This document shows positions 1 through 64,000 of a stretch of DNA of 64,000 nucleotides, in pieces. The notes beneath the pieces are model-generated. The model searched no databases and was not told where the DNA came from. It saw nothing but the letters and a program-made list of their open reading frames with translations. How positions within the stretch are numbered: the stretch's first letter is position 1; the number at the start of each line of letters is the position of its first letter. A program made the translations under genes and the position numbers. Source of the stretch: Xanthobacter sp. YC-JY1 (GTDB taxonomy: Bacteria > Pseudomonadota > Alphaproteobacteria > Rhizobiales > Xanthobacteraceae); assembly GCF_021730305.1 (NCBI RefSeq), contig NZ_CP032674.1, positions 2,031,001 through 2,095,000 on the forward strand, written 5' to 3'.

Positions 1-710
1 ACCACCTGCGTGCATTCATCCGGCAGCGAATAGACATAGCTGCCGATGGCCGCGGCCGTGACCGCCGCACCCACCGCCGCCCCGGCCGCCGCCGCACCCC
101 ACCAGCCGTTCGGATAGTAAGGGCCGGGCCAATAGCCGGGATGGTAGGGCGGATATGGTCCGGGTCCGGGCCAGGGATGCGGCCCAGGTCCCGGTCCAGG
201 TCCGGGGTGCGGTCCAGGTCCGGGTCCAGGTCCGGGTCCAGGTCCCGGTCCAGGACCAGGGTGCGGTCCGGGGCCCGGCCCAGGTCCAGGGTGAGGTCCA
301 GGCCCAGGATGAGGCCCCGGCCCGGGGTGCGGTCCGGGGTCGGGGTTGGGGGCCGGCTTGGGAAAGTGTCGGCCCGGGTCGGGATTGGGCGCCGGTTTCG
401 GGAACTGGCGGCCGGGATCGGGATTGTGCGCCGGCGTGGGGAAATGGTGGCCGGGCGGGATCGGTCGGTTGAAGCTTGGGTGCGCGTTGTAGTGGGGCGA
501 CGCATTCATGTGCGGGGCAGCCATGTCGAATCCGCCGCGCCCAAATCCCCCGCGACCGAAATCGCCGTGGCCGAAGCCACCGCCCCCGTGGAAGGCGAAG
601 CCGCGGGCCTGCACCGGCCCTGCTGTGGCCGCGGCGAGGGCGAGGAGGCTCGTCGCCACGCCAAGGCGCTTGGCGAGCGACCTGGTGCGTGATCTTGCGT
701 GCTGAGCCAT
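1..710 (-). CDS. Gly/Pro/His-rich secreted protein, C-terminus cut by window edge
   Basis: Read on the minus strand from an ATG whose A is also the last base of the upstream DUF2092 stop codon (TGATG), so the two genes are translationally coupled. The protein begins with a signal-like stretch (MAQHARSRTRSLAKRLGVAT, then an Ala/Leu core ending near PVQARG), followed by Gly/Phe/His-rich sequence (GGGGFGHGDFGRGG). Next come three imperfect units of the form NPDPGRxFPKPAP, a long GPGPHP repeat, a YPPYHPGYWPGPYYP segment, and an Ala/Gly hydrophobic stretch ending SYVYSLPDECTQVV at the window edge. The last part resembles the conserved region of DUF6515-type proteins that often accompany DUF2092 genes. 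About 236 codons are visible. Function is unknown; a periplasmic or cell-surface location is inferred. Confidence 0.75.
   Translation of the reverse strand, partial: MAQHARSRTRSLAKRLGVATSLLALAAATAGPVQARGFAFHGGGGFGHGDFGRGGFGRGGFDMAAPHMNASPHYNAHPSFNRPIPPGHHFPTPAHNPDPGRQFPKPAPNPDPGRHFPKPAPNPDPGPHPGPGPHPGPGPHPGPGPGPGPHPGPGPGPGPGPGPGPGPHPGPGPGPGPHPWPGPGPYPPYHPGYWPGPYYPNGWWGAAAAGAAVGAAVTAAAIGSYVYSLPDECTQV
155..340. repeat. Low-complexity tandem repeat encoding Gly-Pro
   Basis: The plus strand is built from GGTCC(A/G)GG-like hexamers with occasional GTGCGG or ATGAGG variants. On the minus strand it encodes alternating Gly-Pro with a His every 6-10 residues inside the secreted protein. Such tracts change length by replication slippage, so copy number may vary between strains and short-read assembly here may be unreliable. 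Confidence 0.8.
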
Positions 711-1519
711 CACTTGCCTCCCTTGCCGGTGGTGGCCTCGGGCTTCAGCACCTCGATGCGCACCACGTCCTTGCCGGGCGTGAAGGTGAACACGTCATCG
801 CCGAAGGTCGGAGCGGTGACCCATTTGAGGCGGGCGGAGAAGCGCGGGCTGCCGTGGACCCGGTGATCGACTAGTGCGATCTTGAGCGGCAAAGGCGTAT
901 CGCCCTGCTGGACCCAGAACTCCACGTCCACATTGCGACCGAGGAGGACGTAATGGTCGGTCGCCACGCCATCCACCTTGGCGGTGCCGACGGCGAAGCC
1001 GCGATGGAACGGCTTCAGCGCGGTCGCGGGATCGGACCACTCGTAGAGGTCGGCGAGCGGCAACTCCACGTCGAGGGTCTGGGCGGCGTCGATGAGCGTG
1101 TCGCGGATGGTCGGTTTGGCAGGCACCTGCCCGTAATAGCCTTCCGCCGGCGCGACGATGGTGAAGGTCTTCCCGTCGAGGAAATATTGCCGCTTCACCG
1201 TGTCCGTCTCGCTGTCCACCCGCACGTGACCGGGGAACTGGACGAAGTAGTGCACGGTGCCGCCGATCTCCACCTGATGGCCGCCGCGCAGCACGGTCTC
1301 GATGGTGGTGTCGGCGGTGAATTCGAAGCGGGTCAGGCCGGCGAGATATTTGCCCATGGCGGTCAGGCCGGTGACGACGGCGGGGTCGATCGCCGCTGCC
1401 GACTGGTTCTTTCCGGGGCCGGGGGGCGCGGCGGCCGCGGGTGCGCCTCCGCCGCCCCACACGACGCCGGCCACGGCAAAGGCCGCGGCGGCGCGCTTCA
1501 GGCTGTTCGCAGTGAACAT
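710..1519 (-). CDS. DUF2092 family periplasmic protein
   Basis: About 269 aa. The ATG at 1519 was chosen because GAGG lies 5-8 bases upstream and it opens a good signal peptide (MFTANSLKRAAAAFAVAGVV, then an Ala/Gly-rich stretch to about residue 32). A longer in-frame opening exists upstream but its added sequence is Arg/Pro-rich and implausible. The mature part has the typical DUF2092 pattern: a beta-rich sequence with FEFTADTTIETVLRGG, a VHYFVQFPGHVRVD segment and RQYFLDGKTFTI, which recalls LolA/LolB-like lipoprotein-handling folds. The stop overlaps the start of the Gly/Pro-rich secreted protein. Biochemical role is unknown; a joint periplasmic function with that neighbour is inferred from the coupling. 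Confidence 0.8.
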   Translation of the reverse strand: MFTANSLKRAAAAFAVAGVVWGGGGAPAAAAPPGPGKNQSAAAIDPAVVTGLTAMGKYLAGLTRFEFTADTTIETVLRGGHQVEIGGTVHYFVQFPGHVRVDSETDTVKRQYFLDGKTFTIVAPAEGYYGQVPAKPTIRDTLIDAAQTLDVELPLADLYEWSDPATALKPFHRGFAVGTAKVDGVATDHYVLLGRNVDVEFWVQQGDTPLPLKIALVDHRVHGSPRFSARLKWVTAPTFGDDVFTFTPGKDVVRIEVLKPEATTGKGGK

Positions 1520-1761
1520 GAATGCCTCACAGGGTCGCGATTCTGCTGGCCGGATGGCCGGCTGGCCCTGGTGGGGCGCCCTGTTCGCGTGGGCTGCGGG
1601 GGACCGTTCCGCGTCGCCGCCAGCGCCGCCCGGCGTCCCCGTCTTCCGGCCATGCGGCGGAGATGCCGTCTGCCGCTGCCCATCCGGGCCGCCCCGGCCC
1701 AAGGTATGGCCAAGCTAGCAGAGAACGGTACTGCGGGAAGCGTACCCCGTCATTGACACCA

Positions 1762-1791
1762 ACAAAAAGGCCCGCGCGAAGGCGGGCCTTT
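1762..1791 (-). terminator. Rho-independent terminator of the zinc operon
   Basis: A 10-bp perfect stem (AAAGGCCCGC / GCGGGCCTTT) with a 6-base loop. Read on the minus strand it is followed by TTTTTG. It lies 28 bases past the stop of the CobW-like gene and ends the leftward znu-cobW transcript. The rest of 1520-1818 shows no convincing gene. Confidence 0.85.
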
Positions 1792-1818
1792 GGGTCTCGT
1801 TGCGGCAACCTCGCTTCG

Positions 1819-2889
1819 TCACGCCACGCAGGCAAGGAAGCCCTCTTCGAGCAGGTCGCGCTTCAGCTGGCGGCCGATGAAGACGATGCGGCTCAGCCGC
1901 TTCTCGTCGTCCTTCCAGGGGCGCTGGTGGTCGCCGTCGAGGATCATGTGGACGCCCTGGAACACGAAGCGATCGGGGTCGTCCTTGAAGGAGAGGATGC
2001 CCTTCGAGCGCAGGATGTTCGGCCCCTCCACCTGCACAATGTTCTGCACCCAGGGGAAGAACTTGTCCGGGTCCAGCGGCTTGTCGGTGGAGAAGGAGAC
2101 CGACTGGATCTCCTCGTCATGTACCGCCTTCAGCCCGTGGTGGTGGTGGTCATGATCGTGGTCGTGATGGTCGTGGCCGCAATCGGGGCCGCAGGCCTCG
2201 CCGTGCTCATGATGGTGGTGATGGTGCTCGTCTTCCTCGAGGAAGGCGGGCTCCAGCTCCAGCACGCGCTCCAGGTCGAAGGCGCCCTGGTTCAGCACCT
2301 TGGCGATGTCGATCTCGGACTTCTGGGTGCGATAGAGCTTGGCGTAGGGGTTGATGCCGCGGATGCGGGCTTCCACCGCGTCGAGTTCCGCGCCGGTCAC
2401 GAGGTCGGTCTTGTTGAGGAGGATTACGTCGGCGAAGGCCACCTGGTTCTTCGCCTCGGGGGCGTCCTTCAGGCGGTCGGACAGCCACTTGGCGTCGGCC
2501 ACCGTGACCACGGCGTCGAGCTTGGTCTTGGCCTGCACTTCCTCGTCCACGAAGAAGGTCTGGGCGACGGGCGCGGGGTCGGCGAGGCCGGTGGTCTCCA
2601 CGATGATGCCGTCGAAGCCGCCCTTGCGGCGCAGCAGGCCGTCGATGATGCGGATGAGGTCGCCGCGCACGGTGCAGCAGATGCACCCGTTGTTCATCTC
2701 GAACACTTCCTCGTCGGCGCCCACCACGAGGTCATTGTCGATGCCGATCTCGCCGAACTCGTTGACGATGACGGCGAATTTCTTGCCGTGGGGCTGCGAC
2801 AGGATGCGGTTGAGCAGCGTGGTCTTGCCGGCGCCCAGGTAGCCGGTCAGCACGGTGACGGGGATCTTCTCGGCCTGCGTTTCAGCCAT
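1819..2889 (-). CDS. CobW/G3E-family GTPase, putative zinc metallochaperone
   Basis: 356 aa. It has a G1/Walker A motif GYLGAGKTT (residues 16-24), the G3E signature CxCC (C69-I-C71-C72), and the G4 motif NKTD (159-162). A very His-rich loop follows (about 222-251, runs of H with D and two Cys), then a CobW C-terminal domain ending with basic residues. The family uses GTP to deliver Zn or other metals to client proteins. It lies 62 bp downstream of znuA as the last gene of the zinc uptake operon, so a zinc role (ZigA/ZagA-type chaperone) is much more likely than cobalt insertion into cobalamin, despite the family name. The client protein is not evident from this window. Confidence 0.9.
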   Translation of the reverse strand: MAETQAEKIPVTVLTGYLGAGKTTLLNRILSQPHGKKFAVIVNEFGEIGIDNDLVVGADEEVFEMNNGCICCTVRGDLIRIIDGLLRRKGGFDGIIVETTGLADPAPVAQTFFVDEEVQAKTKLDAVVTVADAKWLSDRLKDAPEAKNQVAFADVILLNKTDLVTGAELDAVEARIRGINPYAKLYRTQKSEIDIAKVLNQGAFDLERVLELEPAFLEEDEHHHHHHEHGEACGPDCGHDHHDHDHDHHHHGLKAVHDEEIQSVSFSTDKPLDPDKFFPWVQNIVQVEGPNILRSKGILSFKDDPDRFVFQGVHMILDGDHQRPWKDDEKRLSRIVFIGRQLKRDLLEEGFLACVA

Positions 2890-2951
2890 GGCTTCACCTT
2901 GGTACGGCGGCGGCCGCGCATGGCGGCCGCCGGAGGGGTACGGGCGCTCGC

Positions 2952-3941
2952 TCAGCTCGACAGGGCGGTGGAGAGCTCGCGCACGTTGGAGTGCATCATG
3001 TCGATGTAGGTGCTCGCGGGGCCTTTGTCATCGGACAGCGCGTCGGAATAAAGCTCGCCGCCCACCTTGGCGCCACTCTCCTTGGCGATGCGCTGGATGA
3101 GGCGCGGGTCGGTGACGTTCTCGACGAACACCGCCGGGATCTTCTGCGCCTTGATCTGGCGGATGATGCGACCCACGTCCTTGGCCGACGCCTCGCTTTC
3201 GGTGGAAACGCCCTCGGGGGCGATCAGGGTCAGGCCGTAGGCCTCGCCGAAATAGCCGAAGGCGTCGTGCGAGGTGATGATGCGGCGCTGCTCGGCCGGG
3301 ATCTTGGCCATGGAGGACTTCACCTCGGCCTCCAGCGCGTCGAGCTTGGCGGTGTAGGCGGCGGCGTTGGCGGTATAGGCGTCGCGGCCGTCCGGATCGG
3401 CGGCGATCAGGCCGTCGCGGACGTTGGCGACGTAGATCTTGGCGTTGGCGATGGACTGCCAGGCGTGCGGGTCGATGCCGCCGTGGTCGTGGCCGCCTTC
3501 CTTGGCGTGGTCGTGCTTGTCCTTGCCCTTGCCCTTCGGCTTCTCGTCGTCGTCATGATCGACGAAGCCGGTGCGCGGCGTGATGCCCTTGGTGGCGACG
3601 ACGATGGGCGCCTTGGTACCGGAGGCCTTGATGAGGCGATCCATCCAGCCCTCGAAGCCGAGGCCGTTCACGAACACCACCTTGGCGGCGGCCACCGCCT
3701 TCGCGTCGGCGGGGGTGGGCTGGTAAACGTGGGCGTCGCCATTGGGGCCGACGATGGTGGTCACGGCCACGCGGTCGCCGCCCACCTGCTTCACGAAATC
3801 GCCGAGGATGGAGAAGGAGGCCACCACGGGCATCTTCTGGGCGGGCGCCTGCGCAAGCGCAGGTCCGGCCATGGGCAGGCCAAGGCCGGCGGCCAAAGTG
3901 CCGGCAACGCCGGCGGCGAGGAGGAGGCGTCGGGAGATCAT
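2952..3941 (-). CDS. znuA: Zinc ABC transporter substrate-binding protein ZnuA
   Basis: 329 aa with an N-terminal signal peptide (RR followed by a hydrophobic core, ending near PALAQA). It is a cluster A-I (ZnuA/TroA) metal-binding protein: H71 in NGDAHVYQPTPAD, a His/Asp/Lys-rich loop at about 129-153, H159 in DPHAW, and a third His in TSHDAFGYFGEAYG are the expected zinc ligands. The charged His loop is diagnostic of zinc rather than manganese members. It works in the periplasm and hands Zn2+ to ZnuB. Only 11 bp separate it from znuB upstream. Confidence 0.95.
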   Translation of the reverse strand: MISRRLLLAAGVAGTLAAGLGLPMAGPALAQAPAQKMPVVASFSILGDFVKQVGGDRVAVTTIVGPNGDAHVYQPTPADAKAVAAAKVVFVNGLGFEGWMDRLIKASGTKAPIVVATKGITPRTGFVDHDDDEKPKGKGKDKHDHAKEGGHDHGGIDPHAWQSIANAKIYVANVRDGLIAADPDGRDAYTANAAAYTAKLDALEAEVKSSMAKIPAEQRRIITSHDAFGYFGEAYGLTLIAPEGVSTESEASAKDVGRIIRQIKAQKIPAVFVENVTDPRLIQRIAKESGAKVGGELYSDALSDDKGPASTYIDMMHSNVRELSTALSS

Positions 3942-3952
3942 GAAAGTCCTCT

Positions 3953-4825
3953 TCAGGCTTCAAGGTGACGGCGAGGGACGAAGCGGCCGGCGAGGCCGCC
4001 GATTGGCCCGAGGATGACCGCGCCGGCATAAGCGAGCCCGGCGACCAGGATGATGGATGGGCCGGACGGCGTGCCGAGGTGGTAGGAAACGAGCAGCCCC
4101 GCGACGCCGGAGCCGAAGGCGATCAGCGTCGAGGTGGTGACGAGGGCGGTGAGGTCCCGCACGAAGAAGCGCGCGGTGGCCGCCGGCAGCATCATCAGCC
4201 CCACCGAGAGCAGCGTGCCCAGCGCGTGGAAGCCGCCCACGAGGTTCAGCACCACCAGGGACAGGAAGGCGATGTGGCTGACGCCGCCGCTGCGGCTCAC
4301 CGAGGCGAGGAAGGTCGGGTCCACGCATTCCAGCACCAGCGGCCGCCAGACCACGGCGAGGGTCAGGAGCGTGACGGTGGTGATGCCGGCAATCAGCATG
4401 AGCGTCGCGTCGTCGATGCCCAGCACGGTGCCGAACAGCACATGCAGCAGGTCCACGTTGGAGCCGCGCAGCGAGACGATGAGCACGCCCAGCGCCAGCG
4501 AGATGAGATAGAAGGCCGCCAGCGAGGCGTCCTCCTTCATCCCCGTGGCCCGCGCCACCACGCCCGCGCCCACGGCCACCAGAAGGCCGGCCGCGAGGCC
4601 GCCGGCGGTCATGGCGTAGAGATTGAGGCCGGCGAACAGGAAGCCGATGGCAGCGCCGGGGAGGATGGCGTGGGCCATGGCGTCGCCCGTCAGCGACATG
4701 CGCCGCAGCATCAGGAACGCGCCCACCGGCCCCGCGCCCAGCGACAGCGCAAACACGCCGGCGAGCGCGCGCCGCATGAACTCGAACTCCGCGAAGGGAG
4801 CGAAGAAGGTGTCAAAAAGGCTCAT
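3953..4825 (-). CDS. znuB: Zinc ABC transporter permease ZnuB
   Basis: 290 aa, ABC-3 family integral membrane protein with about eight hydrophobic segments. It shows the family's conserved DAMAHAILPGAAIGF segment near residues 50-64 and the later ARFFVRDL and HALGTLLSVGLMMLPAA segments. It forms the inner-membrane channel with the ZnuC ATPase. In this operon znuC is transcribed first, then an unusually long 203-bp gap holding a large hairpin, then znuB and znuA. Confidence 0.95.
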   Translation of the reverse strand: MSLFDTFFAPFAEFEFMRRALAGVFALSLGAGPVGAFLMLRRMSLTGDAMAHAILPGAAIGFLFAGLNLYAMTAGGLAAGLLVAVGAGVVARATGMKEDASLAAFYLISLALGVLIVSLRGSNVDLLHVLFGTVLGIDDATLMLIAGITTVTLLTLAVVWRPLVLECVDPTFLASVSRSGGVSHIAFLSLVVLNLVGGFHALGTLLSVGLMMLPAATARFFVRDLTALVTTSTLIAFGSGVAGLLVSYHLGTPSGPSIILVAGLAYAGAVILGPIGGLAGRFVPRRHLEA

Positions 4826-4891
4826 CGAACCATCCCGGGCCGCGCGCCGCGCGAAAGGCGGCCGGCCGGATCAGTCATCGCCATGCCCTTG

Positions 4892-4970
4892 CGCTTGGCC
4901 GGGGAGCCGATCCGGTGGGTTGGAGGAACCGGATCGGCCTCGGACGGAGCCCGTGGTCCCCGGCCAAGCG
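4892..4970. repeat. Large nested inverted repeat between znuC and znuB
   Basis: The outer arms are a perfect 14-bp match: CGCTTGGCCGGGGA (4892-4905) and its complement at 4957-4970. Inside lies a second inverted repeat, GATCCGGT (4909-4916) with ACCGGATC (4928-4935), extendable by flanking GCC/GGC. The structure sits in the middle of an operon where gaps are otherwise short. It could be a REP-like extragenic element, an mRNA-stabilising hairpin or an attenuator. No T-tract follows on either strand, so it is not a classical terminator. Confidence 0.7.
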
Positions 4971-5028
4971 AAAGAGCAGCGATGTGCGTCCATGGAACCG
5001 GCTGAGGCCGGTCGGTGAAGTCTTTCCG

Positions 5029-5769
5029 TCAGGCCGCGTCGGAGCAGGGGAGGGCGTCATCCCTCCACGACTCGCCCAGGCGGCGGGCCTTGAGCAGGTT
5101 CTCGGGGCCGAGCGCTTCCGCGGTGGGGCCCCAGGCGACGGGGGTGCGGGCGAGGAGAAGCGTCTCCGGGAAGGTCGCGCGCACCAGGTCGAAATCGTGC
5201 AGCACCGCGATGACGGTGCGCTTCTCGCCGTGCCAGCGGCGGACGAGGTCCACGAGGTCCGACACGGTCTTGGCATCGAGGGCCGTGAACGGCTCGTCGA
5301 GCAGGATCACGCGGGCGTCCTGCAGCAGTAGGCGGGCGAAGAGGGTGCGCTGCATCTGCCCGCCGGAGAGCGTGCCGATGGGGCGGGTCTCGAAGCCTTC
5401 GAGGCCGACGGCGGCGATGGCGTGCTCGATCTTGGTGCGGTCGGCGCGGCCGATGCCGCCGAACAGGCCGGCCCGCCGCCACAGGCCCATGGACACCATG
5501 TCATAGACATGGATGGGGAAGCTGCGGTCGATCTCGGCGCCCTGCGGCAGGTAGGCGATCTCGCGTGGGTCGAGGCCGTGGCGGTCGATGCTGCCGCCGA
5601 GCGGCTTCAATGCGCCGCCAATGCCCTTGAGCAAGGTGGACTTGCCGGCGCCGTTAGCGCCGCAGATGGCGAGCAGCGCGCCCTGCTTCACCTCGCCGGA
5701 GAGGTGATGCACGGCCGGATGGCGCTCATAGCCGAGGGTGAGGTTGCGGAACGAAATCTGCGCGCTCAT
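5029..5769 (-). CDS. znuC: Zinc ABC transporter ATP-binding protein ZnuC
   Basis: 246 aa starting MSAQISFRNLTLGYE. Walker A GANGAGKST (37-45), signature LSGGQ (134-138), Walker B VILLDEP (154-160) and an H-loop in AVLHDFDLV are all intact, so it is a functional ATPase by sequence. The start at 5769 overlaps the stop of the upstream small His-rich gene as ATGA, which fixes the start and implies translational coupling. A longer in-frame extension upstream exists but runs through that gene in another frame. Confidence 0.93.
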   Translation of the reverse strand: MSAQISFRNLTLGYERHPAVHHLSGEVKQGALLAICGANGAGKSTLLKGIGGALKPLGGSIDRHGLDPREIAYLPQGAEIDRSFPIHVYDMVSMGLWRRAGLFGGIGRADRTKIEHAIAAVGLEGFETRPIGTLSGGQMQRTLFARLLLQDARVILLDEPFTALDAKTVSDLVDLVRRWHGEKRTVIAVLHDFDLVRATFPETLLLARTPVAWGPTAEALGPENLLKARRLGESWRDDALPCSDAA

Positions 5770-6065
5770 GCACCGCCTCCCGTCACCAGCAGCACGGCGC
5801 CCCACAGGACGATGATGAGCGCCGACACCAGCGCGAGCCGTCCGGCCAGGGACATGCGCAGCACCGATGCGCCGATGCGCACGGGCGGCCTGCGGTCCGC
5901 CGGGGAGGCTGCATGGGCGTGAGCGGCATGTGCAGCGGCGTGCCCATGGCTGGCCGGGTCGTGTCCCCCCGCGGCGGCAGCGCCCACGGGCGCGGCGCGG
6001 TCCTGCCGGGCGGTCGCCTCGCGGGCCGGCGGCGTCGCTGCGGAAGGGGAAAGGGACAGGGACAT
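5766..6065 (-). CDS. Small His-rich, tail-anchored membrane protein heading the znu operon
   Basis: 99 aa from ATG 6065. An upstream GTG at 6137 in the same frame would add 24 residues but would place the candidate Zur dyad inside the coding region, so the shorter form is preferred. No strong Shine-Dalgarno precedes the ATG. The protein has a Pro/Ala N-terminal part, a His cluster (GGHDPASHGHAAAHAAHAHA, about residues 34-53), a basic stretch DRRPPVRIG, then one strong hydrophobic helix (LALVSALIIVLWGAVLLV) ending just before the C-terminus. This is the layout of a tail-anchored inner-membrane protein with a cytosolic metal-binding region. I do not recognise a named family. Coupling to znuC suggests a role in zinc uptake or sensing; this is inference. 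Confidence 0.65.
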   Translation of the reverse strand: MSLSLSPSAATPPAREATARQDRAAPVGAAAAGGHDPASHGHAAAHAAHAHAASPADRRPPVRIGASVLRMSLAGRLALVSALIIVLWGAVLLVTGGGA

Positions 6066-6097
6066 GGGGTCCGGCGTGCTGTTTTCGATGGCTAGTT

Positions 6098-6110
6098 GAT
6101 ACAGTGTATC
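6098..6110 (-). promoter_or_regulatory. Candidate Zur operator of the znu operon
   Basis: Minus-strand GATACACTGTATC is a perfect 6-1-6 dyad centred about 39 bases before the first gene of the zinc operon, where a repressor would be expected. Alphaproteobacterial Zur boxes are AT-rich dyads with GATA/TATC-like ends, so the match is plausible but not exact. No zur gene is in this window. Confidence 0.45.
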
Positions 6111-6182
6111 GCTCAGCCTTGTCCAGCCCGCCGACACCCCACCGCACGCTTTTGTGCGGTTCCCCTCAGTCAGTCGGCGTGC

Positions 6183-7967
6183 CTATTCGGCGGCCGCGGA
6201 AAAGGCGCGGAAGCTGCGGAACTCGGTGATGTCCCGCGCCCCCTCCAACGCCGCCGCCTCGGCGAGGAAGCCGGTGACGCGGCTGCCGTCGTCCAGCTCC
6301 ACCTGCCCGAGGCCCAGGGGCGCGGGAATGGTGGCGAGGAGGCGGCCGACGCCCTCGAAGGGCAGGGACCACACCTCGCCCTCCACCGCCGCGCCGTCCG
6401 CAGTCACGCGAACGACGCCGGGGCGGGGAATCGCGCCCGGGAGAAGCTTCATGCGATAGGACGGCACGGTCTTCGCGGCGCGCACGAAGCGCGCGCCCAT
6501 GGCCTTCAGGTCGCCATTGAGCGGCATGCCGGAGAGGTGGGCGCCGAACACGCAGACATCGAGCCGTCCCGGCTCGCTGGCAGGCGCGAGCGCAGGCAGA
6601 GCCGGCGCCGGCGCATGGCCGCAGCCCAGCGGCAGGGTGCCCGCCGCCACATAGGCGCGGCCCAGCGCCGCCATCTCCGCGTCCCGCCCGGCGGGAGCGA
6701 GGAGGGTGATGCCATAGGGCACGCCGGCCGCGGTGATCTTGGTCGGCACGGCGATGCCGCACAGATCCATCAGGTTCACGAAATTGGTGTAGGTGCCATT
6801 GCGCGAATTGAGGCGGATGGGATCGGCCAGCACCTCTTCCACCGTGTAGGCGGAGGGCGCGGTGGGCAGCAGCAGCGCGTCGATGCCGGCGAGGATGGGG
6901 GCGACGCGCGCGCGCAGCTCCTTCAGCCGGTACATGGCGCGGAAGGCATCCGCCGCGCTCGCCTTGCCGCCCGGCTCGGTGATGGCCCGCGTCACCGGAT
7001 GCACCGCATCGGGGTCGGTGGTCAGCAAATGCTCGGCGGCGATCCAGCGCTCCGCCACCCACGGCCCCTCATAGAGCAGGCGCGCGGTCTCGGCGAAGGC
7101 GGAAAAATCGATCTCCTTCAGCACGGCGCCCAGCGCGGCGAAGCGCGCCAGCGCTTCCTCATAGGCCACGGCGGATTCGGCATCGCCGAAGAACTCCCGC
7201 TGCGCCTCGGGCAGGATGCCCAGCACCGGCGCGGGCGGCGCGGCGGTGAGCGGGCCGACTGGCAGATCGCGCGAATAGGCGTCCTGCTCGTCGAAGCCGG
7301 CGATCACGTCCAGCACCGCCATGGCATCGTCCACGGTGAGGGCGAAGATGGAGATGCAGTCCAGCGTCTTGCAGGCCGGCACGAGGCCGGTATTGGGCAC
7401 AAGGCCGAGGGAGGGCTTCAGCCCCACGATGTTGTTCAGCATGGCCGGCACGCGGCCGGAGCCGGCGGTGTCGGTGCCCAGCGACACCGGCACGATGCCC
7501 GCGCCCACCGCCACCGCCGAGCCGGAGGAAGAGCCGCCCGGCACCAGCTCCGGGTTCACGGAATTGCGCGGGATGCCATAGGGCGAGCGCACGCCCACGA
7601 GGCCGGTGGCGAACTGGTCCAGATTGGTCTTGCCGATGATGAGCGCGCCCGCCGCCTTGAGCCGCGCCACGACGGTGGCATCGCGCTCCGGCACATAGGC
7701 GAAGGCCGGGCAGGCGGCGGTGGTGGGCAGGCCGGCGACGTCGATATTGTCCTTCACCGCCACCGGGACGCCGTAGAGCGGCAGGTCCGTGTTGCTGGCG
7801 GCTTCCAGTGCGGCCGCCTCGGCCAGCACGTCGGCTTCCTCGCGCAGGGTGATGAACATGGCCGGGTCGTCATGCACCGCAAGCCGGGCATAGACGCCGC
7901 GCACCGTATCCGAGACGGAGCGGAGGCCGGACCTGTGGGCTTCGAGGAGGCTGGCGACGGTCTGCAT
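6183..7967 (-). CDS. atzF: Allophanate hydrolase
   Basis: 594 aa. The N-terminal amidase-signature domain has the catalytic Lys72 (AVKDNIDVAG), the cis-Ser in GGSSSGSAVAVGAG (about 144-157) and the nucleophile Ser170 in GTDTAGSGRVPA. The C-terminal domain (from about residue 470; FGAHLSGMPLNGDL, then SYRMKLLPGAIPRPGVVRV) is the AtzF/DUR1,2-specific extension that separates allophanate hydrolases from other amidases. It converts allophanate to ammonia and CO2, the second step of ATP-dependent urea or biuret breakdown. No urea carboxylase, biuret hydrolase or transporter is adjacent, so the allophanate source must lie elsewhere. The start at 7967 fits family N-termini. The upstream 191-bp gap contains an AT-rich patch near 8038-8085 suitable for a promoter. 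Confidence 0.92.
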   Translation of the reverse strand: MQTVASLLEAHRSGLRSVSDTVRGVYARLAVHDDPAMFITLREEADVLAEAAALEAASNTDLPLYGVPVAVKDNIDVAGLPTTAACPAFAYVPERDATVVARLKAAGALIIGKTNLDQFATGLVGVRSPYGIPRNSVNPELVPGGSSSGSAVAVGAGIVPVSLGTDTAGSGRVPAMLNNIVGLKPSLGLVPNTGLVPACKTLDCISIFALTVDDAMAVLDVIAGFDEQDAYSRDLPVGPLTAAPPAPVLGILPEAQREFFGDAESAVAYEEALARFAALGAVLKEIDFSAFAETARLLYEGPWVAERWIAAEHLLTTDPDAVHPVTRAITEPGGKASAADAFRAMYRLKELRARVAPILAGIDALLLPTAPSAYTVEEVLADPIRLNSRNGTYTNFVNLMDLCGIAVPTKITAAGVPYGITLLAPAGRDAEMAALGRAYVAAGTLPLGCGHAPAPALPALAPASEPGRLDVCVFGAHLSGMPLNGDLKAMGARFVRAAKTVPSYRMKLLPGAIPRPGVVRVTADGAAVEGEVWSLPFEGVGRLLATIPAPLGLGQVELDDGSRVTGFLAEAAALEGARDITEFRSFRAFSAAAE

Positions 7968-8158
7968 GGTCTACCCTGATGACGGCGCTCCACGCGCCTG
8001 ATGGCAGGGGTCTAGCAGGAAGCGCGCCACTTGTATGCAATTTCTGATAAATTCATAAATATCAGATGGTTGATTTAAAAGAGTTGCGCCCCGCCGCGGC
8101 TGGATTTGCCACTGCGGGGCGCAGGAAACGGGGTTTGTGCCCAGAAATTAGGCGCCGT

Positions 8159-8377
8159 TTACGGGCGGGTGCCGTTCTGCTCCGACGGCGAGAGTGTCCG
8201 GCCGGGCGCCGCATCGGGCGCTGTGGTCAGCGGCGGGGGATTTCCGCGCGGCACCGTGATGTTTTCCGGTGCGGTCTCGCTTGGCGCCGGCGTGCCGCGG
8301 TTGGAGAACATGTTCGCCGCGACCAGCGCGAGGACCAGCACGAATGCCGCGGCGATAAGCATGCCCTGGCGTTGCAT
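8159..8377 (-). CDS. Small single-pass membrane protein, unknown
   Basis: 72 aa from ATG 8377, preceded by AAAGGAGAG about seven bases upstream. One N-terminal hydrophobic helix (MLIAAAFVLVLALVAANMF) follows a short MQRQG start, then a Pro/Thr/Ser/Asn-rich tail (PSETAPENITVPRGNPPP) and an SPSEQNGTRP end. This is the usual form of short inner-membrane or periplasm-facing hypothetical proteins of Rhizobiales. It is 71 bp downstream of purU and may be transcribed with it. No function can be assigned. Confidence 0.55.
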   Translation of the reverse strand: MQRQGMLIAAAFVLVLALVAANMFSNRGTPAPSETAPENITVPRGNPPPLTTAPDAAPGRTLSPSEQNGTRP

Positions 8378-8448
8378 GGGGCTCTCCTTTTTGTGGATGT
8401 CGCCCCTTCAACGCCCCGGCCCCGGTGTCGGGTTCCGCTTTGTGACGC

Positions 8449-9318
8449 TCAGTCGCGGAACACCACGGTGCGGGAACCGTTCAGCAGCACCCGGTCCTGC
8501 AAGTGCCAGGAGATGGCCCGGGCCAGCACGCGGCGCTCGATGTCGCGGCCCTTGCGCACGAGATCCTCGGGCGAATCCTGGTGGGAGATGCGCTCCACGT
8601 CCTGCTCGATGATCGGGCCTTCATCGAGGTCCGAGGTCACGTAATGGGCCGTCGCGCCGATCAGCTTCACGCCGCGCGCATGGGCCTGGTGGTAGGGCTT
8701 GGCGCCCTTGAAGCCGGGCAGGAAGGAGTGGTGGATGTTGATGCACTTGCCCGAGAGCTTGGCCGACAGCCCGTCGGACAGCACCTGCATGTAGCGCGCG
8801 AGCACGGCGAGTTCCGAGCCGGAGGACTGGAAGATTTCCCAGACCTGCGTTTCCTGCTCCAGCTTGGTGGCCTTGGTCACCGGCAGATGGTGGAAGGGGA
8901 TGCCGTCGAAATCGAGGTGGGCATAGGTCTCACGCGGGTGGTTGGAGACGATGCCGGAGATCTCCATGGGGATCTCGCCGATGCGCCAGCGATAGAGCAG
9001 ATCCGCGAGGCAGTGGTCGAACTTGGAGGCGAGCAGCAGCACCTTCCGCTTTTCCGACACGGGGCGGAGCGTGAAGCTCAGCGAGAAGGTCTCCGCCACC
9101 GCCGAGAAGCCGGAGCGGATCTCGGCGAGGCTGGCCTCGCCCTCCACCACGTTGAACACCACGCGCATGAAGAAGCGGCGGGTCTCGGTGTCGTCGAACT
9201 GCTGCGCCTCAAGAATGTTGCAGCCCTTCTCGAACAGGAAGGTCGAGACGCCGGCGACGATGCCGGGTCGGTTGGGGCAGGAGAAGGCGAGGATGAACGG
9301 CTCGTTGGGGCTGGTCAT
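8449..9318 (-). CDS. purU: Formyltetrahydrofolate deformylase
   Basis: 289 aa. The N-terminal ACT domain (about 8-90; [20 protein letters not shown]) is followed by a formyltransferase-fold catalytic domain with the conserved [17 protein letters not shown] and [12 protein letters not shown] segments. PurU hydrolyses 10-formyl-THF to formate and THF. It follows the four-gene sarcosine-oxidase-type operon on the same strand. Those enzymes load formaldehyde onto THF, so PurU probably regenerates free THF and releases the methyl carbon as formate. The 105-bp gap to the preceding gene shows no terminator, so co-transcription is likely. Confidence 0.93.
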
Positions 9319-9423
9319 GGTGCGTCCTTAAGATGCGTCCTGGGGTGGCGCGCCGCGCGAGGTCGCAGGCGGGCGCCTTTCGGCAATTCGGGGGTGGCAG
9401 AGGAGGCGCGCGCCGCGCTGCCG

Positions 9424-10032
9424 TCAACCTCGATCGGTGCCGGAGAGGGCGAAGCCGTATTCCGCCGCGCTCGCCGCCAGCCAGCGCAGAAAGGCGGGCG
9501 CGAAGGTGTTGCCCACCGCGAAGCGATAGCTGGGCGCGTTGTCCCGCTGCCAGAAGGTGACGCCCACGTGGGAGACCGGCGTGGTCGCCGCATCGCCCGG
9601 CTGGAAGGCGCGGGGATCGAGATCCACCGCCACGCCCTTCACCAGCGCCTCGCGCGCCTTGGGGCCGCAGATGTCGAGCACGAGATTGGCGTCGCTCTGG
9701 TCGGTCACGGCGCCAAGGTCGGTCGCCAGCTCTTCCAGACGCCGGCGCAACGCGGCGCCGCTCGATCCTTCGGAAAACACCTGCCATTTGCCGGGGCCGG
9801 TGCCGACGGCTTCCAGTCCGGCGCCGCTGCTCGCCTTCGGCGCATCGACGAGCGGCAGGCCGGACGCGGTGGCGGCGGCGATCAAAGCGGCGGTCTTGCC
9901 CTTGCGGGCGACCAGCGTCGCGGCGGCAAGGTTCGTCACCACCTGCGCTGTGACGCCGGTGATGCCTTGAACGCCATAGTGCCCGGCCGGGAGGAGACGG
10001 GCGGGGGAGAGGGACTGGAAGAGGTCAGACAC
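9424..10032 (-). CDS. soxG: Sarcosine oxidase gamma-type subunit (SoxG / MgdD)
   Basis: About 202 aa from a GTG at 10032 (VSDLFQSLSPARLLPAG), chosen because GGGGAG lies seven bases upstream and the gene then overlaps the alpha subunit by only 8 bp. A longer reading would overlap it by 86 bp. The sequence matches the SoxG family: a GCV_T-like folate fold without catalytic residues, with GVTFWQRDNAPSYRFAVG and FAPAFLRWLAASAAEYGFAL near the C-terminus. It is the fourth subunit of a heterotetrameric flavoenzyme and completes the B-D-A-G order. See the alpha subunit for the choice between sarcosine oxidase and N-methylglutamate dehydrogenase. Confidence 0.88.
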   Translation of the reverse strand: MSDLFQSLSPARLLPAGHYGVQGITGVTAQVVTNLAAATLVARKGKTAALIAAATASGLPLVDAPKASSGAGLEAVGTGPGKWQVFSEGSSGAALRRRLEELATDLGAVTDQSDANLVLDICGPKAREALVKGVAVDLDPRAFQPGDAATTPVSHVGVTFWQRDNAPSYRFAVGNTFAPAFLRWLAASAAEYGFALSGTDRG

Positions 10033-12979
10033 GCTGCTTCTCCCCTTCGGGATCGACAAAGTGGGGAGAGCACACCTCGACCTCGATGTCACCGCCCCGC
10101 ACCGGGTCATAGGCGCGCAGCGTCTCGCCGATGCGCTCCGGCCCGCGCTTGAGGAGGCCGAGGCCGATGGAGTGGCCGAGGATGGGCGAATAGGCGACGG
10201 AGGTCATGTAGCCCTCGTCATTCTCAGTGGTGGGGGCCGCGCCGAGCGCGAGGAAATGCGCCCCGGCCTTGAGCCGCGCGCTCCGGTCCACCGGACGGAA
10301 GCCGACGAAGGTGGGCCGGTCGGGATCGGTGAAAGCGGGGCGTCCCGCCATCACGCGGCCGATGAAGTCCTTCTTGGTGGAGGCCATGCGGCCGAGGCCG
10401 AGGTCGCGGGCGGAGGTCTGCCCGTTCAGCTCGCTGCCGGAGACATGGCCCTTCTCGATGCGCAGCACGGCCAGCGTCTCGACGCCGTAGGGCGTGATGC
10501 CATAGGGCGCGCCGGCCGCCATGATGGCCCGCATCAGCGCGTCGCCATGGCGGGCGGGCACCGCGATCTCGTAGCCGAGCTCGCCGGAGAAGGAGAGGCG
10601 GAAGACGCGCGCCTCGACGCCGCCCATCACCGTGGTCTGGAGCGCGCCCATGAAGGGCAGGCCGGTGTTGGAGACATCCGCGCCGTCCACGAGCTTTGCC
10701 AGCACATCGCGGGAGCGCGGGCCGGAGACGGCGATCTGCGCCCACTGTTCGGTGATGGAGGCGAGGCACACGTCCAGTTCCGGCCACAGCACCTGCAGGC
10801 AGAACTCGAGATGCTGGAACACCTTGGCCGCGTTGGCGGTGGTCGTGGTCATCACATAATGGTCGTCGGCGAGGCGGGCGGTGGTGCCGTCATCCATGAC
10901 GATCCCGTCCTCGCGCAGCATCACGCCGTAGCGCGCCTTGCCGACACCGAGGGTGGAGAACATGTTGATGTAGACGCGATCCAGCAGCCGGCCCGCGTCC
11001 GGCCCCTGAAGGTCGATCTTGCCGAAGGTGGAGACGTCGATGACGCCGACGCTTTCGCGCGTCGCCTTCACCTCGCGGTTCACCGCCGCCTGCCAGTCCT
11101 CGCCGGCCTTCGGGAACCAGGCGGCGCGCAGCCACTGTCCGGTCTCCACGAACACCGCGCCCTGTTCCTCCGCCCACTGATGGGTGGGGGTGGGGCGGCT
11201 GGGCTTGAAGTCCACGCCGCGATGGTGGCCCGCGAGCACGCCGAGGGCCACGGGCGTGTAGGGCGGGCGGAACACGGTGGTGCCGGTCTGCGGAATGCCC
11301 TTGCCAGTCAGCTCCGCCATGATGGCGAGGCCCGCCATGTTGGAGGTCTTGCCCTGGTCGGTGGCCATGCCCATCGTGGTGTAGCGCTTCAGCAGCTCCA
11401 CCGCCCGGAAGCCTTCGCGATGGGCGAGGGCCACGTCCTTGGCGGTCACGTCGTTCTGCTGGTCCACGAAGGCGGGGCCCTTGGCGTGCACCTGCCAGAA
11501 GGCCTTGAGGCCGTTGGGCGCATCGCCCGCCACGGGGGCGGGAGCCGCGACGGGCGCGAAGCCCGCGTCCTCGGCCGCAGCGGCACCCAGCGCGGTGCCA
11601 TCGGCGAGGCTTTCGGCGAGCGTCAGGTGCCCGGCCGCCGCGCCCGCCACCGCCATGCCCACCGGCAGGGCGCCGGGCACGAAGGCGGCGATGTCCTCGC
11701 GCCAGATGGGCCTGCCACCCTGATGGCAGGTGAGGTTCACATTGGGCGTCGCGCCGCCGGAGACGCCGAGCGCCTCCACGGAGAGCGTGCGAACGCCCTT
11801 GGGCGTGCGCACCGTGACGCTCGACAGGCATTTGCCGGAGGTGGCGATGACCTCGCTCCCGGTGAGGAGATCGACGCCCAGCGCCTTGGCCCGCGCGGCC
11901 AGCGCCGGGGCAACAGCCTCCCGCACGTCGGCGATGGCTTCCAGCTTCACGCCGGCCGCGGCGGCATCGAGCAGCGCGGCGACGGCGTGGTCGTTGTTGG
12001 TGAAGCCCGCCGCCCGCGGCCCCGCGCCGACGCCGAAGCGCGTGGCATAGGTGGCGAGCGCCAGCGCCGACATGACGCCGGGCCGGTCATTGCCGGGGAA
12101 GACGATGGGCCGGTCGAAGGCGCCCGCCGCCAGCACGGAGCGCTTCGCGATGAAGCGCCACAGCCGCTGGCGGGGCTGGAACGGGGCGGGGACGGCGAGA
12201 TGGTCGCTCACCTTCTCCACCGCGCCGAATTCGCCGCCGTCATAGGCGCCGAACACGGTGGTGCGCGGCATGAGGCGCACATTGGGCAGGCTCGAAAGTT
12301 CCGCGAGGGCGCGCGCCACGAAATCCGCCGCGCTGCGGCCGTCGATCTCGGCCTGCTCGGACAGGAGCCGGCCGCCGAGGCGGAAATCCTCGTCCGTCAG
12401 CACCGCCCGTGCGCCGGAGCGCCCGGCCGCAAGGGCCGCCGCAAGGCCGGCGGCGCCGGAGCCGATGACCAGCACGTCGCAGAAGTGGGTGGCCTTCTCG
12501 TAATGGTCCGGGTCGGCTGCCTCGGCGGCACGGCCAAGGCCGGCGGCGCGGCGGATCATGGGCTCGTAGACCTTCTCCCAGAAGGCGGCGGGCCACATGA
12601 AGGTCTTGTAGTAGAAGCCCGCGCCGAGGAAGGGCGACACGAGCTGGTTCATGCTGAGGAGATCGACGTCCAGCGAGGGCCAGCGGTTCTGGCTGGTGGC
12701 CTCCAGCGCGTCGAACAGCTCGATGGTGGTGGCGCGGGTGTTGGGCTCGCGCCGGGCGCCGGAGCGCAGTTCCACGAGCGCGTTGGGCTCCTCCGAGCCG
12801 GCGGTGACGATGCCGCGCGGCCGGTGATACTTGAAGGAGCGGCCGACGAGGCGCACGCCATTGGCGAGCAGCGCAGAAGCCAGCGTGTCGCCGGGATGGC
12901 CGGTGTAGCTTTTGCCGTCGAAGCTGAAGGAGAGGGTGCGGCTGCGGTCGATCAGCCCCCCTGCGGAAAGCCGGGTCAT
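10025..12979 (-). CDS. soxA: Sarcosine oxidase alpha-type subunit (SoxA / MgdC)
   Basis: 984 aa, full length for the family. Domains in order: an N-terminal Fer2_4-like domain (FSFDGKSYTGHPGDTLASAL, no Fe-S cysteine set), a Rossmann NAD-binding domain (VIGSGAAGLAAALAAGRSGA, from about 168), a second dinucleotide half (RPIVFPGNDRPG), and from about residue 590 a GcvT-like folate-binding module with its C-terminal barrel. Known members oxidise an N-methyl amino acid and pass the methyl group to THF. Sarcosine oxidase and N-methylglutamate dehydrogenase are paralogous and cannot be separated by motif alone. The nearby gmaS-mgsABC cluster favours N-methylglutamate as the substrate. It overlaps soxD by 4 bp (ATGA). 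Confidence 0.92.
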   Translation of the reverse strand: MTRLSAGGLIDRSRTLSFSFDGKSYTGHPGDTLASALLANGVRLVGRSFKYHRPRGIVTAGSEEPNALVELRSGARREPNTRATTIELFDALEATSQNRWPSLDVDLLSMNQLVSPFLGAGFYYKTFMWPAAFWEKVYEPMIRRAAGLGRAAEAADPDHYEKATHFCDVLVIGSGAAGLAAALAAGRSGARAVLTDEDFRLGGRLLSEQAEIDGRSAADFVARALAELSSLPNVRLMPRTTVFGAYDGGEFGAVEKVSDHLAVPAPFQPRQRLWRFIAKRSVLAAGAFDRPIVFPGNDRPGVMSALALATYATRFGVGAGPRAAGFTNNDHAVAALLDAAAAGVKLEAIADVREAVAPALAARAKALGVDLLTGSEVIATSGKCLSSVTVRTPKGVRTLSVEALGVSGGATPNVNLTCHQGGRPIWREDIAAFVPGALPVGMAVAGAAAGHLTLAESLADGTALGAAAAEDAGFAPVAAPAPVAGDAPNGLKAFWQVHAKGPAFVDQQNDVTAKDVALAHREGFRAVELLKRYTTMGMATDQGKTSNMAGLAIMAELTGKGIPQTGTTVFRPPYTPVALGVLAGHHRGVDFKPSRPTPTHQWAEEQGAVFVETGQWLRAAWFPKAGEDWQAAVNREVKATRESVGVIDVSTFGKIDLQGPDAGRLLDRVYINMFSTLGVGKARYGVMLREDGIVMDDGTTARLADDHYVMTTTTANAAKVFQHLEFCLQVLWPELDVCLASITEQWAQIAVSGPRSRDVLAKLVDGADVSNTGLPFMGALQTTVMGGVEARVFRLSFSGELGYEIAVPARHGDALMRAIMAAGAPYGITPYGVETLAVLRIEKGHVSGSELNGQTSARDLGLGRMASTKKDFIGRVMAGRPAFTDPDRPTFVGFRPVDRSARLKAGAHFLALGAAPTTENDEGYMTSVAYSPILGHSIGLGLLKRGPERIGETLRAYDPVRGGDIEVEVCSPHFVDPEGEKQRV

Positions 12980-13260
12980 TCGGCCGCCTCCGTCCCGGTG
13001 AAGCGCATGGTCGTGAAGCGCACTGCGGTGATGGCGTGGGTGCGGGTGTCGCGCGTGACGGTGAGCCAGCGGCGGCAGCCGCCCGAGTGGTACCAGAGCT
13101 CGTCCATCACGCCGGCGACGTTGTCGCGCTCGTAGACATAGGCGTTGAAGGCGTCCGGCGCCTCAGGATCGGCCGGGTCCGGCCGGGTCGGCGCGGCATC
13201 GCCGAGATAGGCGAACTCATGGGACGACCTCGCGCCGCAATAGGGACAGGTGATGCGCAT
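12976..13260 (-). CDS. soxD: Sarcosine oxidase delta-type subunit (SoxD / MgdB)
   Basis: 94 aa zinc-binding subunit. The expected ligands are all present: Cys5 and Cys8 in MRITCPYCGAR, and His58 and Cys62 in WYHSGGCRRWL. The C-terminal half has the usual RDTRTHAITAVR segment. The family subunit is structural and holds Zn within the complex. Its stop overlaps the start of the alpha subunit (ATGA), so coupled translation is expected. The 89-bp gap to soxB holds a G-rich hairpin but no T-tract. Confidence 0.92.
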   Translation of the reverse strand: MRITCPYCGARSSHEFAYLGDAAPTRPDPADPEAPDAFNAYVYERDNVAGVMDELWYHSGGCRRWLTVTRDTRTHAITAVRFTTMRFTGTEAAE

Positions 13261-13349
13261 GGGTCAGGTCCGGGTGGGATGGTGAGCGGTGTGGCTCCCC
13301 GCTCGCCTCGCGGGAGAGGGGCGGAGGGTGAGGGACGCAGGCGCGCCCA

Positions 13350-14603
13350 TCAGTGCAGGTTCGGCTGGGCGCCGACTCCCTTTTCGTCGATCACATGGCC
13401 GGTGCGGAAACGGTCCAGGCGGAAGGCGGCGTTGAAGCGGTGCGCCTCTTCCTTGGCGATGGTCCAGGCGAAGCACCAGCCGGAGGCGGGCGTCGCCTTG
13501 AAGCCCCCGTAGTTCCACGCGGTGTTGAGGAACAGGCCGGGCAGGGGCCCCACGTCGATGATGGGTGAGCCGTCCATGGACATGTCCACGAGGCCGCCCC
13601 AGGAGCGCAGCATGCGCAGCCGCCCGATTAGCGGCATCAGCGCCATGCCGCCCTCGGCCACGTCCTCCACCACCGGCAGGTTGCCGCGCTGGGCGTAGGA
13701 ATTGTAGCCGTCGATGTCGCCGCCGAAGACGAGGCCGCCCTTGTCCGACTGGCTGACGTAGAAATGCCCCATGCCGAAGGTGATGACGCCCGGCACCAGC
13801 GGCTTCAGCCCCTCGGAGACGAAGGCCTGTAGCACATGGCTCTCGATGGGCAGGCGCAGGCCGAGATGCTTGGTCAGCCGCGAGGTGGAGCCGGCGACGG
13901 CGAGGCCGACCTTGCCGGCGCGGATCGGGCCGCGATTGGTCTCCACGCCCACCACCGCGTCACCCTCGCGGATGAAGCCGGTGACCTCGCAGTTCTGCAC
14001 GATGTCCACGCCCAGCCTGTCGGCGGCGCGGGCATAGCCCCACACCACGGCATCGTGGCGCGCAGTGCCGGCGCGGGCCTGCATCAGCCCGCCCTTGATG
14101 GGGAAGCGGGAATTGTCGAAATCGAGGAAGGGGCAGAGCGCCTTCACCTGTTCGCGGTCCAGCAACTCGGAATCCGCGCCCGCGAGGCGCATAGCATTGC
14201 CGCGCCGTGCATAGGCGTCGCGCTGGCCGTCCGAGTGGTAGAGATTGATGATGCCGCGTTGGGAGACCATGGCGTTGTAGTTGAGGTCCTGCTCCAGGCC
14301 CTCCCACAGTTTCATGGACCACTCGTAGAACGGCTCGTTGCCGGGCAGCAGGTAGTTGGAGCGGATGATGGTGGTGTTGCGCCCCGCATTGCCGGAGCCG
14401 ATATGCCCCTTCTCCAGCACCGCCACGTTGCGGATGCCGTGCTCCTTGGCGAGGTAGTAGGCGGTCGCGAGGCCATGGCCGCCGCCGCCGACGATGATCA
14501 CGTCATAGGAGGGCTTGGGCACTGCATCGCGCCAGGCGGGCGTCCAGCCCTTCTGGCCGTTGAGCGCGTTGGCGATCAGGCTGAATACAGAATAGCGGGA
14601 CAT
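13350..14603 (-). CDS. soxB: Sarcosine oxidase beta-type subunit (SoxB / MgdA)
   Basis: 417 aa from ATG 14603, with GAGGGG seven bases upstream; longer in-frame openings add unrelated sequence. The FAD-binding GxGxxG is at about 38-44 (IIVGGGGHGLATAYY). The DAO-fold active-site region includes GNAGRNTTIIRSNYL. His183 in TARHDAVVWGYARAA lies in the motif that carries the covalently bound FMN in characterised SoxB proteins. It is the catalytic subunit that oxidises the N-methyl amine. First gene of the leftward soxBDAG-purU operon, divergent from a LysR regulator 126 bp away. Confidence 0.93.
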   Translation of the reverse strand: MSRYSVFSLIANALNGQKGWTPAWRDAVPKPSYDVIIVGGGGHGLATAYYLAKEHGIRNVAVLEKGHIGSGNAGRNTTIIRSNYLLPGNEPFYEWSMKLWEGLEQDLNYNAMVSQRGIINLYHSDGQRDAYARRGNAMRLAGADSELLDREQVKALCPFLDFDNSRFPIKGGLMQARAGTARHDAVVWGYARAADRLGVDIVQNCEVTGFIREGDAVVGVETNRGPIRAGKVGLAVAGSTSRLTKHLGLRLPIESHVLQAFVSEGLKPLVPGVITFGMGHFYVSQSDKGGLVFGGDIDGYNSYAQRGNLPVVEDVAEGGMALMPLIGRLRMLRSWGGLVDMSMDGSPIIDVGPLPGLFLNTAWNYGGFKATPASGWCFAWTIAKEEAHRFNAAFRLDRFRTGHVIDEKGVGAQPNLH

Positions 14604-14694
14604 CGAACCCCTCGGAACACCTCTGCACACCTCCGACACCGTTCGGCGCGGACGCGGCTGCACCCCTTTGGAAAAGATATAGCCCCACCAAAAA

Positions 14695-14727
14695 CCACAG
14701 GTAATATAAATCCTGCTTATTCTGTGG
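14695..14727. promoter_or_regulatory. Dyad in the soxB/lysR divergent control region
   Basis: CCACAG (14695-14700) and CTGTGG (14722-14727) flank an AT-rich core containing TAATATAAATC. It is the only clear dyad in the 126-bp gap between soxB and the divergent lysR, and LysR regulators usually bind within such gaps. Its right arm ends only two bases before the proposed lysR ATG, so it would serve autoregulation. Sequence-only evidence; weak. Confidence 0.35.
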
Positions 14728-14729
14728 GG

Positions 14730-15692
14730 ATGCCCGTGCGCGAGCTGCTGCCGTTCGATCTGAAGGCGCTGGAGATCTTCCTCGCCGTCTGCGAGGCCGG
14801 CGCCATGGCGGGCGCGGCGCGGCGGCTCGGCCTCACCCAGCCGGCGGTGTCGCAGGCGGTGGCCGAGCTGGAGACGCGCATGGGCGTCGCTTTGTTCGAT
14901 CGCAGCGTCCGGCCGCTGGGGCTCACGGCCGCGGGCGGCGTGCTCCGGCAAAAGGCGAGCGCGCTGCTCTCCGAGGCCCGGCAGATCGTGCCGGCGCTGA
15001 AAGAGACCGAGCACGGCCGCCTGCCGCTGATCCGCGCCGGCCTCGTCGATTCCCTCTCCCGTGCGCTGTCCGCGCCTCTGGCCGGGCGGCTGTGCGCGGT
15101 GGCGGAGGAGGTGTCGTTGCTCGCCGGCCTCACGGCGGCCCACGCGAGTGCGCTGCTGTCCCGCCAGCTCGATCTCTTGGTGGGCGTGGACGAACTCGCC
15201 GACATCGAGGGGCTGGAGCGCTTCCCGCTTTTGACCGAGCCCTATGTGCTGCTCCTGCCAGCCGGCGAGAGGGCGCCCGAGCGGGTCGAGGAGATGGCGC
15301 GCCTCGCGCAGCGCCTGCCGCTGGTGCGCTTCTCCGCCCGCTCGCGCACCGGCATCGAGGTGGACAGGCAGCTGCGCCGTCTCAAGCTCGATTTGCCGCG
15401 CCGGCTGGAGTTCGACACGCCCTTCGGCGTCTCCGCCACGGTGGCGGCGGGGGAGGGGTTCGCGGTGACGACGCCGCTCTGCATCTTCGAGGCGGGGCTG
15501 GATGGCGATCAGGTCCGTTACGCGCCCCTGCCTGGGCCGGCTTTCTCCCGCAGCCTGACGCTGATCGGGCGGCGGCAGGAACTCGGCCGCCTGCCGCGTG
15601 ACGTGGCGACCTTCTGCCGGCAGACGCTGGAGGAAGCGGTGCTGCCGGCCCTGCGCGCCACCCTGCCGTGGCTGGGCGACACGCTCGCATAG
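14730..15692 (+). CDS. LysR-family transcriptional regulator
   Basis: 320 aa. N-terminal winged helix-turn-helix (about 8-66; FDLKALEIFLAVCEAGAMAG, then RRLGLTQPAVSQAVAELETR, the family signature), followed by a periplasmic-binding-protein-like effector domain. The ATG at 14730 is the most N-terminal start compatible with a typical LysR length; the Shine-Dalgarno is weak (GTGGGG immediately upstream). It faces the soxBDAG-purU operon across a 126-bp gap, which is the classic LysR arrangement. It is therefore the likely regulator of N-methyl amino acid oxidation; the inducer is unknown. Confidence 0.88.
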   Translation: MPVRELLPFDLKALEIFLAVCEAGAMAGAARRLGLTQPAVSQAVAELETRMGVALFDRSVRPLGLTAAGGVLRQKASALLSEARQIVPALKETEHGRLPLIRAGLVDSLSRALSAPLAGRLCAVAEEVSLLAGLTAAHASALLSRQLDLLVGVDELADIEGLERFPLLTEPYVLLLPAGERAPERVEEMARLAQRLPLVRFSARSRTGIEVDRQLRRLKLDLPRRLEFDTPFGVSATVAAGEGFAVTTPLCIFEAGLDGDQVRYAPLPGPAFSRSLTLIGRRQELGRLPRDVATFCRQTLEEAVLPALRATLPWLGDTLA

Positions 15693-15897
15693 ATGGTGCG
15701 GGACGCCTTGCGCCGCCTAAGGCCAAGCTTTGAATCTTCGCCCGTCTCCGGCCGAAAAAGTCACGCGTCCGACCTGACGTTAAGTTTGTGCGGAAAAGTC
15801 CGGCGTGCCGGAGGCCCATGCCCGCTGTCGGCCCCAAGAGTTTAATGATACCCCTCATACGTTTTCGGGAGTTCATATAAACGGGGTGGGGAAAAAC

Positions 15898-16317
15898 ATG
15901 AGGATCGGTGGAGTTCTATTTGCGGCGGTAATCCTGGCTGGCTCTGCCTCTGCGGCAGGCGCGCAGACCATGAGCTATGCGCAGGCGGGCGCCCTTCTGG
16001 CGCGCAGCTGCGGCCCGGACATCAACAAGTTCTGCTCGAACGTGAATCTGGGCGAGGGCAAGCTGCTCGCCTGCATGGACGGGAAGATCAATCAGGTCAG
16101 CGCCAAGTGCAAAGCCGACTATGCGACGGCGAAAACCTCCATCGCCGAGCGTGATGCGGCGCAGGATTCCATCCAGGAAGTCTGTTCGGCGGATACGGCG
16201 CGCCTGTGCCCCGGCATGGTGCCCCAGGACGGCAACCTGCTCTCCTGCCTGCTTCAGGCGACGCGCGTGGTGAGCGACCGCTGCAACGCCGCGATCACCA
16301 ACGCCGGCTACCGCTGA
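15898..16317 (+). CDS. Periplasmic cysteine-rich repeat protein
   Basis: 139 aa from ATG 15898 (GGGGTGGGG upstream). Signal peptide MRIGGVLFAAVILAGSASAA with likely cleavage after AGAQ. The mature part contains two copies of an exact spacing C-x7-C-x12-C-x11-C: CGPDINKFC...C...C, then CSADTARLC...C...C. This is the Cys-rich GLG1-like repeat and suggests two disulfide-bonded modules. Function is unknown. It lies 41 bp before an OmpA-family gene with no terminator between them, so a shared cell-envelope role is likely. Confidence 0.82.
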   Translation: MRIGGVLFAAVILAGSASAAGAQTMSYAQAGALLARSCGPDINKFCSNVNLGEGKLLACMDGKINQVSAKCKADYATAKTSIAERDAAQDSIQEVCSADTARLCPGMVPQDGNLLSCLLQATRVVSDRCNAAITNAGYR

Positions 16318-16358
16318 GCACTTCCTCCTCTTCTGATCTCGAACCAAGGACGATTGCG

Positions 16359-16970
16359 ATGACATCGCCTTTGACCCGCCTCGCATTGGCCGCGCTGCTC
16401 GCTGCCGCCGTGCCGGCGATCACCCCCGCCAAGGCCCAGACCGCCCTTTCCGATGGCCAGATCCTCAAGGGTCTGGAAGGACTGAGCGAGAAGGCCCCGA
16501 CCATCACGGCGCAGCAGCTGCGCTCCATGGTCCAGACCCACATGGCCCAGAACCCGGGCGAGGCGCTCACCCGCCCGTCGCTGGCCCTGAAGCTGGACCA
16601 GCTGCCGCAGATCAATGTGCAGATCCAGTTCCGCCTCGGCTCCGCGATCATCGAGCCGTCGTCCTACGGCACGCTCGGCGCGATCGCCGACGCCATGCAC
16701 AACCCCATCCTGCACGGCTACAAGTTCATCGTCACCGGCAACACCGATGTGACCGGCCCGCGCGAGGTGAACCTCAAGCTCAGCCAGGCGCGTGCGGATG
16801 CGGTGGTGAGCGCGCTCGTCACCGTGTTCAACGTCAATCCCACGCGCCTCGAGGCGGTGGGGCTCGGCGAGGAAGTGCTGCTTGATGCGAAGCGGCCGAC
16901 GGACCCCATCAACCGGCGCGTCCAGATCTTCACTGTGGGCCGCCTCGCACCCTACGTCGCCCAGCGCTGA
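16359..16970 (+). CDS. OmpA-family (peptidoglycan-associated domain) exported protein
   Basis: 203 aa from ATG 16359, with AAGGA 8-12 bases upstream. Signal peptide to about residue 25 (ITPAKAQT). After a linker, an OmpA/MotB C-terminal domain covers about 85-195: INVQIQFRLGSAIIEPSSYG, VTGNTDVTGPREVNLKLSQA-type segment, RADAVVSALV and NRRVQIF. The domain binds peptidoglycan non-covalently through its conserved Asp and Arg. There is no N-terminal barrel, so it is a soluble periplasmic or lipoprotein-like anchor (no lipobox Cys is seen). It is followed by a strong terminator. Confidence 0.88.
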   Translation: MTSPLTRLALAALLAAAVPAITPAKAQTALSDGQILKGLEGLSEKAPTITAQQLRSMVQTHMAQNPGEALTRPSLALKLDQLPQINVQIQFRLGSAIIEPSSYGTLGAIADAMHNPILHGYKFIVTGNTDVTGPREVNLKLSQARADAVVSALVTVFNVNPTRLEAVGLGEEVLLDAKRPTDPINRRVQIFTVGRLAPYVAQR

Positions 16971-16995
16971 CGCATCGACGATCGTGCATGAGGAA

Positions 16996-17027
16996 GGCGC
17001 CGACCCCGGCGGGGGCGGCGCCTTTTT
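16996..17027 (+). terminator. Rho-independent terminator after the OmpA-family gene
   Basis: GGCGCCG (16996-17002) pairs with CGGCGCC (17016-17022), followed by TTTTT. It ends the Cys-repeat/OmpA transcript 25 bases past the stop codon. Confidence 0.85.
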
Positions 17028-17129
17028 CGTTGCGTCCAGGCCGGTGGCGCGGCCTCTCGCCGCGCGCGGAAATCCCGTTATCCTGAGGAGCCTGCGCGGC
17101 GCGCGGGCCAATACTGGGAGGACAGGATC

Positions 17130-17570
17130 ATGCTCGCTCGACGCCGGTTCATCTCCTGCGCCATCTGCTCCCTGGCGGGGTTCGTCGCCACGCAGGTCGG
17201 TGGCACTCAGGCCATGGCGCAGGGCCAGGCTGCGCCCGCCGCGGCGCCCGCGGGGATCTCGCGCAAGGTGCTCGGCCGCACCGACGTGCCGGGGGACAAG
17301 TATGTCGCCATCCTGATGGAGGCGGAGTTCGACGGCGGCCTCAAGGTGGCGCGCCACACCCATCCCGGCATCGAGAGCACCTATCTCATCGCCGGCGGCG
17401 GCGTGCTCTCGGTGAAGGGCCAGCCCGACCGCACGCTGGCACCGGGCGACGGCTTCCAGATCCCGCCCGAAGTGCCGCACGCCTTCCAGGTGGGGGGCGA
17501 CAAGACGAAGCTCGCCATCACCTACATCGTTGAAAAGGACAAGCCGCTGGCGACGCCCGCGCCGGAGTGA
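17130..17570 (+). CDS. Exported cupin-domain protein
   Basis: 146 aa, preceded by GGGAGGACAG. N-terminal export signal with an RRR (MLARRRFISCAICSLAGFV), Tat-like, cleaved near AMAQ. A single cupin_2 barrel follows: the metal motif RHTHPGIEST (HxH plus Glu), GGGVLSVKG, and the second motif PGDGFQIPPEVPHAFQ. It ends VEKDKPLATPAPE. The family includes small metal-binding enzymes and binding proteins of varied function, so substrate and reaction are unknown. The next gene is a paralogue with the same VEKDKPL ending; the pair probably arose by tandem duplication. Confidence 0.85.
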   Translation: MLARRRFISCAICSLAGFVATQVGGTQAMAQGQAAPAAAPAGISRKVLGRTDVPGDKYVAILMEAEFDGGLKVARHTHPGIESTYLIAGGGVLSVKGQPDRTLAPGDGFQIPPEVPHAFQVGGDKTKLAITYIVEKDKPLATPAPE

Positions 17571-17619
17571 GGCGCGCGTCGCTTGTGGGGCCGACGGGAG
17601 TGACGACCGGGAAGGGGGC

Positions 17620-18105
17620 ATGGCTGGCATGGGTGATCTGTTCACGCGGTTCGCAATGGCCCCGCGGCGCGCGCCGCCCGACACAGGGGCCGGGACGTCC
17701 AGGCGTTTCGACCGCCGGGCGTTTCTCGGCTGCGCCCTCTGCGCGGCGGCGCTTGCCGTGCGCCCGGCGCGGGCGGAGCAGATCGTGCCGGGGGTCGATC
17801 GTCTCTTCCTCAAGCGCATCGACTATCCCGACGAGCGCCATGTGATCGTGCTCGCCGAGGTCGATTATGGCCCCGGTGCGCTGCTGCCGCGCCACATCCA
17901 TCCGGGCGTCGAAAGCAGCTACATGGCTGCCGGTTTCGGCACGCTCGCCATGGACGGGCACGCCGATCTGCTGGTGCCGGCGCGGCAGGGTTTTCAGGTG
18001 CCGGCGGCGCTGCCTCACAGCTTCCGGGCGGGCGTCGAAGGTGCGCGTATCGTCGCCAATTATGTGGTGGAGAAGGACAAGCCCCTCTCCACCTGGGTGC
18101 CCTGA
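17620..18105 (+). CDS. Exported cupin-domain protein, tandem paralogue
   Basis: About 161 aa from ATG 17620 (GAAGGGGG just upstream); ATG 17629, nine bases later, is equally possible and has better spacing. The N-terminus carries a Tat-type motif (SRRFDRRAFLGCALCAAALA). The cupin domain has RHIHPGVESSYMAAG and LVPARQGFQVPAALPHSFR, so the His ligands are kept. It ends VEKDKPLSTWVP, matching its upstream neighbour. The two genes are 49 bp apart and probably co-transcribed. Function is unknown; a Tat signal suggests export in a folded, metal-loaded state. Confidence 0.82.
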   Translation: MAGMGDLFTRFAMAPRRAPPDTGAGTSRRFDRRAFLGCALCAAALAVRPARAEQIVPGVDRLFLKRIDYPDERHVIVLAEVDYGPGALLPRHIHPGVESSYMAAGFGTLAMDGHADLLVPARQGFQVPAALPHSFRAGVEGARIVANYVVEKDKPLSTWVP

Positions 18106-18120
18106 TGATTTCGCAAGCAA

Positions 18121-18155
18121 AAAAGGCCCCGGTGCGGTTTGCGCCGGGGCCTTTT
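18121..18155. terminator. Bidirectional terminator between cupin gene and gmaS
   Basis: A 12-bp perfect stem AAAAGGCCCCGG (18121-18132) with CCGGGGCCTTTT (18144-18155). A-tract and T-tract flank it on both sides, so it can end both the rightward cupin transcript and the leftward gmaS transcript. Confidence 0.88.
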
Positions 18156-18178
18156 CTATTTGGTTCGGGGGAAGAGGA

Positions 18179-19534
18179 TCAGATGTCGAGGGTGTTGTCC
18201 CGCTCCCACTGGGTGAGGTGGCGCGAGAAGGCGTTCCATTCCTCGTTCTTCAGCTTCAGGTAGCCGTCGACGAAGGGCTTGCCGAGGCGGTCGGCCAGCA
18301 CCTTCGACTTCTCCAGCGCGCGCATGGCATCGAGCAGGTTGAGCGGCAGGCGCTTGGCGCCCTTCACCTTGTGCCCGTCGGTGTACATGTTGATGTCGAG
18401 GCGCTTGCCCGGATCGCGCTTGTTCTCGATGCCGTCGAGGCCGGCGGCGGCGAGGCCCGCCTGCAGCAGATAGGGGTTGGCCGCGCCGTCGGCGAGGCGG
18501 AACTCGAAGCGGCCCGCATCGGGGATGCGGATCATGTGGGTGCGGTTGTTGCCGGTGTAGGTAACGGTGTTCGGCGCCCAGGTGGCCCCCGAGATGGTGC
18601 GCGGGGCGTTGATGCGCTTGTAGGAATTCACCGTCGGGTTGGTGAGGGCGCAGAGCGCGTCCGCATTGTGGATGAGGCCGCCGATGAAGTGGTAGCCCAG
18701 CTCCGACACGCCCAACTCGCCCTTGGGATCGGAGAAGGCGTTCTTGCCCTTCTGCCACAGCGATACATGGGCATGGCAGCCCGAGCCGGTGAGGTTGATG
18801 AAGGGCTTCGGCATGAAGGTCGCGCGCAGGCCGTGCTGCTCCGCGATCGACTTGACCATGTATTTGAAGAAGACATGGCGGTCGGCGGTGAGGAGCGCGT
18901 TGTCGTAGTTCCAGTTCATCTCGAACTGGCCGTTGGCGTCCTCGTGGTCGTTCTGGTAGGCGCCCCAGCCGAGTTTCAGCATGGCGTCGCAGATGTCCTT
19001 GATGACATCATAGCGGCGCATGAGGGCGGACTGGTCGTAGCAGGGCTTCTCGGCGGTGTCGGCGGTGTCCGAGATGGACTTTCCGTCCGGCGTGATGAGG
19101 AAGTATTCGCACTCGACGCCGGTCTTCATCTCGTAGCCGAGGGCGGCGGCGGCGGCGAGCTGCCGCTTCAGCACGGTGCGGGGCGCCTGGTCCACCTCCT
19201 TGCCGGCCATGTAGAGGTCGGCGGCAAGCCAGCCGATCTCTTCCTTCCACGGCAGCTGGATGAGGCTGGTCGGGTCCGGCACGGCGAACAGGTCGGGATC
19301 GGCCGGCGACATGTCGAGCCAGGTGGCGAAGCCGGCGAAGCCGGCGCCTTCCTTCTGCATGGGGCCGATGGCGGCGGCGGGCACCAGCTTGGCGCGCAGG
19401 CCGCCGAAGAGGTCCACGTAGGAAATCAGGAAATACTTGATGCCGCGGTCCTTCGCGACCTTGGCGAGGTCGATCTGGGCAGCGGCGGAAGCGCGGCCTT
19501 CGGCCTCGCGAAGCGGCGTGCGGAAGTGGTCCAT
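18179..19534 (-). CDS. gmaS: Gamma-glutamylmethylamide synthetase (type III glutamine synthetase family)
   Basis: 451 aa. Glutamine-synthetase fold: N-terminal beta-grasp (about 20-115), then the catalytic domain with the metal-binding GVECEYF (139-145). It contains EDANGQFEMNW (198-208) and GNNRTH (328-333), the segments conserved in characterised GmaS proteins and used to recognise gmaS genes, and it lies beside mgsABC. The assignment to GmaS rather than ammonia-using GlnA is therefore good. The reaction is methylamine + glutamate + ATP to gamma-glutamylmethylamide, the entry step of the NMG pathway. It is the last gene of the leftward mgs cluster but is separated from mgsC by a strong terminator; see that entry. 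Confidence 0.87.
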   Translation of the reverse strand: MDHFRTPLREAEGRASAAAQIDLAKVAKDRGIKYFLISYVDLFGGLRAKLVPAAAIGPMQKEGAGFAGFATWLDMSPADPDLFAVPDPTSLIQLPWKEEIGWLAADLYMAGKEVDQAPRTVLKRQLAAAAALGYEMKTGVECEYFLITPDGKSISDTADTAEKPCYDQSALMRRYDVIKDICDAMLKLGWGAYQNDHEDANGQFEMNWNYDNALLTADRHVFFKYMVKSIAEQHGLRATFMPKPFINLTGSGCHAHVSLWQKGKNAFSDPKGELGVSELGYHFIGGLIHNADALCALTNPTVNSYKRINAPRTISGATWAPNTVTYTGNNRTHMIRIPDAGRFEFRLADGAANPYLLQAGLAAAGLDGIENKRDPGKRLDINMYTDGHKVKGAKRLPLNLLDAMRALEKSKVLADRLGKPFVDGYLKLKNEEWNAFSRHLTQWERDNTLDI

Positions 19535-19537
19535 GCG

Positions 19538-19553
19538 AAATTCCCCGGAATTT
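19538..19553 (-). promoter_or_regulatory. Dyad overlapping the gmaS ribosome-binding site
   Basis: Minus-strand AAATTCCGGGGAATTT is a perfect 7-2-7 dyad that ends three bases before the gmaS ATG. The GGGGA inside it is the only Shine-Dalgarno candidate. In RNA it could fold as a six-pair AAAUUC/GAAUUU stem with a CGGG loop and partly hide the site; as DNA it could bind a regulator. Sequence-only inference. Confidence 0.45.
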
Positions 19554-19570
19554 GGAAGCGGTGTTCTTTG

Positions 19571-19602
19571 AAAAAGGCCGCGCCGATCGAGCGGCGCGGC
19601 CT
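19571..19602 (-). terminator. Rho-independent terminator between mgsC and gmaS
   Basis: An 11-bp perfect GC-rich stem AGGCCGCGCCG / CGGCGCGGCCT with a 6-base loop; on the minus strand it is followed by TTTTT. It lies 12 bases past the mgsC stop and leaves only 36 bases to the gmaS ATG, so gmaS must depend on read-through or on a promoter overlapping the stem. Confidence 0.82.
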
Positions 19603-19613
19603 GTAGGGTCGGA

Positions 19614-20951
19614 TCAGTATCCGCCGGTCTTGCCGGGCACCCAGGTGGTGCCGGCCAGCGGCACGCCGGCCATGGCGGCGGCCTCCACGGTCAGCGCCAC
19701 GAGGTCTTCCGGCTCCAGATTGTGCAGGTGGCTCTTGCCGCAGGCGCGGGCAATGGTCTGCGCCTCCAGCGTCATCACCGACAGATAGTTGGCGAGGCGG
19801 CGGCCGGCCTTCACCGGATCGAGCCGCTTGGACAGCTCGGGATCCTGGGTGGTGATGCCGGCGGGGTCGCGACCCTCGTGCCAGTCGTCATAGGCCCCGG
19901 CGGTGGAGCCGAGCGCCTGGTATTCGTCTTCCCACTGGGGATCGTTGTCGCCGAGCGCGACGAGGGCGGCCGTGCCGATGGCCACCGCGTCCGCGCCGAG
20001 CGCCAGAGCCTTCGCCACGTCCGCGCCGGTGCGGATGCCGCCGGAGACGATGAGCTGCACCTTGCGGTGCATGTCCAGGTCCTGGAGCGCCTGCACGGCC
20101 GGGCGGATGGCGGCGAGGATCGGGATGCCCACGTGCTCGATGAACACGTCCTGCGTCGCCGCGGTGCCGCCCTGCATGCCGTCGAGCACCACCACGTCGG
20201 CGCCCGCCTTCACCGCCAGCGCGGTGTCGTAATAGGGCCGCGAGGCGCCGACCTTCACATAGATCGGCTTCTCCCAATCGGTAATCTCGCGCAGCTCCTC
20301 GATCTTGATCTCAAGGTCGTCCGGGCCGGTCCAGTCGGGATGGCGGCAGGCCGAGCGCTGGTCGATGCCCTTGGGCAGGGTGCGCATGGCGGCCACGCGA
20401 TCGGAGATCTTCTGGCCGAGCAGCATGCCGCCGCCACCGGGCTTGGCGCCCTGGCCGATGACGATCTCGATGGCGTCGGCCTTGCGCAGGTCCACCGGGT
20501 TCATGCCGTAGCGCGACGGCAGGTACTGGTAGACGAGGGTCTTGGACTGGCCGCGCTCTTCCGGCGTCATGCCGCCGTCGCCGGTGGTGGTGGAGGTGCC
20601 CACCGTGGAGGCGCCACGCCCCAGCGCTTCCTTCGCCTGCGCGGAGAGCGCGCCGAAGCTCATGCCGGCGATGGTGACGGGAGTCTTCAGCGTGATCGGC
20701 TTCTTGGCGAAGCGCGTGCCGAGGGTGACCTCGGTGCCGCACTTCTCGCGATAGCCCTCCAGCGGGTAGCGCGACATGGAGGCGCCGAGGAACAGGAGGT
20801 CGTCGAAGTGGGGCAGCTTGCGCTTGGTGCCACCGCCACGGATGTCATAGATGCCGGTCGCCGCGGCCCGGCGGATCTCGGCCAGCGTCGCCGGATCGAA
20901 GGTCGAGGAGAAGCGCGGCGGGGTGCGCGGCGTATTGTTGTGGGCGGTCAT
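19614..20951 (-). CDS. mgsC: N-methylglutamate synthase subunit C (FMN-binding glutamate-synthase domain)
   Basis: 445 aa. It matches the central/FMN-binding domain of glutamate synthase (GltB domain 2) as a stand-alone protein. Visible are the TIM-barrel segments GMSFGALSAQAKEALGRGAS, GQGAKPGGGGMLLGQKI, KVGASRPYYDTALAVKAGAD, DGMQGGTAATQDVFIEHVG and the FMN-phosphate loop SGGIRTGADVAKALALGADA. With MgsA and MgsB it reconstitutes a split glutamate-synthase-like complex that transfers the methylamine moiety to form N-methylglutamate. The gene order mgsA-mgsB-mgsC is conserved in methylamine users. It is also annotated as GlxD in rhizobia. Confidence 0.9.
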   Translation of the reverse strand: MTAHNNTPRTPPRFSSTFDPATLAEIRRAAATGIYDIRGGGTKRKLPHFDDLLFLGASMSRYPLEGYREKCGTEVTLGTRFAKKPITLKTPVTIAGMSFGALSAQAKEALGRGASTVGTSTTTGDGGMTPEERGQSKTLVYQYLPSRYGMNPVDLRKADAIEIVIGQGAKPGGGGMLLGQKISDRVAAMRTLPKGIDQRSACRHPDWTGPDDLEIKIEELREITDWEKPIYVKVGASRPYYDTALAVKAGADVVVLDGMQGGTAATQDVFIEHVGIPILAAIRPAVQALQDLDMHRKVQLIVSGGIRTGADVAKALALGADAVAIGTAALVALGDNDPQWEDEYQALGSTAGAYDDWHEGRDPAGITTQDPELSKRLDPVKAGRRLANYLSVMTLEAQTIARACGKSHLHNLEPEDLVALTVEAAAMAGVPLAGTTWVPGKTGGY

Positions 20952-21023
20952 AGGGTCCTCACCCGGAAAAGTTCGAATGCGGTCGGTGCGTCCCGCCCGT
21001 GGCGGGAGCGACGGCGGCGCGCG

Positions 21024-21731
21024 TCAGTAGGCGGACGCGTTGTCCACGTGGAAGTTGTAGAGCTGGCGGGCGGAGCCGTAGCGCTTGAACTCCGAGACAT
21101 CGACCGCGCCTTCGAGGCCGGCGGCCTTCAGCTTCTGGGCGAGGAGCGCCTTGTGCTCGTCCCGCATCTCCTTCTCGATGCAGTCCGCGCCGAGGCTCTT
21201 CACCGTGCCGCGCACGAAGAGCTTCGCCTCGTAAAGGCTGTCGCCCAGCGCCTCGCCGGCATCGCCCAGCACCACGAGGGAGCCGGACTGACCCATGAAC
21301 GCGCTCATGTGGCCGATGGAGCCCTTCACCACGATGTCCACGCCCTTCATGGAGATGCCGCAGCGGGCGGAGGCATTGCCATCCACCACCAGCATGCCTC
21401 CATGGGCGGTGGCGCCTGCCGACTGGCTGGCATCGCCGCGCACATGCACGAAGCCGCTCATCATGTTCTCGGCGACGCCCTGACCGGCATTGCCGTGGAT
21501 GATGACGGAGGCTTCCGCATTCATGCCGGCGCAGTAGTAGCCGACATTGCCCTCGATCTCGACGGTGAGGGGCATGGCCAGCCCGACGGCCACCGCGTGG
21601 CGGCCGTTGGGATTCAGCACCCGCCAGCGGCGGGCGTTGGATTCAGCGGTGGCCTTGTGAAGGGCCTCGTTCAGCTCGCGCAGCGGCGTGGTGGCGAGGT
21701 CGAAGGTCACGTCGGGCGCAATGGCGTTCAC
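21024..21731 (-). CDS. mgsB: N-methylglutamate synthase subunit B (GXGXG domain)
   Basis: 235 aa. A right-handed beta-helix GXGXG domain like the C-terminal part of glutamate synthase: repeated Gly-spaced strands such as IEGNVGYYCAGMNAEASVII, HGNAGQGVAENMMSG, VDGNASARCGISMKGVDIVV and LVVLGDAGEALGDSLYEA. It is a structural subunit of the Mgs complex (GlxC in rhizobial nomenclature). The start overlaps the mgsA stop by 4 bp (ATGA) and the gap to mgsC is 72 bp. Confidence 0.9.
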   Translation of the reverse strand: MNAIAPDVTFDLATTPLRELNEALHKATAESNARRWRVLNPNGRHAVAVGLAMPLTVEIEGNVGYYCAGMNAEASVIIHGNAGQGVAENMMSGFVHVRGDASQSAGATAHGGMLVVDGNASARCGISMKGVDIVVKGSIGHMSAFMGQSGSLVVLGDAGEALGDSLYEAKLFVRGTVKSLGADCIEKEMRDEHKALLAQKLKAAGLEGAVDVSEFKRYGSARQLYNFHVDNASAY

Positions 21732-22627
21732 TGTGCGCGCTCCCAGAAATACACGGTGGCGGGCTCGGGCTCGAAGACCTTGGCCTTGGAGATGCCGGGC
21801 AGGTCGACGAGCGCGCGGTACTCCGAGCCGAAGGCGACATACTGGTCGGTCTCGGCCATCACGGCGGGCTTGCAGGCGATGGGATCACGCAGCACGCCGA
21901 AGCCGCTCTCGGTGCCCACCACGAAGGTGAAGAAGCCGTCGAGGTCCTTCAGGCCGGCTTCCAGAGCCTGCCCGAGGGAGGCGCCTTCCCGCATCCGCCA
22001 GGTGAGATAGCCGGCGGCCACCTCGCTGTCGTTCTCGGTCTCGATGGTGATGCCCTCGCGCTTCAGCTGGCGGCGCAGGGCATTGTGGTTGGACAGCGAG
22101 CCGTTGTGCACGAGGCACTGGTCGGCTCCTGTGGAGAAGGGGTGCGCCCCGGCGGTGGTCACTGCGCTCTCGGTGGCCATGCGGGTGTGGCCGATGCCGT
22201 GGGTGCCGCGCATCTGCGCGAGGCCGAAGGTCTCGGCCACGGAGGAAGGCAGGCCGACCTCCTTGAAGATTTCCATGCGCGAGCCGGTGCCCACCACCGC
22301 GACCTCGGGATGGCGCTCGGCGAGGAAGGCGCGCACGGCGGCCTCACGCACCTGCGGGATTTCCACCACCGCGTGGGTGCCGTGGAGGGCGAGGGCGGGC
22401 ATGCCGTTCGCCGGGCCGGACAAGCCGGCGGCGAGGCCCTCGAAATCATAGCCCCTGGCGGCGCGCAGGGAGAGCTTCACACTGTCCTTGCCGCCTGCGC
22501 CATAAACCGCGAAGCCCGCGCTATCGGGGCCGCGATCGGTCATGACGCAGAGCATGGACGCGAGCATGGCGCCCAGCTCGCCCTCGAGCTTCGGGTCCTT
22601 GAGGAAAAGTCCGACGATGCCGCACAT
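21728..22627 (-). CDS. mgsA: N-methylglutamate synthase subunit A (class II glutamine amidotransferase)
   Basis: 299 aa. Cys2 right after the initiator Met (MCGIVGLFLKDPKLEG) is the N-terminal nucleophile of class II (Ntn) glutamine amidotransferases. Further conserved segments are GIGHTRMATESAVTTAGAHP, LVHNGSLSNHNALRRQL and TENDSEVAAGYL. In the Mgs complex it handles the gamma-glutamyl amide group. It is the first mgs gene, 148 bp downstream of the XRE-cupin regulator gene. That gap contains AT-rich dyads typical of a regulated promoter. Confidence 0.9.
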   Translation of the reverse strand: MCGIVGLFLKDPKLEGELGAMLASMLCVMTDRGPDSAGFAVYGAGGKDSVKLSLRAARGYDFEGLAAGLSGPANGMPALALHGTHAVVEIPQVREAAVRAFLAERHPEVAVVGTGSRMEIFKEVGLPSSVAETFGLAQMRGTHGIGHTRMATESAVTTAGAHPFSTGADQCLVHNGSLSNHNALRRQLKREGITIETENDSEVAAGYLTWRMREGASLGQALEAGLKDLDGFFTFVVGTESGFGVLRDPIACKPAVMAETDQYVAFGSEYRALVDLPGISKAKVFEPEPATVYFWERAQ

Positions 22628-22712
22628 GGCGTTTGATTTTGCTCCATTGCGGGCCGCCGCTGCGGCCTTGTCACAAAGGAGTACGCCCGTTAGGCAAAGG
22701 CGTCAATCATCG

Positions 22713-22744
22713 GAGAATATAATTTTCTCTGCAGGAAAATTTTC
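22713..22744. promoter_or_regulatory. Candidate operators in the mgs promoter region
   Basis: Two AT-rich dyads lie back to back: GAGAA-N7-TTCTC (22713-22729) and the perfect palindrome GAAAATTTTC (22735-22744). They are in the 148-bp gap between the XRE-cupin gene and mgsA, 86-117 bases before mgsA, in an otherwise GC-rich region. They are plausible binding sites for the neighbouring regulator or for nitrogen control. Confidence 0.45.
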
Positions 22745-22775
22745 GCGATCGGGACGGGCAAGGCGTCCCGCCGGC

Positions 22776-23447
22776 TCAGTGCCGGTCGCGGCCGTAGACG
22801 ATGATGGACAGGTAGGTCATCGGCGCCTTGATGAGGTCTTCCGGGCCATGGGCGGCGCCGGAATCGAACATCAGCGCATCGCCGGGACGCAGGTGATAGG
22901 TGCGGTCGGCGTGGCGGTAGAGCACCTCGCCGGAGAGCATGTAGATGAACTCCACGCCCGCATGGCGGAAGCCGGTATAGGGCGCCGCCTCCTCCGTGAG
23001 GGTGATGAGATAGGGTTCCACCACGATGTCGCCGCCGAGGCCGTGGCCGAGCAGCTCATACTGGTGGCCCACCTTGGTGCCGCGCCGCTCGATGATGACG
23101 CCCTGCTGCGCCTTGACGAAGGAGCAGTCGCGCCGCTCCTCGAACGCCGAGAAGAGCGTGGTGAGCGGCACGTTGAGCGCCTTGGAGATGGATTGCAGCG
23201 TGGCGAGGGACGGCGAGATCTGCCCGTTCTCGATCTTCGACAGCATGCCCACCGAGATGCCGGCCGCGCCGGCAAGGTCGGAGACGGTCAGGTCGAGCTC
23301 GCGGCGGATGGAGCGCACCTGCACGCCCAGCGCCTCCTCCAGCGTCACAGCCTCCGCCGCGGGCGCGCTGGACCCGGTGACATAGTCGGCTGCCTCCTGG
23401 TCGACGCTCTTCGGCTCGGCGACGCTCTTCATCTTGCGCTCGGGCAC
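22776..23447 (-). CDS. XRE-family regulator with C-terminal cupin domain
   Basis: About 223 aa from GTG 23447 (GGGGGA upstream); ATG 23432 is the alternative. The helix-turn-helix is at about 40-95 (LGVQVRSIRRELDLTVSDLA, AGISVGMLSKIENGQISPSL), followed by a cupin_2 sensor domain (GFRHAGVEFIYMLSGEVLYR, LRPGDALMFDSGAAHGPEDL). This is the PuuR-like design in which a small amine or amino acid binds the cupin barrel. It lies directly upstream of mgsA on the same strand, so it probably controls methylamine or glutamate-derivative metabolism, binding the AT-rich dyads in the gap. Confidence 0.88.
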   Translation of the reverse strand: MPERKMKSVAEPKSVDQEAADYVTGSSAPAAEAVTLEEALGVQVRSIRRELDLTVSDLAGAAGISVGMLSKIENGQISPSLATLQSISKALNVPLTTLFSAFEERRDCSFVKAQQGVIIERRGTKVGHQYELLGHGLGGDIVVEPYLITLTEEAAPYTGFRHAGVEFIYMLSGEVLYRHADRTYHLRPGDALMFDSGAAHGPEDLIKAPMTYLSIIVYGRDRH

Positions 23448-23590
23448 ACCATCCCCCGTCGTTCCCCGTCCCGCCCGGCCGCAACCCTGCGCCCGAGCGG
23501 TGATTTGCCGGCCATTGTGCCAGCTTCCGCGCAAGAATGCATCGCACCGTTGGCGACTCGCGCCACGCCGCGTGGGCGAGCAATCAGCAC

Positions 23591-23622
23591 CTCCCGCAGG
23601 GCGCCCGGGCGCCCTGCGGGAG
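23591..23622. repeat. 32-bp perfect palindrome
   Basis: The segment beginning CTCCCGCAGGGCGCCC is identical to its own reverse complement over 32 bases with no spacer. It lies in the 387-bp gap between the XRE-cupin regulator and tRNA-Phe, and no T-tract follows on either strand. It is too long and GC-rich for an ordinary operator. The remainder of the gap (23448-23834) holds the tRNA promoter and no supported gene. Confidence 0.85.
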
Positions 23623-23749
23623 CGGCCGGCGCTGCGCCCCCGTCACGCGATTCCGTTCAGTAAGGGTTGAATCGCAACGCTTTGCGACGATCGCGGGCGA
23701 CCCTTGTCCACAGCCCGCAGGCGCCGCTCCACCGACAACGCGCCGGCTC

Positions 23750-23778
23750 TGGACACGGCCCAACTTCCTCACTATACA
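23750..23778 (+). promoter_or_regulatory. Sigma-70-type promoter of tRNA-Phe
   Basis: TGGACA (23750-23755) and TATACA (23773-23778) are separated by exactly 17 bases. Transcription would start near 23785, about 50 bases before the mature tRNA. Confidence 0.7.
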
Positions 23779-23834
23779 CTCGCCGCTCCGAAGGGGTTGA
23801 CGCCCCTCCGGACCCGGGCCCCGGCCCGGCGGAT

Positions 23835-23910
23835 GCCCAGGTAGCTCAGTTGGTAGAGCATGCGACTGAAAATCGCAGTGTCGGTGGTTCGATTCCGCCC
23901 CTGGGCACCA
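23835..23910 (+). tRNA. tRNA-Phe (anticodon GAA)
   Basis: A 76-nt cloverleaf with encoded CCA. The acceptor stem is GCCCAGG with CCTGGGC, then A and CCA. The D arm is AGCTCAGTTGGTAGAGCA, the anticodon arm GCGACTGAAAATCGC places GAA at 34-36, and the T arm has GGTTCGATTCC. All stems pair. No integrase or duplicated 3' end was seen nearby. Confidence 0.97.
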
Positions 23911-23961
23911 TCATCGTTCTAAAATTCTTGAAATTAACGCGTTTCGCAGCGCGAGTTTAGT

Positions 23962-23985
23962 GGGCGCCATCTCCGTGCGCCCTTT
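23962..23985 (+). terminator. Weak terminator after tRNA-Phe
   Basis: GGGCGC (23962-23967) pairs with GCGCCC (23977-23982), followed by TTT. It is about 50 bases past the tRNA. The rest of 23911-24205 shows no gene. Confidence 0.45.
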
Positions 23986-24205
23986 GGAGCCCAGCCCGGA
24001 CCTCAGCATGCCCCCGGATAGCGTCGACCGAAAAGCCGGCGCTCGCGTCATCGATGGCCGGCTAGCTCGCTCTCCCGTCACATGCGCTGCCGAGCCTTAG
24101 ATCCCTCGATCGCTCTGGCGCGTGTGCATCCACCGTTGCGATGACACGGTCCCGCAACCGCCCTATGGTCATCTGCGAATCACGTGGGCGGCGATAGGGG
24201 CGGCG

Positions 24206-25849
24206 ATGTCGAGCGTCCGGGTACTGTTACTTTATCCTCGGTTCGCGCAGGACAGTTTCTGGCGCAATCTGGAGCTGGCGCGGCTTAAGGGCGCGCGCTG
24301 CATGGCGCCGCCGCTGGGCCTCATCACGGTTGCGGCGCTGCTGCCCGCCCACTGGGAGGCGCGGCTTTGCGACCTGAACGCCCGCACCCTCGACCCTGCT
24401 GATCTTGCATGGGCGGACGTGGTGTTCGTCAGCGGCATGCTGCCCCAGCGCCAGGAGGCGCTGGCCGCCGTCGCCGCCATGCAGGCGGCGGGCAAGGTGG
24501 TGGTGGTCGGCGGGCCGGATGTGTCCTCCAGCCCCGAAGCCTATGCGGCCGCCGACTTCCGTGTCCTCGGCGAGGCGGAGGCGACGCTCTCGGCCTTCGT
24601 CGAGGCTTGGGAGGGCGGAGCCCGTTCCGGCCTCATCACCGCGCCCGAGGAGCGGCCGGACGTGTCCCGCACGCCGGTGCCGCGCTTCGATCTGCTCCAT
24701 TTGCCGGACTATCTGTTCGTGGGCGTGCAGTTCTCCCGCGGCTGTCCCTTCACCTGCGAGTTCTGCGACATCATCGAGCTCTATGGCCGGGTGCCGCGCA
24801 CCAAGACGGCGGAGCAGATGCTGGCGGAACTCGATGCGCTGTACGCGCTCGGCTATCGCGGCCATGTGGATTTCGTCGATGACAATCTCATCGGCAACAA
24901 GAAGGCGGTGAAGGCCTTCCTGCCGCACCTCATCGCGTGGCAGCAGGCGCACGGCCACCCGTTCCATTTCTCCACCGAGGCCTCGCTCAACCTCGCGGAC
25001 GACACCGCGCTGCTCGATCTCATGGCGAAGGCCGGGTTCTATCTGGTGTTCGTGGGCATCGAGAGCCCCGATCCCGAGGTGCTCCGCTCCACCCAGAAGA
25101 AGCAGAACACGCGGCGGGACATCGCCGCCAGCGTCCACCGGATCTATGCGGCGGGCATGGTGGTGATCGCCGGCTTCATCGTCGGTTTCGACAATGAGGC
25201 CCCCGGCGCGGCGGACGCCATGGCGGAGCTGATTGAGGAAGCGGCCATTCCGGTGGTCTCGCTGGGCCTGCTCTATGCGCTTCCGGACACCCAGCTCTCG
25301 CGCCGGCTGGAGCGGGAAGGGCGGATGTTCCCGCTCAAGGAAGAGGACTTCCAGCATGGGGACCAGACCGGCGCCGGCCTCAATTTCGCGACGCTGGAAC
25401 CGCGCATCGACGTGCTGCGGCGCTACCGCGAGGTCTATGCCCGGGTCTATGCCCCGCGCGCCTTCTTCGGCCGCATCCGCCGCCTGTCGGAGCTGGTGGG
25501 GCGGCAGGAGGGGGGCGTCACCTCGACCGAGCCGCCCGCCCCGCCGGAGCCCATCGACGTCAGGCAGCTGCTCGCCGATCTCGGACGGCTGTTCGGCGTG
25601 CTCGCCACCGTCACCTGGCGCCACCCGCGGGCGGCGGTGCACATCTGGCCGGTGGCGCTGCGCGGGCTGAAGCGGCTGGACAGGCTGGAGCAGTTGCTCT
25701 CGCTGGCGCTCTTCTACATGCATCTGGGCCCCTTCTCCCGGAAGGTGGTGCGCGATGTCTCGCGCCAGATCGCCGAGATCGAGGCGGGCCGCTGGGTCGA
25801 TCCCCGCGAGGCGGCGCCCGCGCAAAGCCCGCTGCGCGCCGCAGAATAG
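24206..25849 (+). CDS. B12-binding domain radical SAM protein
   Basis: 547 aa from ATG 24206 (AGGGG upstream); an upstream in-frame start adds unrelated sequence. N-terminal cobalamin-binding Rossmann-like domain (about 5-140; VLLLYPRFAQDSFW, MLPQRQEALAAVAAM). The radical SAM domain has the 4Fe-4S motif CPFTCEFC (C-x3-C-x2-C) in FSRGCPFTCEFCDIIELYGR, then DDNLIGNKK and VFVGIESPDPEVL. A DUF4070-type C-terminal region follows. Such proteins often methylate unactivated carbons using cobalamin and SAM. The general layout is shared with the hopanoid methylase HpnP, but no squalene or hopanoid gene is nearby, so the substrate is left open. Confidence 0.87.
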   Translation: MSSVRVLLLYPRFAQDSFWRNLELARLKGARCMAPPLGLITVAALLPAHWEARLCDLNARTLDPADLAWADVVFVSGMLPQRQEALAAVAAMQAAGKVVVVGGPDVSSSPEAYAAADFRVLGEAEATLSAFVEAWEGGARSGLITAPEERPDVSRTPVPRFDLLHLPDYLFVGVQFSRGCPFTCEFCDIIELYGRVPRTKTAEQMLAELDALYALGYRGHVDFVDDNLIGNKKAVKAFLPHLIAWQQAHGHPFHFSTEASLNLADDTALLDLMAKAGFYLVFVGIESPDPEVLRSTQKKQNTRRDIAASVHRIYAAGMVVIAGFIVGFDNEAPGAADAMAELIEEAAIPVVSLGLLYALPDTQLSRRLEREGRMFPLKEEDFQHGDQTGAGLNFATLEPRIDVLRRYREVYARVYAPRAFFGRIRRLSELVGRQEGGVTSTEPPAPPEPIDVRQLLADLGRLFGVLATVTWRHPRAAVHIWPVALRGLKRLDRLEQLLSLALFYMHLGPFSRKVVRDVSRQIAEIEAGRWVDPREAAPAQSPLRAAE

Positions 25850-25950
25850 CCCGAGGCCACAAGCATTAAGGTTGACGTCGCCATTCCCTTGGGTTCAATC
25901 CGGAGCGCGCTCCGGACTGGTCGGCGCTGTCTTCACAATCTGGTCTTGCC

Positions 25951-26733
25951 ATGCGCCGTCTTCGCCGTTTCGCTCTTCCCCTGTTCGCCGTCGCCTTCTC
26001 CGCTCTGGTTCCCGCAGCCGCTTCGGCGGCCGGCGGATGCACCGCGCGTCCGTCTCCGGCGCTCTCCATGCCGGCCGGCGTCAAGGCGCTGAAGGAAGGC
26101 CAGCCGCTGCGCATCCTCGCCATCGGCTCTTCCACGACCGCCGGCGCGGGCGCGTCGAGCTCCGACCAGAGCTATCCGAGCCAGCTGGCCCGTCGACTCG
26201 CCACACTCATGGGCGAGGGGCGCGTGACGGTGATGAATGCCGGTGTCTCGGGAGAGACCGGCCCGTCCACCCTCGCGCGCCTGCAGTCGCTGGTGCAGAG
26301 CCAGCCGGCGCCGCATCTGGTGATCTGGCAGGTGGGCACCAACGATGTCGTGTTCGGCGGCGATCCGACCCGCCTGCGCGCGACCGTGACACAGGGGCTT
26401 TCGGCCATCGCGGCGGCGGGCGCCGCGGCGATCGTGATCGACCAGCAGTATTTCCCCGGCATCACCGATGTCGCGCGCTACGAGACGTTCGTGGACGCGG
26501 TGGATTCCACGGCGACGGGCCGGGGCGTTCCGCTCCTGCGCCGCTATGCCATGATGAAGCAGTGGGCCGCGCAGGATCCGCAGGGCTTTCGCAAGACCCT
26601 GGCGTGGGACAGCTTCCATATGAATGACGCGGGCTATTCCTGCCTTGCCGAAGCCCTGGCGCCGGCCATTGTCGCCGCGTCTCGGCAGGGCAGCGGCGGC
26701 ACCGCGATGGCCCCGGCGAAGCCGGCCCGCTGA
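25951..26733 (+). CDS. Exported SGNH/GDSL hydrolase
   Basis: 260 aa with a signal peptide (MRRLRRFALPLFAVAFSALV, cleaved near ASAAGG). SGNH blocks are present: the nucleophile Ser in IAIGSSTTAGAGA (block I), the Gly in NAGVSGET (block II), Asn in QVGTNDVVFGG (block III), and the DxxH dyad in WDSFHMNDAGY (block V). It is a periplasmic esterase or lipase-like enzyme of unknown substrate; family members deacylate lipids or polysaccharides. It ends with an Ala/Pro-rich tail. A 101-bp gap separates it from the radical SAM gene. Confidence 0.87.
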   Translation: MRRLRRFALPLFAVAFSALVPAAASAAGGCTARPSPALSMPAGVKALKEGQPLRILAIGSSTTAGAGASSSDQSYPSQLARRLATLMGEGRVTVMNAGVSGETGPSTLARLQSLVQSQPAPHLVIWQVGTNDVVFGGDPTRLRATVTQGLSAIAAAGAAAIVIDQQYFPGITDVARYETFVDAVDSTATGRGVPLLRRYAMMKQWAAQDPQGFRKTLAWDSFHMNDAGYSCLAEALAPAIVAASRQGSGGTAMAPAKPAR

Positions 26734-26763
26734 GCTTCGAGCCCAAGCGGACCGGACTTCGTT

Positions 26764-27426
26764 TCAGGCCGCCGCCGCGCCGGTCCGCGCGAGCCAGTCG
26801 CGCATGGCCGTCATGTCGGTGGGCGTGAGGCCATGGCCGCCCGGCAGCACGTGGTGCTCCACGCGGGCGCCTCGCTCATTGAGCTGGGCGGCGAGCCGGG
26901 CCGCGTTGGACGCGGGCACGATGGGGTCCGCCGCGCCCGAGAGCATCAGCACCGGCGTTCCCGGAAGAGAGCCTGCCGGCGGGTTCGCCAGGGGCACCAT
27001 GGCCCGCAGCAGGGCCGCGCCGGAGAGCGCGTCCGGACGCAGCATCAGCATGGCCGCCGCGATGTTGGCGCCATTGGAGAAGCCCACCGCCACCGGGGCG
27101 GCCAGGCCATAGGCGGTGCGCGCCTCGCCGATGAAATCGGCCAGCTCGGGGGCACGCCGCACCACGTCTTCCTCGTCGAACACGCCTTCCGCCAGCCGGC
27201 GGAAGAAGCGCGGCATGCCGCCTTCGCTGATCTTGCCGCGGGGCGACAGCAGCGCCGCGCCGGGCGAGAGCATCCGGCCGAGGGGGATGAGATCGTTCTC
27301 GTCGCCGCCGGTGCCGTGGAGCAGCAGCAGCGGCGCCGCGGCCGGATCGGTGGCGGGCACGAAGCGGTGGGTGAAGGAAAGGGCGCCCCGCGCGGGGGCA
27401 GCGGGGGTCGCAGGCAGGGCGTTCAT
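26764..27426 (-). CDS. Alpha/beta-hydrolase, carboxylesterase (MhqD-like)
   Basis: 220 aa, phospholipase/carboxylesterase family. It shows the oxyanion segment LLLLHGTGGDENDLIPLGRM, the nucleophile elbow GFSNGANIAAAML (Ser), the acid in SGAADPIVPA and the base in GHGLTPTD. It lies 69 bp downstream of a ring-cleaving dioxygenase on the same strand. This esterase/dioxygenase pairing matches the MhqD-MhqO type modules that detoxify hydroquinones in other bacteria, so a role in handling quinol cleavage products is likely. Substrate is not proven. Confidence 0.85.
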   Translation of the reverse strand: MNALPATPAAPARGALSFTHRFVPATDPAAAPLLLLHGTGGDENDLIPLGRMLSPGAALLSPRGKISEGGMPRFFRRLAEGVFDEEDVVRRAPELADFIGEARTAYGLAAPVAVGFSNGANIAAAMLMLRPDALSGAALLRAMVPLANPPAGSLPGTPVLMLSGAADPIVPASNAARLAAQLNERGARVEHHVLPGGHGLTPTDMTAMRDWLARTGAAAA

Positions 27427-27495
27427 GGGGGCAGATCCTTTCGGTGCCCGGCCGCTGGCGCGGCCGGGCGATGATGGGGTGTCGGGTCTGTCCGC

Positions 27496-28428
27496 TCAGG
27501 CGACCTGCGGCAGAACCCGCTCGATCTCGGCGCGGTGCGCCTCGTACTGGGCCGGCAGCTTCAGCGCCTCGCCGAGATGCTCGGGCGCCTCGTCCACGGC
27601 GAAGCCGGGATCGTCCGTGGCGATCTCGAACAGCACGCCGCCGGGCTCGCGGAAGTAGACGGAGCGGAAGTAGTTCCGGTCCCGCTGCTCGGTGACATGG
27701 CGGCCGTGGCGGGCCGTCAGCTTCTCCACCATCTCGGCCTGGGCCGCGTCGTCAGAGGCGCGGAAGGCGATGTGGTGGACGCTGCCGCGTCCCTGCCGAC
27801 CGGAGAGGAAGCCGCCGGCCTCGCGGATGTCCACGATGCCGCCCACGGCCACGCCCGGCGCCCGGTAGCGGATGCGGGTGCCTTCGCGACCGGCCTCCTC
27901 GAAGCCGAACACGTCGGTGAGGATGTCCGCGGTGGCACCGGCCTCCTTCAGCAGGAGGGTCACGGAATGCATGCCGCGGATGGCGTTCGCCTCCGGCACT
28001 TCGCCGCCGGCCCAGGCGGGCTCGGCCTCGATGCCGGGGACGCCGACGAGAGCGATGCGCATCCCGTCCGGGTCCTTGAACGCGATGACCGTCTCACCGA
28101 AGCGCTTCTCCGGCAAATCGGGCGAGAGGCCCGCGCCGATGAGGCGCTCGGTCCAGTAGCTCACCGCCGCCTCCGGGATGCGGAACGCAGTCTCCTGCGT
28201 CTCGCCCACGCCCGCCCGGCCGGTGCCGGCGGCTTCCCAGGGGAAGAAGGTGAGGATGGAGCCGGGCGAGCCGGCGGCGTCGCCGAAATAGAAGTGATAG
28301 GTGCCGGGATCGTCGAAATTGACGGTCTTCTTCACCAGCCGCAGCCCGAGGGTGCGGGTGTAGAAGTCGAGATTGCGACGGGCCGGGCCGGCGATGGCGG
28401 TGACGTGATGAAGTCCGATGCTGCGCAT
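27496..28428 (-). CDS. VOC-family ring-cleaving dioxygenase (MhqO-like)
   Basis: 310 aa from ATG 28428, with AAGGAG eight bases upstream. It has two glyoxalase/VOC modules: the first with SIGLHHVTAIAGPARRNLDF and the second with NAIRGMHSVTLLLKEAGATA. Metal ligands are expected at the HHVT and HSVT His, in VHHIAFRASDD, and the late Glu in REPGGVLFEIATDDPGF. The family cleaves hydroquinones or catechol-type rings with Fe(II). It forms an operon with the downstream esterase. The 413-bp upstream gap carries two dyads suitable for a quinone-responsive regulator, but no such regulator gene is adjacent. Confidence 0.87.
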   Translation of the reverse strand: MRSIGLHHVTAIAGPARRNLDFYTRTLGLRLVKKTVNFDDPGTYHFYFGDAAGSPGSILTFFPWEAAGTGRAGVGETQETAFRIPEAAVSYWTERLIGAGLSPDLPEKRFGETVIAFKDPDGMRIALVGVPGIEAEPAWAGGEVPEANAIRGMHSVTLLLKEAGATADILTDVFGFEEAGREGTRIRYRAPGVAVGGIVDIREAGGFLSGRQGRGSVHHIAFRASDDAAQAEMVEKLTARHGRHVTEQRDRNYFRSVYFREPGGVLFEIATDDPGFAVDEAPEHLGEALKLPAQYEAHRAEIERVLPQVA

Positions 28429-28841
28429 GGTCTGCTCCTTGATCCTCTGGGCGGCACCGTGGGCCGCCGTTGAAACCAATCTATGCAAGCATTGGCGGAA
28501 TGAAAGTGGATGTTGATTGCATCCGCGCAATCTAAAAATGCGAGGGGTTGGGTCGGTCCCACAGCGCTGTCGTGCGAATTGCGAGGACAGCGTTGCGTGG
28601 CGGTATGATCGTGGCGCGTACCCCATGCGCCTGTGGCAAAAATGCTTTTACGTGACGGAAATGCGCATGAATCCTTGGCTTCGTCGGCGCGTGGAATCCC
28701 CTTCCGGCACACGCAATGGTAAGGATCGCTGCATGGGCAAGGGGCGGGGCCTTGCCAGCAAAAGCCGGATGGTCAGGCATGCTGGTAAAGCGGTACAATA
28801 CTCGGGTTGCGGACCCGAGCAGGGGTAGCTTGGGGGCTGGG
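28429..28841. other. Intergenic region, no gene seen
   Basis: 413 bases between the divergent dioxygenase and barrel genes. It contains two dyads near the dioxygenase and, at 28801-28819, a perfect 7-bp hairpin (CTCGGGT / ACCCGAG, loop TGCGG) just before the barrel gene. The reading frame open across its right end looks like an upstream extension of the barrel gene rather than a separate protein. Confidence 0.6.
28476..28532. promoter_or_regulatory. Two dyads upstream of the dioxygenase/esterase operon
   Basis: CCAAT-N10-ATTGG (28476-28495) and GATTGC-N6-GCAATC (28515-28532) share the core ATTG/CAAT and lie 48-104 bases before the dioxygenase start. The paired, similar half-sites suggest two operator copies for one regulator, of MarR or LysR type. 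Confidence 0.45.
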
Positions 28842-30170
28842 GTGTCCGTGCGCGGCATCGTGCTGGCCGTGGCGCTGGGCGCGATGGCGGGACCGGCGCT
28901 GGCGGCGCAGCAGACCGCGTTGGCGGATGCCGACCCCGAATTCAACGCCTTGTTCGACCAGTCCCTGAAGCGTCCGGCGGACGTGGAGCTGGCCTTCCGC
29001 CTCGCCCGGCGTGCGGTGGAGGTGGGCGACTACGAGGCCGCCATCGGCGTCTACGAGCGCATCCTCTTCTACAATCCCAAGCTGGTGCGCGTGCGCCTCG
29101 AACTGGCGCGGCTCTATTACCGGCTGGGCTCTTATGAATCCGCCCGCTCTTATTTCGAGCCCATCGCCCAGTCGCCGGAACTGTCCGGCCAGGAGCGGGA
29201 CAATATCGCTGCCTATCTGGTGGAGATCGACCGCCGCCTCTCCACCAACCAGTGGAGCGTCTACGGGCAGGTGGGCGTGCGCTACCAGTCCAACGCCAAT
29301 TACGGCCCCTCCAGCCGACTCGTGATCGGCCAGGATGTGGGCGCCCTGCTGCCGCCGAGCGCGGCCGCGCAGGCAGACGGCAACGCCTTCGCCCTCGCCT
29401 CCATCCGCCACGTCTACGACTTCGGCAACCAGCGCGGCGATGTCTGGGAAACCAACCTCAATCTCTATTATTCGCAGCAGTTCCAGCTGCAGCAGCTGAA
29501 CCTCGGCTTCGCCGAGTTCAACACCGGCCCGCGCTTCGCGCTGGCGCCGGACGCGCTGCCGGGCTCGTCCATCCGCGCCTATGTGCTCGCGGGCGGCGTG
29601 GCGCTGGGCGGCTCCGGCTATCTCGGCACCTACGGCGCGGGCGTCTCGCTCTATCTGCCGTTCAGCGCCTGGTTCGGGCTGGAGCCCTTCGCGGAGATCC
29701 GCCAGCGCGACTACCAGTCGTCGCAGGACTATCCCACCGCCTCCTTCCAGAGCGGCGAGATGTGGACGGTGGGCGGCAACGCCTTCGGCCGCATCACCGA
29801 CGACTGGCGCTGGCGCGCGCGGCTCTCCTACAACGACGCCTCGGGCGACCTGCGCTGGTACTCCTACAACACCTTCGCGGTGGACCTCGCCCTGCCGTTC
29901 GAGTTTCAAGGCTTGTGGGGTGTGAAGCGCTGGATTGTCATCCCGAGCGTCGGCTACACGCGCTACAATTATGACGCGCCCAACCCGTTCATCACCAAGT
30001 TCATCACGGAACAGGACAACCAGTACCGGGTCGGCCTCGCGCTTGACGTGCCGGTCCACGAGCAGTGGGGGCTGCTGACGCAGGTCCAGTACAGCTGGTC
30101 CACCTCGACCTTGCCGAACTATGCATTCGACAATTTCAGCGTTTCCATTGGCCCGAACGTGCGGTTCTGA
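28842..30170 (+). CDS. TPR plus outer-membrane beta-barrel protein (Slam-like layout)
   Basis: About 442 aa from GTG 28842 (GGGGG five bases upstream), which opens directly into a signal peptide (SVRGIVLAVALGAMAGPALA). Longer in-frame starts (ATG 28779) are possible. Residues about 45-130 form TPR-like helices (ELAFRLARRAVEVGDYEAAI, YNPKLVRVRLELARLYYRLG). From about 135 on, alternating aromatic strands (WSVYGQVGVRYQSNANYG and similar) make a barrel that ends in a C-terminal Phe (SVSIGPNVRF), the usual barrel-assembly signal. This layout is that of Slam/DUF560 surface-lipoprotein translocators, though membership needs testing. The next gene, 13 bp on, encodes an exported FecR-domain protein. 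Confidence 0.8.
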   Translation: MSVRGIVLAVALGAMAGPALAAQQTALADADPEFNALFDQSLKRPADVELAFRLARRAVEVGDYEAAIGVYERILFYNPKLVRVRLELARLYYRLGSYESARSYFEPIAQSPELSGQERDNIAAYLVEIDRRLSTNQWSVYGQVGVRYQSNANYGPSSRLVIGQDVGALLPPSAAAQADGNAFALASIRHVYDFGNQRGDVWETNLNLYYSQQFQLQQLNLGFAEFNTGPRFALAPDALPGSSIRAYVLAGGVALGGSGYLGTYGAGVSLYLPFSAWFGLEPFAEIRQRDYQSSQDYPTASFQSGEMWTVGGNAFGRITDDWRWRARLSYNDASGDLRWYSYNTFAVDLALPFEFQGLWGVKRWIVIPSVGYTRYNYDAPNPFITKFITEQDNQYRVGLALDVPVHEQWGLLTQVQYSWSTSTLPNYAFDNFSVSIGPNVRF

Positions 30171-30183
30171 GGAGCAACGCATC

Positions 30184-31197
30184 ATGCCCATCAGCACCCC
30201 CGCCCGTCTCCTGGCGTCCGTCGCCTCCCTCGCCATCGTGGCCGCCACCGGCCCGGCGCTGGCGCAGAACAGCGTCGGCACGGCCGCCGCGGTCAATCCC
30301 CGCTCCACCGGCAATGCCGGGTCGGGCGTGCGGACGCTGGAGCTCGGCTCCAGCATCATCCACCGCGAGCGCATCGAGACCAGCTCCGCCGGCAGCGTTC
30401 AGGTCCTGTTCGTGGACAAGACCACGCTCAACATCGGCCCCAACTCGAACCTCGTTATCGACGAGTTCGTCTACGACCCCAACGCCAAGGCCGGCTCCAT
30501 GGCGCTCACCCTCACCAAGGGCGCGGCGCGCTTCGTCGGCGGCAATGCCAGCCACACCGGCGGCGCCGAAGTAAAGACGCCGGTGGCGACCATCGGCATC
30601 CGTGGCGGCGTCGCGGCCATCATCCACCGCGACGGCGAGACCCAGGCCATCCTCCAGTTCGGCACCCTCACCGTGGTGGGGCCGGGCGGGGAGACGGTGG
30701 TGATCCGCCGGCCCGGCTTCATGGTCACGGTCGGGCGCGGTGGCATGAACGGTCCGGTGCGCGTGTCGCAGGGCCAGATCGATGCGGTCATCGCCCAGAC
30801 CCGCAGCCAGACCGGCCAGACCGGCGGGCGCCGCGGCCCGGTCGCGGACACGACCGGCCTCGACCGCGGTTCCAGCCATCCGTGCGGCGTGCCGGTGCAG
30901 GGCCAGACCACTATGGACCTCGCGGCGGCGACCTGCCGGTCGGTGAACACCCAGCTCCAGGGCGAGGCGGACACCATTGCCCAGCAGGCCTCCCAGCAGA
31001 ACCAGGGCAACGTCGTCATTCCCGTCACCCCGCCGCCTTATGGCTACGGTGGCGGCGGCGGCTTCCCCGGCGGCTATGGCGGCGGTGGCGGCTTCCCGAG
31101 CTTCCCCAACCTGCCGACCTTCCCGAATATCCCGGGCTTTCCGGGCTTCCCCGGTGGCGGCGGGGGAGGGGGCGGTGGCGGGCCGATCGGCTACTGA
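30184..31197 (+). CDS. Exported FecR-domain protein with Gly-rich tail
   Basis: 337 aa from ATG 30184, with GAGGAG eight bases upstream. Signal peptide to about residue 27 (GPALAQN). The FecR domain covers about 45-180: the opening TSSAGSVQVLFVDKTTLNIG, LTKGAARFVGGNAS and KTPVATIGIRGG are typical. There is no N-terminal sigma-regulator part and no partner sigma factor nearby, so it is not a classical FecR anti-sigma factor. A second region has two Cys (SSHPCGVPVQG and AATCRSVNTQ), and the end is a long Gly/Phe/Pro-rich tail terminating PIGY. Thirteen bases behind the barrel gene, it may be the barrel's substrate or partner. Confidence 0.83.
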   Translation: MPISTPARLLASVASLAIVAATGPALAQNSVGTAAAVNPRSTGNAGSGVRTLELGSSIIHRERIETSSAGSVQVLFVDKTTLNIGPNSNLVIDEFVYDPNAKAGSMALTLTKGAARFVGGNASHTGGAEVKTPVATIGIRGGVAAIIHRDGETQAILQFGTLTVVGPGGETVVIRRPGFMVTVGRGGMNGPVRVSQGQIDAVIAQTRSQTGQTGGRRGPVADTTGLDRGSSHPCGVPVQGQTTMDLAAATCRSVNTQLQGEADTIAQQASQQNQGNVVIPVTPPPYGYGGGGGFPGGYGGGGGFPSFPNLPTFPNIPGFPGFPGGGGGGGGGGPIGY

Positions 31198-31203
31198 CCG
31201 GGC

Positions 31204-32382
31204 CTAGAGGAGCGCGCGGCAGCGCTCCGTCAGCACGTCGAGCGGATCGCGGGCGGCGAGTTCCGCCCGGTGCATCCGGCCGGCTGCTGCGGCGATCATG
31301 GCCATGTCCCTGTCTTCCAGCGCCGCCAGAACCGGCTTCGGCGCCACCCGTGCATCGGGATGGAACAGCGGGAAGTTGCGGCTGAGCCCGGCGGCGGCGA
31401 GCGCCTCGCCGTTCAGCCAGTGTTCCACATGCACCGAGAAGGTGACTTGCGGCACGCCGGCCGCGAGCGCATCCGCTGCCACGCCGGCACTTCCTTGGTG
31501 GATGAGCAGGCGGCTCCGGGCCATGGCCTCCGCCATGGAGACCGGCCGCCCGTGCACGACGGCCCCGGCCGCCGAGAGCGGCGCCAGCCAGGACGGATCG
31601 ACGCCCGGCACGAAGATTTCCAGCCGCGGGGCCAGCGCCATCAGCACCGCCGCCACGTCCGGGCGCGAGGCCACGTCGGTGTGGACATAGGCGAAGACGG
31701 TGCGGGCGCCGGGTGATGCTTCGCGCATGGCTTCGGCCATCACGGGCCCTTCGGCCTGCCGGCTGCGCAGGTCCGCATAGGGATCGAGCAGCTGGAAGCT
31801 GCGCACGAAGGCGTCGTCGCCGGTGAAGAGGGCGCCGATGCGGTCGATGGGGGCAAGGCCCTCGTCCGCCAGCGCGGCGTTCACCGCCGACACCACCTCC
31901 GCGTCCGTGTGGAGCGGCGGCACGAAATCGTGGAACACCGGCATGGCGTCCAGATCGGCCGGCGGCAGGCAATAGGCGGTGCTCGCCTGCATCACCGGGC
32001 AGCGCCCGCGCGCGGCAAGCCCGGCGAGGGGGGCATAGTCGCAGACCATCAGGTCCGGCCGCTCGGCATCCAGCAGGTCGCGCCACGCGCGCAGCACCGG
32101 GCGCACGCAGTCGGGATCGCGCAGGCCGACGCGCGCAAGGCTGTCGGTCAGTGTCGCCGAGGCGGGGATATGGTCGTTGGCGCGCGGGGCAGGGGCGGGC
32201 CATGGCGGCGCCTGGATGAGGCGGATGCCGGCCTCGGCCAGTGGCCCGGCGTTCTGCAGATAGCGCACCGCGGCCGCCACCTCCGAGCCGGCTTCGGCGA
32301 GCCGCCGGCCGAGGCGCGCGAGTTGGACGGTGTGGCCGAACCCCGCGCCCTGCTCCCAGGTGAGCAGCACCCGCCGTGCCAT
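31204..32382 (-). CDS. Glycosyltransferase family 1 (UGT/MGT-like)
   Basis: 392 aa from ATG 32382 (GGAGGGG upstream). GT-B fold: the N-terminal acceptor domain has LLTWEQGAGFGHTVQLARL. The C-terminal donor domain has VVHGRPVSMAEAMARSRLLI and HQGSAGVAADALAAGVPQV, the UGT-type His-Gly signature that binds a nucleotide sugar. It may glycosylate a small lipophilic acceptor, but nothing adjacent identifies it. It converges on the FecR-domain gene with a gap of only 6 bases and no terminator visible. Confidence 0.82.
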   Translation of the reverse strand: MARRVLLTWEQGAGFGHTVQLARLGRRLAEAGSEVAAAVRYLQNAGPLAEAGIRLIQAPPWPAPAPRANDHIPASATLTDSLARVGLRDPDCVRPVLRAWRDLLDAERPDLMVCDYAPLAGLAARGRCPVMQASTAYCLPPADLDAMPVFHDFVPPLHTDAEVVSAVNAALADEGLAPIDRIGALFTGDDAFVRSFQLLDPYADLRSRQAEGPVMAEAMREASPGARTVFAYVHTDVASRPDVAAVLMALAPRLEIFVPGVDPSWLAPLSAAGAVVHGRPVSMAEAMARSRLLIHQGSAGVAADALAAGVPQVTFSVHVEHWLNGEALAAAGLSRNFPLFHPDARVAPKPVLAALEDRDMAMIAAAAGRMHRAELAARDPLDVLTERCRALL

Positions 32383-32634
32383 GGCCCCTCCGCTCGTCGG
32401 CATCCCTCATCGACTGGAGTGGCCCACGCGGCGGGATCTGTCCAGCGGGGGGAAGGGCGCGGTTTGCACATGACCTAAGCAATCTGCCGATCTTGAGGGC
32501 AGGAGCTGCGTGCCTCATCGTGCGGCAGTCGTCATTCCGCGACGCTCCGGGCGCCCGTGGCCTGCCGCTGCGGCGTCCGGCGCCGCTGGCATGGCGGTTG
32601 CAGTCCACGGCAGCGAAACCGAGGAGCTTTTTTC

Positions 32635-33642
32635 ATGAGCCTGATGCGTTCCGTTTTCGCCGCGGTCCTCGCCACGCTGGCGGCAGCGCCGGCTCTGGCC
32701 GAGACCGACGTGAAATTCGCGCTCGACTGGAAGTTCGAAGGGCCGTCCGCGCCGTATTTCGTGGCGCTGGACAAGGGCTACTACAAGGCCGAGGGCCTCA
32801 ACGTGACCATCGACAGCGGCCCCGGCTCGGTGGCCGGCATCGCCCGTGTGGCGGCGGGCACCTATCCCATCGGCTTCTTCGACATCAACTCGCTGATGAA
32901 GTTCCGCGATCAGAACCCGGACAAGAAGGTCGTCGCCGTCCAGATGGTCTATGACGAGCCGCCCTTCGCCATCGTCAGCCTGAAGAAGACCGGCATCACC
33001 AAGCCGAAGGACCTCGAGGGCAAGATCCTCGGCGCCCCCGCGCCGGACGGTGCCTTCGCCCAGTGGAAGGCCTTCGTGAAGGAGAACGGCATCGACGCCG
33101 AGAAGGTGAAGATCGAGAATATCGGCTTCCCGGTGCGCGAGCCCATGCTGGCCGATGGCAAGGTGGACGCCATCACCGGCTTCTCCTTCTCCTCCTTCTT
33201 CAACCTGCGCCAGAAGGGCGTGCCGGCGGATGACATCGCGGTGATGCTCATGTCCAAGCACGGCCTCGTGCTCTACGGCAACGCCATCATGGTGAACCCC
33301 GATTTCGCCAAGGCCCATCCCGAGGTGGTGAAGGGCTTCGTGAAGGCCACCATCAAGGGCATCATCGACACCGCCAAGGATCCCAAGAGCGCCATCAAGT
33401 CCGTCATGAAGCGTAACGAGACGGCCGACGAGGCCATTGAGCTGGCCCGCCTCGAAATGGCGCTGAAGGACAACATCGTCACCGACTGGGTGAAGGCCAA
33501 CGGCACCGGCGACGTGGACCCCGCGCGTCTTGCGAAGTCCATCGACCAGGTGGGCATCACCTACGAGTTCAAGGCCAAGCCCACCGCCGCGGACATCTTC
33601 ACCAGCGAGTTCCTGCCGCCGGCGGCAGAGCGGAAGATGTGA
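32635..33642 (+). CDS. ABC transporter substrate-binding protein, NMT1/THI5-like
   Basis: 335 aa, ATG 32635 with GAGGAG eight bases upstream. Signal peptide MSLMRSVFAAVLATLAAAPA (cleaved near ALAE). The mature part is of the NMT1/SsuA class: FALDWKFEGPSAPYFVALDK, YYKAEGLNVTIDSGPGS and VRVAAGTYPIGFFD-like segments. This class binds pyrimidines, sulfonates, riboflavin or thiamine precursors. It heads a set with an ATPase, a permease and xanthine dehydrogenase subunits, so a purine-like or other N-heterocyclic ligand is inferred. Confidence 0.88.
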   Translation: MSLMRSVFAAVLATLAAAPALAETDVKFALDWKFEGPSAPYFVALDKGYYKAEGLNVTIDSGPGSVAGIARVAAGTYPIGFFDINSLMKFRDQNPDKKVVAVQMVYDEPPFAIVSLKKTGITKPKDLEGKILGAPAPDGAFAQWKAFVKENGIDAEKVKIENIGFPVREPMLADGKVDAITGFSFSSFFNLRQKGVPADDIAVMLMSKHGLVLYGNAIMVNPDFAKAHPEVVKGFVKATIKGIIDTAKDPKSAIKSVMKRNETADEAIELARLEMALKDNIVTDWVKANGTGDVDPARLAKSIDQVGITYEFKAKPTAADIFTSEFLPPAAERKM

Positions 33643-33654
33643 GGCGATTTCGTA

Positions 33655-33814
33655 CCCCGGACGCATGCAGCGACAGCGGAATGCGAGCCGGGGTCCAGCG
33701 CAAGGGACCGCCGAAGGCGGCCTAATCTGAGGCCGCCGGGGCTATCGCCGGCTTCGCCGACTTTTCCCCTGGACCCCGGATCAGCGCTCCACCTGCGGTG
33801 TCGCTTGTCCGGGG
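33655..33814. repeat. Long imperfect inverted repeat (extragenic element)
   Basis: The left arm (33655-33698) starts CCCCGGAC and ends CCGGGGTCCAG; the right arm (33769-33814) is its imperfect complement, starting CTGGACCCCGG and ending GTCCGGGG. Between them lie a GGCGGCC/GGCCGCC hairpin and a CGCCGGCTTCGCCG segment. It resembles the extragenic palindromes common in Rhizobiales genomes and interrupts the ABC operon between the binding protein and ATPase genes. Confidence 0.75.
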
Positions 33815-33845
33815 AGCGGCCGACGCCGAACCGAAAGGCCTTCCC

Positions 33846-34628
33846 GTGATCGTCCTCGACAATGTGACCCTGACCTATCCCGGCCGCACCGGCCCGGTGA
33901 CGGCGCTGGCCGGCACCACGCTCCATGTGCGCAAGGGCGAGTTCGCGGCGGTGGTGGGGCCTTCGGGCTGCGGCAAGTCCACGTTGATGAAGCTCGTCAC
34001 CGGCCTCATCCGCCCCACCTCCGGCACCGTCTCCATCGACGGCGCGGAGGTGAAGGGGCCGGTGAAGGTGGCGGGCATGGCCTTCCAGCATGCCAACCTG
34101 CTGCCGTGGCGCACCGTGCTGCAGAATGTGATGCTGCCGCTGGAGATCGTCGAGCCCTACCGCCGCCGCTTCTCCCGCGACAAGGCCGAGTTCCAGGACA
34201 AGGCCATGGCGCTGCTCAACGTGGTGGGCCTCGGCGCCTTCGCCGATCGTTTTCCGTGGGAGATGTCCGGCGGCATGCAGCAGCGTGCCTCGCTCTGCCG
34301 CTCCCTCATCCACCAGCCGGCGCTGCTGATGCTGGATGAGCCCTTCGCCGCGCTGGACGCCTTCACGCGAGAGGAGCTGTGGTGCGTGCTGCGCGACCTC
34401 TGGCAGGAGTTCGGCTTCACCGTCATCCTCGTGACCCACGATCTGCGTGAGGCTGCCTTCCTCGCGGACACAATCCACGTCATGAGTGCGCGCCCCGGCC
34501 GCATCGTGGAGACGCGGCAGGTGCCGTTCCCCCGGCCGCGCGATCTCGATGTCTGCTACCGGGCCGAGTTCACCGGATTGGTCCACGAGCTGCGCAACAA
34601 GATCGCCGAAGTGCGGCAGGCGGCGTGA
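33846..34628 (+). CDS. ABC transporter ATP-binding protein (SsuB/TauB/ThiZ-like)
   Basis: About 260 aa from GTG 33846 (VIVLDNVTLTYPGRTG; GAAAGG upstream). A longer start at 33798 would run into the inverted repeat and is less likely. Walker A GPSGCGKST, the signature variant MSGGMQQR, Walker B LLMLDEPFAALD and the H-loop VTHDLREA are intact. It energises import with the neighbouring permease, whose gene begins 2 bp after this stop. Confidence 0.9.
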   Translation: MIVLDNVTLTYPGRTGPVTALAGTTLHVRKGEFAAVVGPSGCGKSTLMKLVTGLIRPTSGTVSIDGAEVKGPVKVAGMAFQHANLLPWRTVLQNVMLPLEIVEPYRRRFSRDKAEFQDKAMALLNVVGLGAFADRFPWEMSGGMQQRASLCRSLIHQPALLMLDEPFAALDAFTREELWCVLRDLWQEFGFTVILVTHDLREAAFLADTIHVMSARPGRIVETRQVPFPRPRDLDVCYRAEFTGLVHELRNKIAEVRQAA

Positions 34629-34629
34629 C

Positions 34630-35406
34630 ATGATGAAGAAGCTCTCCGTCGAGAACCTCGCCCCGGTCTACTTCACCGTCGCATTGTTCGTGATCTGGGA
34701 GGCGGCGTGCCGCCTGTTCAAGATCGATACCTTCATACTCCCGGCGCCCACCGAGATTTTCGCCGCCATGGTAAAATACTGGTGGCCGCTGCTGAAGAAC
34801 TCGTTCGTGACCCTGTGGACCACCATGGCGGGATTCGCCATCGCGGTGGTGTTCGGCATCGCGCTGGGGGTGGTGGTGGGCTGGTCGCGCACCATCTATC
34901 GCGGGCTCTATCCGGTGATGATCGGGTTCAATTCCGTGCCCAAGGTAGCGGTGGTGCCCATCCTCATCATGTGGTTCGGCATCGGCGAGGTGCCGGCCAT
35001 CCTCACCGCCTTCCTCATCTCCTTCTTCCCCATCGTGGTGAATGTCGCGACCGGCCTTGCCACCACCGAGCCGGAGCTGGAGGACGTGCTGCGCGCGCTC
35101 GGCGCGTCCAAGCTCGATATCATGCGCAAGGTTGGCATTCCCCGCACCGGGCCCTATCTCTTCGGGGCGCTCAAGGTGGGCATCACGCTCGCTTTCGTGG
35201 GCGCGGTGGTGTCCGAGACCATCGGCGCAAATGCGGGGGTGGGCCATCTCATGGTGCAGGCGGGCTCCAACTTCCAGATGCCGCTCGTGTTCGCCGGCCT
35301 CATCTCCCTCGCCATCCAGGGCATCCTCATGTACGCGATCTTCGCCGTGTTCGAGCGCCGCATGGTGGCCTGGGCCTTCCGCTCGTCCCAGAGCGCGGGA
35401 GGCTGA
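34630..35406 (+). CDS. ABC transporter permease (SsuC/TauC-like)
   Basis: 258 aa with about six transmembrane helices and the BPD_transp_1 EAA loop (ELEDVLRALGASKLDIMRKV, then IPRTGPYLFGALKVG). It is the single permease type that works as a homodimer with the ATPase encoded upstream. The stop is followed 4 bases later by the xdhA start, so transport and oxidation genes are one operon. Confidence 0.92.
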   Translation: MMKKLSVENLAPVYFTVALFVIWEAACRLFKIDTFILPAPTEIFAAMVKYWWPLLKNSFVTLWTTMAGFAIAVVFGIALGVVVGWSRTIYRGLYPVMIGFNSVPKVAVVPILIMWFGIGEVPAILTAFLISFFPIVVNVATGLATTEPELEDVLRALGASKLDIMRKVGIPRTGPYLFGALKVGITLAFVGAVVSETIGANAGVGHLMVQAGSNFQMPLVFAGLISLAIQGILMYAIFAVFERRMVAWAFRSSQSAGG

Positions 35407-35410
35407 GAGC

Positions 35411-36826
35411 GTGGCGATCGCCTTCGTCCTGAACGGCGAGCGGATCGAGGTGGCGGATGCCGCCCCCTCCATGACGGTGCTGGACTTCCTGCGCACCCGC
35501 CGCCGCCTGACCGGGACCAAGGAGGGCTGCGCGGAAGGCGATTGCGGCGCCTGCACCATCGCCCTCGGCCGGCAGGAAAGCGGGGCGGCGCGCTGGCAGG
35601 TCGCCAATTCCTGCATCCTGCTGCTCTCCCAGATCGACGGCAGCGAGGTGAAGACGGTGGAGGGGCTCGCCGGCCCGTCCGGCCTCCACCCCGTGCAGAC
35701 GGTGCTGGCCGAGAGCGACGGCACCCAGTGCGGCTTCTGCACGCCGGGTATCGTCATGTCGCTCTATGCCCTCGCGCAGGAGCGGGCAGGCGAAACGCCG
35801 GTGAGCGATGCCGATATCCACGAGGCGCTGGCGGGCAATCTCTGCCGCTGCACCGGCTATCGCCCCATCGTAGATGCCGCCCGCGCGCTCTGCGCTGCCC
35901 CGCCGGTGGCGGAGCCTGAGAGCGTCCCGCCGGTTGCCGGCACCCGCATCGCGGGACAGGGGGAACTGCATCTCGTGCCGCAGACCCTCGCCGAACTGGT
36001 GGCGCTGCGCAGCGCCTATCCGGACGCGGTTCTGATCGCCGGTGCCACCGACCTCGGCCTCATCCCCGCAAAGAAGCGGCAAGGCTTCCCCCTCGCCATC
36101 TCCACCCGTCGCGTGACGGAGCTGAAGCGCATGGGGTGGGAGGGCGACCAACTCGTCCTCGGCGCCGCCGTCACCTATGCGGATGGGCTGGAGACGGTGG
36201 AGGCGGCTTTTCCCGCTTTCGGCGCCCTCATCCGCCGCATCGGCTCGCGGCAGATCCGGACCATGGGCACCTTCGGCGGCAATCTCGGTACCGCCTCGCC
36301 GGTAGGCGACACGCTGCCGGTGCTGCTGGCGCTGGATGCGGAGGTGGAGCTTGCCGGGCCCGCCGGCGTGCGGCGCATGAAGGTGGCCGAATTCCTCACG
36401 GGGTATCGCCAGACCGCGCTGGCGCGGGACGAGGTGATCGCGGCGCTGCGCCTGCCGCGTCTTGCGGAGGGTGAAGAGCTGTTCGCGTGGAAGCTATCGC
36501 GCCGCTTCGATCAGGACATCTCCACTCTGCTCGGCGCCTTTCGCGTGCGGGTGGATGGCGGACGGATGGCGGCTCTCGCAGCGGCCTTCGGCGGCATGGC
36601 GGACCGGGCGAAGCGTGCCCCAGCTCTGGAAGCTCTCGTCATCGGCGCACCATGGGGCGATATTCCGCCCGGAGGTATCGAAGCTGCGCTGGACGCTGAT
36701 TTCGCACCCCTCTCCGACCATCGCGCCAGCGCCGCCTATCGGCAGGCCGCCGCCGCCAATCTCGTACGGCGCCTGCACCTCGCCACCACGCGCCCCGGTG
36801 TGCTGCTGGAGCTGGAGGCGCTATGA
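35411..36826 (+). CDS. xdhA: Xanthine dehydrogenase small subunit (Fe-S/FAD)
   Basis: 471 aa from GTG 35411. The N-terminal plant-type [2Fe-2S] domain has CAEGDCGAC (about 38-46); the second [2Fe-2S] domain has CGFCTPG and later CRCTGYRP. From about 180 an FAD-binding CO_DH-type domain follows (AGATDLGLIPAKKRQG, RQIRTMGTFGGNLGTASPVG). This is the bacterial two-subunit XDH arrangement (XdhA carries Fe-S and FAD, XdhB the molybdenum cofactor). Electrons from purine oxidation go to NAD+. It overlaps xdhB by 4 bp. The maturation chaperone gene xdhC is not in this window. Confidence 0.92.
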   Translation: MAIAFVLNGERIEVADAAPSMTVLDFLRTRRRLTGTKEGCAEGDCGACTIALGRQESGAARWQVANSCILLLSQIDGSEVKTVEGLAGPSGLHPVQTVLAESDGTQCGFCTPGIVMSLYALAQERAGETPVSDADIHEALAGNLCRCTGYRPIVDAARALCAAPPVAEPESVPPVAGTRIAGQGELHLVPQTLAELVALRSAYPDAVLIAGATDLGLIPAKKRQGFPLAISTRRVTELKRMGWEGDQLVLGAAVTYADGLETVEAAFPAFGALIRRIGSRQIRTMGTFGGNLGTASPVGDTLPVLLALDAEVELAGPAGVRRMKVAEFLTGYRQTALARDEVIAALRLPRLAEGEELFAWKLSRRFDQDISTLLGAFRVRVDGGRMAALAAAFGGMADRAKRAPALEALVIGAPWGDIPPGGIEAALDADFAPLSDHRASAAYRQAAAANLVRRLHLATTRPGVLLELEAL

Positions 36827-39117
36827 CCCGCGCCGTCCATGTCCCCGCCCGTCACGAGAGCGCCAACGCCCATGTGAGCGGCCGTGCCGTCTATCTGGAC
36901 GACATGCCGGAGCCGCCCGGCCTGCTCCACGCGGCCTTGGTGCTCAGCCCCCATGCCCGCGCGCGCATCGTCGCCATCGACCTGTCCGCCGCCCGGGCTC
37001 TGCCGGGCGTCGTGGCGGTGGCGGCGGGCGACATTCCCGGCGTCAACGACATTGCCCCCATCCGCACCAACGAGCCGCTGCTGGCGGCGGGTGAGGCGGA
37101 CTATGTGGGCCATCCCGTCGCCGCCGTGGCCGCGCCGACCCTCGATGCCGCCCGCGCTGCCGCCGCTCTGGTGCGGGTGGAATATGAGGTGCTGCCCGCG
37201 CTGCTCGATCTCGATGCGGCTTATGAGGCCGGTGCTCGCGTCGCGCCGGACCAGCAGGTGGGGCGAGGCGATGTGGCGGCCGCGCTTGCCGGCGCACCCT
37301 TGCGCCTCTCCGGCGAGGTGCGGTGTGGCGGGCAGGACCATTTCTATCTGGAAGGGCAGATCGCCATCGCCATCCCCGGCGAGGACCGGGACATGTTGGT
37401 CCATTCCTCCACCCAGCATCCCACCGAGGCGCAGCATGGCGTCGCCCGTGTGCTGGGCCTGCCGTTCGCGGCGGTGACGGTGGAAGTGCGGCGCATGGGC
37501 GGGGCCTTCGGCGGCAAGGAGAGCCAGGCCACCATCGTCGCCGCCATCGCGGCCCTCCTCGCCCATCACGCCCGAAAGCCGGTGAAGCTGCGCCTGCCGC
37601 GCGAGGTGGACATGGAAGCCACCGGCAAGCGCCATCCGTTCCGCGTGCGCTGGGAAGCCGGCTTCGACGGGGACGGGCGCATCGCCGGGCTCGACATGGA
37701 ATTCGCCGCCGATTGCGGCAACGTCGCGGACCTCTCGCCCGCCGTGGTCTCCCGCGCCCTGTGTCACGCGGACAATTGCTATTTCATCCCGGCGACGCGC
37801 TTCCGCGGTGTGCTGGTGAAGACCAACACCGTCTCCAACACCGCCTTTCGCGGCTTCGGCGCGCCGCAGGGGATGCTCGCCATCGAGGTGGTGATGGACG
37901 AGATCGCCCGCCATCTCGGCCAGCCCATCGAGGTCGTGCGCGCCGCCAACCATTATGGCGCGGCCCCGCGCAACATCACGCCCTATGGGCAGGAGGTGGA
38001 GGACAGCCTGATCGAGGAGGCCATGGCCCATCTCGATGCCAAGGCGAACCTTGCCGCATGGCGCACCGAGATCGACGCCTTCAATGCGCAGAGCCCGGTG
38101 ATCCGCAAGGGCCTCGCCACCATGCCCATCAAGTTCGGCGTCTCCTTCAACCTGACGACGCTGAACCAGGCGGGGGCGCTGGTGCATGTCTATACGGACG
38201 GCTCCGTCCACCTGAACCACGGTGGCACGGAGATGGGGCAGGGGCTGTTCGTGAAGGTGGCGCAGGTGGTGGCGGATGCCTTCGGAATCCCGCTCGACCA
38301 TGTGCGCGTCTCCGCCACCAGCACAGCGAAGGTGCCGAACACCTCCCCCACGGCGGCCTCCTCGGGCTCCGACCTCAACGGCATGGCGGCGCTGATCGCG
38401 GCGAAGGAAATCCGGGGCCGCATGGCGGGCGTTGCGGCGGCGCATTTCGGTGCGCCGGTGGAGGAGGTGGTGTTCGCCGAGGGCCGCGTGAGCGTGGGCA
38501 ATCGCAGCCTCTCCTTCGGCGAAGCGGCGCACATGGCGTGGCAGCAGCGCGTGCCGCTCTCCGCCACCGGCTTCTACAAGACGCCGAAGATCCACTTCGA
38601 CATGGCGAAGTCCGAAGGGCGGCCCTTCTATTATTACACCTACGGCGCCGCCGCGGCCGAGGTGGCGGTGGATACGCTCTCCGGCGCGGTGCGGGTGCTG
38701 CGGGCGGAGATCGTGGGCGATTGCGGGCGCTCGCTGAACCCAGCCATCGACATCGGACAGATCGAGGGCGCCTTCGTGCAGGGCATGGGCTGGCTCACCT
38801 GCGAGGAACTGAAGTGGGACGCCCGCGGTCGCCTCGCCACGCGCGGCCCCTCCACGTACAAGATCCCCGGCTCGCGCGACGTGCCGCCGGTGCTCAACGT
38901 CCACCTGCTCGACAAGCCCAACGCGGAAGAGACGGTGCTACGTTCCAAGGCGGTGGGCGAGCCGCCGCTGATGCTCGCCATCTCGGTCTGGCTGGCCATT
39001 CGCGACGCCCTCGCCGGCCTGCCGGGAGACGGGCCGGTGCATCTGGATGCCCCCGCGACACCCGAGCGCGTGCTCGCCGCCGTCGCCGCGCGGCGGGAGG
39101 GGCAAGCGCGGGCGTGA
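36823..39117 (+). CDS. xdhB: Xanthine dehydrogenase large subunit (molybdopterin-binding)
   Basis: 764 aa, full length. Molybdenum hydroxylase signatures: GGAFGGKESQA, RGFGAPQGMLA, NHGGTEMGQGL, and the catalytic Glu near the C-terminus in SKAVGEPPLMLA. The N-terminal hammerhead domain starts SANAHVSGRAVYLDDMPEPP, as in XdhB. It converts hypoxanthine or xanthine towards urate, or a related heterocycle. Coupling to an ABC importer suggests that the substrate is taken up from outside and oxidised in the cytoplasm. The start overlaps xdhA (ATGA). Confidence 0.93.
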   Translation: MTRAVHVPARHESANAHVSGRAVYLDDMPEPPGLLHAALVLSPHARARIVAIDLSAARALPGVVAVAAGDIPGVNDIAPIRTNEPLLAAGEADYVGHPVAAVAAPTLDAARAAAALVRVEYEVLPALLDLDAAYEAGARVAPDQQVGRGDVAAALAGAPLRLSGEVRCGGQDHFYLEGQIAIAIPGEDRDMLVHSSTQHPTEAQHGVARVLGLPFAAVTVEVRRMGGAFGGKESQATIVAAIAALLAHHARKPVKLRLPREVDMEATGKRHPFRVRWEAGFDGDGRIAGLDMEFAADCGNVADLSPAVVSRALCHADNCYFIPATRFRGVLVKTNTVSNTAFRGFGAPQGMLAIEVVMDEIARHLGQPIEVVRAANHYGAAPRNITPYGQEVEDSLIEEAMAHLDAKANLAAWRTEIDAFNAQSPVIRKGLATMPIKFGVSFNLTTLNQAGALVHVYTDGSVHLNHGGTEMGQGLFVKVAQVVADAFGIPLDHVRVSATSTAKVPNTSPTAASSGSDLNGMAALIAAKEIRGRMAGVAAAHFGAPVEEVVFAEGRVSVGNRSLSFGEAAHMAWQQRVPLSATGFYKTPKIHFDMAKSEGRPFYYYTYGAAAAEVAVDTLSGAVRVLRAEIVGDCGRSLNPAIDIGQIEGAFVQGMGWLTCEELKWDARGRLATRGPSTYKIPGSRDVPPVLNVHLLDKPNAEETVLRSKAVGEPPLMLAISVWLAIRDALAGLPGDGPVHLDAPATPERVLAAVAARREGQARA

Positions 39118-39322
39118 ATGCGCAGACGGTCGCGCCCGGATACCGTCGGTTCGATGCCCTTGGCGCCTGACGATACGGGTGGGAGGGTGCTTGATGCGCC
39201 GTCTTCCCCAATGTCAGCGGGATCGGCCACCGCGATTTGCGTTGCCTGACGGGGTCGGTGTCGGATATGTCCCGGCGGCGGCACCGCTGCGGGGCGCGGG
39301 TGCGATTGAGAGGATGTAAAAG

Positions 39323-39892
39323 ATGGCGCTTACCGGTCTCATCCCTTCCCTCCGTCTCTCGCTCCTGTCTGCTGTCTTCGCCGCATCGGCCTTCGCCCTT
39401 CCCGCCGCCGCCCAGACGGCCGCCGCGCCGGCTCCGGCCGCTGCGCCTGCTGCCGCTTCTGCCGACCCGACCGAGACCCACTCGGTGCACGACGACTGGA
39501 CCGTGCGCTGCAAGGGCAAGGACGACAAGCGCGGCTGCGAGGCGGTGCAGACGCTGCAGACCCCCGACCTCGCGCACATCCTCGCCCATGTCGCGGTGCG
39601 GGCCGAGAAGAGCGGGCCGGTGCGCCTCATCGTCCTCACCCCGCCCGGCGTGTGGCTGCCGTCCAACGTGGCGCTGAAGGTGGGTGGCGTGGCGGACGTG
39701 GTGCTCACCTTCAAGCGCTGCGGCCAGCATTGCGTCGCCTCCACCGAGCTGACGCAGGATCAGCTCACGGCGCTGAAGGCCAGCTCCGGCAAGGGTGAGA
39801 TCGTGTTCGAGGACGGATCGCGCCGCCCGGTCATTCTGCCGCTGTCGTTCAAGGGGCTCGGCGCCGCCATGCAGGCCAGCCTCAAGGGCTGA
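39323..39892 (+). CDS. Invasion-associated locus B (IalB) family protein
   Basis: 189 aa, ATG 39323 with GAGAGGA upstream. Signal peptide to about residue 32 (LPAAAQT), then an Ala/Pro linker (AAPAPAAAPAAASA). The IalB domain starts DDWTVRCKGKDDKRGCEAVQ and has a second Cys pair in KRCGQHCVAS, giving two expected disulfides. The name comes from Bartonella, but family members are common periplasmic proteins in free-living Rhizobiales and do not imply virulence. It stands alone, with its own terminator. Confidence 0.88.
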   Translation: MALTGLIPSLRLSLLSAVFAASAFALPAAAQTAAAPAPAAAPAAASADPTETHSVHDDWTVRCKGKDDKRGCEAVQTLQTPDLAHILAHVAVRAEKSGPVRLIVLTPPGVWLPSNVALKVGGVADVVLTFKRCGQHCVASTELTQDQLTALKASSGKGEIVFEDGSRRPVILPLSFKGLGAAMQASLKG

Positions 39893-39918
39893 TTTTCCGC
39901 CGCAGGCAAACAGCATTG

Positions 39919-39947
39919 AAGGCCGGTGCCAGAGCGCCGGCCTTTTT
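39919..39947 (+). terminator. Rho-independent terminator after the IalB gene
   Basis: AAGGCCGG (39919-39926) pairs with CCGGCCTT (39937-39944), running into TTTTT. It is 27 bases past the stop codon. Confidence 0.85.
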
Positions 39948-39984
39948 CGTTTGCGCGTCCCGTCTTGTGCTGGTGCGGGCGCTG

Positions 39985-41904
39985 TCAGTTCGCCGGAGGC
40001 TGCTGCGGGTCCGCCACTGACGCGCCGCCATCCATGGCCCGTTCTGCGGCGGGGGCGGTGGTGCGTCCCTTCACCGCCTCCAGCAGGGGCAGCGCCGCGC
40101 CCGAGCGCTCGATGAGGCTGAGCGGGTCGGCCATGATGCTCGGCTCGTCCCACGGTCCGCGGACGCTGAACGGCAGGTCAATGGCGCCGGTCTTCGCGCC
40201 CTTGGTCGCCGGCAGAGCGGCGTGGCCGGCGAGGTCCAGCGCGCGCTGGGCGATGGAGAGGGAGCCGGTCATCTCGATCTGCGCGCGCGGTCCGCGCATG
40301 GCCAGCTCCTCCACCGTGCCCACGCCGTCGCTGATGGCGATGCGGCCGTTGATCTCGGTGAAGGCGGTGCGCCCGCCGCGCCAGTCGCTGGTCGCGGAGA
40401 GGGGACGCCGCTCGATGCGCTGCAGCAGCTGCGCCACGTCGAAGCCGTTGAGATAGCCGTTGGCCGCGGTCAGTCCCGCGCTGCCCTGAAGGTTCGCGGC
40501 GATGTCCTGGATGCTGCGCCCGGCCCCCGTCACGTCGACCTGAAGCGTCCCGGTGCCGTCGATGCGGCGGAAACCGCCGATGTCGTCGAGGGCGCGGGCG
40601 AGCTCCACGTCGGTCGCTTCCGCCTCCAGCCGCAGCTCCGCGCCCGCTGAGCGGTGGGCCTGGGGGGCGGCAGCGTCGGGGGGCGCGGGGGCGAGGGTGA
40701 GGGAGGCACGCAGCACGCCGCCCCAGCCATGGGCCTCGCCGATGGCGAGCACGAGACGGCCGGCGGACAGAACCGCGCTGGCGGCGACGGTGGACAGCGC
40801 GGTGTCGCCCACATCCACCCGGGCCGCCGAAAGCCGCAGGTCAAGGTCGCAGGCGCCGAGGGCGGAGAGATCGACCGCCCCCCGGTCCCAGCCCTGCCGG
40901 TCGCCGCCGGTCAGGCGCATGGCGCCGTAGGGGGCCAGCGTGATGTGGTCGGCGGCAAACGTGCCCTGGATGAGGGGGCGTTGACCGGAGACCTTCACCA
41001 GAAGGCCGCCGTCGCCGCGATTGCCGTCGAGATCGACGCTCGCCTCGGTCAGGGCCACCTCGCCCTTCTCAAGCTTGAGGCGGGAGGCGAGGGAGAAGGG
41101 GCCGAAGCCGCTGCGCGTGGGCGCTTCCATGCCGGCCCAGTCGAACAGGTCGCGCAGCGAATCGGCGTCCGCCGTCACCGCGCCGTCCATGGTTGGCGAC
41201 TTGCCGAGCGCCGCGCGGCCGTGGAAGCGGGCCTTGGCGCCGTCCGTCGCCACGGTCACCCGCATGGGGGCCGGCGTGCCGGCCATGAAGGCGGTGATGT
41301 CGTCGATGAACAGCGTTGCGTTCACCGGCTGCTCGCGCCAGTCGAACTGGATGGCGACGGCGATGCCCGCGCGGTCGAGTACCCGGTCGAGGCTGGCGGT
41401 GATGCCGCTCACCAGCTCGCGGGTCAGTCCGCTGCCGCTGCGCCATGCGATGGTGCCGTCGACGATGCGCAGTTCGGGGCGGTCGGTGGCCGCAAGCACC
41501 GGCGCGATGCCGAGGGCGGGCGCCATGCCCTCGCCGGTGAGGACGAGGGTGGGGTGCTCGACGATCACGTCGTTCACGGCCACCCGTCCGGCGACGAGCT
41601 GGAGCAGGTCGAGCCGCGTGACCACGTTCTCGGCATCGAGCGACTGGCCGGCCGGGAGCGGGAAGCTGACCTTGCCGAGCACGACGCGGGGGGAGGGGAA
41701 GAGGCGAATCGAGGGCTCGCCAAGAATCTCCACCTTCTGGCCGGTGGAGCCGGCGAGCGCCTGCGCCGCCACCCGCCGCAGCTCGGCGGCCGGCACCAGG
41801 AAAGGCAGTACCGCCATGGCGACGAGCAGCAGCGCGGCACCCGCGCCCAGCACGGATGCAGCGATGAGCCCGGCCCGGCGGGTGTTCTGGCCGACACGCA
41901 GCAT
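39985..41904 (-). CDS. AsmA-family inner-membrane/periplasmic protein
   Basis: 639 aa. One N-terminal transmembrane helix (GLIAASVLGAGAALLLVAMA, about 12-31), then a long periplasmic part typical of AsmA: the start PAAELRRVAAQALAGSTGQK, LGEPSIRLFPSPRVVLGKVS, and a C-terminal AsmA_2-like region (GTGTLQVDVTGAGRSIQDIA, ISDGVGTVEELAMRGP). AsmA proteins help outer-membrane lipid transport or assembly, probably as bridge-like lipid carriers. It is 131 bp downstream of the iron-permease gene and may be a separate unit. Confidence 0.88.
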   Translation of the reverse strand: MLRVGQNTRRAGLIAASVLGAGAALLLVAMAVLPFLVPAAELRRVAAQALAGSTGQKVEILGEPSIRLFPSPRVVLGKVSFPLPAGQSLDAENVVTRLDLLQLVAGRVAVNDVIVEHPTLVLTGEGMAPALGIAPVLAATDRPELRIVDGTIAWRSGSGLTRELVSGITASLDRVLDRAGIAVAIQFDWREQPVNATLFIDDITAFMAGTPAPMRVTVATDGAKARFHGRAALGKSPTMDGAVTADADSLRDLFDWAGMEAPTRSGFGPFSLASRLKLEKGEVALTEASVDLDGNRGDGGLLVKVSGQRPLIQGTFAADHITLAPYGAMRLTGGDRQGWDRGAVDLSALGACDLDLRLSAARVDVGDTALSTVAASAVLSAGRLVLAIGEAHGWGGVLRASLTLAPAPPDAAAPQAHRSAGAELRLEAEATDVELARALDDIGGFRRIDGTGTLQVDVTGAGRSIQDIAANLQGSAGLTAANGYLNGFDVAQLLQRIERRPLSATSDWRGGRTAFTEINGRIAISDGVGTVEELAMRGPRAQIEMTGSLSIAQRALDLAGHAALPATKGAKTGAIDLPFSVRGPWDEPSIMADPLSLIERSGAALPLLEAVKGRTTAPAAERAMDGGASVADPQQPPAN

Positions 41905-42035
41905 GAAGATACAGATGTCTCCGAGGGAGCAGGCGGGGCGATGCGCGCGACGCCTGTGGCCACGTTGGATCGTGGCCGCACCTTTAGCGGGCTCTGTGTC
42001 GCTTTGATGGCCTGGGGGATGTGCCGGCGGGCGGC

Positions 42036-43757
42036 TCAGTCCCGGGCCGGGGAACTGCCGCGTGCGCCGTCCGCCGAAGCGGCCAGGGCGGATGACGACA
42101 TGCGGGCGAGGAGCATCACCGGCCCCAACCCGACGAGGAGAATCACCAGCGCCGCCAGCGCCCCGTCCTCATAGGTGCCCCGCGCCGCCTCGCCATAGAC
42201 GTGGGTGGCCAGCGTTTCGAGGCCCAGCGGTCGCAGCAGCAGGGTGGCCGGCAGCTCCTTCATGGCGTCCACGAACACCAGAAGGGCGGCGGTGGCGAGG
42301 GCCGGCCGCAGCAACGGCAGCAGCACCCGGCGCACGGTGCGCGGCTGCGACGAGCCAAGGCTGCGGGCGGCCATGTCGAGATGCGGGGAGAGTTTGGCGA
42401 ATCCCGCCTCGATGCCGCCGACGGGAATGGCGAGGAAGCGGATGGCGAGCGCCATCACCAGCGCCGCCCCGGAGCCCGACAGCAGGAGGCCGGTGGAGAT
42501 GCCGAACGCCTGCTTCATCGCGGCATCCAGCATGTTGTCGAAGCCGGCGAGCGGGCTGAGCAGGCCGACCGCGAGCACCGTGCCCGGCACCGCATAGCCG
42601 AGGCTCGCAACCCGGGCGAAGCCGGAGGCGAGGGGGGCGCGCGTCAGCCGCTGCCCGAGCGCCACCAGCAGGCCGAGGCCGAGGCCGAGGGTGACCGTGC
42701 CGGCGGCGAGGGCGGCTGTGGTGGCGGCTTCTCCCAGGATCCGGGTGGGAAAGCCTGTCTCCGCCATGCGCCGCGCGGCCGAGATGGACAGATGCAGCAA
42801 CGGCACGAGGAAGCCGAGCATGACCGGCAGGGCGCAGAGGGCGGCGGCGGCGAAGCCCTGTAGCCCGGTCAGCCGCAGCGGCGCCTGCGGCCGGGCCGAG
42901 CCGGTGGCGACGAATCGGCGGGCGCGCCGCGCCCAGCGCTCCAGCAGGATCAGCCCCAGCACGAGAGCGAGCATGACGAGGGCGATCTGCGCAGCGCCCG
43001 GCAGGTTCGAGCGGTTCACCCAGGTGGAATAGATGGAGACGGTGAGGGTGCGCACACCGAGGAATTCGGAAGCGCCGATATCGCCCAGCACTTCCAGCAG
43101 CACCAGCGTCAGCCCCGCCACGATGGCGGGGCGGGCCAGCGGCAGGCCGATGCGCAGGAAGGCGCGCCAGCGGCTGGCGCCCAGCGTGCGCGCGACTTCC
43201 AGCGCCGCCGCCGATTGCAGCACGAAGCTCGCCCGCGCCGAGAGGTAGACGTAAGGGTAGAGCACGGCCGAAAGCACGAGAATGCAGCCGCCGGTGGAGC
43301 GGACATCCGGCAGGCGCAGGCCGCGCGGGCTGGCGATGCCCAGCAGCGCGCGCAGCGCCTCCTGCACCGGCCCGAGGGGGTGCAGCACGTCGAGATAGGA
43401 GAAGGCGACGATGTAGCCCGGCACGGCCAGCGGCAGCAGCAGCGCCCATTCCAGCACCGAGCGGCCGGGAAAGGTGCAAGTGGCCACCAGCCAGGCGCAC
43501 GGCACTGCCACCACCAGCGTCACCACGCCGACACCGAGCACCAGCAGGCCGGTCTCGGCCAGCGCATCGGGCAGCACGGTGGCGATGAGGTGGGGCCACA
43601 TGTCTCCCGACCCGCGCGCGGCGATGCCGGCGAGGGCGAGGAGCGGCAGCAGAACGAAAAGAGCCACCAATCCCGACGCCATGAGGAGCGGGGAGAGGTG
43701 GCGGGGGAGGCGGAGCCGCGTCGCGCGCGGCTCGCCGGTCAATGCGGTCTCAGCCAT
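42036..43757 (-). CDS. Iron(III) ABC transporter permease (FbpB-type, fused duplicate)
   Basis: 573 aa with about twelve hydrophobic helices in two homologous halves, the usual FbpB/AfuB form. Each half has an EAA loop: EVARTLGASRWRAFLRIGLP in the first and MAARSLGSSQPRTVRRVLLP in the second. It carries ferric iron delivered by the binding protein encoded 6 bp upstream. No ATPase gene follows; the next gene downstream is asmA. The ATP-binding subunit must be supplied from another locus. Confidence 0.9.
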   Translation of the reverse strand: MAETALTGEPRATRLRLPRHLSPLLMASGLVALFVLLPLLALAGIAARGSGDMWPHLIATVLPDALAETGLLVLGVGVVTLVVAVPCAWLVATCTFPGRSVLEWALLLPLAVPGYIVAFSYLDVLHPLGPVQEALRALLGIASPRGLRLPDVRSTGGCILVLSAVLYPYVYLSARASFVLQSAAALEVARTLGASRWRAFLRIGLPLARPAIVAGLTLVLLEVLGDIGASEFLGVRTLTVSIYSTWVNRSNLPGAAQIALVMLALVLGLILLERWARRARRFVATGSARPQAPLRLTGLQGFAAAALCALPVMLGFLVPLLHLSISAARRMAETGFPTRILGEAATTAALAAGTVTLGLGLGLLVALGQRLTRAPLASGFARVASLGYAVPGTVLAVGLLSPLAGFDNMLDAAMKQAFGISTGLLLSGSGAALVMALAIRFLAIPVGGIEAGFAKLSPHLDMAARSLGSSQPRTVRRVLLPLLRPALATAALLVFVDAMKELPATLLLRPLGLETLATHVYGEAARGTYEDGALAALVILLVGLGPVMLLARMSSSALAASADGARGSSPARD

Positions 43758-43763
43758 CGGCCG

Positions 43764-44789
43764 TCAGTTGTCGAAGCCGACCTTGTCGATAAGCTCGCTG
43801 GCGCGCTTGCGGTTCTTGGCGATGTCCACCAGCGGGATGGGATCGACCTTGAGCGGCCCCAGCGCGCCGATGATGGGATCGACCTCGGCCGCGGCGATCA
43901 CCGGATATTCCAGGTTCTGCTTGGCGTAGATCGCCTGCATCTCCGGGGAGACGGCGAATTCGAGCAGCTTCACGGCGGCGTCCTTGTGGGGCGCGTTCTT
44001 GGCCACGGCGGCGCCGGAGACGTTCACATGGGTGCCGCCGCCCTGGAAGGTGGGGAGCAGCACGTTGATGCCGTCGCCCCACGTCTTCTGGTCCGCGCCG
44101 CCCTTGCCCGAGCGCATCAGGCCCACATAGTAGGAATTGCCCACCGCCAGATCGCAGATGCCGCCGAGGATATCGCGGGCGCCCTCTCGGTCGCCGCCGG
44201 CCGGCTTGCGGGCAAGGTTCGCCTTCAGGCCGCGCAGCCAGGCCTCGGCCTTCTCCTCACCGTGATGGACGATGTAGGCCGCCACCAGCCCCACATTGTA
44301 GGGGTGCTGGCCGGAGCGGATGCAGATCTTGCCCTTCCATTTGGGGTCGGCCAGATCCTCGTAGGTGATGGCCGAGAGCTTCACCTCGTCCTTCGCCGCA
44401 TAGACGAGGCGGGCGCGCAGGGAGAGGGCATACCAGTTGCCGGCCGGGTCGCGCAGGTTGGCGGGAATGGCGGAGAGGGCGGGGGAGGTCACCGGCTGGG
44501 TGATGCCGGCATCCACCACGTCGAGCAGGTTGCCCACGTCCACGGTCATCAGCACGTCGGCGGGGGAGCTGGCGCCCTCCGCCTTCACCCGCTCGGCGAG
44601 GCCGTCCTTGATGAATACGCTCTTCACCTCGATCCCCGTCGCCTTGGTGAAGGCCTCGAAGAGGGGGGCGGCAAGGCCGGGCTCGCGGGTGGTGTAGACG
44701 TTGACGACCTGCTGGGCGCTGGCGCCCTGCGCCGCGACAAGCAGTGCGCCACCGGCGAGAAGGCTGCGCAAGAGATGAAGGCGACCCAT
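43764..44789 (-). CDS. Iron(III) ABC transporter substrate-binding protein (FbpA/AfuA-like)
   Basis: 341 aa from ATG 44789 (GGGGAT upstream). Signal peptide MGRLHLLRSLLAGGALLVAA, cleaved near GASAQQ. The mature start VVNVYTTREPGLAAPLFEAF is typical of ferric-binding proteins, and the adjacent tyrosines in GNSYYVGLM correspond to the iron-binding Tyr pair of FbpA. It lies just before the fused permease and 245 bp from bfr, forming an iron-handling neighbourhood. Confidence 0.9.
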   Translation of the reverse strand: MGRLHLLRSLLAGGALLVAAQGASAQQVVNVYTTREPGLAAPLFEAFTKATGIEVKSVFIKDGLAERVKAEGASSPADVLMTVDVGNLLDVVDAGITQPVTSPALSAIPANLRDPAGNWYALSLRARLVYAAKDEVKLSAITYEDLADPKWKGKICIRSGQHPYNVGLVAAYIVHHGEEKAEAWLRGLKANLARKPAGGDREGARDILGGICDLAVGNSYYVGLMRSGKGGADQKTWGDGINVLLPTFQGGGTHVNVSGAAVAKNAPHKDAAVKLLEFAVSPEMQAIYAKQNLEYPVIAAAEVDPIIGALGPLKVDPIPLVDIAKNRKRASELIDKVGFDN

Positions 44790-44898
44790 TGAAATCCCCA
44801 CACGCGGGCTCGGAACGAGCACGAAAAGACTATGGAGAATTGGCTAGCCCGAGGCGTTACGAAGGGTCAATGAAGAAGGGTGTGAGCCCGGAAACATT

Positions 44899-44915
44899 GG
44901 AAATTATCTAATTCC
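44899..44915 (-). promoter_or_regulatory. AT-rich dyad upstream of the iron ABC operon
   Basis: Plus-strand GGAAATTATCTAATTCC has GGAA/TTCC ends around an AT-rich core, 110 bases before the iron-binding-protein gene. It may be part of an iron-responsive promoter but matches no specific box well. Confidence 0.3.
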
Positions 44916-44973
44916 GAAATGCTTTGCCGCGCGATCACCCAGTTTATACTTTCTCCAATCTGGTTCACGGCCC

Positions 44974-45005
44974 AAACAAAAAGCCCGGCATGAGAGCCGG
45001 GCTTT
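44974..45005 (-). terminator. Rho-independent terminator of bfr
   Basis: AAAGCCCGGC (44980-44989) pairs perfectly with GCCGGGCTTT (44996-45005) with a 6-base loop; on the minus strand it runs into TTTTTG. It starts 29 bases past the bfr stop. Confidence 0.88.
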
Positions 45006-45034
45006 GCGTCGGTATCGTGCGGATGGCGGAGGGA

Positions 45035-45520
45035 TCAGTCCTCGTCCATCTCGCCGATGTGATGCTGGGCGTAGAGCTGGAGGCCGAGCTTGGACACGAG
45101 GTCGAGCTGGGTCTCGAGGAAGTCGATGTGGCCTTCCTCGTCCGCCATCAGCTCCTCGAAGAGGTCGCGGCTCGGATAGTCCTTCACCGAGTGGCAGTAG
45201 GTGGCCGCTTCCTGGTAGAGGGCGCGGGCATCGAGCTCGGCGGCGAGATCGCAGTCGAGGATTTCCTTCACGTCCTGGCCGATTCGCAGGGGGTCGAGCA
45301 CCTGCATGTTCGGGAAGCCGTCGAGGAACAGGATGCGGTCGGTGAACTTGTCGGCGTGCACCATCTCCTCGATGGACTCGGCGCGCCACTTCTTGGCCAG
45401 CGCCTTGTAGCCCCAATTGTCGAGCATCCGGTAATGCAGCCAATATTGATTGATGGCGGTCAGCTCAGAGCGCAGGCCCCGATTGAGGTATTCAATAACC
45501 TTCGGATCGCCCTTCATCAT
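45035..45520 (-). CDS. bfr: Bacterioferritin
   Basis: 161 aa, full length, starting [20 protein letters not shown] with AGGAG ten bases upstream. Four-helix ferritin fold with di-iron ligands: Glu18 ([16 protein letters not shown]), Glu and His in [15 protein letters not shown], and the later [16 protein letters not shown]. The haem-ligand Met is in the [10 protein letters not shown] helix start (SIEEM). It stores iron as a ferric mineral. An ICE-like Irr box lies 42 bases upstream, and bfd, whose product reduces the stored iron, is 124 bp away on the same strand. Confidence 0.95.
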
Positions 45521-45561
45521 CAGCTCCTGGTGCCGTAAGGACAGTTAGTTTGGATTAAGCG

Positions 45562-45576
45562 TTAGACTAATTCTAA
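45562..45576 (-). promoter_or_regulatory. ICE-type Irr box upstream of bfr
   Basis: Minus-strand TTAGAATTAGTCTAA fits the Rhizobiales iron control element TTAGAA-N3-TTCTAA with one mismatch. Irr, a haem-sensing Fur-family protein, represses bacterioferritin under iron limitation through this element. Position, 42 bases before the start codon, is right for a repressor. Confidence 0.65.
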
Positions 45577-45644
45577 TGTGGTGGCAAGGTACCCAAGGGT
45601 ACGCCCGGCTCATCGCCGGGCGGTTCGTCGTGCTTTTAGGAAGC

Positions 45645-45878
45645 TTATTCGGCCGCGACCATTCCGGTAAGTCCCGCGACGGGACATTCGTCGGCGCAGG
45701 CGCCGCAGTCGTGGGCCTGCACCTGATCCATCAGGGTGCGGATGGTTCGGGCGCAGCGTCCGCACTGGGGCGAGCAGCCGAGGCAGCGATAAACTTCGCT
45801 GGGGGAGCGCAAAGGCGTTCCGGCAAGTGCATCAAGCACCTGACGATCTGAAAAGACGTTGCATGAACAAACGATCAT
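45645..45878 (-). CDS. bfd: Bacterioferritin-associated ferredoxin
   Basis: 77 aa. The [2Fe-2S] domain has the Bfd pattern: MIVCSCNVFSDRQV (C-x-C) and RCLGCSPQCGRCART (the later Cys pair). A C-terminal extension adds more Cys (HDCGACADECPVAG), which is longer than the usual E. coli protein. Bfd reduces ferric iron in bacterioferritin so it can be released. The next gene on the strand is bfr, but a separate ICE-like site precedes each, so the two genes are probably co-regulated yet separately transcribed. Confidence 0.9.
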   Translation of the reverse strand: MIVCSCNVFSDRQVLDALAGTPLRSPSEVYRCLGCSPQCGRCARTIRTLMDQVQAHDCGACADECPVAGLTGMVAAE

Positions 45879-45896
45879 GGCGCGGCTCGAAGCTAA

Positions 45897-45913
45897 CTTG
45901 GAAGGCTTCTAAA
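45897..45913 (-). promoter_or_regulatory. ICE-type Irr box upstream of bfd
   Basis: Minus-strand TTTAGAAGCCTTCCAAG matches TTTAGAA-N3-TTCTAAA with two mismatches in the right half. It lies 18 bases before the bfd start, so binding would block transcription initiation or elongation. Confidence 0.6.
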
Positions 45914-46080
45914 AACTTGTTTCTATTACATTTTTCGCAGAGGGCGGTCGGATCCGTCAACTCCGTAGATATGCGACATGGTGGGTCGCGCGCCGTTCGG
46001 ACAGGGTTTTGGATGAACAATGGAGTTGTTCCATTGTGCGGATACCACCCGATCGGTGGCTGAACACCGTTTGCCGGCGT

Positions 46081-48471
46081 TCAAGCCGGCAAAGTGAGCC
46101 GGGCGATCATGCCGCGGCGCCGGCCGAGATCTTCGCCGGCCTGATTCATCCCGACGGGATCAATCTCAAGGGTTCCGCCCAGCGCCCGTGCCGCTTCCGC
46201 CATGCGGGTGAGACGCAGCGGGCGCCCCTCCGCGGCGAAGCGGTCATCCGGCGAGAGGCCGGACAGCGGATCGAGCGCCGCGGCCGCCTCCGTCGCGTCA
46301 AGGCCCATGCCGGCATCGCTCAGCTGCACCTTGGTGCGCGGTCCCTTGTCACCCTCGTTGTCGGTAAAGACCGAGACAGCCACCGCCCCGCCGGCCGGCG
46401 TGGCCGCAACGGCCTCTTCGACCAGCATCGCCACGAGGTCCGCGAGCGGCGCTTCGGCGGCCTGGGCCGTGACTCCTCCGGCATCGTCGAGGCGCAGCGC
46501 CAGCCGTCGCCGCCGGGCAGCGGGAAGAAGCGCGGCCACGGCGGCGCGCACCGCCGCCGACACGTCACAGGTGACGGCTTCCGTAGGTGCAGTCGGCTGG
46601 GAGAGCGCGTTGAGGTCATCAAGCGTGGCGTTGAGGGACTTCAGCGCGTCCCGCAGGGGATCGCTCAGGGCCTCGGCGGGCGCCTCGCGAAGGATCGCCA
46701 TGGGGCCTTCGAGTCCGGCGCGGAGGCGGCCGGCGAGGCGCGGCAGGAGGTTCGTCGCGGGTTCCGGCTCGGGCACCGCCACGGGCGCCAGCTCGGGCTG
46801 TTGCGGCACCGGACCGATGACGACGCAGAGGATCTGGTCCTCGGCACCGGCGCGGGTCACGGCCGCCAGCCCCGGCAGGAGCTCGCCCTCGCGATTGCGC
46901 AGTGCGAGCGCGACCTGCGCGGAGGCGCCGTCGTCCCGCACGCGGTCGAGGGTGGCGACGGCGTCGGCGCGGTCGGTCGGCCCGACGGCGGTGGTGAAGG
47001 GTTCGCCGGCGAGATCATGGGCCGGAAAGCCCAGCCGCTCGGCCGCCGCGAAATTGGCGAGGCGGATGGTGCCGTCCATCTCCAGCAGGAAGACGGGCCA
47101 GGGCACCATGTCGAGCGCCGCGCGGCGGGCGCTCGCGCGGGCCTCGCGGTCGTCGTCGGTGGTGTCGAGGGCGCGGATGACGTGGATCAGCGCCGGCCGG
47201 CCGAGAAATGGCGCGGCGACGAGGCGCACTTCCACCGGCAGGCGGGTGCCGTCCGGCGTCAGCACATGGAGGGCGCCGGATTCGCGGGAGAGGACCCGCT
47301 CAAGCCCGCCGGCCTCCGCCAGTGCGTCCAGTCCGCTCCAGCCGGTGAGGGCGAGAAAGGCCCGGTTGGCGTGGACCAGCTCGCCTTCCTGCTGCACCAG
47401 CAGGCTCACCGGAAGCTTGTCCAGCAACTCCGCCTCATCCCCGGAGGCGGGCGGGGGCTCCGGCTCGGCGTATGCGGCGTCCAGATTGTCGGGGGGCGCG
47501 GTATCCGGCGGAATTCTCGGCCAGTCCTCGATGGCGGCGGCGAGGGTCCGGGCGATCTCGCGGAAGGCGGAGCTTTCCTGCGGCGACAGGCTGCCCTGCC
47601 GGAGCGGCACCACATTCCGGCCGAAGGCGACCGGGGGCTGGGGGGCAGGAGCGCTCGCCTGCGGCGCTTTCGGCGGCTGGGGCAGCGGCGCTTCCGCCGC
47701 GGTCACGATACCGAAGCCGCGCACGCCCCTGAGCCGGCGCTCCGCATCGAACAGGGGCGCGCCGCCGAGACTGAGGTCGAGCGGGGATTCGACGCCCACC
47801 GGCGGCACCGTCGCCGTGCGCTCGGTGAAGCTTTCGCCCGAGGCCATGGCATCGATGAGCGCGTCGGCGTCGGTCAGGTGGCCGTCACGCTCAAGATCCG
47901 CGAAGCTCGCGCCGAGGAAGGTGCCGGAGCGGCTGCCGAGCGCCGCCGCGAACAGGGGGGAAAGCGCGCGCAGGCGTCCCTCCGCATCGCTCTCCCAGGT
48001 CACGCGCAGCGGCTGGGCCAGCAGGGGGCGCAGCGCCGCCGGCACGGCCGGTGCCGCCGCCGGGAGCGTCGGCGAAGGCGCAGCGGGCGCGAATGCGGCC
48101 GGGTCCGCGAAGAGGAGCGCGGGGCCGGAGGGCAAAGCGAGGGCGGCAAAGCGCAGGGTGCGGGGCGAGAGATCCCCGGGCAGGCGCAGCCGCGCCACGC
48201 CGAAGCCGGCGGCGGTGCGCCGGGCGAGGCGGGTGGCCACCGTTGTCACCGGCTCGGGTGCCGGTTCGCCGGGCGCGATCGCCAGCCGTGCGGCTGCCGA
48301 CGTCGCCGCGAGGATACGCCCGGAGCCGAGGTCGAGGAGGAAGGAGGCGAATTCCTGCCGCGCGAGGGGCGCCAGCACCGCCTCCGCGCCTGGAAGAGCG
48401 GACGCGATGGCTTCCACGCCCTCCCCGGAGAGGGGAGACGGGTCGTCCGGGCTGCCGTGGTGCTGCGTCAT
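46081..48471 (-). CDS. PAS-domain protein with degenerate histidine-kinase module
   Basis: 796 aa from ATG 48471. Three PAS-like regions: about 155-255 (VTWESDAEGRLRALSPLFAA), 350-435 (LLDKLPVSLLVQQEGELVHA) and 452-560 (ALDMVPWPVFLLEMDGTIRL), with Pro/Ala linkers. The C-terminal 222 residues look like a kinase core but lack key parts. The DHp-like helix region (about 575-625, LPRLAGRLRAGLEGPMAILR) has no His at all. The N-box region reads LVAMLVEEAVAATPAGG without the Asn. A G1-like SDAGMGLD (718-725) and RPLRLTRMAEAARALGGTL remain. It resembles the DivL/PdhS class of alphaproteobacterial PAS kinases, but is probably a pseudokinase sensor or scaffold. No response regulator is adjacent. Confidence 0.75.
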   Translation of the reverse strand: MTQHHGSPDDPSPLSGEGVEAIASALPGAEAVLAPLARQEFASFLLDLGSGRILAATSAAARLAIAPGEPAPEPVTTVATRLARRTAAGFGVARLRLPGDLSPRTLRFAALALPSGPALLFADPAAFAPAAPSPTLPAAAPAVPAALRPLLAQPLRVTWESDAEGRLRALSPLFAAALGSRSGTFLGASFADLERDGHLTDADALIDAMASGESFTERTATVPPVGVESPLDLSLGGAPLFDAERRLRGVRGFGIVTAAEAPLPQPPKAPQASAPAPQPPVAFGRNVVPLRQGSLSPQESSAFREIARTLAAAIEDWPRIPPDTAPPDNLDAAYAEPEPPPASGDEAELLDKLPVSLLVQQEGELVHANRAFLALTGWSGLDALAEAGGLERVLSRESGALHVLTPDGTRLPVEVRLVAAPFLGRPALIHVIRALDTTDDDREARASARRAALDMVPWPVFLLEMDGTIRLANFAAAERLGFPAHDLAGEPFTTAVGPTDRADAVATLDRVRDDGASAQVALALRNREGELLPGLAAVTRAGAEDQILCVVIGPVPQQPELAPVAVPEPEPATNLLPRLAGRLRAGLEGPMAILREAPAEALSDPLRDALKSLNATLDDLNALSQPTAPTEAVTCDVSAAVRAAVAALLPAARRRRLALRLDDAGGVTAQAAEAPLADLVAMLVEEAVAATPAGGAVAVSVFTDNEGDKGPRTKVQLSDAGMGLDATEAAAALDPLSGLSPDDRFAAEGRPLRLTRMAEAARALGGTLEIDPVGMNQAGEDLGRRRGMIARLTLPA

Positions 48472-48674
48472 CGTTTGCAGGATCGCACCTTGCGGAGGAG
48501 GAGTGAACCAAGGCGGGACCACCCCGCCGGCTCATATTCTCGCTGCCATTGATTAACGTCAGTGCAACTTCGCCGCGCGCCTGCCATTCATATTGGCGAA
48601 GCGGCGGTACCGTAGATTAAGATCGGTCGCTGCGCGGTGGCTTGCGCCGCCCGACACCCGGAGGAGAGACGGCC

Positions 48675-49217
48675 ATGACGACGAAATTCGGTCCGGAGCT
48701 GGAACTGCCGCCTGAAATGCGTGCCATTGCCGAGAAGAACGTGGCGCAGGCCCGGCAGGCGTTCGAGACCCTGTTCCAGAATGCGCGTGAGACGGTCGGC
48801 GAGAGCGAAGGCCATATCGAGGAGGTCCGCTCCAACATCAAGGACTTCCGCCAGAAGGCCATCGGCCTGATGGAAGCCAACGTCGAGGCGAGCTTCGACT
48901 TCCTGCACAAGCTGGTCGCGGCCAAGAGCCCGCAGGAGATGATGAGCCTGCAGGCGGAGTTCCTCACCAACCAGCTGAAGTCCGTCTCCGAGCAGGCGAA
49001 GGCCTTCGGCGACGACGCCAAGGCCCTCGGCGAGAACGCCGTGCGCACCATGGACGAGCACGCCCGCACTCTGGCCGAGCGGCTGAAGGCCCTCGCCGCG
49101 TCCGCCGCCCAGAGCGCCCAGGCTGTCGCCCAGGACCTGAAGACGGTGGGCGAGACGGCCGTGCGCGAGGCCCAGGCCGCCGCGGCCAAGGCCACCGACC
49201 CCAAGCAGCAGGGCTGA
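48675..49217 (+). CDS. Phasin family protein
   Basis: 180 aa, ATG 48675 with GAGGAGAG upstream. Almost entirely helical and amphipathic (IAEKNVAQARQAFETLFQNA, HIEEVRSNIKDFRQKAIGLM, FDFLHKLVAAKSPQEMMSLQ), then an Ala/Lys-rich C-terminal coil. This is the Phasin_2 pattern. Phasins coat polyhydroxyalkanoate granules and limit their size. It stands in tandem with a second phasin; the PHA synthase genes are not in this window. Confidence 0.88.
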   Translation: MTTKFGPELELPPEMRAIAEKNVAQARQAFETLFQNARETVGESEGHIEEVRSNIKDFRQKAIGLMEANVEASFDFLHKLVAAKSPQEMMSLQAEFLTNQLKSVSEQAKAFGDDAKALGENAVRTMDEHARTLAERLKALAASAAQSAQAVAQDLKTVGETAVREAQAAAAKATDPKQQG

Positions 49218-49270
49218 CGGGATTACTCTACCCGTCCGCACCTACCCCCGTAGTCGCGGAAGCTTGACTT

Positions 49271-49301
49271 GTGCAGCGCAGAATTTCATTTTGCGCTGCA
49301 C
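49271..49301. promoter_or_regulatory. Candidate PhaR operator before the second phasin gene
   Basis: GTGCAGCGCA (49271-49280) and TGCGCTGCAC (49292-49301) are a perfect 10-bp inverted repeat with an 11-base AT-rich spacer. PhaR, the PHA-responsive repressor of phasin genes, binds TGC-rich inverted sequences. It lies 160 bases before the second phasin start. It could fold in RNA but no T-tract follows. Confidence 0.5.
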
Positions 49302-49460
49302 GTTTACTGCTGTATAACCCTATTGTCGGGGTTAAACACAGCTCACCTATGAATGCTCGAAACGCAAGCGTTGCACGGCGCTGCGCCTTGCGTGTCGTTC
49401 TGGTGGCACTGCAGCAATACACCTCGGCACGGATCGCCATGCCCCGTTTCCGAGGATGAC

Positions 49461-49934
49461 ATGAACGACACCTTCATCAAGGCTTATCAGGACCAGATCG
49501 AGGCGGCGAAAAAGGCGTTCTCGACCCATGCCGTTCCGGGCGTCGAAGTGCCGCCGGCCGTGCGCGAGATCGCCGAGAAGGGCATCGCCACCTACCGCGA
49601 GAACTACACCAAGCTGAAGGCCGCTGCCGAGCAGGTGAACGCTGCCCTCGAGGACACCTGCACCACCGCCTCCAAGGGCGTGGCCCAGTACAATGCGAAG
49701 GTGCTCGAGGCGGTTCAATCGAACGTGAACTCGGCCTTCGACTATTTCAATTCGCTGCTGTCGGCCAAGACCGTCGCCGAGGCCGTGGAGCTCTCCACCG
49801 GCCACGCGCGCAAGCAGTTCGAGGCCCTGACCGGCCAGGCCAAGGATCTCTCCGCCCTCGCGCAGAAGGTCGCGGCCGACTCGTCCGAGCCGATCAAGTC
49901 GTCGGTCGAGAAGACGATCCGTCCGGCCGCCTGA
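49461..49934 (+). CDS. Phasin family protein (second copy)
   Basis: 157 aa, ATG 49461 (GAGGA upstream). Phasin_2 features: PPAVREIAEKGIATYRENYT, NVNSAFDYFNSLLSAKTVAE and AVELSTGHARKQFEALTGQA. It shares the AFDYF/FDFL plus LLSAKT/LVAAKS core with the upstream phasin, consistent with an old duplication. The likely role is PHA granule coating. It has its own 243-bp upstream region with a TGC-rich inverted repeat, so it may respond to PHA through PhaR. Confidence 0.88.
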   Translation: MNDTFIKAYQDQIEAAKKAFSTHAVPGVEVPPAVREIAEKGIATYRENYTKLKAAAEQVNAALEDTCTTASKGVAQYNAKVLEAVQSNVNSAFDYFNSLLSAKTVAEAVELSTGHARKQFEALTGQAKDLSALAQKVAADSSEPIKSSVEKTIRPAA

Positions 49935-50034
49935 GCCTTCGCTCCATCAACGACCGCCGCGTCCGGGCCAGCGTGCTTGACGCGGCGGGTCCGCCTTGTC
50001 ATGACGCGGGGCGTTCCACCCCGCGAGTTTTCGC

Positions 50035-51057
50035 ATGCGTGCCCTCGGTTCCGTATCGCCGCTCCTGCTCGTCGGCCCCTCGTGGGTCGGTGACATGGTT
50101 ATGGCGGCGAGCCTTGTGGACGTGCTGCGCCTGCGCGAGCCCGGCCGGCCCATCGATGTGCTGGCGCCGCCCGCCTCCCTTCCCGTCGCCCGCATGATCC
50201 CCGGCGTTCGCCGCACCATCCCGCTGGGGCTGGGCCATGGCGAGCTCGGCCTTCTCGCCCGCTGGAAAGCCGGCCGCGCCCTGCGCGGCGAAGGCTACGG
50301 CAAGGCGATCATCCTGCCGCGGGCCTTCAAGGCCGCCATCGTTCCGCTCGCCGCCGAGATTCCCGAGCGCGTGGGCTATCGCGCCGAACTGCGCAGCGCG
50401 CTTCTCACCGACGCCCGCCCCGACCCCGATCGCAAGACCGCCCGCACGCTGGATCGCTTCGTCGCGCTCGGCCTGCCACCGGGCTCCATCGCCCGCGCGC
50501 CGCGTCCGCGGCTGATGCTGCCCGATGGCGCCGTGGACGTGGCCGCCGCCAAATACCCCCTCGCTGGCGAGGGGCCGGTGATGGTGCTGTGCCCGGGTGC
50601 CGAGTACGGGCCGGCCAAGCGTTGGCCGGCGGCGAAGTTCGCGGCGCTTGCCGCGCTGGCGGTGAAGGAGGGCTATCGCATCCGTATCCTCGGCTCGCCC
50701 AAGGATGCCGACGCGGCGGACGCCATCGAGGCCTCGGCCGGCGTGCCGGTGGACAATCTCGTCGGCCGCACCACCCTCTTCGAGGCCGCCGCCATCCTCG
50801 CCGGGGCGGACGTGGTGATTTCCAACGATTCCGGCCTGATGCACATCGCCGGCGCCTTCGACCGCAAGTTGGTCGTGATCTACGGCGCGTCATCCGAGAA
50901 GATGACGCCCCCGGCCTCGCCCTTCGCCCGCGTGGTCTCCCGCGACCTGCCGTGCCGGCCCTGCCACAAGCGGGAATGCCCGCTGAAGACGCTGGCGTGC
51001 CTCGAAGGCATCGCCGCAGAGGACGTGCTGGCCGCGGCCGAGCAAATGCGCCGATGA
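50035..51057 (+). CDS. waaF: Lipopolysaccharide heptosyltransferase II
   Basis: 340 aa, GT9 family (ADP-heptose transferase). N-terminal SPLLLVGPSWVGDMVMAASL and C-terminal PGAEYGPAKRWPAAKFAALA and VISNDSGLMHIAGAF are the WaaF-type motifs, with a late PCRPCHKRECPL segment. It adds the second L,D-heptose to the LPS inner core. Its stop overlaps the next gene start (ATGA), and hldD, which makes the donor sugar, follows, so the three genes form a heptose unit. Confidence 0.9.
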   Translation: MRALGSVSPLLLVGPSWVGDMVMAASLVDVLRLREPGRPIDVLAPPASLPVARMIPGVRRTIPLGLGHGELGLLARWKAGRALRGEGYGKAIILPRAFKAAIVPLAAEIPERVGYRAELRSALLTDARPDPDRKTARTLDRFVALGLPPGSIARAPRPRLMLPDGAVDVAAAKYPLAGEGPVMVLCPGAEYGPAKRWPAAKFAALAALAVKEGYRIRILGSPKDADAADAIEASAGVPVDNLVGRTTLFEAAAILAGADVVISNDSGLMHIAGAFDRKLVVIYGASSEKMTPPASPFARVVSRDLPCRPCHKRECPLKTLACLEGIAAEDVLAAAEQMRR

Positions 51058-52064
51058 AGCTGCTGCTGGTGAAGCTGTCGTCGCTGGGGGACGTGGTCCA
51101 CACCTTCCCCGCGCTGACGGATGCCGCCGCCCGCGTGCCCGGCCTCACCGTGGACTGGGCGGTGGAGGAGGCCTTCGCACCGGTCGCCCGGCTCCATCCC
51201 GCCGTCCGCCGCACCATCACCGTTCCGCTCCGCCGCATGCTGCGCCGGCCGTTCGCCGCGCTTTCGGGCGGGGAGGTGGGGCGCGTGCGCGGGGCGCTGG
51301 CGGCCGAGCCTTATGATCTCGTCATCGATGGCCAGGGGCTGATGAAGAGTGCCGCCGCGGCGACGCTGGCCCGCGGCCCGCGCCACGGTTTCGACAAGGC
51401 GAGCGCGCGCGAAGGGCTGGCAAGCCTCCTTTATGGCGCGCGCCACCATGTGCCCGAGGTGGAGCACATGGCGGTGCGCCTCCGGAAGCTTTTCGCGGCG
51501 GCCCTAGGCTATCGGCTCGATGATCTGCCCGCCGACACGGGCCTGCGGCCGGCTCCCGGCGGCGTGCCCTATCTCGTCTTCCTGCACGGCACCACGTGGC
51601 CGACCAAGACGTGGACCCTCGACGGCTGGCGCGCCTTGGCGGGGCTGGCGGGTGAGGCGGGGGTGGAGGTGCGCCTGTTCGCCCACGGCACCGAAGAGCG
51701 TGCCCGCGCCGAGGCCATCGCCGCTGGGAAGGACAACGTGCGCCTGCTGCCGCCCCAGGGGCTGGAGGGGCTCGCCCCGCAGATCGCCGGAGCGGTGGGC
51801 GTCGTGACGGTGGACACCGGCCTCGGCCATCTCGCCGCGGCCTATGGGGTGCCGACCGTCGGTCTTTATGGACCCACCAACCCGGTGCTGACCGGCCTGT
51901 TCGGCTCGCGCGTCGTGGAGCTGAAGGCGCGTCGCGACTGTGCGCCCTGCGAGAAGGCCCGCTGCCGCATCGCGCCCGCGACCATCGAGGGGCCACCCTG
52001 CCTTTCCGACATCTCCGCCGCCGAGGTCTGGCAGGCGCTCGGGAGGTTGAGCGCGGCAGCCTGA
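51054..52064 (+). CDS. waaC: Lipopolysaccharide heptosyltransferase I
   Basis: 336 aa from ATG 51054, fixed by the 4-bp overlap with waaF. GT9 family: KLLLVKLSSLGDVVHTFPAL, YLVFLHGTTWPTKTWTLDGW and VTVDTGLGHLAAAYGVPTVG are characteristic of WaaC, which transfers the first heptose to Kdo-lipid A. The stop lies 88 bp before hldD. Confidence 0.9.
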   Translation: MKLLLVKLSSLGDVVHTFPALTDAAARVPGLTVDWAVEEAFAPVARLHPAVRRTITVPLRRMLRRPFAALSGGEVGRVRGALAAEPYDLVIDGQGLMKSAAAATLARGPRHGFDKASAREGLASLLYGARHHVPEVEHMAVRLRKLFAAALGYRLDDLPADTGLRPAPGGVPYLVFLHGTTWPTKTWTLDGWRALAGLAGEAGVEVRLFAHGTEERARAEAIAAGKDNVRLLPPQGLEGLAPQIAGAVGVVTVDTGLGHLAAAYGVPTVGLYGPTNPVLTGLFGSRVVELKARRDCAPCEKARCRIAPATIEGPPCLSDISAAEVWQALGRLSAAA

Positions 52065-52152
52065 TACTGGCGGCTTCGGCAATGGTCGAGATGGACAAGG
52101 TATCGGCGGGGTGGCACACCCTGCGTCCGATGGACTGGATGGGATGCCCGCT

Positions 52153-53166
52153 ATGACCCGATCGGTGGCGTTGAGTCGTGACCTTCTGCTCGTCACCGGC
52201 GGCGCGGGCTTCATCGGCTCCAATATCGCCCGCGCGGCGGCGGAGGACGGCTATCGCGTGGTGGTGGCCGACTGGCTGGAAGACGGCCCCAAATGGCGCA
52301 ACATCTCCGACATCCCGCTCCATGACGTGATCCGTCCCGAGACGATCAACGACTTCGTGGAGAAGGAAGGCGGGCGGCTCGCCGCGGTGGTCCACATGGG
52401 CGCCATTTCCGCCACCACCGAGCGCGACGCCGACAAGATCGTCGCCCGCAACATCCGCGCGACGCTGGACCTGTGGGACCTGTGCGCGCAGAAGGCGCTG
52501 GGTCTGATCTTCGCCTCCTCGGCCGCGACCTATGGCGACGGCACCCAGGGCTTCCGCGATTCCGAGGCGGGGGACGATCTCGCCGCGCTCGCGCCGCTCA
52601 ATCCCTATGGCTGGTCGAAGCTGTTCGTGGACCGCCGCATCATGGCGGATATCACCGAAGGCCGGCCCCGGCCGCCGCAGTTTGCGGGCCTGCGCTTCTT
52701 CAACGTGTACGGACCCGGCGAGGCCCACAAGGGCGACATGCGCTCGGTGGTCCACAAGATCTATCCGAACGCCGAGGCGGGGGAGAGCGTGACGCTCTTC
52801 AAGTCCCACGACCCGCGCTACACGGACGGCGGGCAGCTGCGCGACTTCGTCTATGTGGGCGACTGCGTGGAGGTGGTGCGTTGGCTGCTGGAGAGCCCGG
52901 ACGTGTCCGGCATCTTCAATGTGGGCACCGGGGAGGCCCGCTCCTTCGCGGATCTCGCGACGGCCGTGTTCACCGCGCTCGGCAAGGCGCCGAACATCAC
53001 CTATGTGGACATGCCGGAGAGCCTGCAGAAGGCCTACCAGTATTTCACCCAGGCCGACGTCTCCAAGCTGCGCGCGGCCGGCTTCACCCGGCCGTTCACC
53101 TCGCTGGAAGACGGTGTTTCGACCTATGTGAACCGCCACCTCAAGCCGCGCAACACGGCAGGGTGA
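52153..53166 (+). CDS. hldD: ADP-L-glycero-D-manno-heptose 6-epimerase
   Basis: 337 aa from ATG 52153; ATG 52144 would add three residues. Short-chain epimerase fold: NAD(P) motif VTGGAGFIGSN near the N-terminus, ADWLEDGPKWRNISDIPLHD typical of HldD, and the catalytic YxxxK in NPYGWSKLFVD. It makes ADP-L-glycero-D-manno-heptose, the donor for the two heptosyltransferases upstream, so synthesis and transfer are encoded together. Confidence 0.93.
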   Translation: MTRSVALSRDLLLVTGGAGFIGSNIARAAAEDGYRVVVADWLEDGPKWRNISDIPLHDVIRPETINDFVEKEGGRLAAVVHMGAISATTERDADKIVARNIRATLDLWDLCAQKALGLIFASSAATYGDGTQGFRDSEAGDDLAALAPLNPYGWSKLFVDRRIMADITEGRPRPPQFAGLRFFNVYGPGEAHKGDMRSVVHKIYPNAEAGESVTLFKSHDPRYTDGGQLRDFVYVGDCVEVVRWLLESPDVSGIFNVGTGEARSFADLATAVFTALGKAPNITYVDMPESLQKAYQYFTQADVSKLRAAGFTRPFTSLEDGVSTYVNRHLKPRNTAG

Positions 53167-54011
53167 GAGCGGCGGCTCGGCCTTACGGGCGCCGGAACGG
53201 GCCCCCGTTTCGCAAGAACTGACACCTGAATATCGGTATATGGGTGCCGTCAGGGGCAGTGGCGGCGCCGTTTTGCGCGTCACATCGCGGCGGCCCGCGA
53301 ATACAAGCGGTCGCGCTCTACTGTAAGCGCTTGCAGCGTTGGTACGCAACGCCGCGACAGCGCGGGCAATGGCCGGAGCCTCAATGGCCCAGCCAAATTG
53401 CAGATATACCAGCAGTCATCCCGGCAAAACGGAAAGCAGGAGGGGAGGGTGCGTCTCTCTTGCCACCCGGCGAGCGGCGGCGAGTGCAGGAATATTTTCC
53501 TTTAATCAAAAAATCATTATTTATCAATATGATACTGGAATAAATGGATGTGTTAATGCATTATGTTAAGTGGTATTTTAAAACCGTACATTGGCATCAT
53601 TACTCGATAATCAATTGTTTTTAATAATGAAATTGAAATTTCGCGCGAGGCCTTTCGCGCCCAGCCATGTAAGATAACATTAAACATTAACAATAAATAA
53701 TTGATTTATATGAAAAATTCTACTTTCTTAAAGTGACTTGCGATGCGCGCGATGCGCCACGAAGGGGCCGCGAAGCCTTCCCTGCCCCATCCGGCGATAT
53801 GGATGGGAGCGGTGCGGTCGTGGCGGTGCGGAGGTATCCCGGCGCCCAGCCTTCACCGTCTGTCGGTTTGCGGGCGGGGGACCCATGCCTATAGTCGCGG
53901 CTGTTTCGCCGGAGGTGGCGGTGGAGGAGTCGTGATGGGACTATGCCGGTCCGGCCGTGCGAGCCGCGCCTCACGCCGGTGCCCAAGCGTGCCGGTCATG
54001 GTGCGCGCCTG
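53167..54011. other. 845-bp non-coding gap with AT-rich island
   Basis: No supported gene. The core from about 53487 to 53733 is strongly AT-rich: I count 30 G/C in the 120 bases 53521-53640 (25%), against roughly two-thirds for the flanks. It includes the palindrome TAATGCATTA (53554-53563), many TTAA/AATT runs and one short GC-rich interruption (53640-53670). Reading frames over the GC-rich remainder (53738-53986) have no recognisable features. No cobalamin riboswitch pattern was found ahead of cobP. Confidence 0.7.
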
Positions 54012-54563
54012 ATGGCGGAGGCTACGTCGGCTCCCGAACTCGTTCTCGTCCTCGGCGGCGCGCGCTCCGGCAAAAGCCGGTTCGCGGAAGGCGAGACCGT
54101 GCGCCATCCCGGCCCCTGGACCTATGTCGCCACAGCCCAGCTCGGCTATGGCGGGCAGCCTGACCCGGAGATGGAGGCGCGCGTCGCGCTGCATCGCGGC
54201 CGCCGAGGCGCAGGGTGGGAGACCGTGGAGGCGCCGTTCGATCTCGCCGCCGCGCTCGGCGCGCTCCCGCCGGATCGGCCGGTGCTGGTGGATTGCCTCA
54301 CCCTTTGGCTCACCAACCATCTCCTCGCCGACCACGACCTCGACGCCGAGGCGGCGGCGCTGGAGGCCGCCCTCGTCGCCCGGCCTGGGCCGACCATCTG
54401 CGTCGCCAACGAGGTCGGCTTCGGCATCGTCCCCGACAATGCCCTGGCCCGCCGCTTCCGCGACGCCGCGGGCCTCCTCAACCAGCGCCTCGCCGCCCGC
54501 GCCCGCAAGGTGGTGCTGGTGGTGGCCGCCCTGCCCCTGACCGTGAAGGACGTAACCCCGTGA
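54012..54563 (+). CDS. cobP: Adenosylcobinamide kinase/guanylyltransferase
   Basis: 183 aa from ATG 54012 (a GTG- or ATG-initiated extension upstream lacks similarity). CobP/CobU fold: P-loop VLGGARSGKSRFAE near the N-terminus, YVATAQLGYGGQPDPEMEAR, the guanylylated-His region RVALHRGRRGAGWETVEAP, VDCLTLWLTN and NEVGFGIVPDN. It phosphorylates adenosylcobinamide and converts it to the GDP derivative. First of a three-gene rightward operon overlapping cobO (GTGA). Also called CobU. Confidence 0.92.
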   Translation: MAEATSAPELVLVLGGARSGKSRFAEGETVRHPGPWTYVATAQLGYGGQPDPEMEARVALHRGRRGAGWETVEAPFDLAAALGALPPDRPVLVDCLTLWLTNHLLADHDLDAEAAALEAALVARPGPTICVANEVGFGIVPDNALARRFRDAAGLLNQRLAARARKVVLVVAALPLTVKDVTP

Positions 54564-55192
54564 GCGATCCCGTCCCCCCGTCCCCGGCCGAAGACGAGGC
54601 CGCCGCCCGCCATCGCGCCAAGATGGAGAAGCGCAAGGCGGTTCAGGACAAGGAGGTGGCCGAGAAGACCATCGAGAAGGGCCTGCTCGTGGTCCATACC
54701 GGCCCCGGCAAGGGCAAGAGTACGGCCGCCTTCGGCCTTGCCTTGCGGATGCTGGGGCGTGGCGGACGGGTCGGCGTGGTGCAGTTCATCAAGGGCGCCT
54801 GGCAGACCGGCGAGCAGGACGCCTTCCAGGCCTTCGGTGATCGGGTGAGCTGGCACACCATGGGCGAGGGCTTCACCTGGGAGACACAGGATCTCGCCCG
54901 AGACAAGGCCGCCGCCGCCCGCGCCTTTGGCAAGGCGCGCGAGCTGATGGCGGACGAGACCATCTCCCTCCTCGTCCTCGACGAACTGAACATTGCCCTG
55001 CGCTACGACTATCTCGACCTCGCCGAGGTAGTGGCCACCCTCGCGGCGCGGCGTCCCGGCCTGCATGTGGTCGTCACCGGGCGCAATGCGAAGCCCGAGC
55101 TTCTCGCCGCAGCCGACCTCGTGACCGAGATGGGGCTGGTGAAGCACCATTTCGCCGCCGGGGTGAAGGCGCAGCCGGGCATTGAGTTCTGA
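54560..55192 (+). CDS. cobO: Cob(I)yrinic acid a,c-diamide adenosyltransferase
   Basis: 210 aa from GTG 54560, fixed by the GTGA overlap with cobP. CobA/CobO/BtuR family: P-loop [45 protein letters not shown] and [20 protein letters not shown]. It attaches the 5'-deoxyadenosyl ligand to the corrin cobalt. It precedes cobQ with a TGATG overlap. Confidence 0.94.
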
Positions 55193-56646
55193 TGGCGCGC
55201 GCGCTGATGTTCCAGGGCACCGGCTCGGATGTGGGCAAGTCCCTCATCGTCGCCGGCCTTGCCCGCGCCTTCACCCTGCGCGGTCTCAAGGTGCGGCCCT
55301 TCAAGCCGCAGAACATGTCCAACAATGCAGCCGTGACGGCGGACGGCGGGGAGATCGGCCGCGCGCAGGCGCTGCAGGCGCGGGCCGCGCGGGTGCGCGC
55401 GAGCGTGCATATGAACCCCGTGCTGCTGAAGCCGCAGGGCGAGACCGGCGCGCAGGTGGTGGTGCAGGGGCAGGTCCATGGCACCGCCAAGGCCGCCGCC
55501 TACCAGTCCCTCAAGCCGACGCTCATGCCCGCCGTGCTGGACAGCTTCGCCCGTCTGAAGGGCGAGGCCGACCTCGTGCTGGTGGAAGGGGCGGGCAGCG
55601 CCTCCGAGGTCAATCTGCGCGCGGCGGACATTGCCAACATGGGCTTCGCCCGGGCGGCGGACGTGCCGGTGGTGCTAATCGGCGACATCGACCGGGGCGG
55701 CGTCATTGCCAGCCTTGCCGGGACGAAGGCGGTGATCGACCCGGCCGATGCGGCCATGATCCGCGGCTTCATCGTCAACCGCTTCCGGGGCGACCCGGCG
55801 CTGTTCGCCTCCGGCATGGATCTGATCGCTCGCCTCACCGGCTGGGACGCCCTCGGCCTCGTGCCGCACTTTCCCAATGCGGCCCGCCTGCCGGCGGAGG
55901 ATGCCCTCGCCCTGTCGGCGCCGCCGCCGCCCAAGGCCGGGGCCCGGCTGCGCATCGCCGTGCCGATCCTGCCCCACGTCTCCAATTTCGACGATCTCGA
56001 TCCGCTCGATGCCGAGCCGGGCGTCGAGGTGCGGCGCATCCGCCCGCACGAGAGCCTGCCGCTCGATACCGATCTGGTGCTGATGATCGGCTCCAAGGCG
56101 ACCATTGCAGACCTTACGGCGCTGAAGGCCGGCGGCCTGCACCATGACATTCTCGCCTTCGCACGGCGTGGTGGGGCGGTGCTTGGCCTGTGCGGCGGTT
56201 ACCAGATGCTCGGCCGGACCATCGCCGATCCCGATGGCGTGGAGGGCGAGGCCAGCATCGCCCGCGGCCTTGGCTTGCTCGATGTCCATACGGTGCTGAC
56301 CGGCGAGAAGCGGCTGGAGGAGGTGAGCGGCACCGCCGAGGGCGCCCCCTTCCACGGCTACGAGATGCATATGGGCGCAACCCACGGCGCCGATTGCGAT
56401 CGGCCCTTCGGCCATCTCGCCGATGGGCGGCCGGAAGGCGCGCGCTCGGCCTCGGGCCTTGTCGCCGGCACCTATGTACACGGCCTTTTCGCCTCCGATG
56501 CCTTCCGCGCGTCCGTGCTCGGCCGACTGGGCGGGGAGGGCGGCGGCATCGCCTATGAGGACGGCGTTGAGGCGACGCTGGATGCGCTGGCAGTCCATCT
56601 CGCCACGCATCTCGATCTCGACCGTCTGCTCACGCTGGCGCGCTGA
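55192..56646 (+). CDS. cobQ: Cobyric acid synthase
   Basis: 484 aa. N-terminal dethiobiotin-synthetase-like ATPase ([32 protein letters not shown]), and a C-terminal triad glutamine amidotransferase with the nucleophile Cys in [10 protein letters not shown] and His in [12 protein letters not shown]. It amidates four side chains of adenosylcobyrinic acid a,c-diamide. Last gene of the rightward cob operon. It converges on cobD 4 bp away, with no terminator between. Confidence 0.95.
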
Positions 56647-56650
56647 CCCC

Positions 56651-57616
56651 TCAGACCATCAGGCCGACGGCCGCGCCGGCGAGCACCAGCAGGATCATGA
56701 GCGCGTCCGCCCGGCGGTAGACCTTCAGCGCCATCCGCACGTCCTGCGCCGTGGCCTCGCGCCGGCCGTCGCCCATATAGGCGTCCTGGGTGAGAACGCC
56801 GGCATAGACCTTCGGGCCGTTGAGCTGCAGCCCGAGCGCCCCCGCCATCGCCGCTTCCGGCCAGCCCGCATTGGGCGAACGGTGGCGCGGGGCGTCGCGC
56901 AGCATGGCGCGGTGGGAATGGCGGGGATTGGCGCCGGGCGTGAGCGCGGCGCCGGCGATGATGAGCATTCCGGCGAGGCGCGAGGCGGGCAGGTTCACGT
57001 AGTCGTCTGCCCGCGCGGCGGCCCAGCCGAAGGCGGCGTGACGCTCCGTGAGGTGTCCGATCATACTGTCGGCGGTGTTGAGCGCCTTGTAGGCGGCGCC
57101 CCCCGCAAGGCCGGCCACGCTCAGCCAGAGGGTCGGGGCCACCACGCCATCGGAGAAATTCTCGGCGAGGCTTTCGATGGAGGCGCGGGCGACGCCCGAG
57201 GCGTCCAGCGTCTGCGGATCGCGGCCGACGATATGGCCGACGGCTTCGCGCGCGGCATCAAGGCTGCCGGTCTCCAGCGCGTCGGCAACCCGCGCCACGT
57301 GCCAATGCAGGGACCGCTGCGCGATGAGGCTCGATCCGGCGAGGCCGAGAATGAGCAGCCCGAAGGGGAGGGGACGCAGCAGCGCCTCCAACGCGAGGGC
57401 CGGCAGGGCGGCCGCCGCGAGCACCAGCACGACCGTCACCACACCCATCAGCCGCCGACGGCCGGGGGCGAATCCCGGGCGGTTCAGCCGGCGGTCGAGA
57501 AAGAGGATGAGGCGGCCGATCCAGATCACCGGATGGCCGATCCGCCGCACCAGCGCAGCCGGATACCCCAGCAGCACCTCGAAAAGGACCGCCAGTGCCG
57601 CGACGTCAAAGGCCAT
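56651..57616 (-). CDS. cobD: Adenosylcobinamide-phosphate synthase (CobD/CbiB)
   Basis: 321 aa membrane protein, ATG 57616 with GGGAGAG upstream. About five hydrophobic segments and family motifs: LDRRLNRPGFAPG-like early loop, SLAENFSDGVVAPTLWLSVA, YKALNTADSMIGH and WAAARADDYVNLPASRLAGM. It attaches aminopropanol (phosphate) to cobyric acid. The threonine-phosphate decarboxylase gene cobC, often nearby, is absent here. Confidence 0.93.
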   Translation of the reverse strand: MAFDVAALAVLFEVLLGYPAALVRRIGHPVIWIGRLILFLDRRLNRPGFAPGRRRLMGVVTVVLVLAAAALPALALEALLRPLPFGLLILGLAGSSLIAQRSLHWHVARVADALETGSLDAAREAVGHIVGRDPQTLDASGVARASIESLAENFSDGVVAPTLWLSVAGLAGGAAYKALNTADSMIGHLTERHAAFGWAAARADDYVNLPASRLAGMLIIAGAALTPGANPRHSHRAMLRDAPRHRSPNAGWPEAAMAGALGLQLNGPKVYAGVLTQDAYMGDGRREATAQDVRMALKVYRRADALMILLVLAGAAVGLMV

Positions 57617-57681
57617 TCTCTCCCCCGCTACCGCACTGCGGAAAAATATTGCACCGCTCGCGTGATACCTGAGTTGTTATT

Positions 57682-57694
57682 GTTGCATTGCAAC
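57682..57694. promoter_or_regulatory. Perfect dyad in the cobD/phosphatase divergent gap
   Basis: GTTGCATTGCAAC is a perfect 6-1-6 palindrome in an AT-rich stretch of the 170-bp gap, 92 bases before the phosphatase start and 65 bases before cobD. Likely operator; the regulator is unknown. Confidence 0.45.
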
Positions 57695-57786
57695 TAAAAG
57701 ATCGCCAGAATCGAACTCGTGCGTTATATTAGGGGCTTACCAGTGGTTCGTGCGGGGGCATTGACACCAGCAGGGATGTTGCGGAC

Positions 57787-58545
57787 ATGACGATGCTGAA
57801 GATCCGCCCGAACAGCACCGTGACAGAACACTTTCGCGACCCGGCCATTCCGCTCGTCCCGGACCATATGCGCATCTATGCCGTCGGCGACGTCCACGGC
57901 CGCCTTGACCTGCTCACTGCGCTCCAAGCCGCCATCGACGAGGACATGGCCGCTCACCCCGGCCCCGACTGCGTCGAGGTCTATCTCGGCGACTATGTGG
58001 ATCGCGGCGCGCAGTCGTCCGGCGTGCTGGATGCGCTGCTGCAGCGGCAGAAGGATCGCAAGGCGATCTGCATCTCCGGCAACCATGAAGCGGTGATGCT
58101 CGAGTCCCTGCTGTCGCAGGAGTCCTTCTCGCGCTGGCTGCGCATGGGCGGGCTTGAGACCGTCTTCTCCTATGTGCGTCCCGCCGCCGGTGCGGATGAG
58201 GCCAGGCTCTGGAATGAGTGGCGCGCTGCGGTGCCCGCCGAGCACATCTCGTTCCTGCGCAAGCTCACCAGTTTTTTCGTCTGCGGGGACTATGTGTTCG
58301 TCCATGCCGGCCTGCGCCCGGGCATCCCGCTGGAAGAGCAGAGCCGCGAGGACATGATGTGGATCCGGCGCGAGTTCCTGGATCATCCGGATTGGTTCGG
58401 CCACTGCGTCGTCCACGGGCACACGCCTATGAAGGACCCGGAAGTGCTGAGCAACCGGATCAACATCGACACCGGCGCCTATGCCACCGGCCATCTGACC
58501 TGCCTGGTGCTCGAAGGTGCGGATCGCTTCCTTATCGCAACCTGA
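57787..58545 (+). CDS. PPP-family serine/threonine protein phosphatase
   Basis: 252 aa. All metallophosphatase signature blocks are present: GDVHGRLD (about 34-41), GDYVDRGAQS (63-72), GNHEAV, and the late HAGLRPGIPL and VHGHTPM with metal-binding His. It is a cytosolic dinuclear-metal phosphatase of the bacterial PrpA/lambda-phosphatase type. It lies 266 bp before a polysaccharide-export gene on the same strand. Such phosphatases sometimes accompany capsule or EPS loci, but no tyrosine kinase is visible here. Confidence 0.9.
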   Translation: MTMLKIRPNSTVTEHFRDPAIPLVPDHMRIYAVGDVHGRLDLLTALQAAIDEDMAAHPGPDCVEVYLGDYVDRGAQSSGVLDALLQRQKDRKAICISGNHEAVMLESLLSQESFSRWLRMGGLETVFSYVRPAAGADEARLWNEWRAAVPAEHISFLRKLTSFFVCGDYVFVHAGLRPGIPLEEQSREDMMWIRREFLDHPDWFGHCVVHGHTPMKDPEVLSNRINIDTGAYATGHLTCLVLEGADRFLIAT

Positions 58546-58811
58546 GCGCGACGGTAGCGCTGCGTTGCAATCGCGCACGATCGCTGAGTCGCAGCCGCGT
58601 CGCCGCTTGCAAAAAGCGAGACTATCAGGCCATTGGCAGCATTAACCTTTACAGCTCGCGCTGCCCCTACCTTAGTACGGTTTTCCGTGTGGCCGATGAG
58701 TCACATAGGGGGTAGAAACGGCGTCGTTGAGCCATTTCTGTGTTGCTCTGCAATATGCCCTCCGGCCCCTGCGTGTTAGGTAGAAGCACGTATCCCACGG
58801 GGGCTCTGGCA

Positions 58812-60014
58812 GTGCATTTTGCCACCGAAAATTGGCTTGGACGGTTCCGTCGCGTGACGGGGATGGCCGTATCCGTCGCCGTGTCTGTCGCATTGGCCGG
58901 CTGCAATCTCCTTCCCGCCTCCGGGCCCTATTCGGTCGAGGTGACCAATCCCGCGACGCAGGACACCGATGGCCTGAGCTACAAGCTCGTGCCGTTGACC
59001 GCCCAGGTGGTCAGCGTGCTCTCGACGATGGATTCCCAGGGCCTGATCGGCACGTTCCGCAACGATCGCCGTCCGGTGCCGGACATCAAGATCGGCGTAG
59101 GCGACATCGTCGGCGTGTCGATCTTCGAAGCTTCCTCGGGCGGTCTCTTCATCCCCGCCGAGGCGGCCTCGCGCGCTGGTAACTTCGTCGACATCCCCAC
59201 CCAGACGGTGGACGTCAACGGCAACATCTCTGTGCCCTATGCCGGGCAGGTGAGGGCGGCCGGCCTGCAGCCCGCGCAGGTGGAGAAGGAAATCGTCGAG
59301 CGCCTGCGCAATCGCGCCATCGAGCCCCAGGCGGTGGTCTCGGTGAAGTCCCAGCGCTCCAATTCGGTGACGGTCATCGGCGAAGTGAGCGCGCCGGTGC
59401 GTTTCCCCCTCACCCCCACGGGCGAGCGCGTGCTTGACGCCGTGAGCCGCGGTGGCGCCACCTCCAGCAAGGGCTACGACCTGTTCGTGACCCTCCAGCG
59501 CGGCGGTCGCGAGGCGACCATCAGCTTCAACCGTCTGGTGCGTGAGCCCGCGAACAACGTCTATCTGCAGCCGGAAGACACCATCTACATCTTCAGCCGC
59601 CCGCGGACCTTCCTGGCCTTCGGCGCGACCGGCAAGCAGGGGCAGTTCAACTTCGACAACGACGCCATCAGCCTCAGCGAGGCGGTGGCCAAGGCGTCGG
59701 GCCTTGTGGACGCGCAGGCGGACCCGCAGTCGGCCTTCCTGTTCCGCATCGAGAACCGCACCACGCTCGAGCGGATGGGCGTGGACGTCTCGAACCTCCC
59801 CGAGAAGCGGATCGCCACCATCTATCAGGTGAATTTCCGCGAGCCGACGGGCTACCTGCTCTCCACCAAGGTGCCGATGCGGGACAAGGACGTCCTCTAC
59901 ATCGGCAACGCCGGTTCGGTGGAACTCACGAAGTTCCTGAACCTCGTGCTCCTCGGCGCGCTGACCGTGGAAAGCATGACCAACACCAACGCCAACCTCT
60001 ACGGCGTGAACTGA
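58812..60014 (+). CDS. Polysaccharide export outer-membrane lipoprotein (Wza-type)
   Basis: About 400 aa from GTG 58812 (GGGGG eight bases upstream), giving a basic n-region (WLGRFRRVTG) and lipobox VSVALAGC; the start is not certain and ATG 58863 is possible. The Poly_export domain has DIKIGVGDIVGVSIFEASSG and VDVNGNISVPYAGQVRAAGL. SLBB domains follow (SVTVIGEVSAPVRFPLTPTG, then TFLAFGATGKQGQFNF). The C-terminal end forms the amphipathic helix expected to cross the outer membrane. It makes the exit pore for EPS or capsule. No Wzc or glycosyltransferase gene follows in this window. Confidence 0.9.
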   Translation: MHFATENWLGRFRRVTGMAVSVAVSVALAGCNLLPASGPYSVEVTNPATQDTDGLSYKLVPLTAQVVSVLSTMDSQGLIGTFRNDRRPVPDIKIGVGDIVGVSIFEASSGGLFIPAEAASRAGNFVDIPTQTVDVNGNISVPYAGQVRAAGLQPAQVEKEIVERLRNRAIEPQAVVSVKSQRSNSVTVIGEVSAPVRFPLTPTGERVLDAVSRGGATSSKGYDLFVTLQRGGREATISFNRLVREPANNVYLQPEDTIYIFSRPRTFLAFGATGKQGQFNFDNDAISLSEAVAKASGLVDAQADPQSAFLFRIENRTTLERMGVDVSNLPEKRIATIYQVNFREPTGYLLSTKVPMRDKDVLYIGNAGSVELTKFLNLVLLGALTVESMTNTNANLYGVN

Positions 60015-60057
60015 GGATTTCCGCCGCCACGAAGGCGGCGGGGCCTCTCCAGACATG

Positions 60058-60092
60058 AAAATGCCCCGGCCGGTGCCGGGGCATTTTCTTTT
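60058..60092 (+). terminator. Rho-independent terminator after the export gene
   Basis: AAAATGCCCCGGC (60058-60070) pairs with GCCGGGGCATTTT (60075-60087), running into CTTTTT. It lies 44 bases past the stop codon. Confidence 0.9.
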
Positions 60093-60124
60093 TGCGGCGT
60101 GACCATTTTCTTTTGCGGCGTGAC
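60082..60124. repeat. Tandem 22/21-bp direct repeat overlapping the terminator tail
   Basis: The unit CATTTT...GCGGCGTGAC occurs at 60082-60103 and again immediately at 60104-60124, differing by a single T in the T-run. The first copy includes the right arm and T-tract of the terminator, so this looks like a recent duplication by slippage. Confidence 0.8.
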
Positions 60125-60239
60125 TTGGCGGGAGGCGCTCGGCCGGCAATTTTGCGTCGCGTCGCGCGGGCGCGCTATGTTTCGGTCCCGAAGGGCGAAA
60201 TGGCCCCGCGACATACCGCGTTGGAAGGGTGAGGGCGCG

Positions 60240-61412
60240 ATGTTCATTGCCTTCTTCGAGGCGCTCAAGGCCGCAGGCGTGCCGGTCTCGGTGCGGGAAT
60301 ATCTCACCCTCATGGAGGCCATGGACCGCGACGTGGCCGGCCGGCAGGTGGATGCCTTCTACTATCTCGCCCGCGCGAGCCTCGTGAAGGACGAGCGCCA
60401 CCTCGACCGCTTCGACCAGGTGTTCGGCCGCTGCTTCAAGGGGCTAGAGCAGGCGCTGGGCGAGGAGGGGCATTCCATCCCCGAGGACTGGCTGCGCAAG
60501 CTGGCCGAGAAGCACCTGACCGACGAGGAAAAGGCGCAGATCGAGGCCATGGGCGGCCTCGACAAGCTCATGGAGACGCTCAAGAAGCGACTCGAGGAGC
60601 AGAAGGGGCGCCATCAGGGCGGCTCCAAATGGATCGGCACGGCCGGCACCTCCCCCTTCGGTGCCTACGGCTACAATCCCGAGGGCGTGCGCATCGGCCA
60701 GGACGGCAACCGCAATTTCCGCGCGGTGAAGGTGTGGGACAAGCGCGAGTTCAAGGACCTCGACGACGGGGTGGAGCTGGGCACCCGCAACATCAAGGTC
60801 GCCCTGCGCCGGCTGCGCAAGTTCGCCCGCATCGGCGCGCCCGACGAACTGGATCTCGACGGCACCATCCGGGAAACCGCCCGCCAGGGCTATCTCGACG
60901 TGAAGCTGCGGCCGGAGCGGCGCAATGCGGTGAAGGTGCTGCTGTTCCTCGACGTGGGCGGCTCCATGGATTGGCACGTGGAGCAGGTGGAGGAGCTGTT
61001 CTCCGCCGCGCGCATGGAGTTCAAGCACCTCGAGCACTTCTATTTCCACAACTGCGTCTATGAGAGCGTGTGGAAATCCAATGCCCGCCGGGCTTCCGAG
61101 CGCATTCCCCTGTTCGACGTGCTCCACACCTACGGCCACGACTACAAGCTGATCTTCGTCGGCGATGCCTCCATGAGCCCCTACGAGATCACGTTCGCCA
61201 ACGGCTCGGTGGAGCACAACAATGCCGAGCCGGGGAAGCTGTGGCTCGAACGCCTGCTCACCACCTATCCCAAGGCGGTCTGGCTGAACCCGGTGCCAGA
61301 GCCGCACTGGGGCTATACGGAATCCATCCGCCTCGTGCGCCACATCCTGGAAGGGCGCATGTTCCCCCTCACTGTGAAAGGCATCGACTCCGCCATGCGG
61401 GAGCTGACGTGA
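60240..61412 (+). CDS. VWA domain-containing CoxE-like protein
   Basis: 390 aa, ATG 60240 with GGAAGGGTGAGGG upstream. N-terminal helical region (MFIAFFEALKAAGVPVSVRE, MEAMDRDVAGRQVDAFYYLA), then a linker with SKWIGTAGTSPFGAYGYNPE. A CoxE-type von Willebrand A domain follows from about 235, with MIDAS residues DxGxS in FLDVGGSMD and a later Asp in FVGDASM. CoxE-like proteins work with a MoxR-family AAA+ ATPase in metal-centre maturation or protein remodelling. The ATPase gene is not adjacent here. It overlaps the next gene by 4 bp (GTGA). Confidence 0.87.
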   Translation: MFIAFFEALKAAGVPVSVREYLTLMEAMDRDVAGRQVDAFYYLARASLVKDERHLDRFDQVFGRCFKGLEQALGEEGHSIPEDWLRKLAEKHLTDEEKAQIEAMGGLDKLMETLKKRLEEQKGRHQGGSKWIGTAGTSPFGAYGYNPEGVRIGQDGNRNFRAVKVWDKREFKDLDDGVELGTRNIKVALRRLRKFARIGAPDELDLDGTIRETARQGYLDVKLRPERRNAVKVLLFLDVGGSMDWHVEQVEELFSAARMEFKHLEHFYFHNCVYESVWKSNARRASERIPLFDVLHTYGHDYKLIFVGDASMSPYEITFANGSVEHNNAEPGKLWLERLLTTYPKAVWLNPVPEPHWGYTESIRLVRHILEGRMFPLTVKGIDSAMRELT

Positions 61413-61993
61413 CGGCCACTTCTCCCGCGGGACCGATCAGTTATTCGCATCTGCCCCGCCTCGGCGGCGCGGGAGTGCGGCTGGAGCTGGACCGGGTGGC
61501 GCTCGCCTGGAGCATCGGCCCGCGCGAGGGCCGGCTGCCGTTGGCGGACATCACATCGGTGCAACTGCGCTTCCTGCCGGCCAAGTTCGCCGCGCCCAGC
61601 TTCGAGATGGAGATCGCCGGGCGCGATGGCACGCGTCTGAAAGCGGGCTCTGCCTCGCGCATCTCGCTCACCGGTGTGCGCGACCAGCGGGAGGATTATG
61701 CGGCGTTCGTCCGGGCTCTGCACCGGGCGCTCGCCAACACGGCCGCGCGGCCCCGCTGCCGCGGCGGCTATGCGCCGTTCCGCTTCTGGATGATGGTCGC
61801 GGCGGGCCTTGCTGCGCTCGCCGGCCTGCTTGCGGTCTTCGGCTTCGCCATCTGGCAGCAGGAATGGGCCTTTGCCCTGTTCCTCGGTGCGCTGGGGGCG
61901 TTCGTGGTATGGCCCACCGCCGAGATGATCTGGCGCAACCGGCCCGTCACCTACACGCCCGAGGCCCTGCCGCGTCACCTATTGCCGGCGTGA
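61409..61993 (+). CDS. Membrane protein of unknown function coupled to the VWA gene
   Basis: 194 aa from GTG 61409, start fixed by overlap with the VWA stop. An N-terminal soluble part (about 1-125) has a beta-rich look: VALAWSIGPREGRLPLADIT, QLRFLPAKFAAPSFEMEIAG. Two hydrophobic helices follow at about 128-150 (FRFWMMVAAGLAALAGLLAV) and 155-175 (WAFALFLGALGAFVVWPTAE). I do not recognise a named family. Coupling suggests it works with the VWA protein. Its last 15 bases overlap the convergent YcjF-like gene. Confidence 0.75.
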   Translation: MTATSPAGPISYSHLPRLGGAGVRLELDRVALAWSIGPREGRLPLADITSVQLRFLPAKFAAPSFEMEIAGRDGTRLKAGSASRISLTGVRDQREDYAAFVRALHRALANTAARPRCRGGYAPFRFWMMVAAGLAALAGLLAVFGFAIWQQEWAFALFLGALGAFVVWPTAEMIWRNRPVTYTPEALPRHLLPA

Positions 61994-62986
61994 GGCCACC
62001 GTTTCCTCTTCCTCGGCCTTGCGCATCAGCCCGGTGGCCACATCCGAGAGGCGCGGGGCGGGCAGGGCGGTGAAGGGCAGCGGCCGTGTCACCGCGATGG
62101 CGGCAAGGCCGAGCCGGGCCGTGAGCAGTCCGTTCACCACGCCCTCGCCCAGCCGGGCGGAGAGCCGCGCGGCCAGACCCTGGCCGACGATCTGCTGCAC
62201 CAGCGTATCGCCCGCCGCCATGCCGCCGGTGACGGCGAGATGCCCGAGCACATGGCGCACGAGGCGGAAGGTGCCGAGCGTGCCCGGACGCCCGCCATAG
62301 AGATAGGCGAGGCGGCGCATCAGCGTCACCGCGCTGTAGAGCACGAAGGCGAGGTCCACCGCCGCGCGGGGCGACACCGCGGTGACGACGGAGACGTTGC
62401 GAGCGGCGTCCGACACCATCTGCCGTGCCTGCGCATCCAGCGAGGGCAGCAACGTGCGCTCGGCGAGGCGCACGAGGTCGGCACCGTCGATGATGCCGGA
62501 GAGATGGCCTTCCAGATCCATGCGCGCCCGCGCGAGGGTGGGGGCGTGGGAGGACAGCTTCAGCACGTCCTTGACCACGCCTCCGGCGAGCGGCCGGTCA
62601 TCCTCGGCCAAGGCGCGCTCGGCGCGGTCGCGGATGTCGTCGAGGCGGGCCAGCCGCGAGAGCCCCGCCACCTCGCGCGCGATGATCAGCATGGCGGCGA
62701 TGAGAAGTAGCGCGGTGACGCCGATGCCCACCCAGCCGAGCCACGGCGCGCGGGCGTAGAGGTCTTCGACCAGCTTGCTGAGCCCCACATAGGCGGCAAG
62801 GCTCAGCACGCCCCCGAGGGCGGACCAGAACAGCCCGGCAAGGGACAGGCCCCAGCCGCGCTTCGGCGGCACCGGAACGGGCAGAGCGGCTTCCACCTCG
62901 GCCATTTCGGGCGGCGCCAGGGTGATGTTCGCCTCGTCGAGGCGGAACACCTGCGGCCGCCGGGGGGAATTGCGCTCGTCGCTCAT
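61979..62986 (-). CDS. YcjF/DUF697 (TIGR01620) family membrane protein
   Basis: 335 aa from ATG 62986. The N-terminus is Pro-rich and charged (MSDERNSPRRPQVFRLDEAN). Two transmembrane helices at about 45-70 and 80-100 follow, then a helical domain with DDIRDRAERALAEDDRPLAG and a DUF697 tail (DLAFVLYSAVTLMRRLAYLY, GMAAGDTLVQQIVGQGLAAR). In many Proteobacteria this gene sits next to ycjX, a GTPase-like stress protein, but ycjX is not adjacent here. Function is unknown. Confidence 0.87.
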   Translation of the reverse strand: MSDERNSPRRPQVFRLDEANITLAPPEMAEVEAALPVPVPPKRGWGLSLAGLFWSALGGVLSLAAYVGLSKLVEDLYARAPWLGWVGIGVTALLLIAAMLIIAREVAGLSRLARLDDIRDRAERALAEDDRPLAGGVVKDVLKLSSHAPTLARARMDLEGHLSGIIDGADLVRLAERTLLPSLDAQARQMVSDAARNVSVVTAVSPRAAVDLAFVLYSAVTLMRRLAYLYGGRPGTLGTFRLVRHVLGHLAVTGGMAAGDTLVQQIVGQGLAARLSARLGEGVVNGLLTARLGLAAIAVTRPLPFTALPAPRLSDVATGLMRKAEEEETVASRRQ

Positions 62987-63168
62987 GGTGCTGAGATGTC
63001 CCCGAATTGCGGCGTCCGCAAGGGCCGGGCGCGCGCGCCAACCGCGCAGGGCGCCGCTCACAAGCCGGCGAGCGCGGCGAAGTGTGGCTTGCCCCGGCCG
63101 GCGCGGGGCTCCAATAGGGGCGCAAAGAGGGGCGTTCCCGTCCACCAGAAGAGAGCCGCGACCCAAGA

Positions 63169-63900
63169 ATGGCCGACGTGACCCTGCCTGCCGCCTTCCT
63201 CGCCGGCCTCGCAAGCTTCGTTTCCCCCTGCGTCCTGCCTCTGGTGCCGCCTTATCTGTGCTTTCTCGGCGGCAGCACGCTGGAAGACCTCGCCGGCGCC
63301 GAGCCGGTGAAGGAGGTGGAGCGGCGCGCGCTGGTCGGGGCGGCGCTGTTCGTCTCGGGCTTCAGCGTGGTGTTCGTGGCGCTGGGGGCGGGCGCCTCGG
63401 CCATCGGCGATGTGCTCCGTGCGCATCTCGACGTGCTGTCGATCATCGCCGGGCTCGCCATCATCGTCATGGGGCTCAACTTCCTCGGCGTGTTCCGCAT
63501 CCATCTGCTGCACCGCACGGCGCGGCCGCATGTGCAAGCGCCGGCAGGATTGTGGGGCGCCTTCGTGATGGGCCTCGCCTTCGCCTTCGGCTGGACGCCG
63601 TGCCTCGGCCCGGTGCTGGGCGCCATCCTCGCGGTGGCGGGATCGGAGGCGACGGTCTCCAAGGGCGCGGGCCTGCTCGCCGTCTATTCGCTGGGACTCG
63701 GCGTGCCCTTCCTGGCGGCGGCGTTCGCCGTGCGGCCGTTCCTGCGCGGCCTCGTCCATATGCGCAAGATGCTGCCGGTGGTGGAGAAGGCCATGGGCGC
63801 GCTGCTGGTGCTCACCGGCATTGCCTTCATGTCCGGCTGGATCGCCCATGTGAGCTACTGGCTGATCGAGACCTTCCCCTCGCTGTCCACCATCGGCTGA
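63169..63900 (+). CDS. ccdA: Cytochrome c biogenesis / thiol-disulfide transporter CcdA
   Basis: 243 aa with six predicted transmembrane helices. The two CcdA cysteines are in place: FVSPCVLPLVPPYL in helix 1 and GWTPCLGPVLGA in helix 4, each next to Pro. CcdA moves electrons from cytoplasmic thioredoxin to periplasmic thiol proteins used in cytochrome c maturation. It is divergent from the YcjF-like gene across 182 bp. The last 100 bases of the window (63901-64000) show no gene. Confidence 0.93.
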   Translation: MADVTLPAAFLAGLASFVSPCVLPLVPPYLCFLGGSTLEDLAGAEPVKEVERRALVGAALFVSGFSVVFVALGAGASAIGDVLRAHLDVLSIIAGLAIIVMGLNFLGVFRIHLLHRTARPHVQAPAGLWGAFVMGLAFAFGWTPCLGPVLGAILAVAGSEATVSKGAGLLAVYSLGLGVPFLAAAFAVRPFLRGLVHMRKMLPVVEKAMGALLVLTGIAFMSGWIAHVSYWLIETFPSLSTIG

Positions 63901-64000
63901 GGAGATTGCGCGTTGGCGGGGCTTCCGGGATACTCCGCGCCCCGAACCCTTCCTCGCGCGCCGGCGCAATGCCGGATCATCCCGCGCACGCCCGCAAGCC

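Follow-up and report, generated by a model that had tools for sequence, protein, structure and literature searches.

The zinc-importer type operon near the start of the window, which is the whole 64,000-nucleotide stretch of Xanthobacter sp. YC-JY1 DNA that was analysed, begins with a 99-aa open reading frame, and the question it raises is whether this frame encodes a protein and what such a protein would do beside the transporter. An earlier reading made from the sequence alone had pointed to the 99-aa frame, its His cluster, its C-terminal helix, its ATGA overlap with the ATPase gene and a perfect dyad, all of which were found at the locus. We refer to the product as a microprotein, in the sense of a protein of under 100 aa with one membrane helix, as in small accessory transporter subunits. 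The features of the operon are as follows.

6098–6110, no strand assigned: perfect dyad of 13 bp, GATACACTGTATC, the operon's probable Zur box (sequence and genome scan)
5766–6065, reverse strand: microprotein gene, 99 aa, ATG start, first gene of the operon (open reading frame call and homologues at the same place)
5913–5963, reverse strand: His cluster, residues 35–51 with six His, a lineage-specific tail absent in many homologues
5778–5870, reverse strand: conserved core of juxtamembrane segment and single membrane helix, residues 66–96 (alignment and prediction)
5766–5769, reverse strand: ATGA stop/start overlap of the microprotein TGA with the aztA ATG (sequence)
5029–5769, reverse strand: aztA (znuC-like) ATPase; NCBIfam NF040873, 222.8 bits, reaching the cut-off of 220
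3953–4825, reverse strand: aztB-like permease; best match NCBIfam NF040871, 266.7 bits, missing the cut-off of 280; Pfam ABC-3
2952–3941, reverse strand: aztC-like zinc-binding protein with a His-rich stretch; best match NCBIfam NF040870, 325.6 bits, missing the cut-off of 350
1819–2889, reverse strand: CobW-family GTPase with a His-rich stretch, after aztC; Pfam cobW and CobW_C

By these profile scores the transporter in the window is AztABC-like rather than a strict AztABC member, since its AztB and AztC fall below the cut-offs though these families are their best matches. The znuC and ZnuB names of the earlier reading need correction, as the genes are closest to AztABC and not to ZnuCBA. 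The gap between aztA and aztB is 203 nt (window positions 4826–5028); it is 34–237 nt in seven relatives and is replaced by an overlap in locus L109.

The interpretation that we favour, and judge to be reasonably probable on the comparative evidence, is that the microprotein would be a fourth, accessory subunit of AztABC-like zinc importers that has gone unrecognised, made of a single helix to which some lineages would add a portable tail that binds zinc.

Coding evidence and the upstream dyad

The length of the frame was rejected as evidence for a gene: many frames are open at this G+C content, and an open frame means little because 49 open reading frames of at least 60 aa overlap positions 3000–12000. 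The frame can be recognised as coding from three other observations. With the last 30 residues excluded, His makes up 17.5% of the true frame versus 1.4% and 2.1% of the other two, based on 74 homologues with very short ones skipped. Substitutions are most numerous at codon position 3 in nine of nine close pairs (7/9/14 and 13/15/28 over the three positions for the window pairs). The S, R and W of the helix, which are the invariant residues S67, R76 and W88 of the microprotein core, are present with the spacing S-x8-R-x11-W in all 75 C-termini that were aligned, the window's and those of 74 loci, which were chosen by hydropathy and not by this motif. In addition, pN was lower than pS in 113 of 120 helix pairs and 115 of 120 N-part pairs. 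The ratios of the means are modest (0.56 for the helix and 0.68 for the N-part, from 120 pairs among 16 rows, several of which are copies of one another so that the pairs are not independent), and the case for the gene consequently rests on deep conservation. We conclude that the frame at 6065–5766 on the reverse strand is a real, conserved gene.

The same results bear on whether the frame could be a leader, translated only so as to open the start of aztA and yielding an inert peptide. Such a role would suit the stop/start overlap, which occurs in many loci, and the position of the frame as the first after the dyad. However, the helix and its S, R and W are conserved at the amino acid level throughout the 75 C-termini and His is enriched in one frame only, and we regard an inert leader as very improbable.

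The dyad lies 32 nt upstream of the microprotein ATG and is the sole exact copy in the 5.39 Mb genome. The observation that the gene stands behind a perfect dyad was borne out, and the dyad is of metal-regulator type. Of 214 loci, 146 have a Zur-like dyad ahead of the microprotein, compared with 0.6% of mononucleotide shuffles, and the site at 6098–6110 is probably the Zur box of the operon. In microprotein operons the nearest Zur-like dyad is 103–426 nt before aztA (97 of 145 have a dyad), and in microprotein-free operons it is 9–81 nt before aztA (3 of 16 have a dyad). Three Fur-family proteins encoded in the genome score over the cut-off, one of which (L275, 40.9 bits) has two CxxC motifs and is presumably Zur.

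One further site in the genome differs from the dyad by one mismatch (L002:1501, genome C1:4286790). It precedes a CobW/ZigA-like GTPase gene and is probably a second Zur target, and a frame near it has what we take to be a resemblance to the PCuAC copper chaperone.

Distribution of the microprotein among azt operons

The sequence-only reading had staked its gene call on conservation in related operons, and conservation is what was found. Among 80 loci fetched by aztA alone from named genomes, 79 have aztB, and a short open reading frame with one C-terminal membrane helix and the motif lies directly before aztA in 73 of those 79. The six without it are five Mesorhizobium-type loci (L101, L104, L105, L110 and L111) and L108, which was scored as lacking the microprotein and is cut upstream by a contig end. 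In L107 the microprotein frame is present though the aztB criterion was missed.

At E ≤ 0.01 a profile of 51 members matched 108 of the 297 genomes sampled from the order, and at E ≤ 0.001 it matched 60 of the 397 sampled from the phylum. The best 30 matches and a few weaker ones from the order sample, and all 30 matches outside the order from the phylum sample, were fetched as loci. An AztA match was located directly downstream on the same strand in 75 of the 78 profile-match loci, a few of which are the same place twice, and the other three (L152, L154 and L168) are without azt genes. This is a genetic tie of the microprotein to one transporter type. In one search 135 of 198 genomes matched at E ≤ 0.01; this figure was not used as a number of homologues, as the composition of the tail gives chance matches and 30 loci were inspected.

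The distribution was also examined from the AztA side. At E ≤ 1e-50 the NCBIfam AztA profile had matches, other transporters included, in at least 150 of the 397 phylum genomes. Among the best 30 AztA loci of the phylum sample, 26 have aztB, 16 with and 10 without the microprotein, and aztB is present at 20 of 40 further AztA places without a microprotein profile match, nine of which have the strict motif, nine a helix frame with a decayed motif, and two no microprotein. After pooling at 90% AztA identity to give a non-redundant set across Pseudomonadota, the microprotein is present in 147 of 163 operons (10 by a looser criterion), a proportion that overstates the true rate because the pool was enriched by microprotein-based fetching. 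In 140 of the 147, the microprotein stop lies between −30 and +20 nt relative to where the aligned AztA begins. A total of 27 of 268 AztA-like loci, L107 among them, were set aside as not Azt owing to their having no AztB of at least 220 bits downstream; 19 of the 24 listed follow the end of a binding-protein-like frame of the GTYEGTY type, which we take to be of manganese type.

Fourteen of the 16 microprotein-free operons form one group in the AztA tree (support 87, with 13 of them at 99), and the other two (L248 and L268) are small-genome relatives. Among the members of the group are the loci fetched from Paracoccus, Sinorhizobium, Phyllobacterium and Devosia, the Mesorhizobium huakuii locus being a near copy of that of Phyllobacterium, and aztD is annotated beside two of its loci. 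Since the 14 operons of this one AztA group and the two relatives lack the gene, such a transporter can exist without the microprotein. The AztB positions that differ with and without the microprotein were not used, being confounded by the one group.

The fact that this AztA group keeps a recognisable AztB could be explained if the microprotein were an assembly or stability factor, whose helix aids AztB insertion or shields AztB from proteolysis without belonging to the working transporter; its very short core and its place as the first frame, overlapping aztA, would also agree with such a role. We consider this unlikely given that 75 of the 78 profile-match loci place the microprotein beside one transporter type and that there are hints of covariation with membrane residues of AztB.

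An AztA-like ATPase on a Bradyrhizobium sp. 155 plasmid (L277:1042–1923) has an annotated N-terminal extension of ~50 aa that does not resemble the microprotein helix, and a scan upstream of it revealed no microprotein.

The His-rich tail and CobW

The sequence-only reading was correct that the frame is a real small membrane protein gene with the anatomy it described, but it put its weight on the variable His part. Richness in His is not what defines the protein, because homologues with few or no His occupy the same position. Several distant members are ~34–50 aa long, with little beyond the helix and no His tail, and 65 of the 147 non-redundant microproteins are below the His-cluster criterion of 4 His in 12 residues. 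Among the 163 operons, the microprotein N-terminus is His-rich in 82, the AztA C-terminus in 19 and both in one. His-tailed AztA proteins were found in the microprotein-free group, for example in Phyllobacterium and Paracoccus alcaliphilus, with five of the 14 missing the His criterion (L201, L225, L226, L228 and L231), and also beside His-poor microproteins. When the combination of a His-tailed AztA with a His-poor microprotein was placed as a label on the AztA tree, using a looser His count, five changes were required, at least three of them forced by well-supported branches. The presence of the His segment on either the microprotein or the AztA tail, with these five changes, is why it seems to be portable between the two proteins on the cytosolic side, the helix being the core.

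Some details of the AztA tails are of interest in themselves. In the microprotein-free group AztA often has a His-rich C-terminal tail after a Cys (L224, L229, L232 and L191–L198), and Methylobacterium bullatum (L230) has a microprotein plus a His-rich AztA tail. A Cys near the AztA C-terminus, in contexts such as LPC, APWC, APAC and APPC, recurs in many tails, including that of the window (5029–5060), and is possibly metal-related.

A function as zinc sensor or inhibitor, or as a relay of zinc to CobW, exerted through the His-rich tail, had been proposed for the microprotein. The high His content of the N-part and its predicted disorder are in keeping with this, as is the occurrence of CobW in the window operon and in 62 of the 66 microprotein loci for which sufficient downstream DNA was available, compared with none of the six loci scored as lacking the microprotein (L108, one of these six, is truncated upstream). 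However, CobW presence does not track the His tail, as it follows the operon in 6 of 7 loci with His-poor and 56 of 59 with His-rich microproteins. These similar rates indicate that CobW goes with this operon type, and a link to CobW is possible. With so many microproteins below the His-cluster criterion, a sensor or relay may hold for the tailed members only, and we think this account quite unlikely.

In Skermanella, the microprotein gene is immediately preceded by an overlapping DUF1826 gene (L222:724–1344); DUF1826 is named in a figure legend on Zur-regulated COG0523 gene clusters (PMC2770081).

The membrane helix and comparison with known systems

AlphaFold2 predicted one helix for the 99-aa microprotein, at residues 66–96, and a low-confidence coil for the remainder. 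The Arg residues that precede the helix suggest that the N-terminus is inside. A profile search of the PDB yielded nothing meaningful (best E 0.019). For the AztB model the closest solved fold was the PsaBC manganese importer (PDB 7KYP/7KYO; TM by query length 0.78–0.83), whose entry titles list PsaBC and Fab only.

Covariation was examined by mean-field direct coupling analysis (DCA) of the microprotein, AztA and AztB. A first mutual-information run, which included a divergent clade, placed 76 of its top 100 pairs to AztA and not AztB, and the analysis was repeated without that clade. The top DCA pair was V91 (column 25) with AztB A146, in predicted helix 139–168 (z 9.7), and pairs of L87 (column 21) with AztB S101, in helix 98–120, and of A90 (column 24) with AztB A22, in helix 15–40, were also high. 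The states of the top pair (V-A 120, I-G 12 and A-V 6 of 162) look size-compensated. With an effective sequence number of 75, this pair ranked 3, 12 and 21 in three two-thirds subsamples, and in other high pairs the partner of a helix column was the cytosolic ATPase (M3-AztA7, z 8.5; M12-AztA198, z 6.9), some of these pairs being implausible for a membrane helix. A tree-based count of co-changes ranked the 25/146 pair first of 8596 (7 seen, 1.2 expected), column 21 with S101 third and column 24 with residue 22 2214th; the best p values (2.8e-4 and 8.9e-4) fail correction, and there was no overall excess of co-change, with 3 of 8596 pairs below p 1e-3 versus 8.6 expected. These data are at most a hint that the helix packs on AztB.

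The model that we propose for an accessory subunit is as follows. As zinc falls, a Zur-type repressor would leave the dyad, and the microprotein would be the first product, with its translation coupled to that of AztA. The helix, with the N-terminus inside, would pack against the AztB permease, the conserved juxtamembrane segment SxLRxS...R would lie close to AztA on the cytosolic side, and the microprotein would stabilise or tune the transporter. In Xanthobacteraceae and many other Hyphomicrobiales, the disordered His-rich cytosolic tail might hold zinc at the channel exit, a role that in other lineages could fall to the equivalent His tail on the AztA C-terminus. We know of no account of metal reception on the cytosolic side of such importers.

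The suggestion that the protein has no named family was confirmed by the profile libraries: neither Pfam nor NCBIfam gave any family for the window microprotein at E ≤ 1, and the 51 members gave stray matches of one or two members each (best E 0.004). Plasmid records call the frame a hypothetical protein (Skermanella WP_203101353.1, Paracoccaceae QEW23251.1 and Thioclava XBA80629.1), and in Neorhizobium NCHU2750 and Thioclava GXIMD4215 a frame of this kind is present and missing from the gene table, which is incomplete. No description of such a protein was found in the literature searched, a weak negative as most subscription papers lie outside that search, and the accessible parts of PMC5387054, PMC10797113, PMC7029138, PMC2770081 and PMC12183173 have no small open reading frame.

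The closest known systems are AztABC(D) of Paracoccus denitrificans and ZniCBA of Klebsiella pneumoniae and Rhizobium leguminosarum, whose ATPase, permease and binding protein come from the same families as those of the window operon and which likewise have zinc-dependent regulation, according to PMC5387054, PMC10797113 and PMC12183173. As described there, they have three genes (and AztD in Paracoccus) and no small open reading frame. The microprotein may have been overlooked in the R. leguminosarum zniCBA region, by analogy, because the Zur motif is given as 153 bp before zniC in PMC12183173, a spacing that fits relatives of family f22 with the microprotein between: in four of six of these the dyad ends 148–151 nt before the aligned AztA start, the AztA ATG being 3–6 nt beyond it, and the other two have no dyad by pattern. 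The Paracoccus loci in our set (L226 and L229, neither from P. denitrificans) are without the microprotein. More tentatively, the microprotein could be an ancestral, undescribed fourth subunit of Pseudomonadota AztABC-like importers, needed for normal zinc release or gating. Its zinc-catching His tail would have moved between subunits in evolution, and the protein would have escaped notice because the Paracoccus system characterised biochemically falls in the group from which it was lost.

Importers of this type supply bacteria that are starved of zinc, and a conserved neighbour of their ATPase offers a direct handle on them. Deletions, reconstitutions and structures made without the microprotein may have concerned an incomplete transporter, and the occurrence of the His segment on either of two proteins makes cytosolic zinc capture testable.

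Small single-helix subunits of membrane complexes include CydX, KdpF and AcrZ. The microprotein resembles these in being very short, in having one membrane helix and in being tied to one complex. It differs from them in belonging to no Pfam or NCBIfam family, in having an ABC zinc importer as its partner and in carrying an optional His tail.
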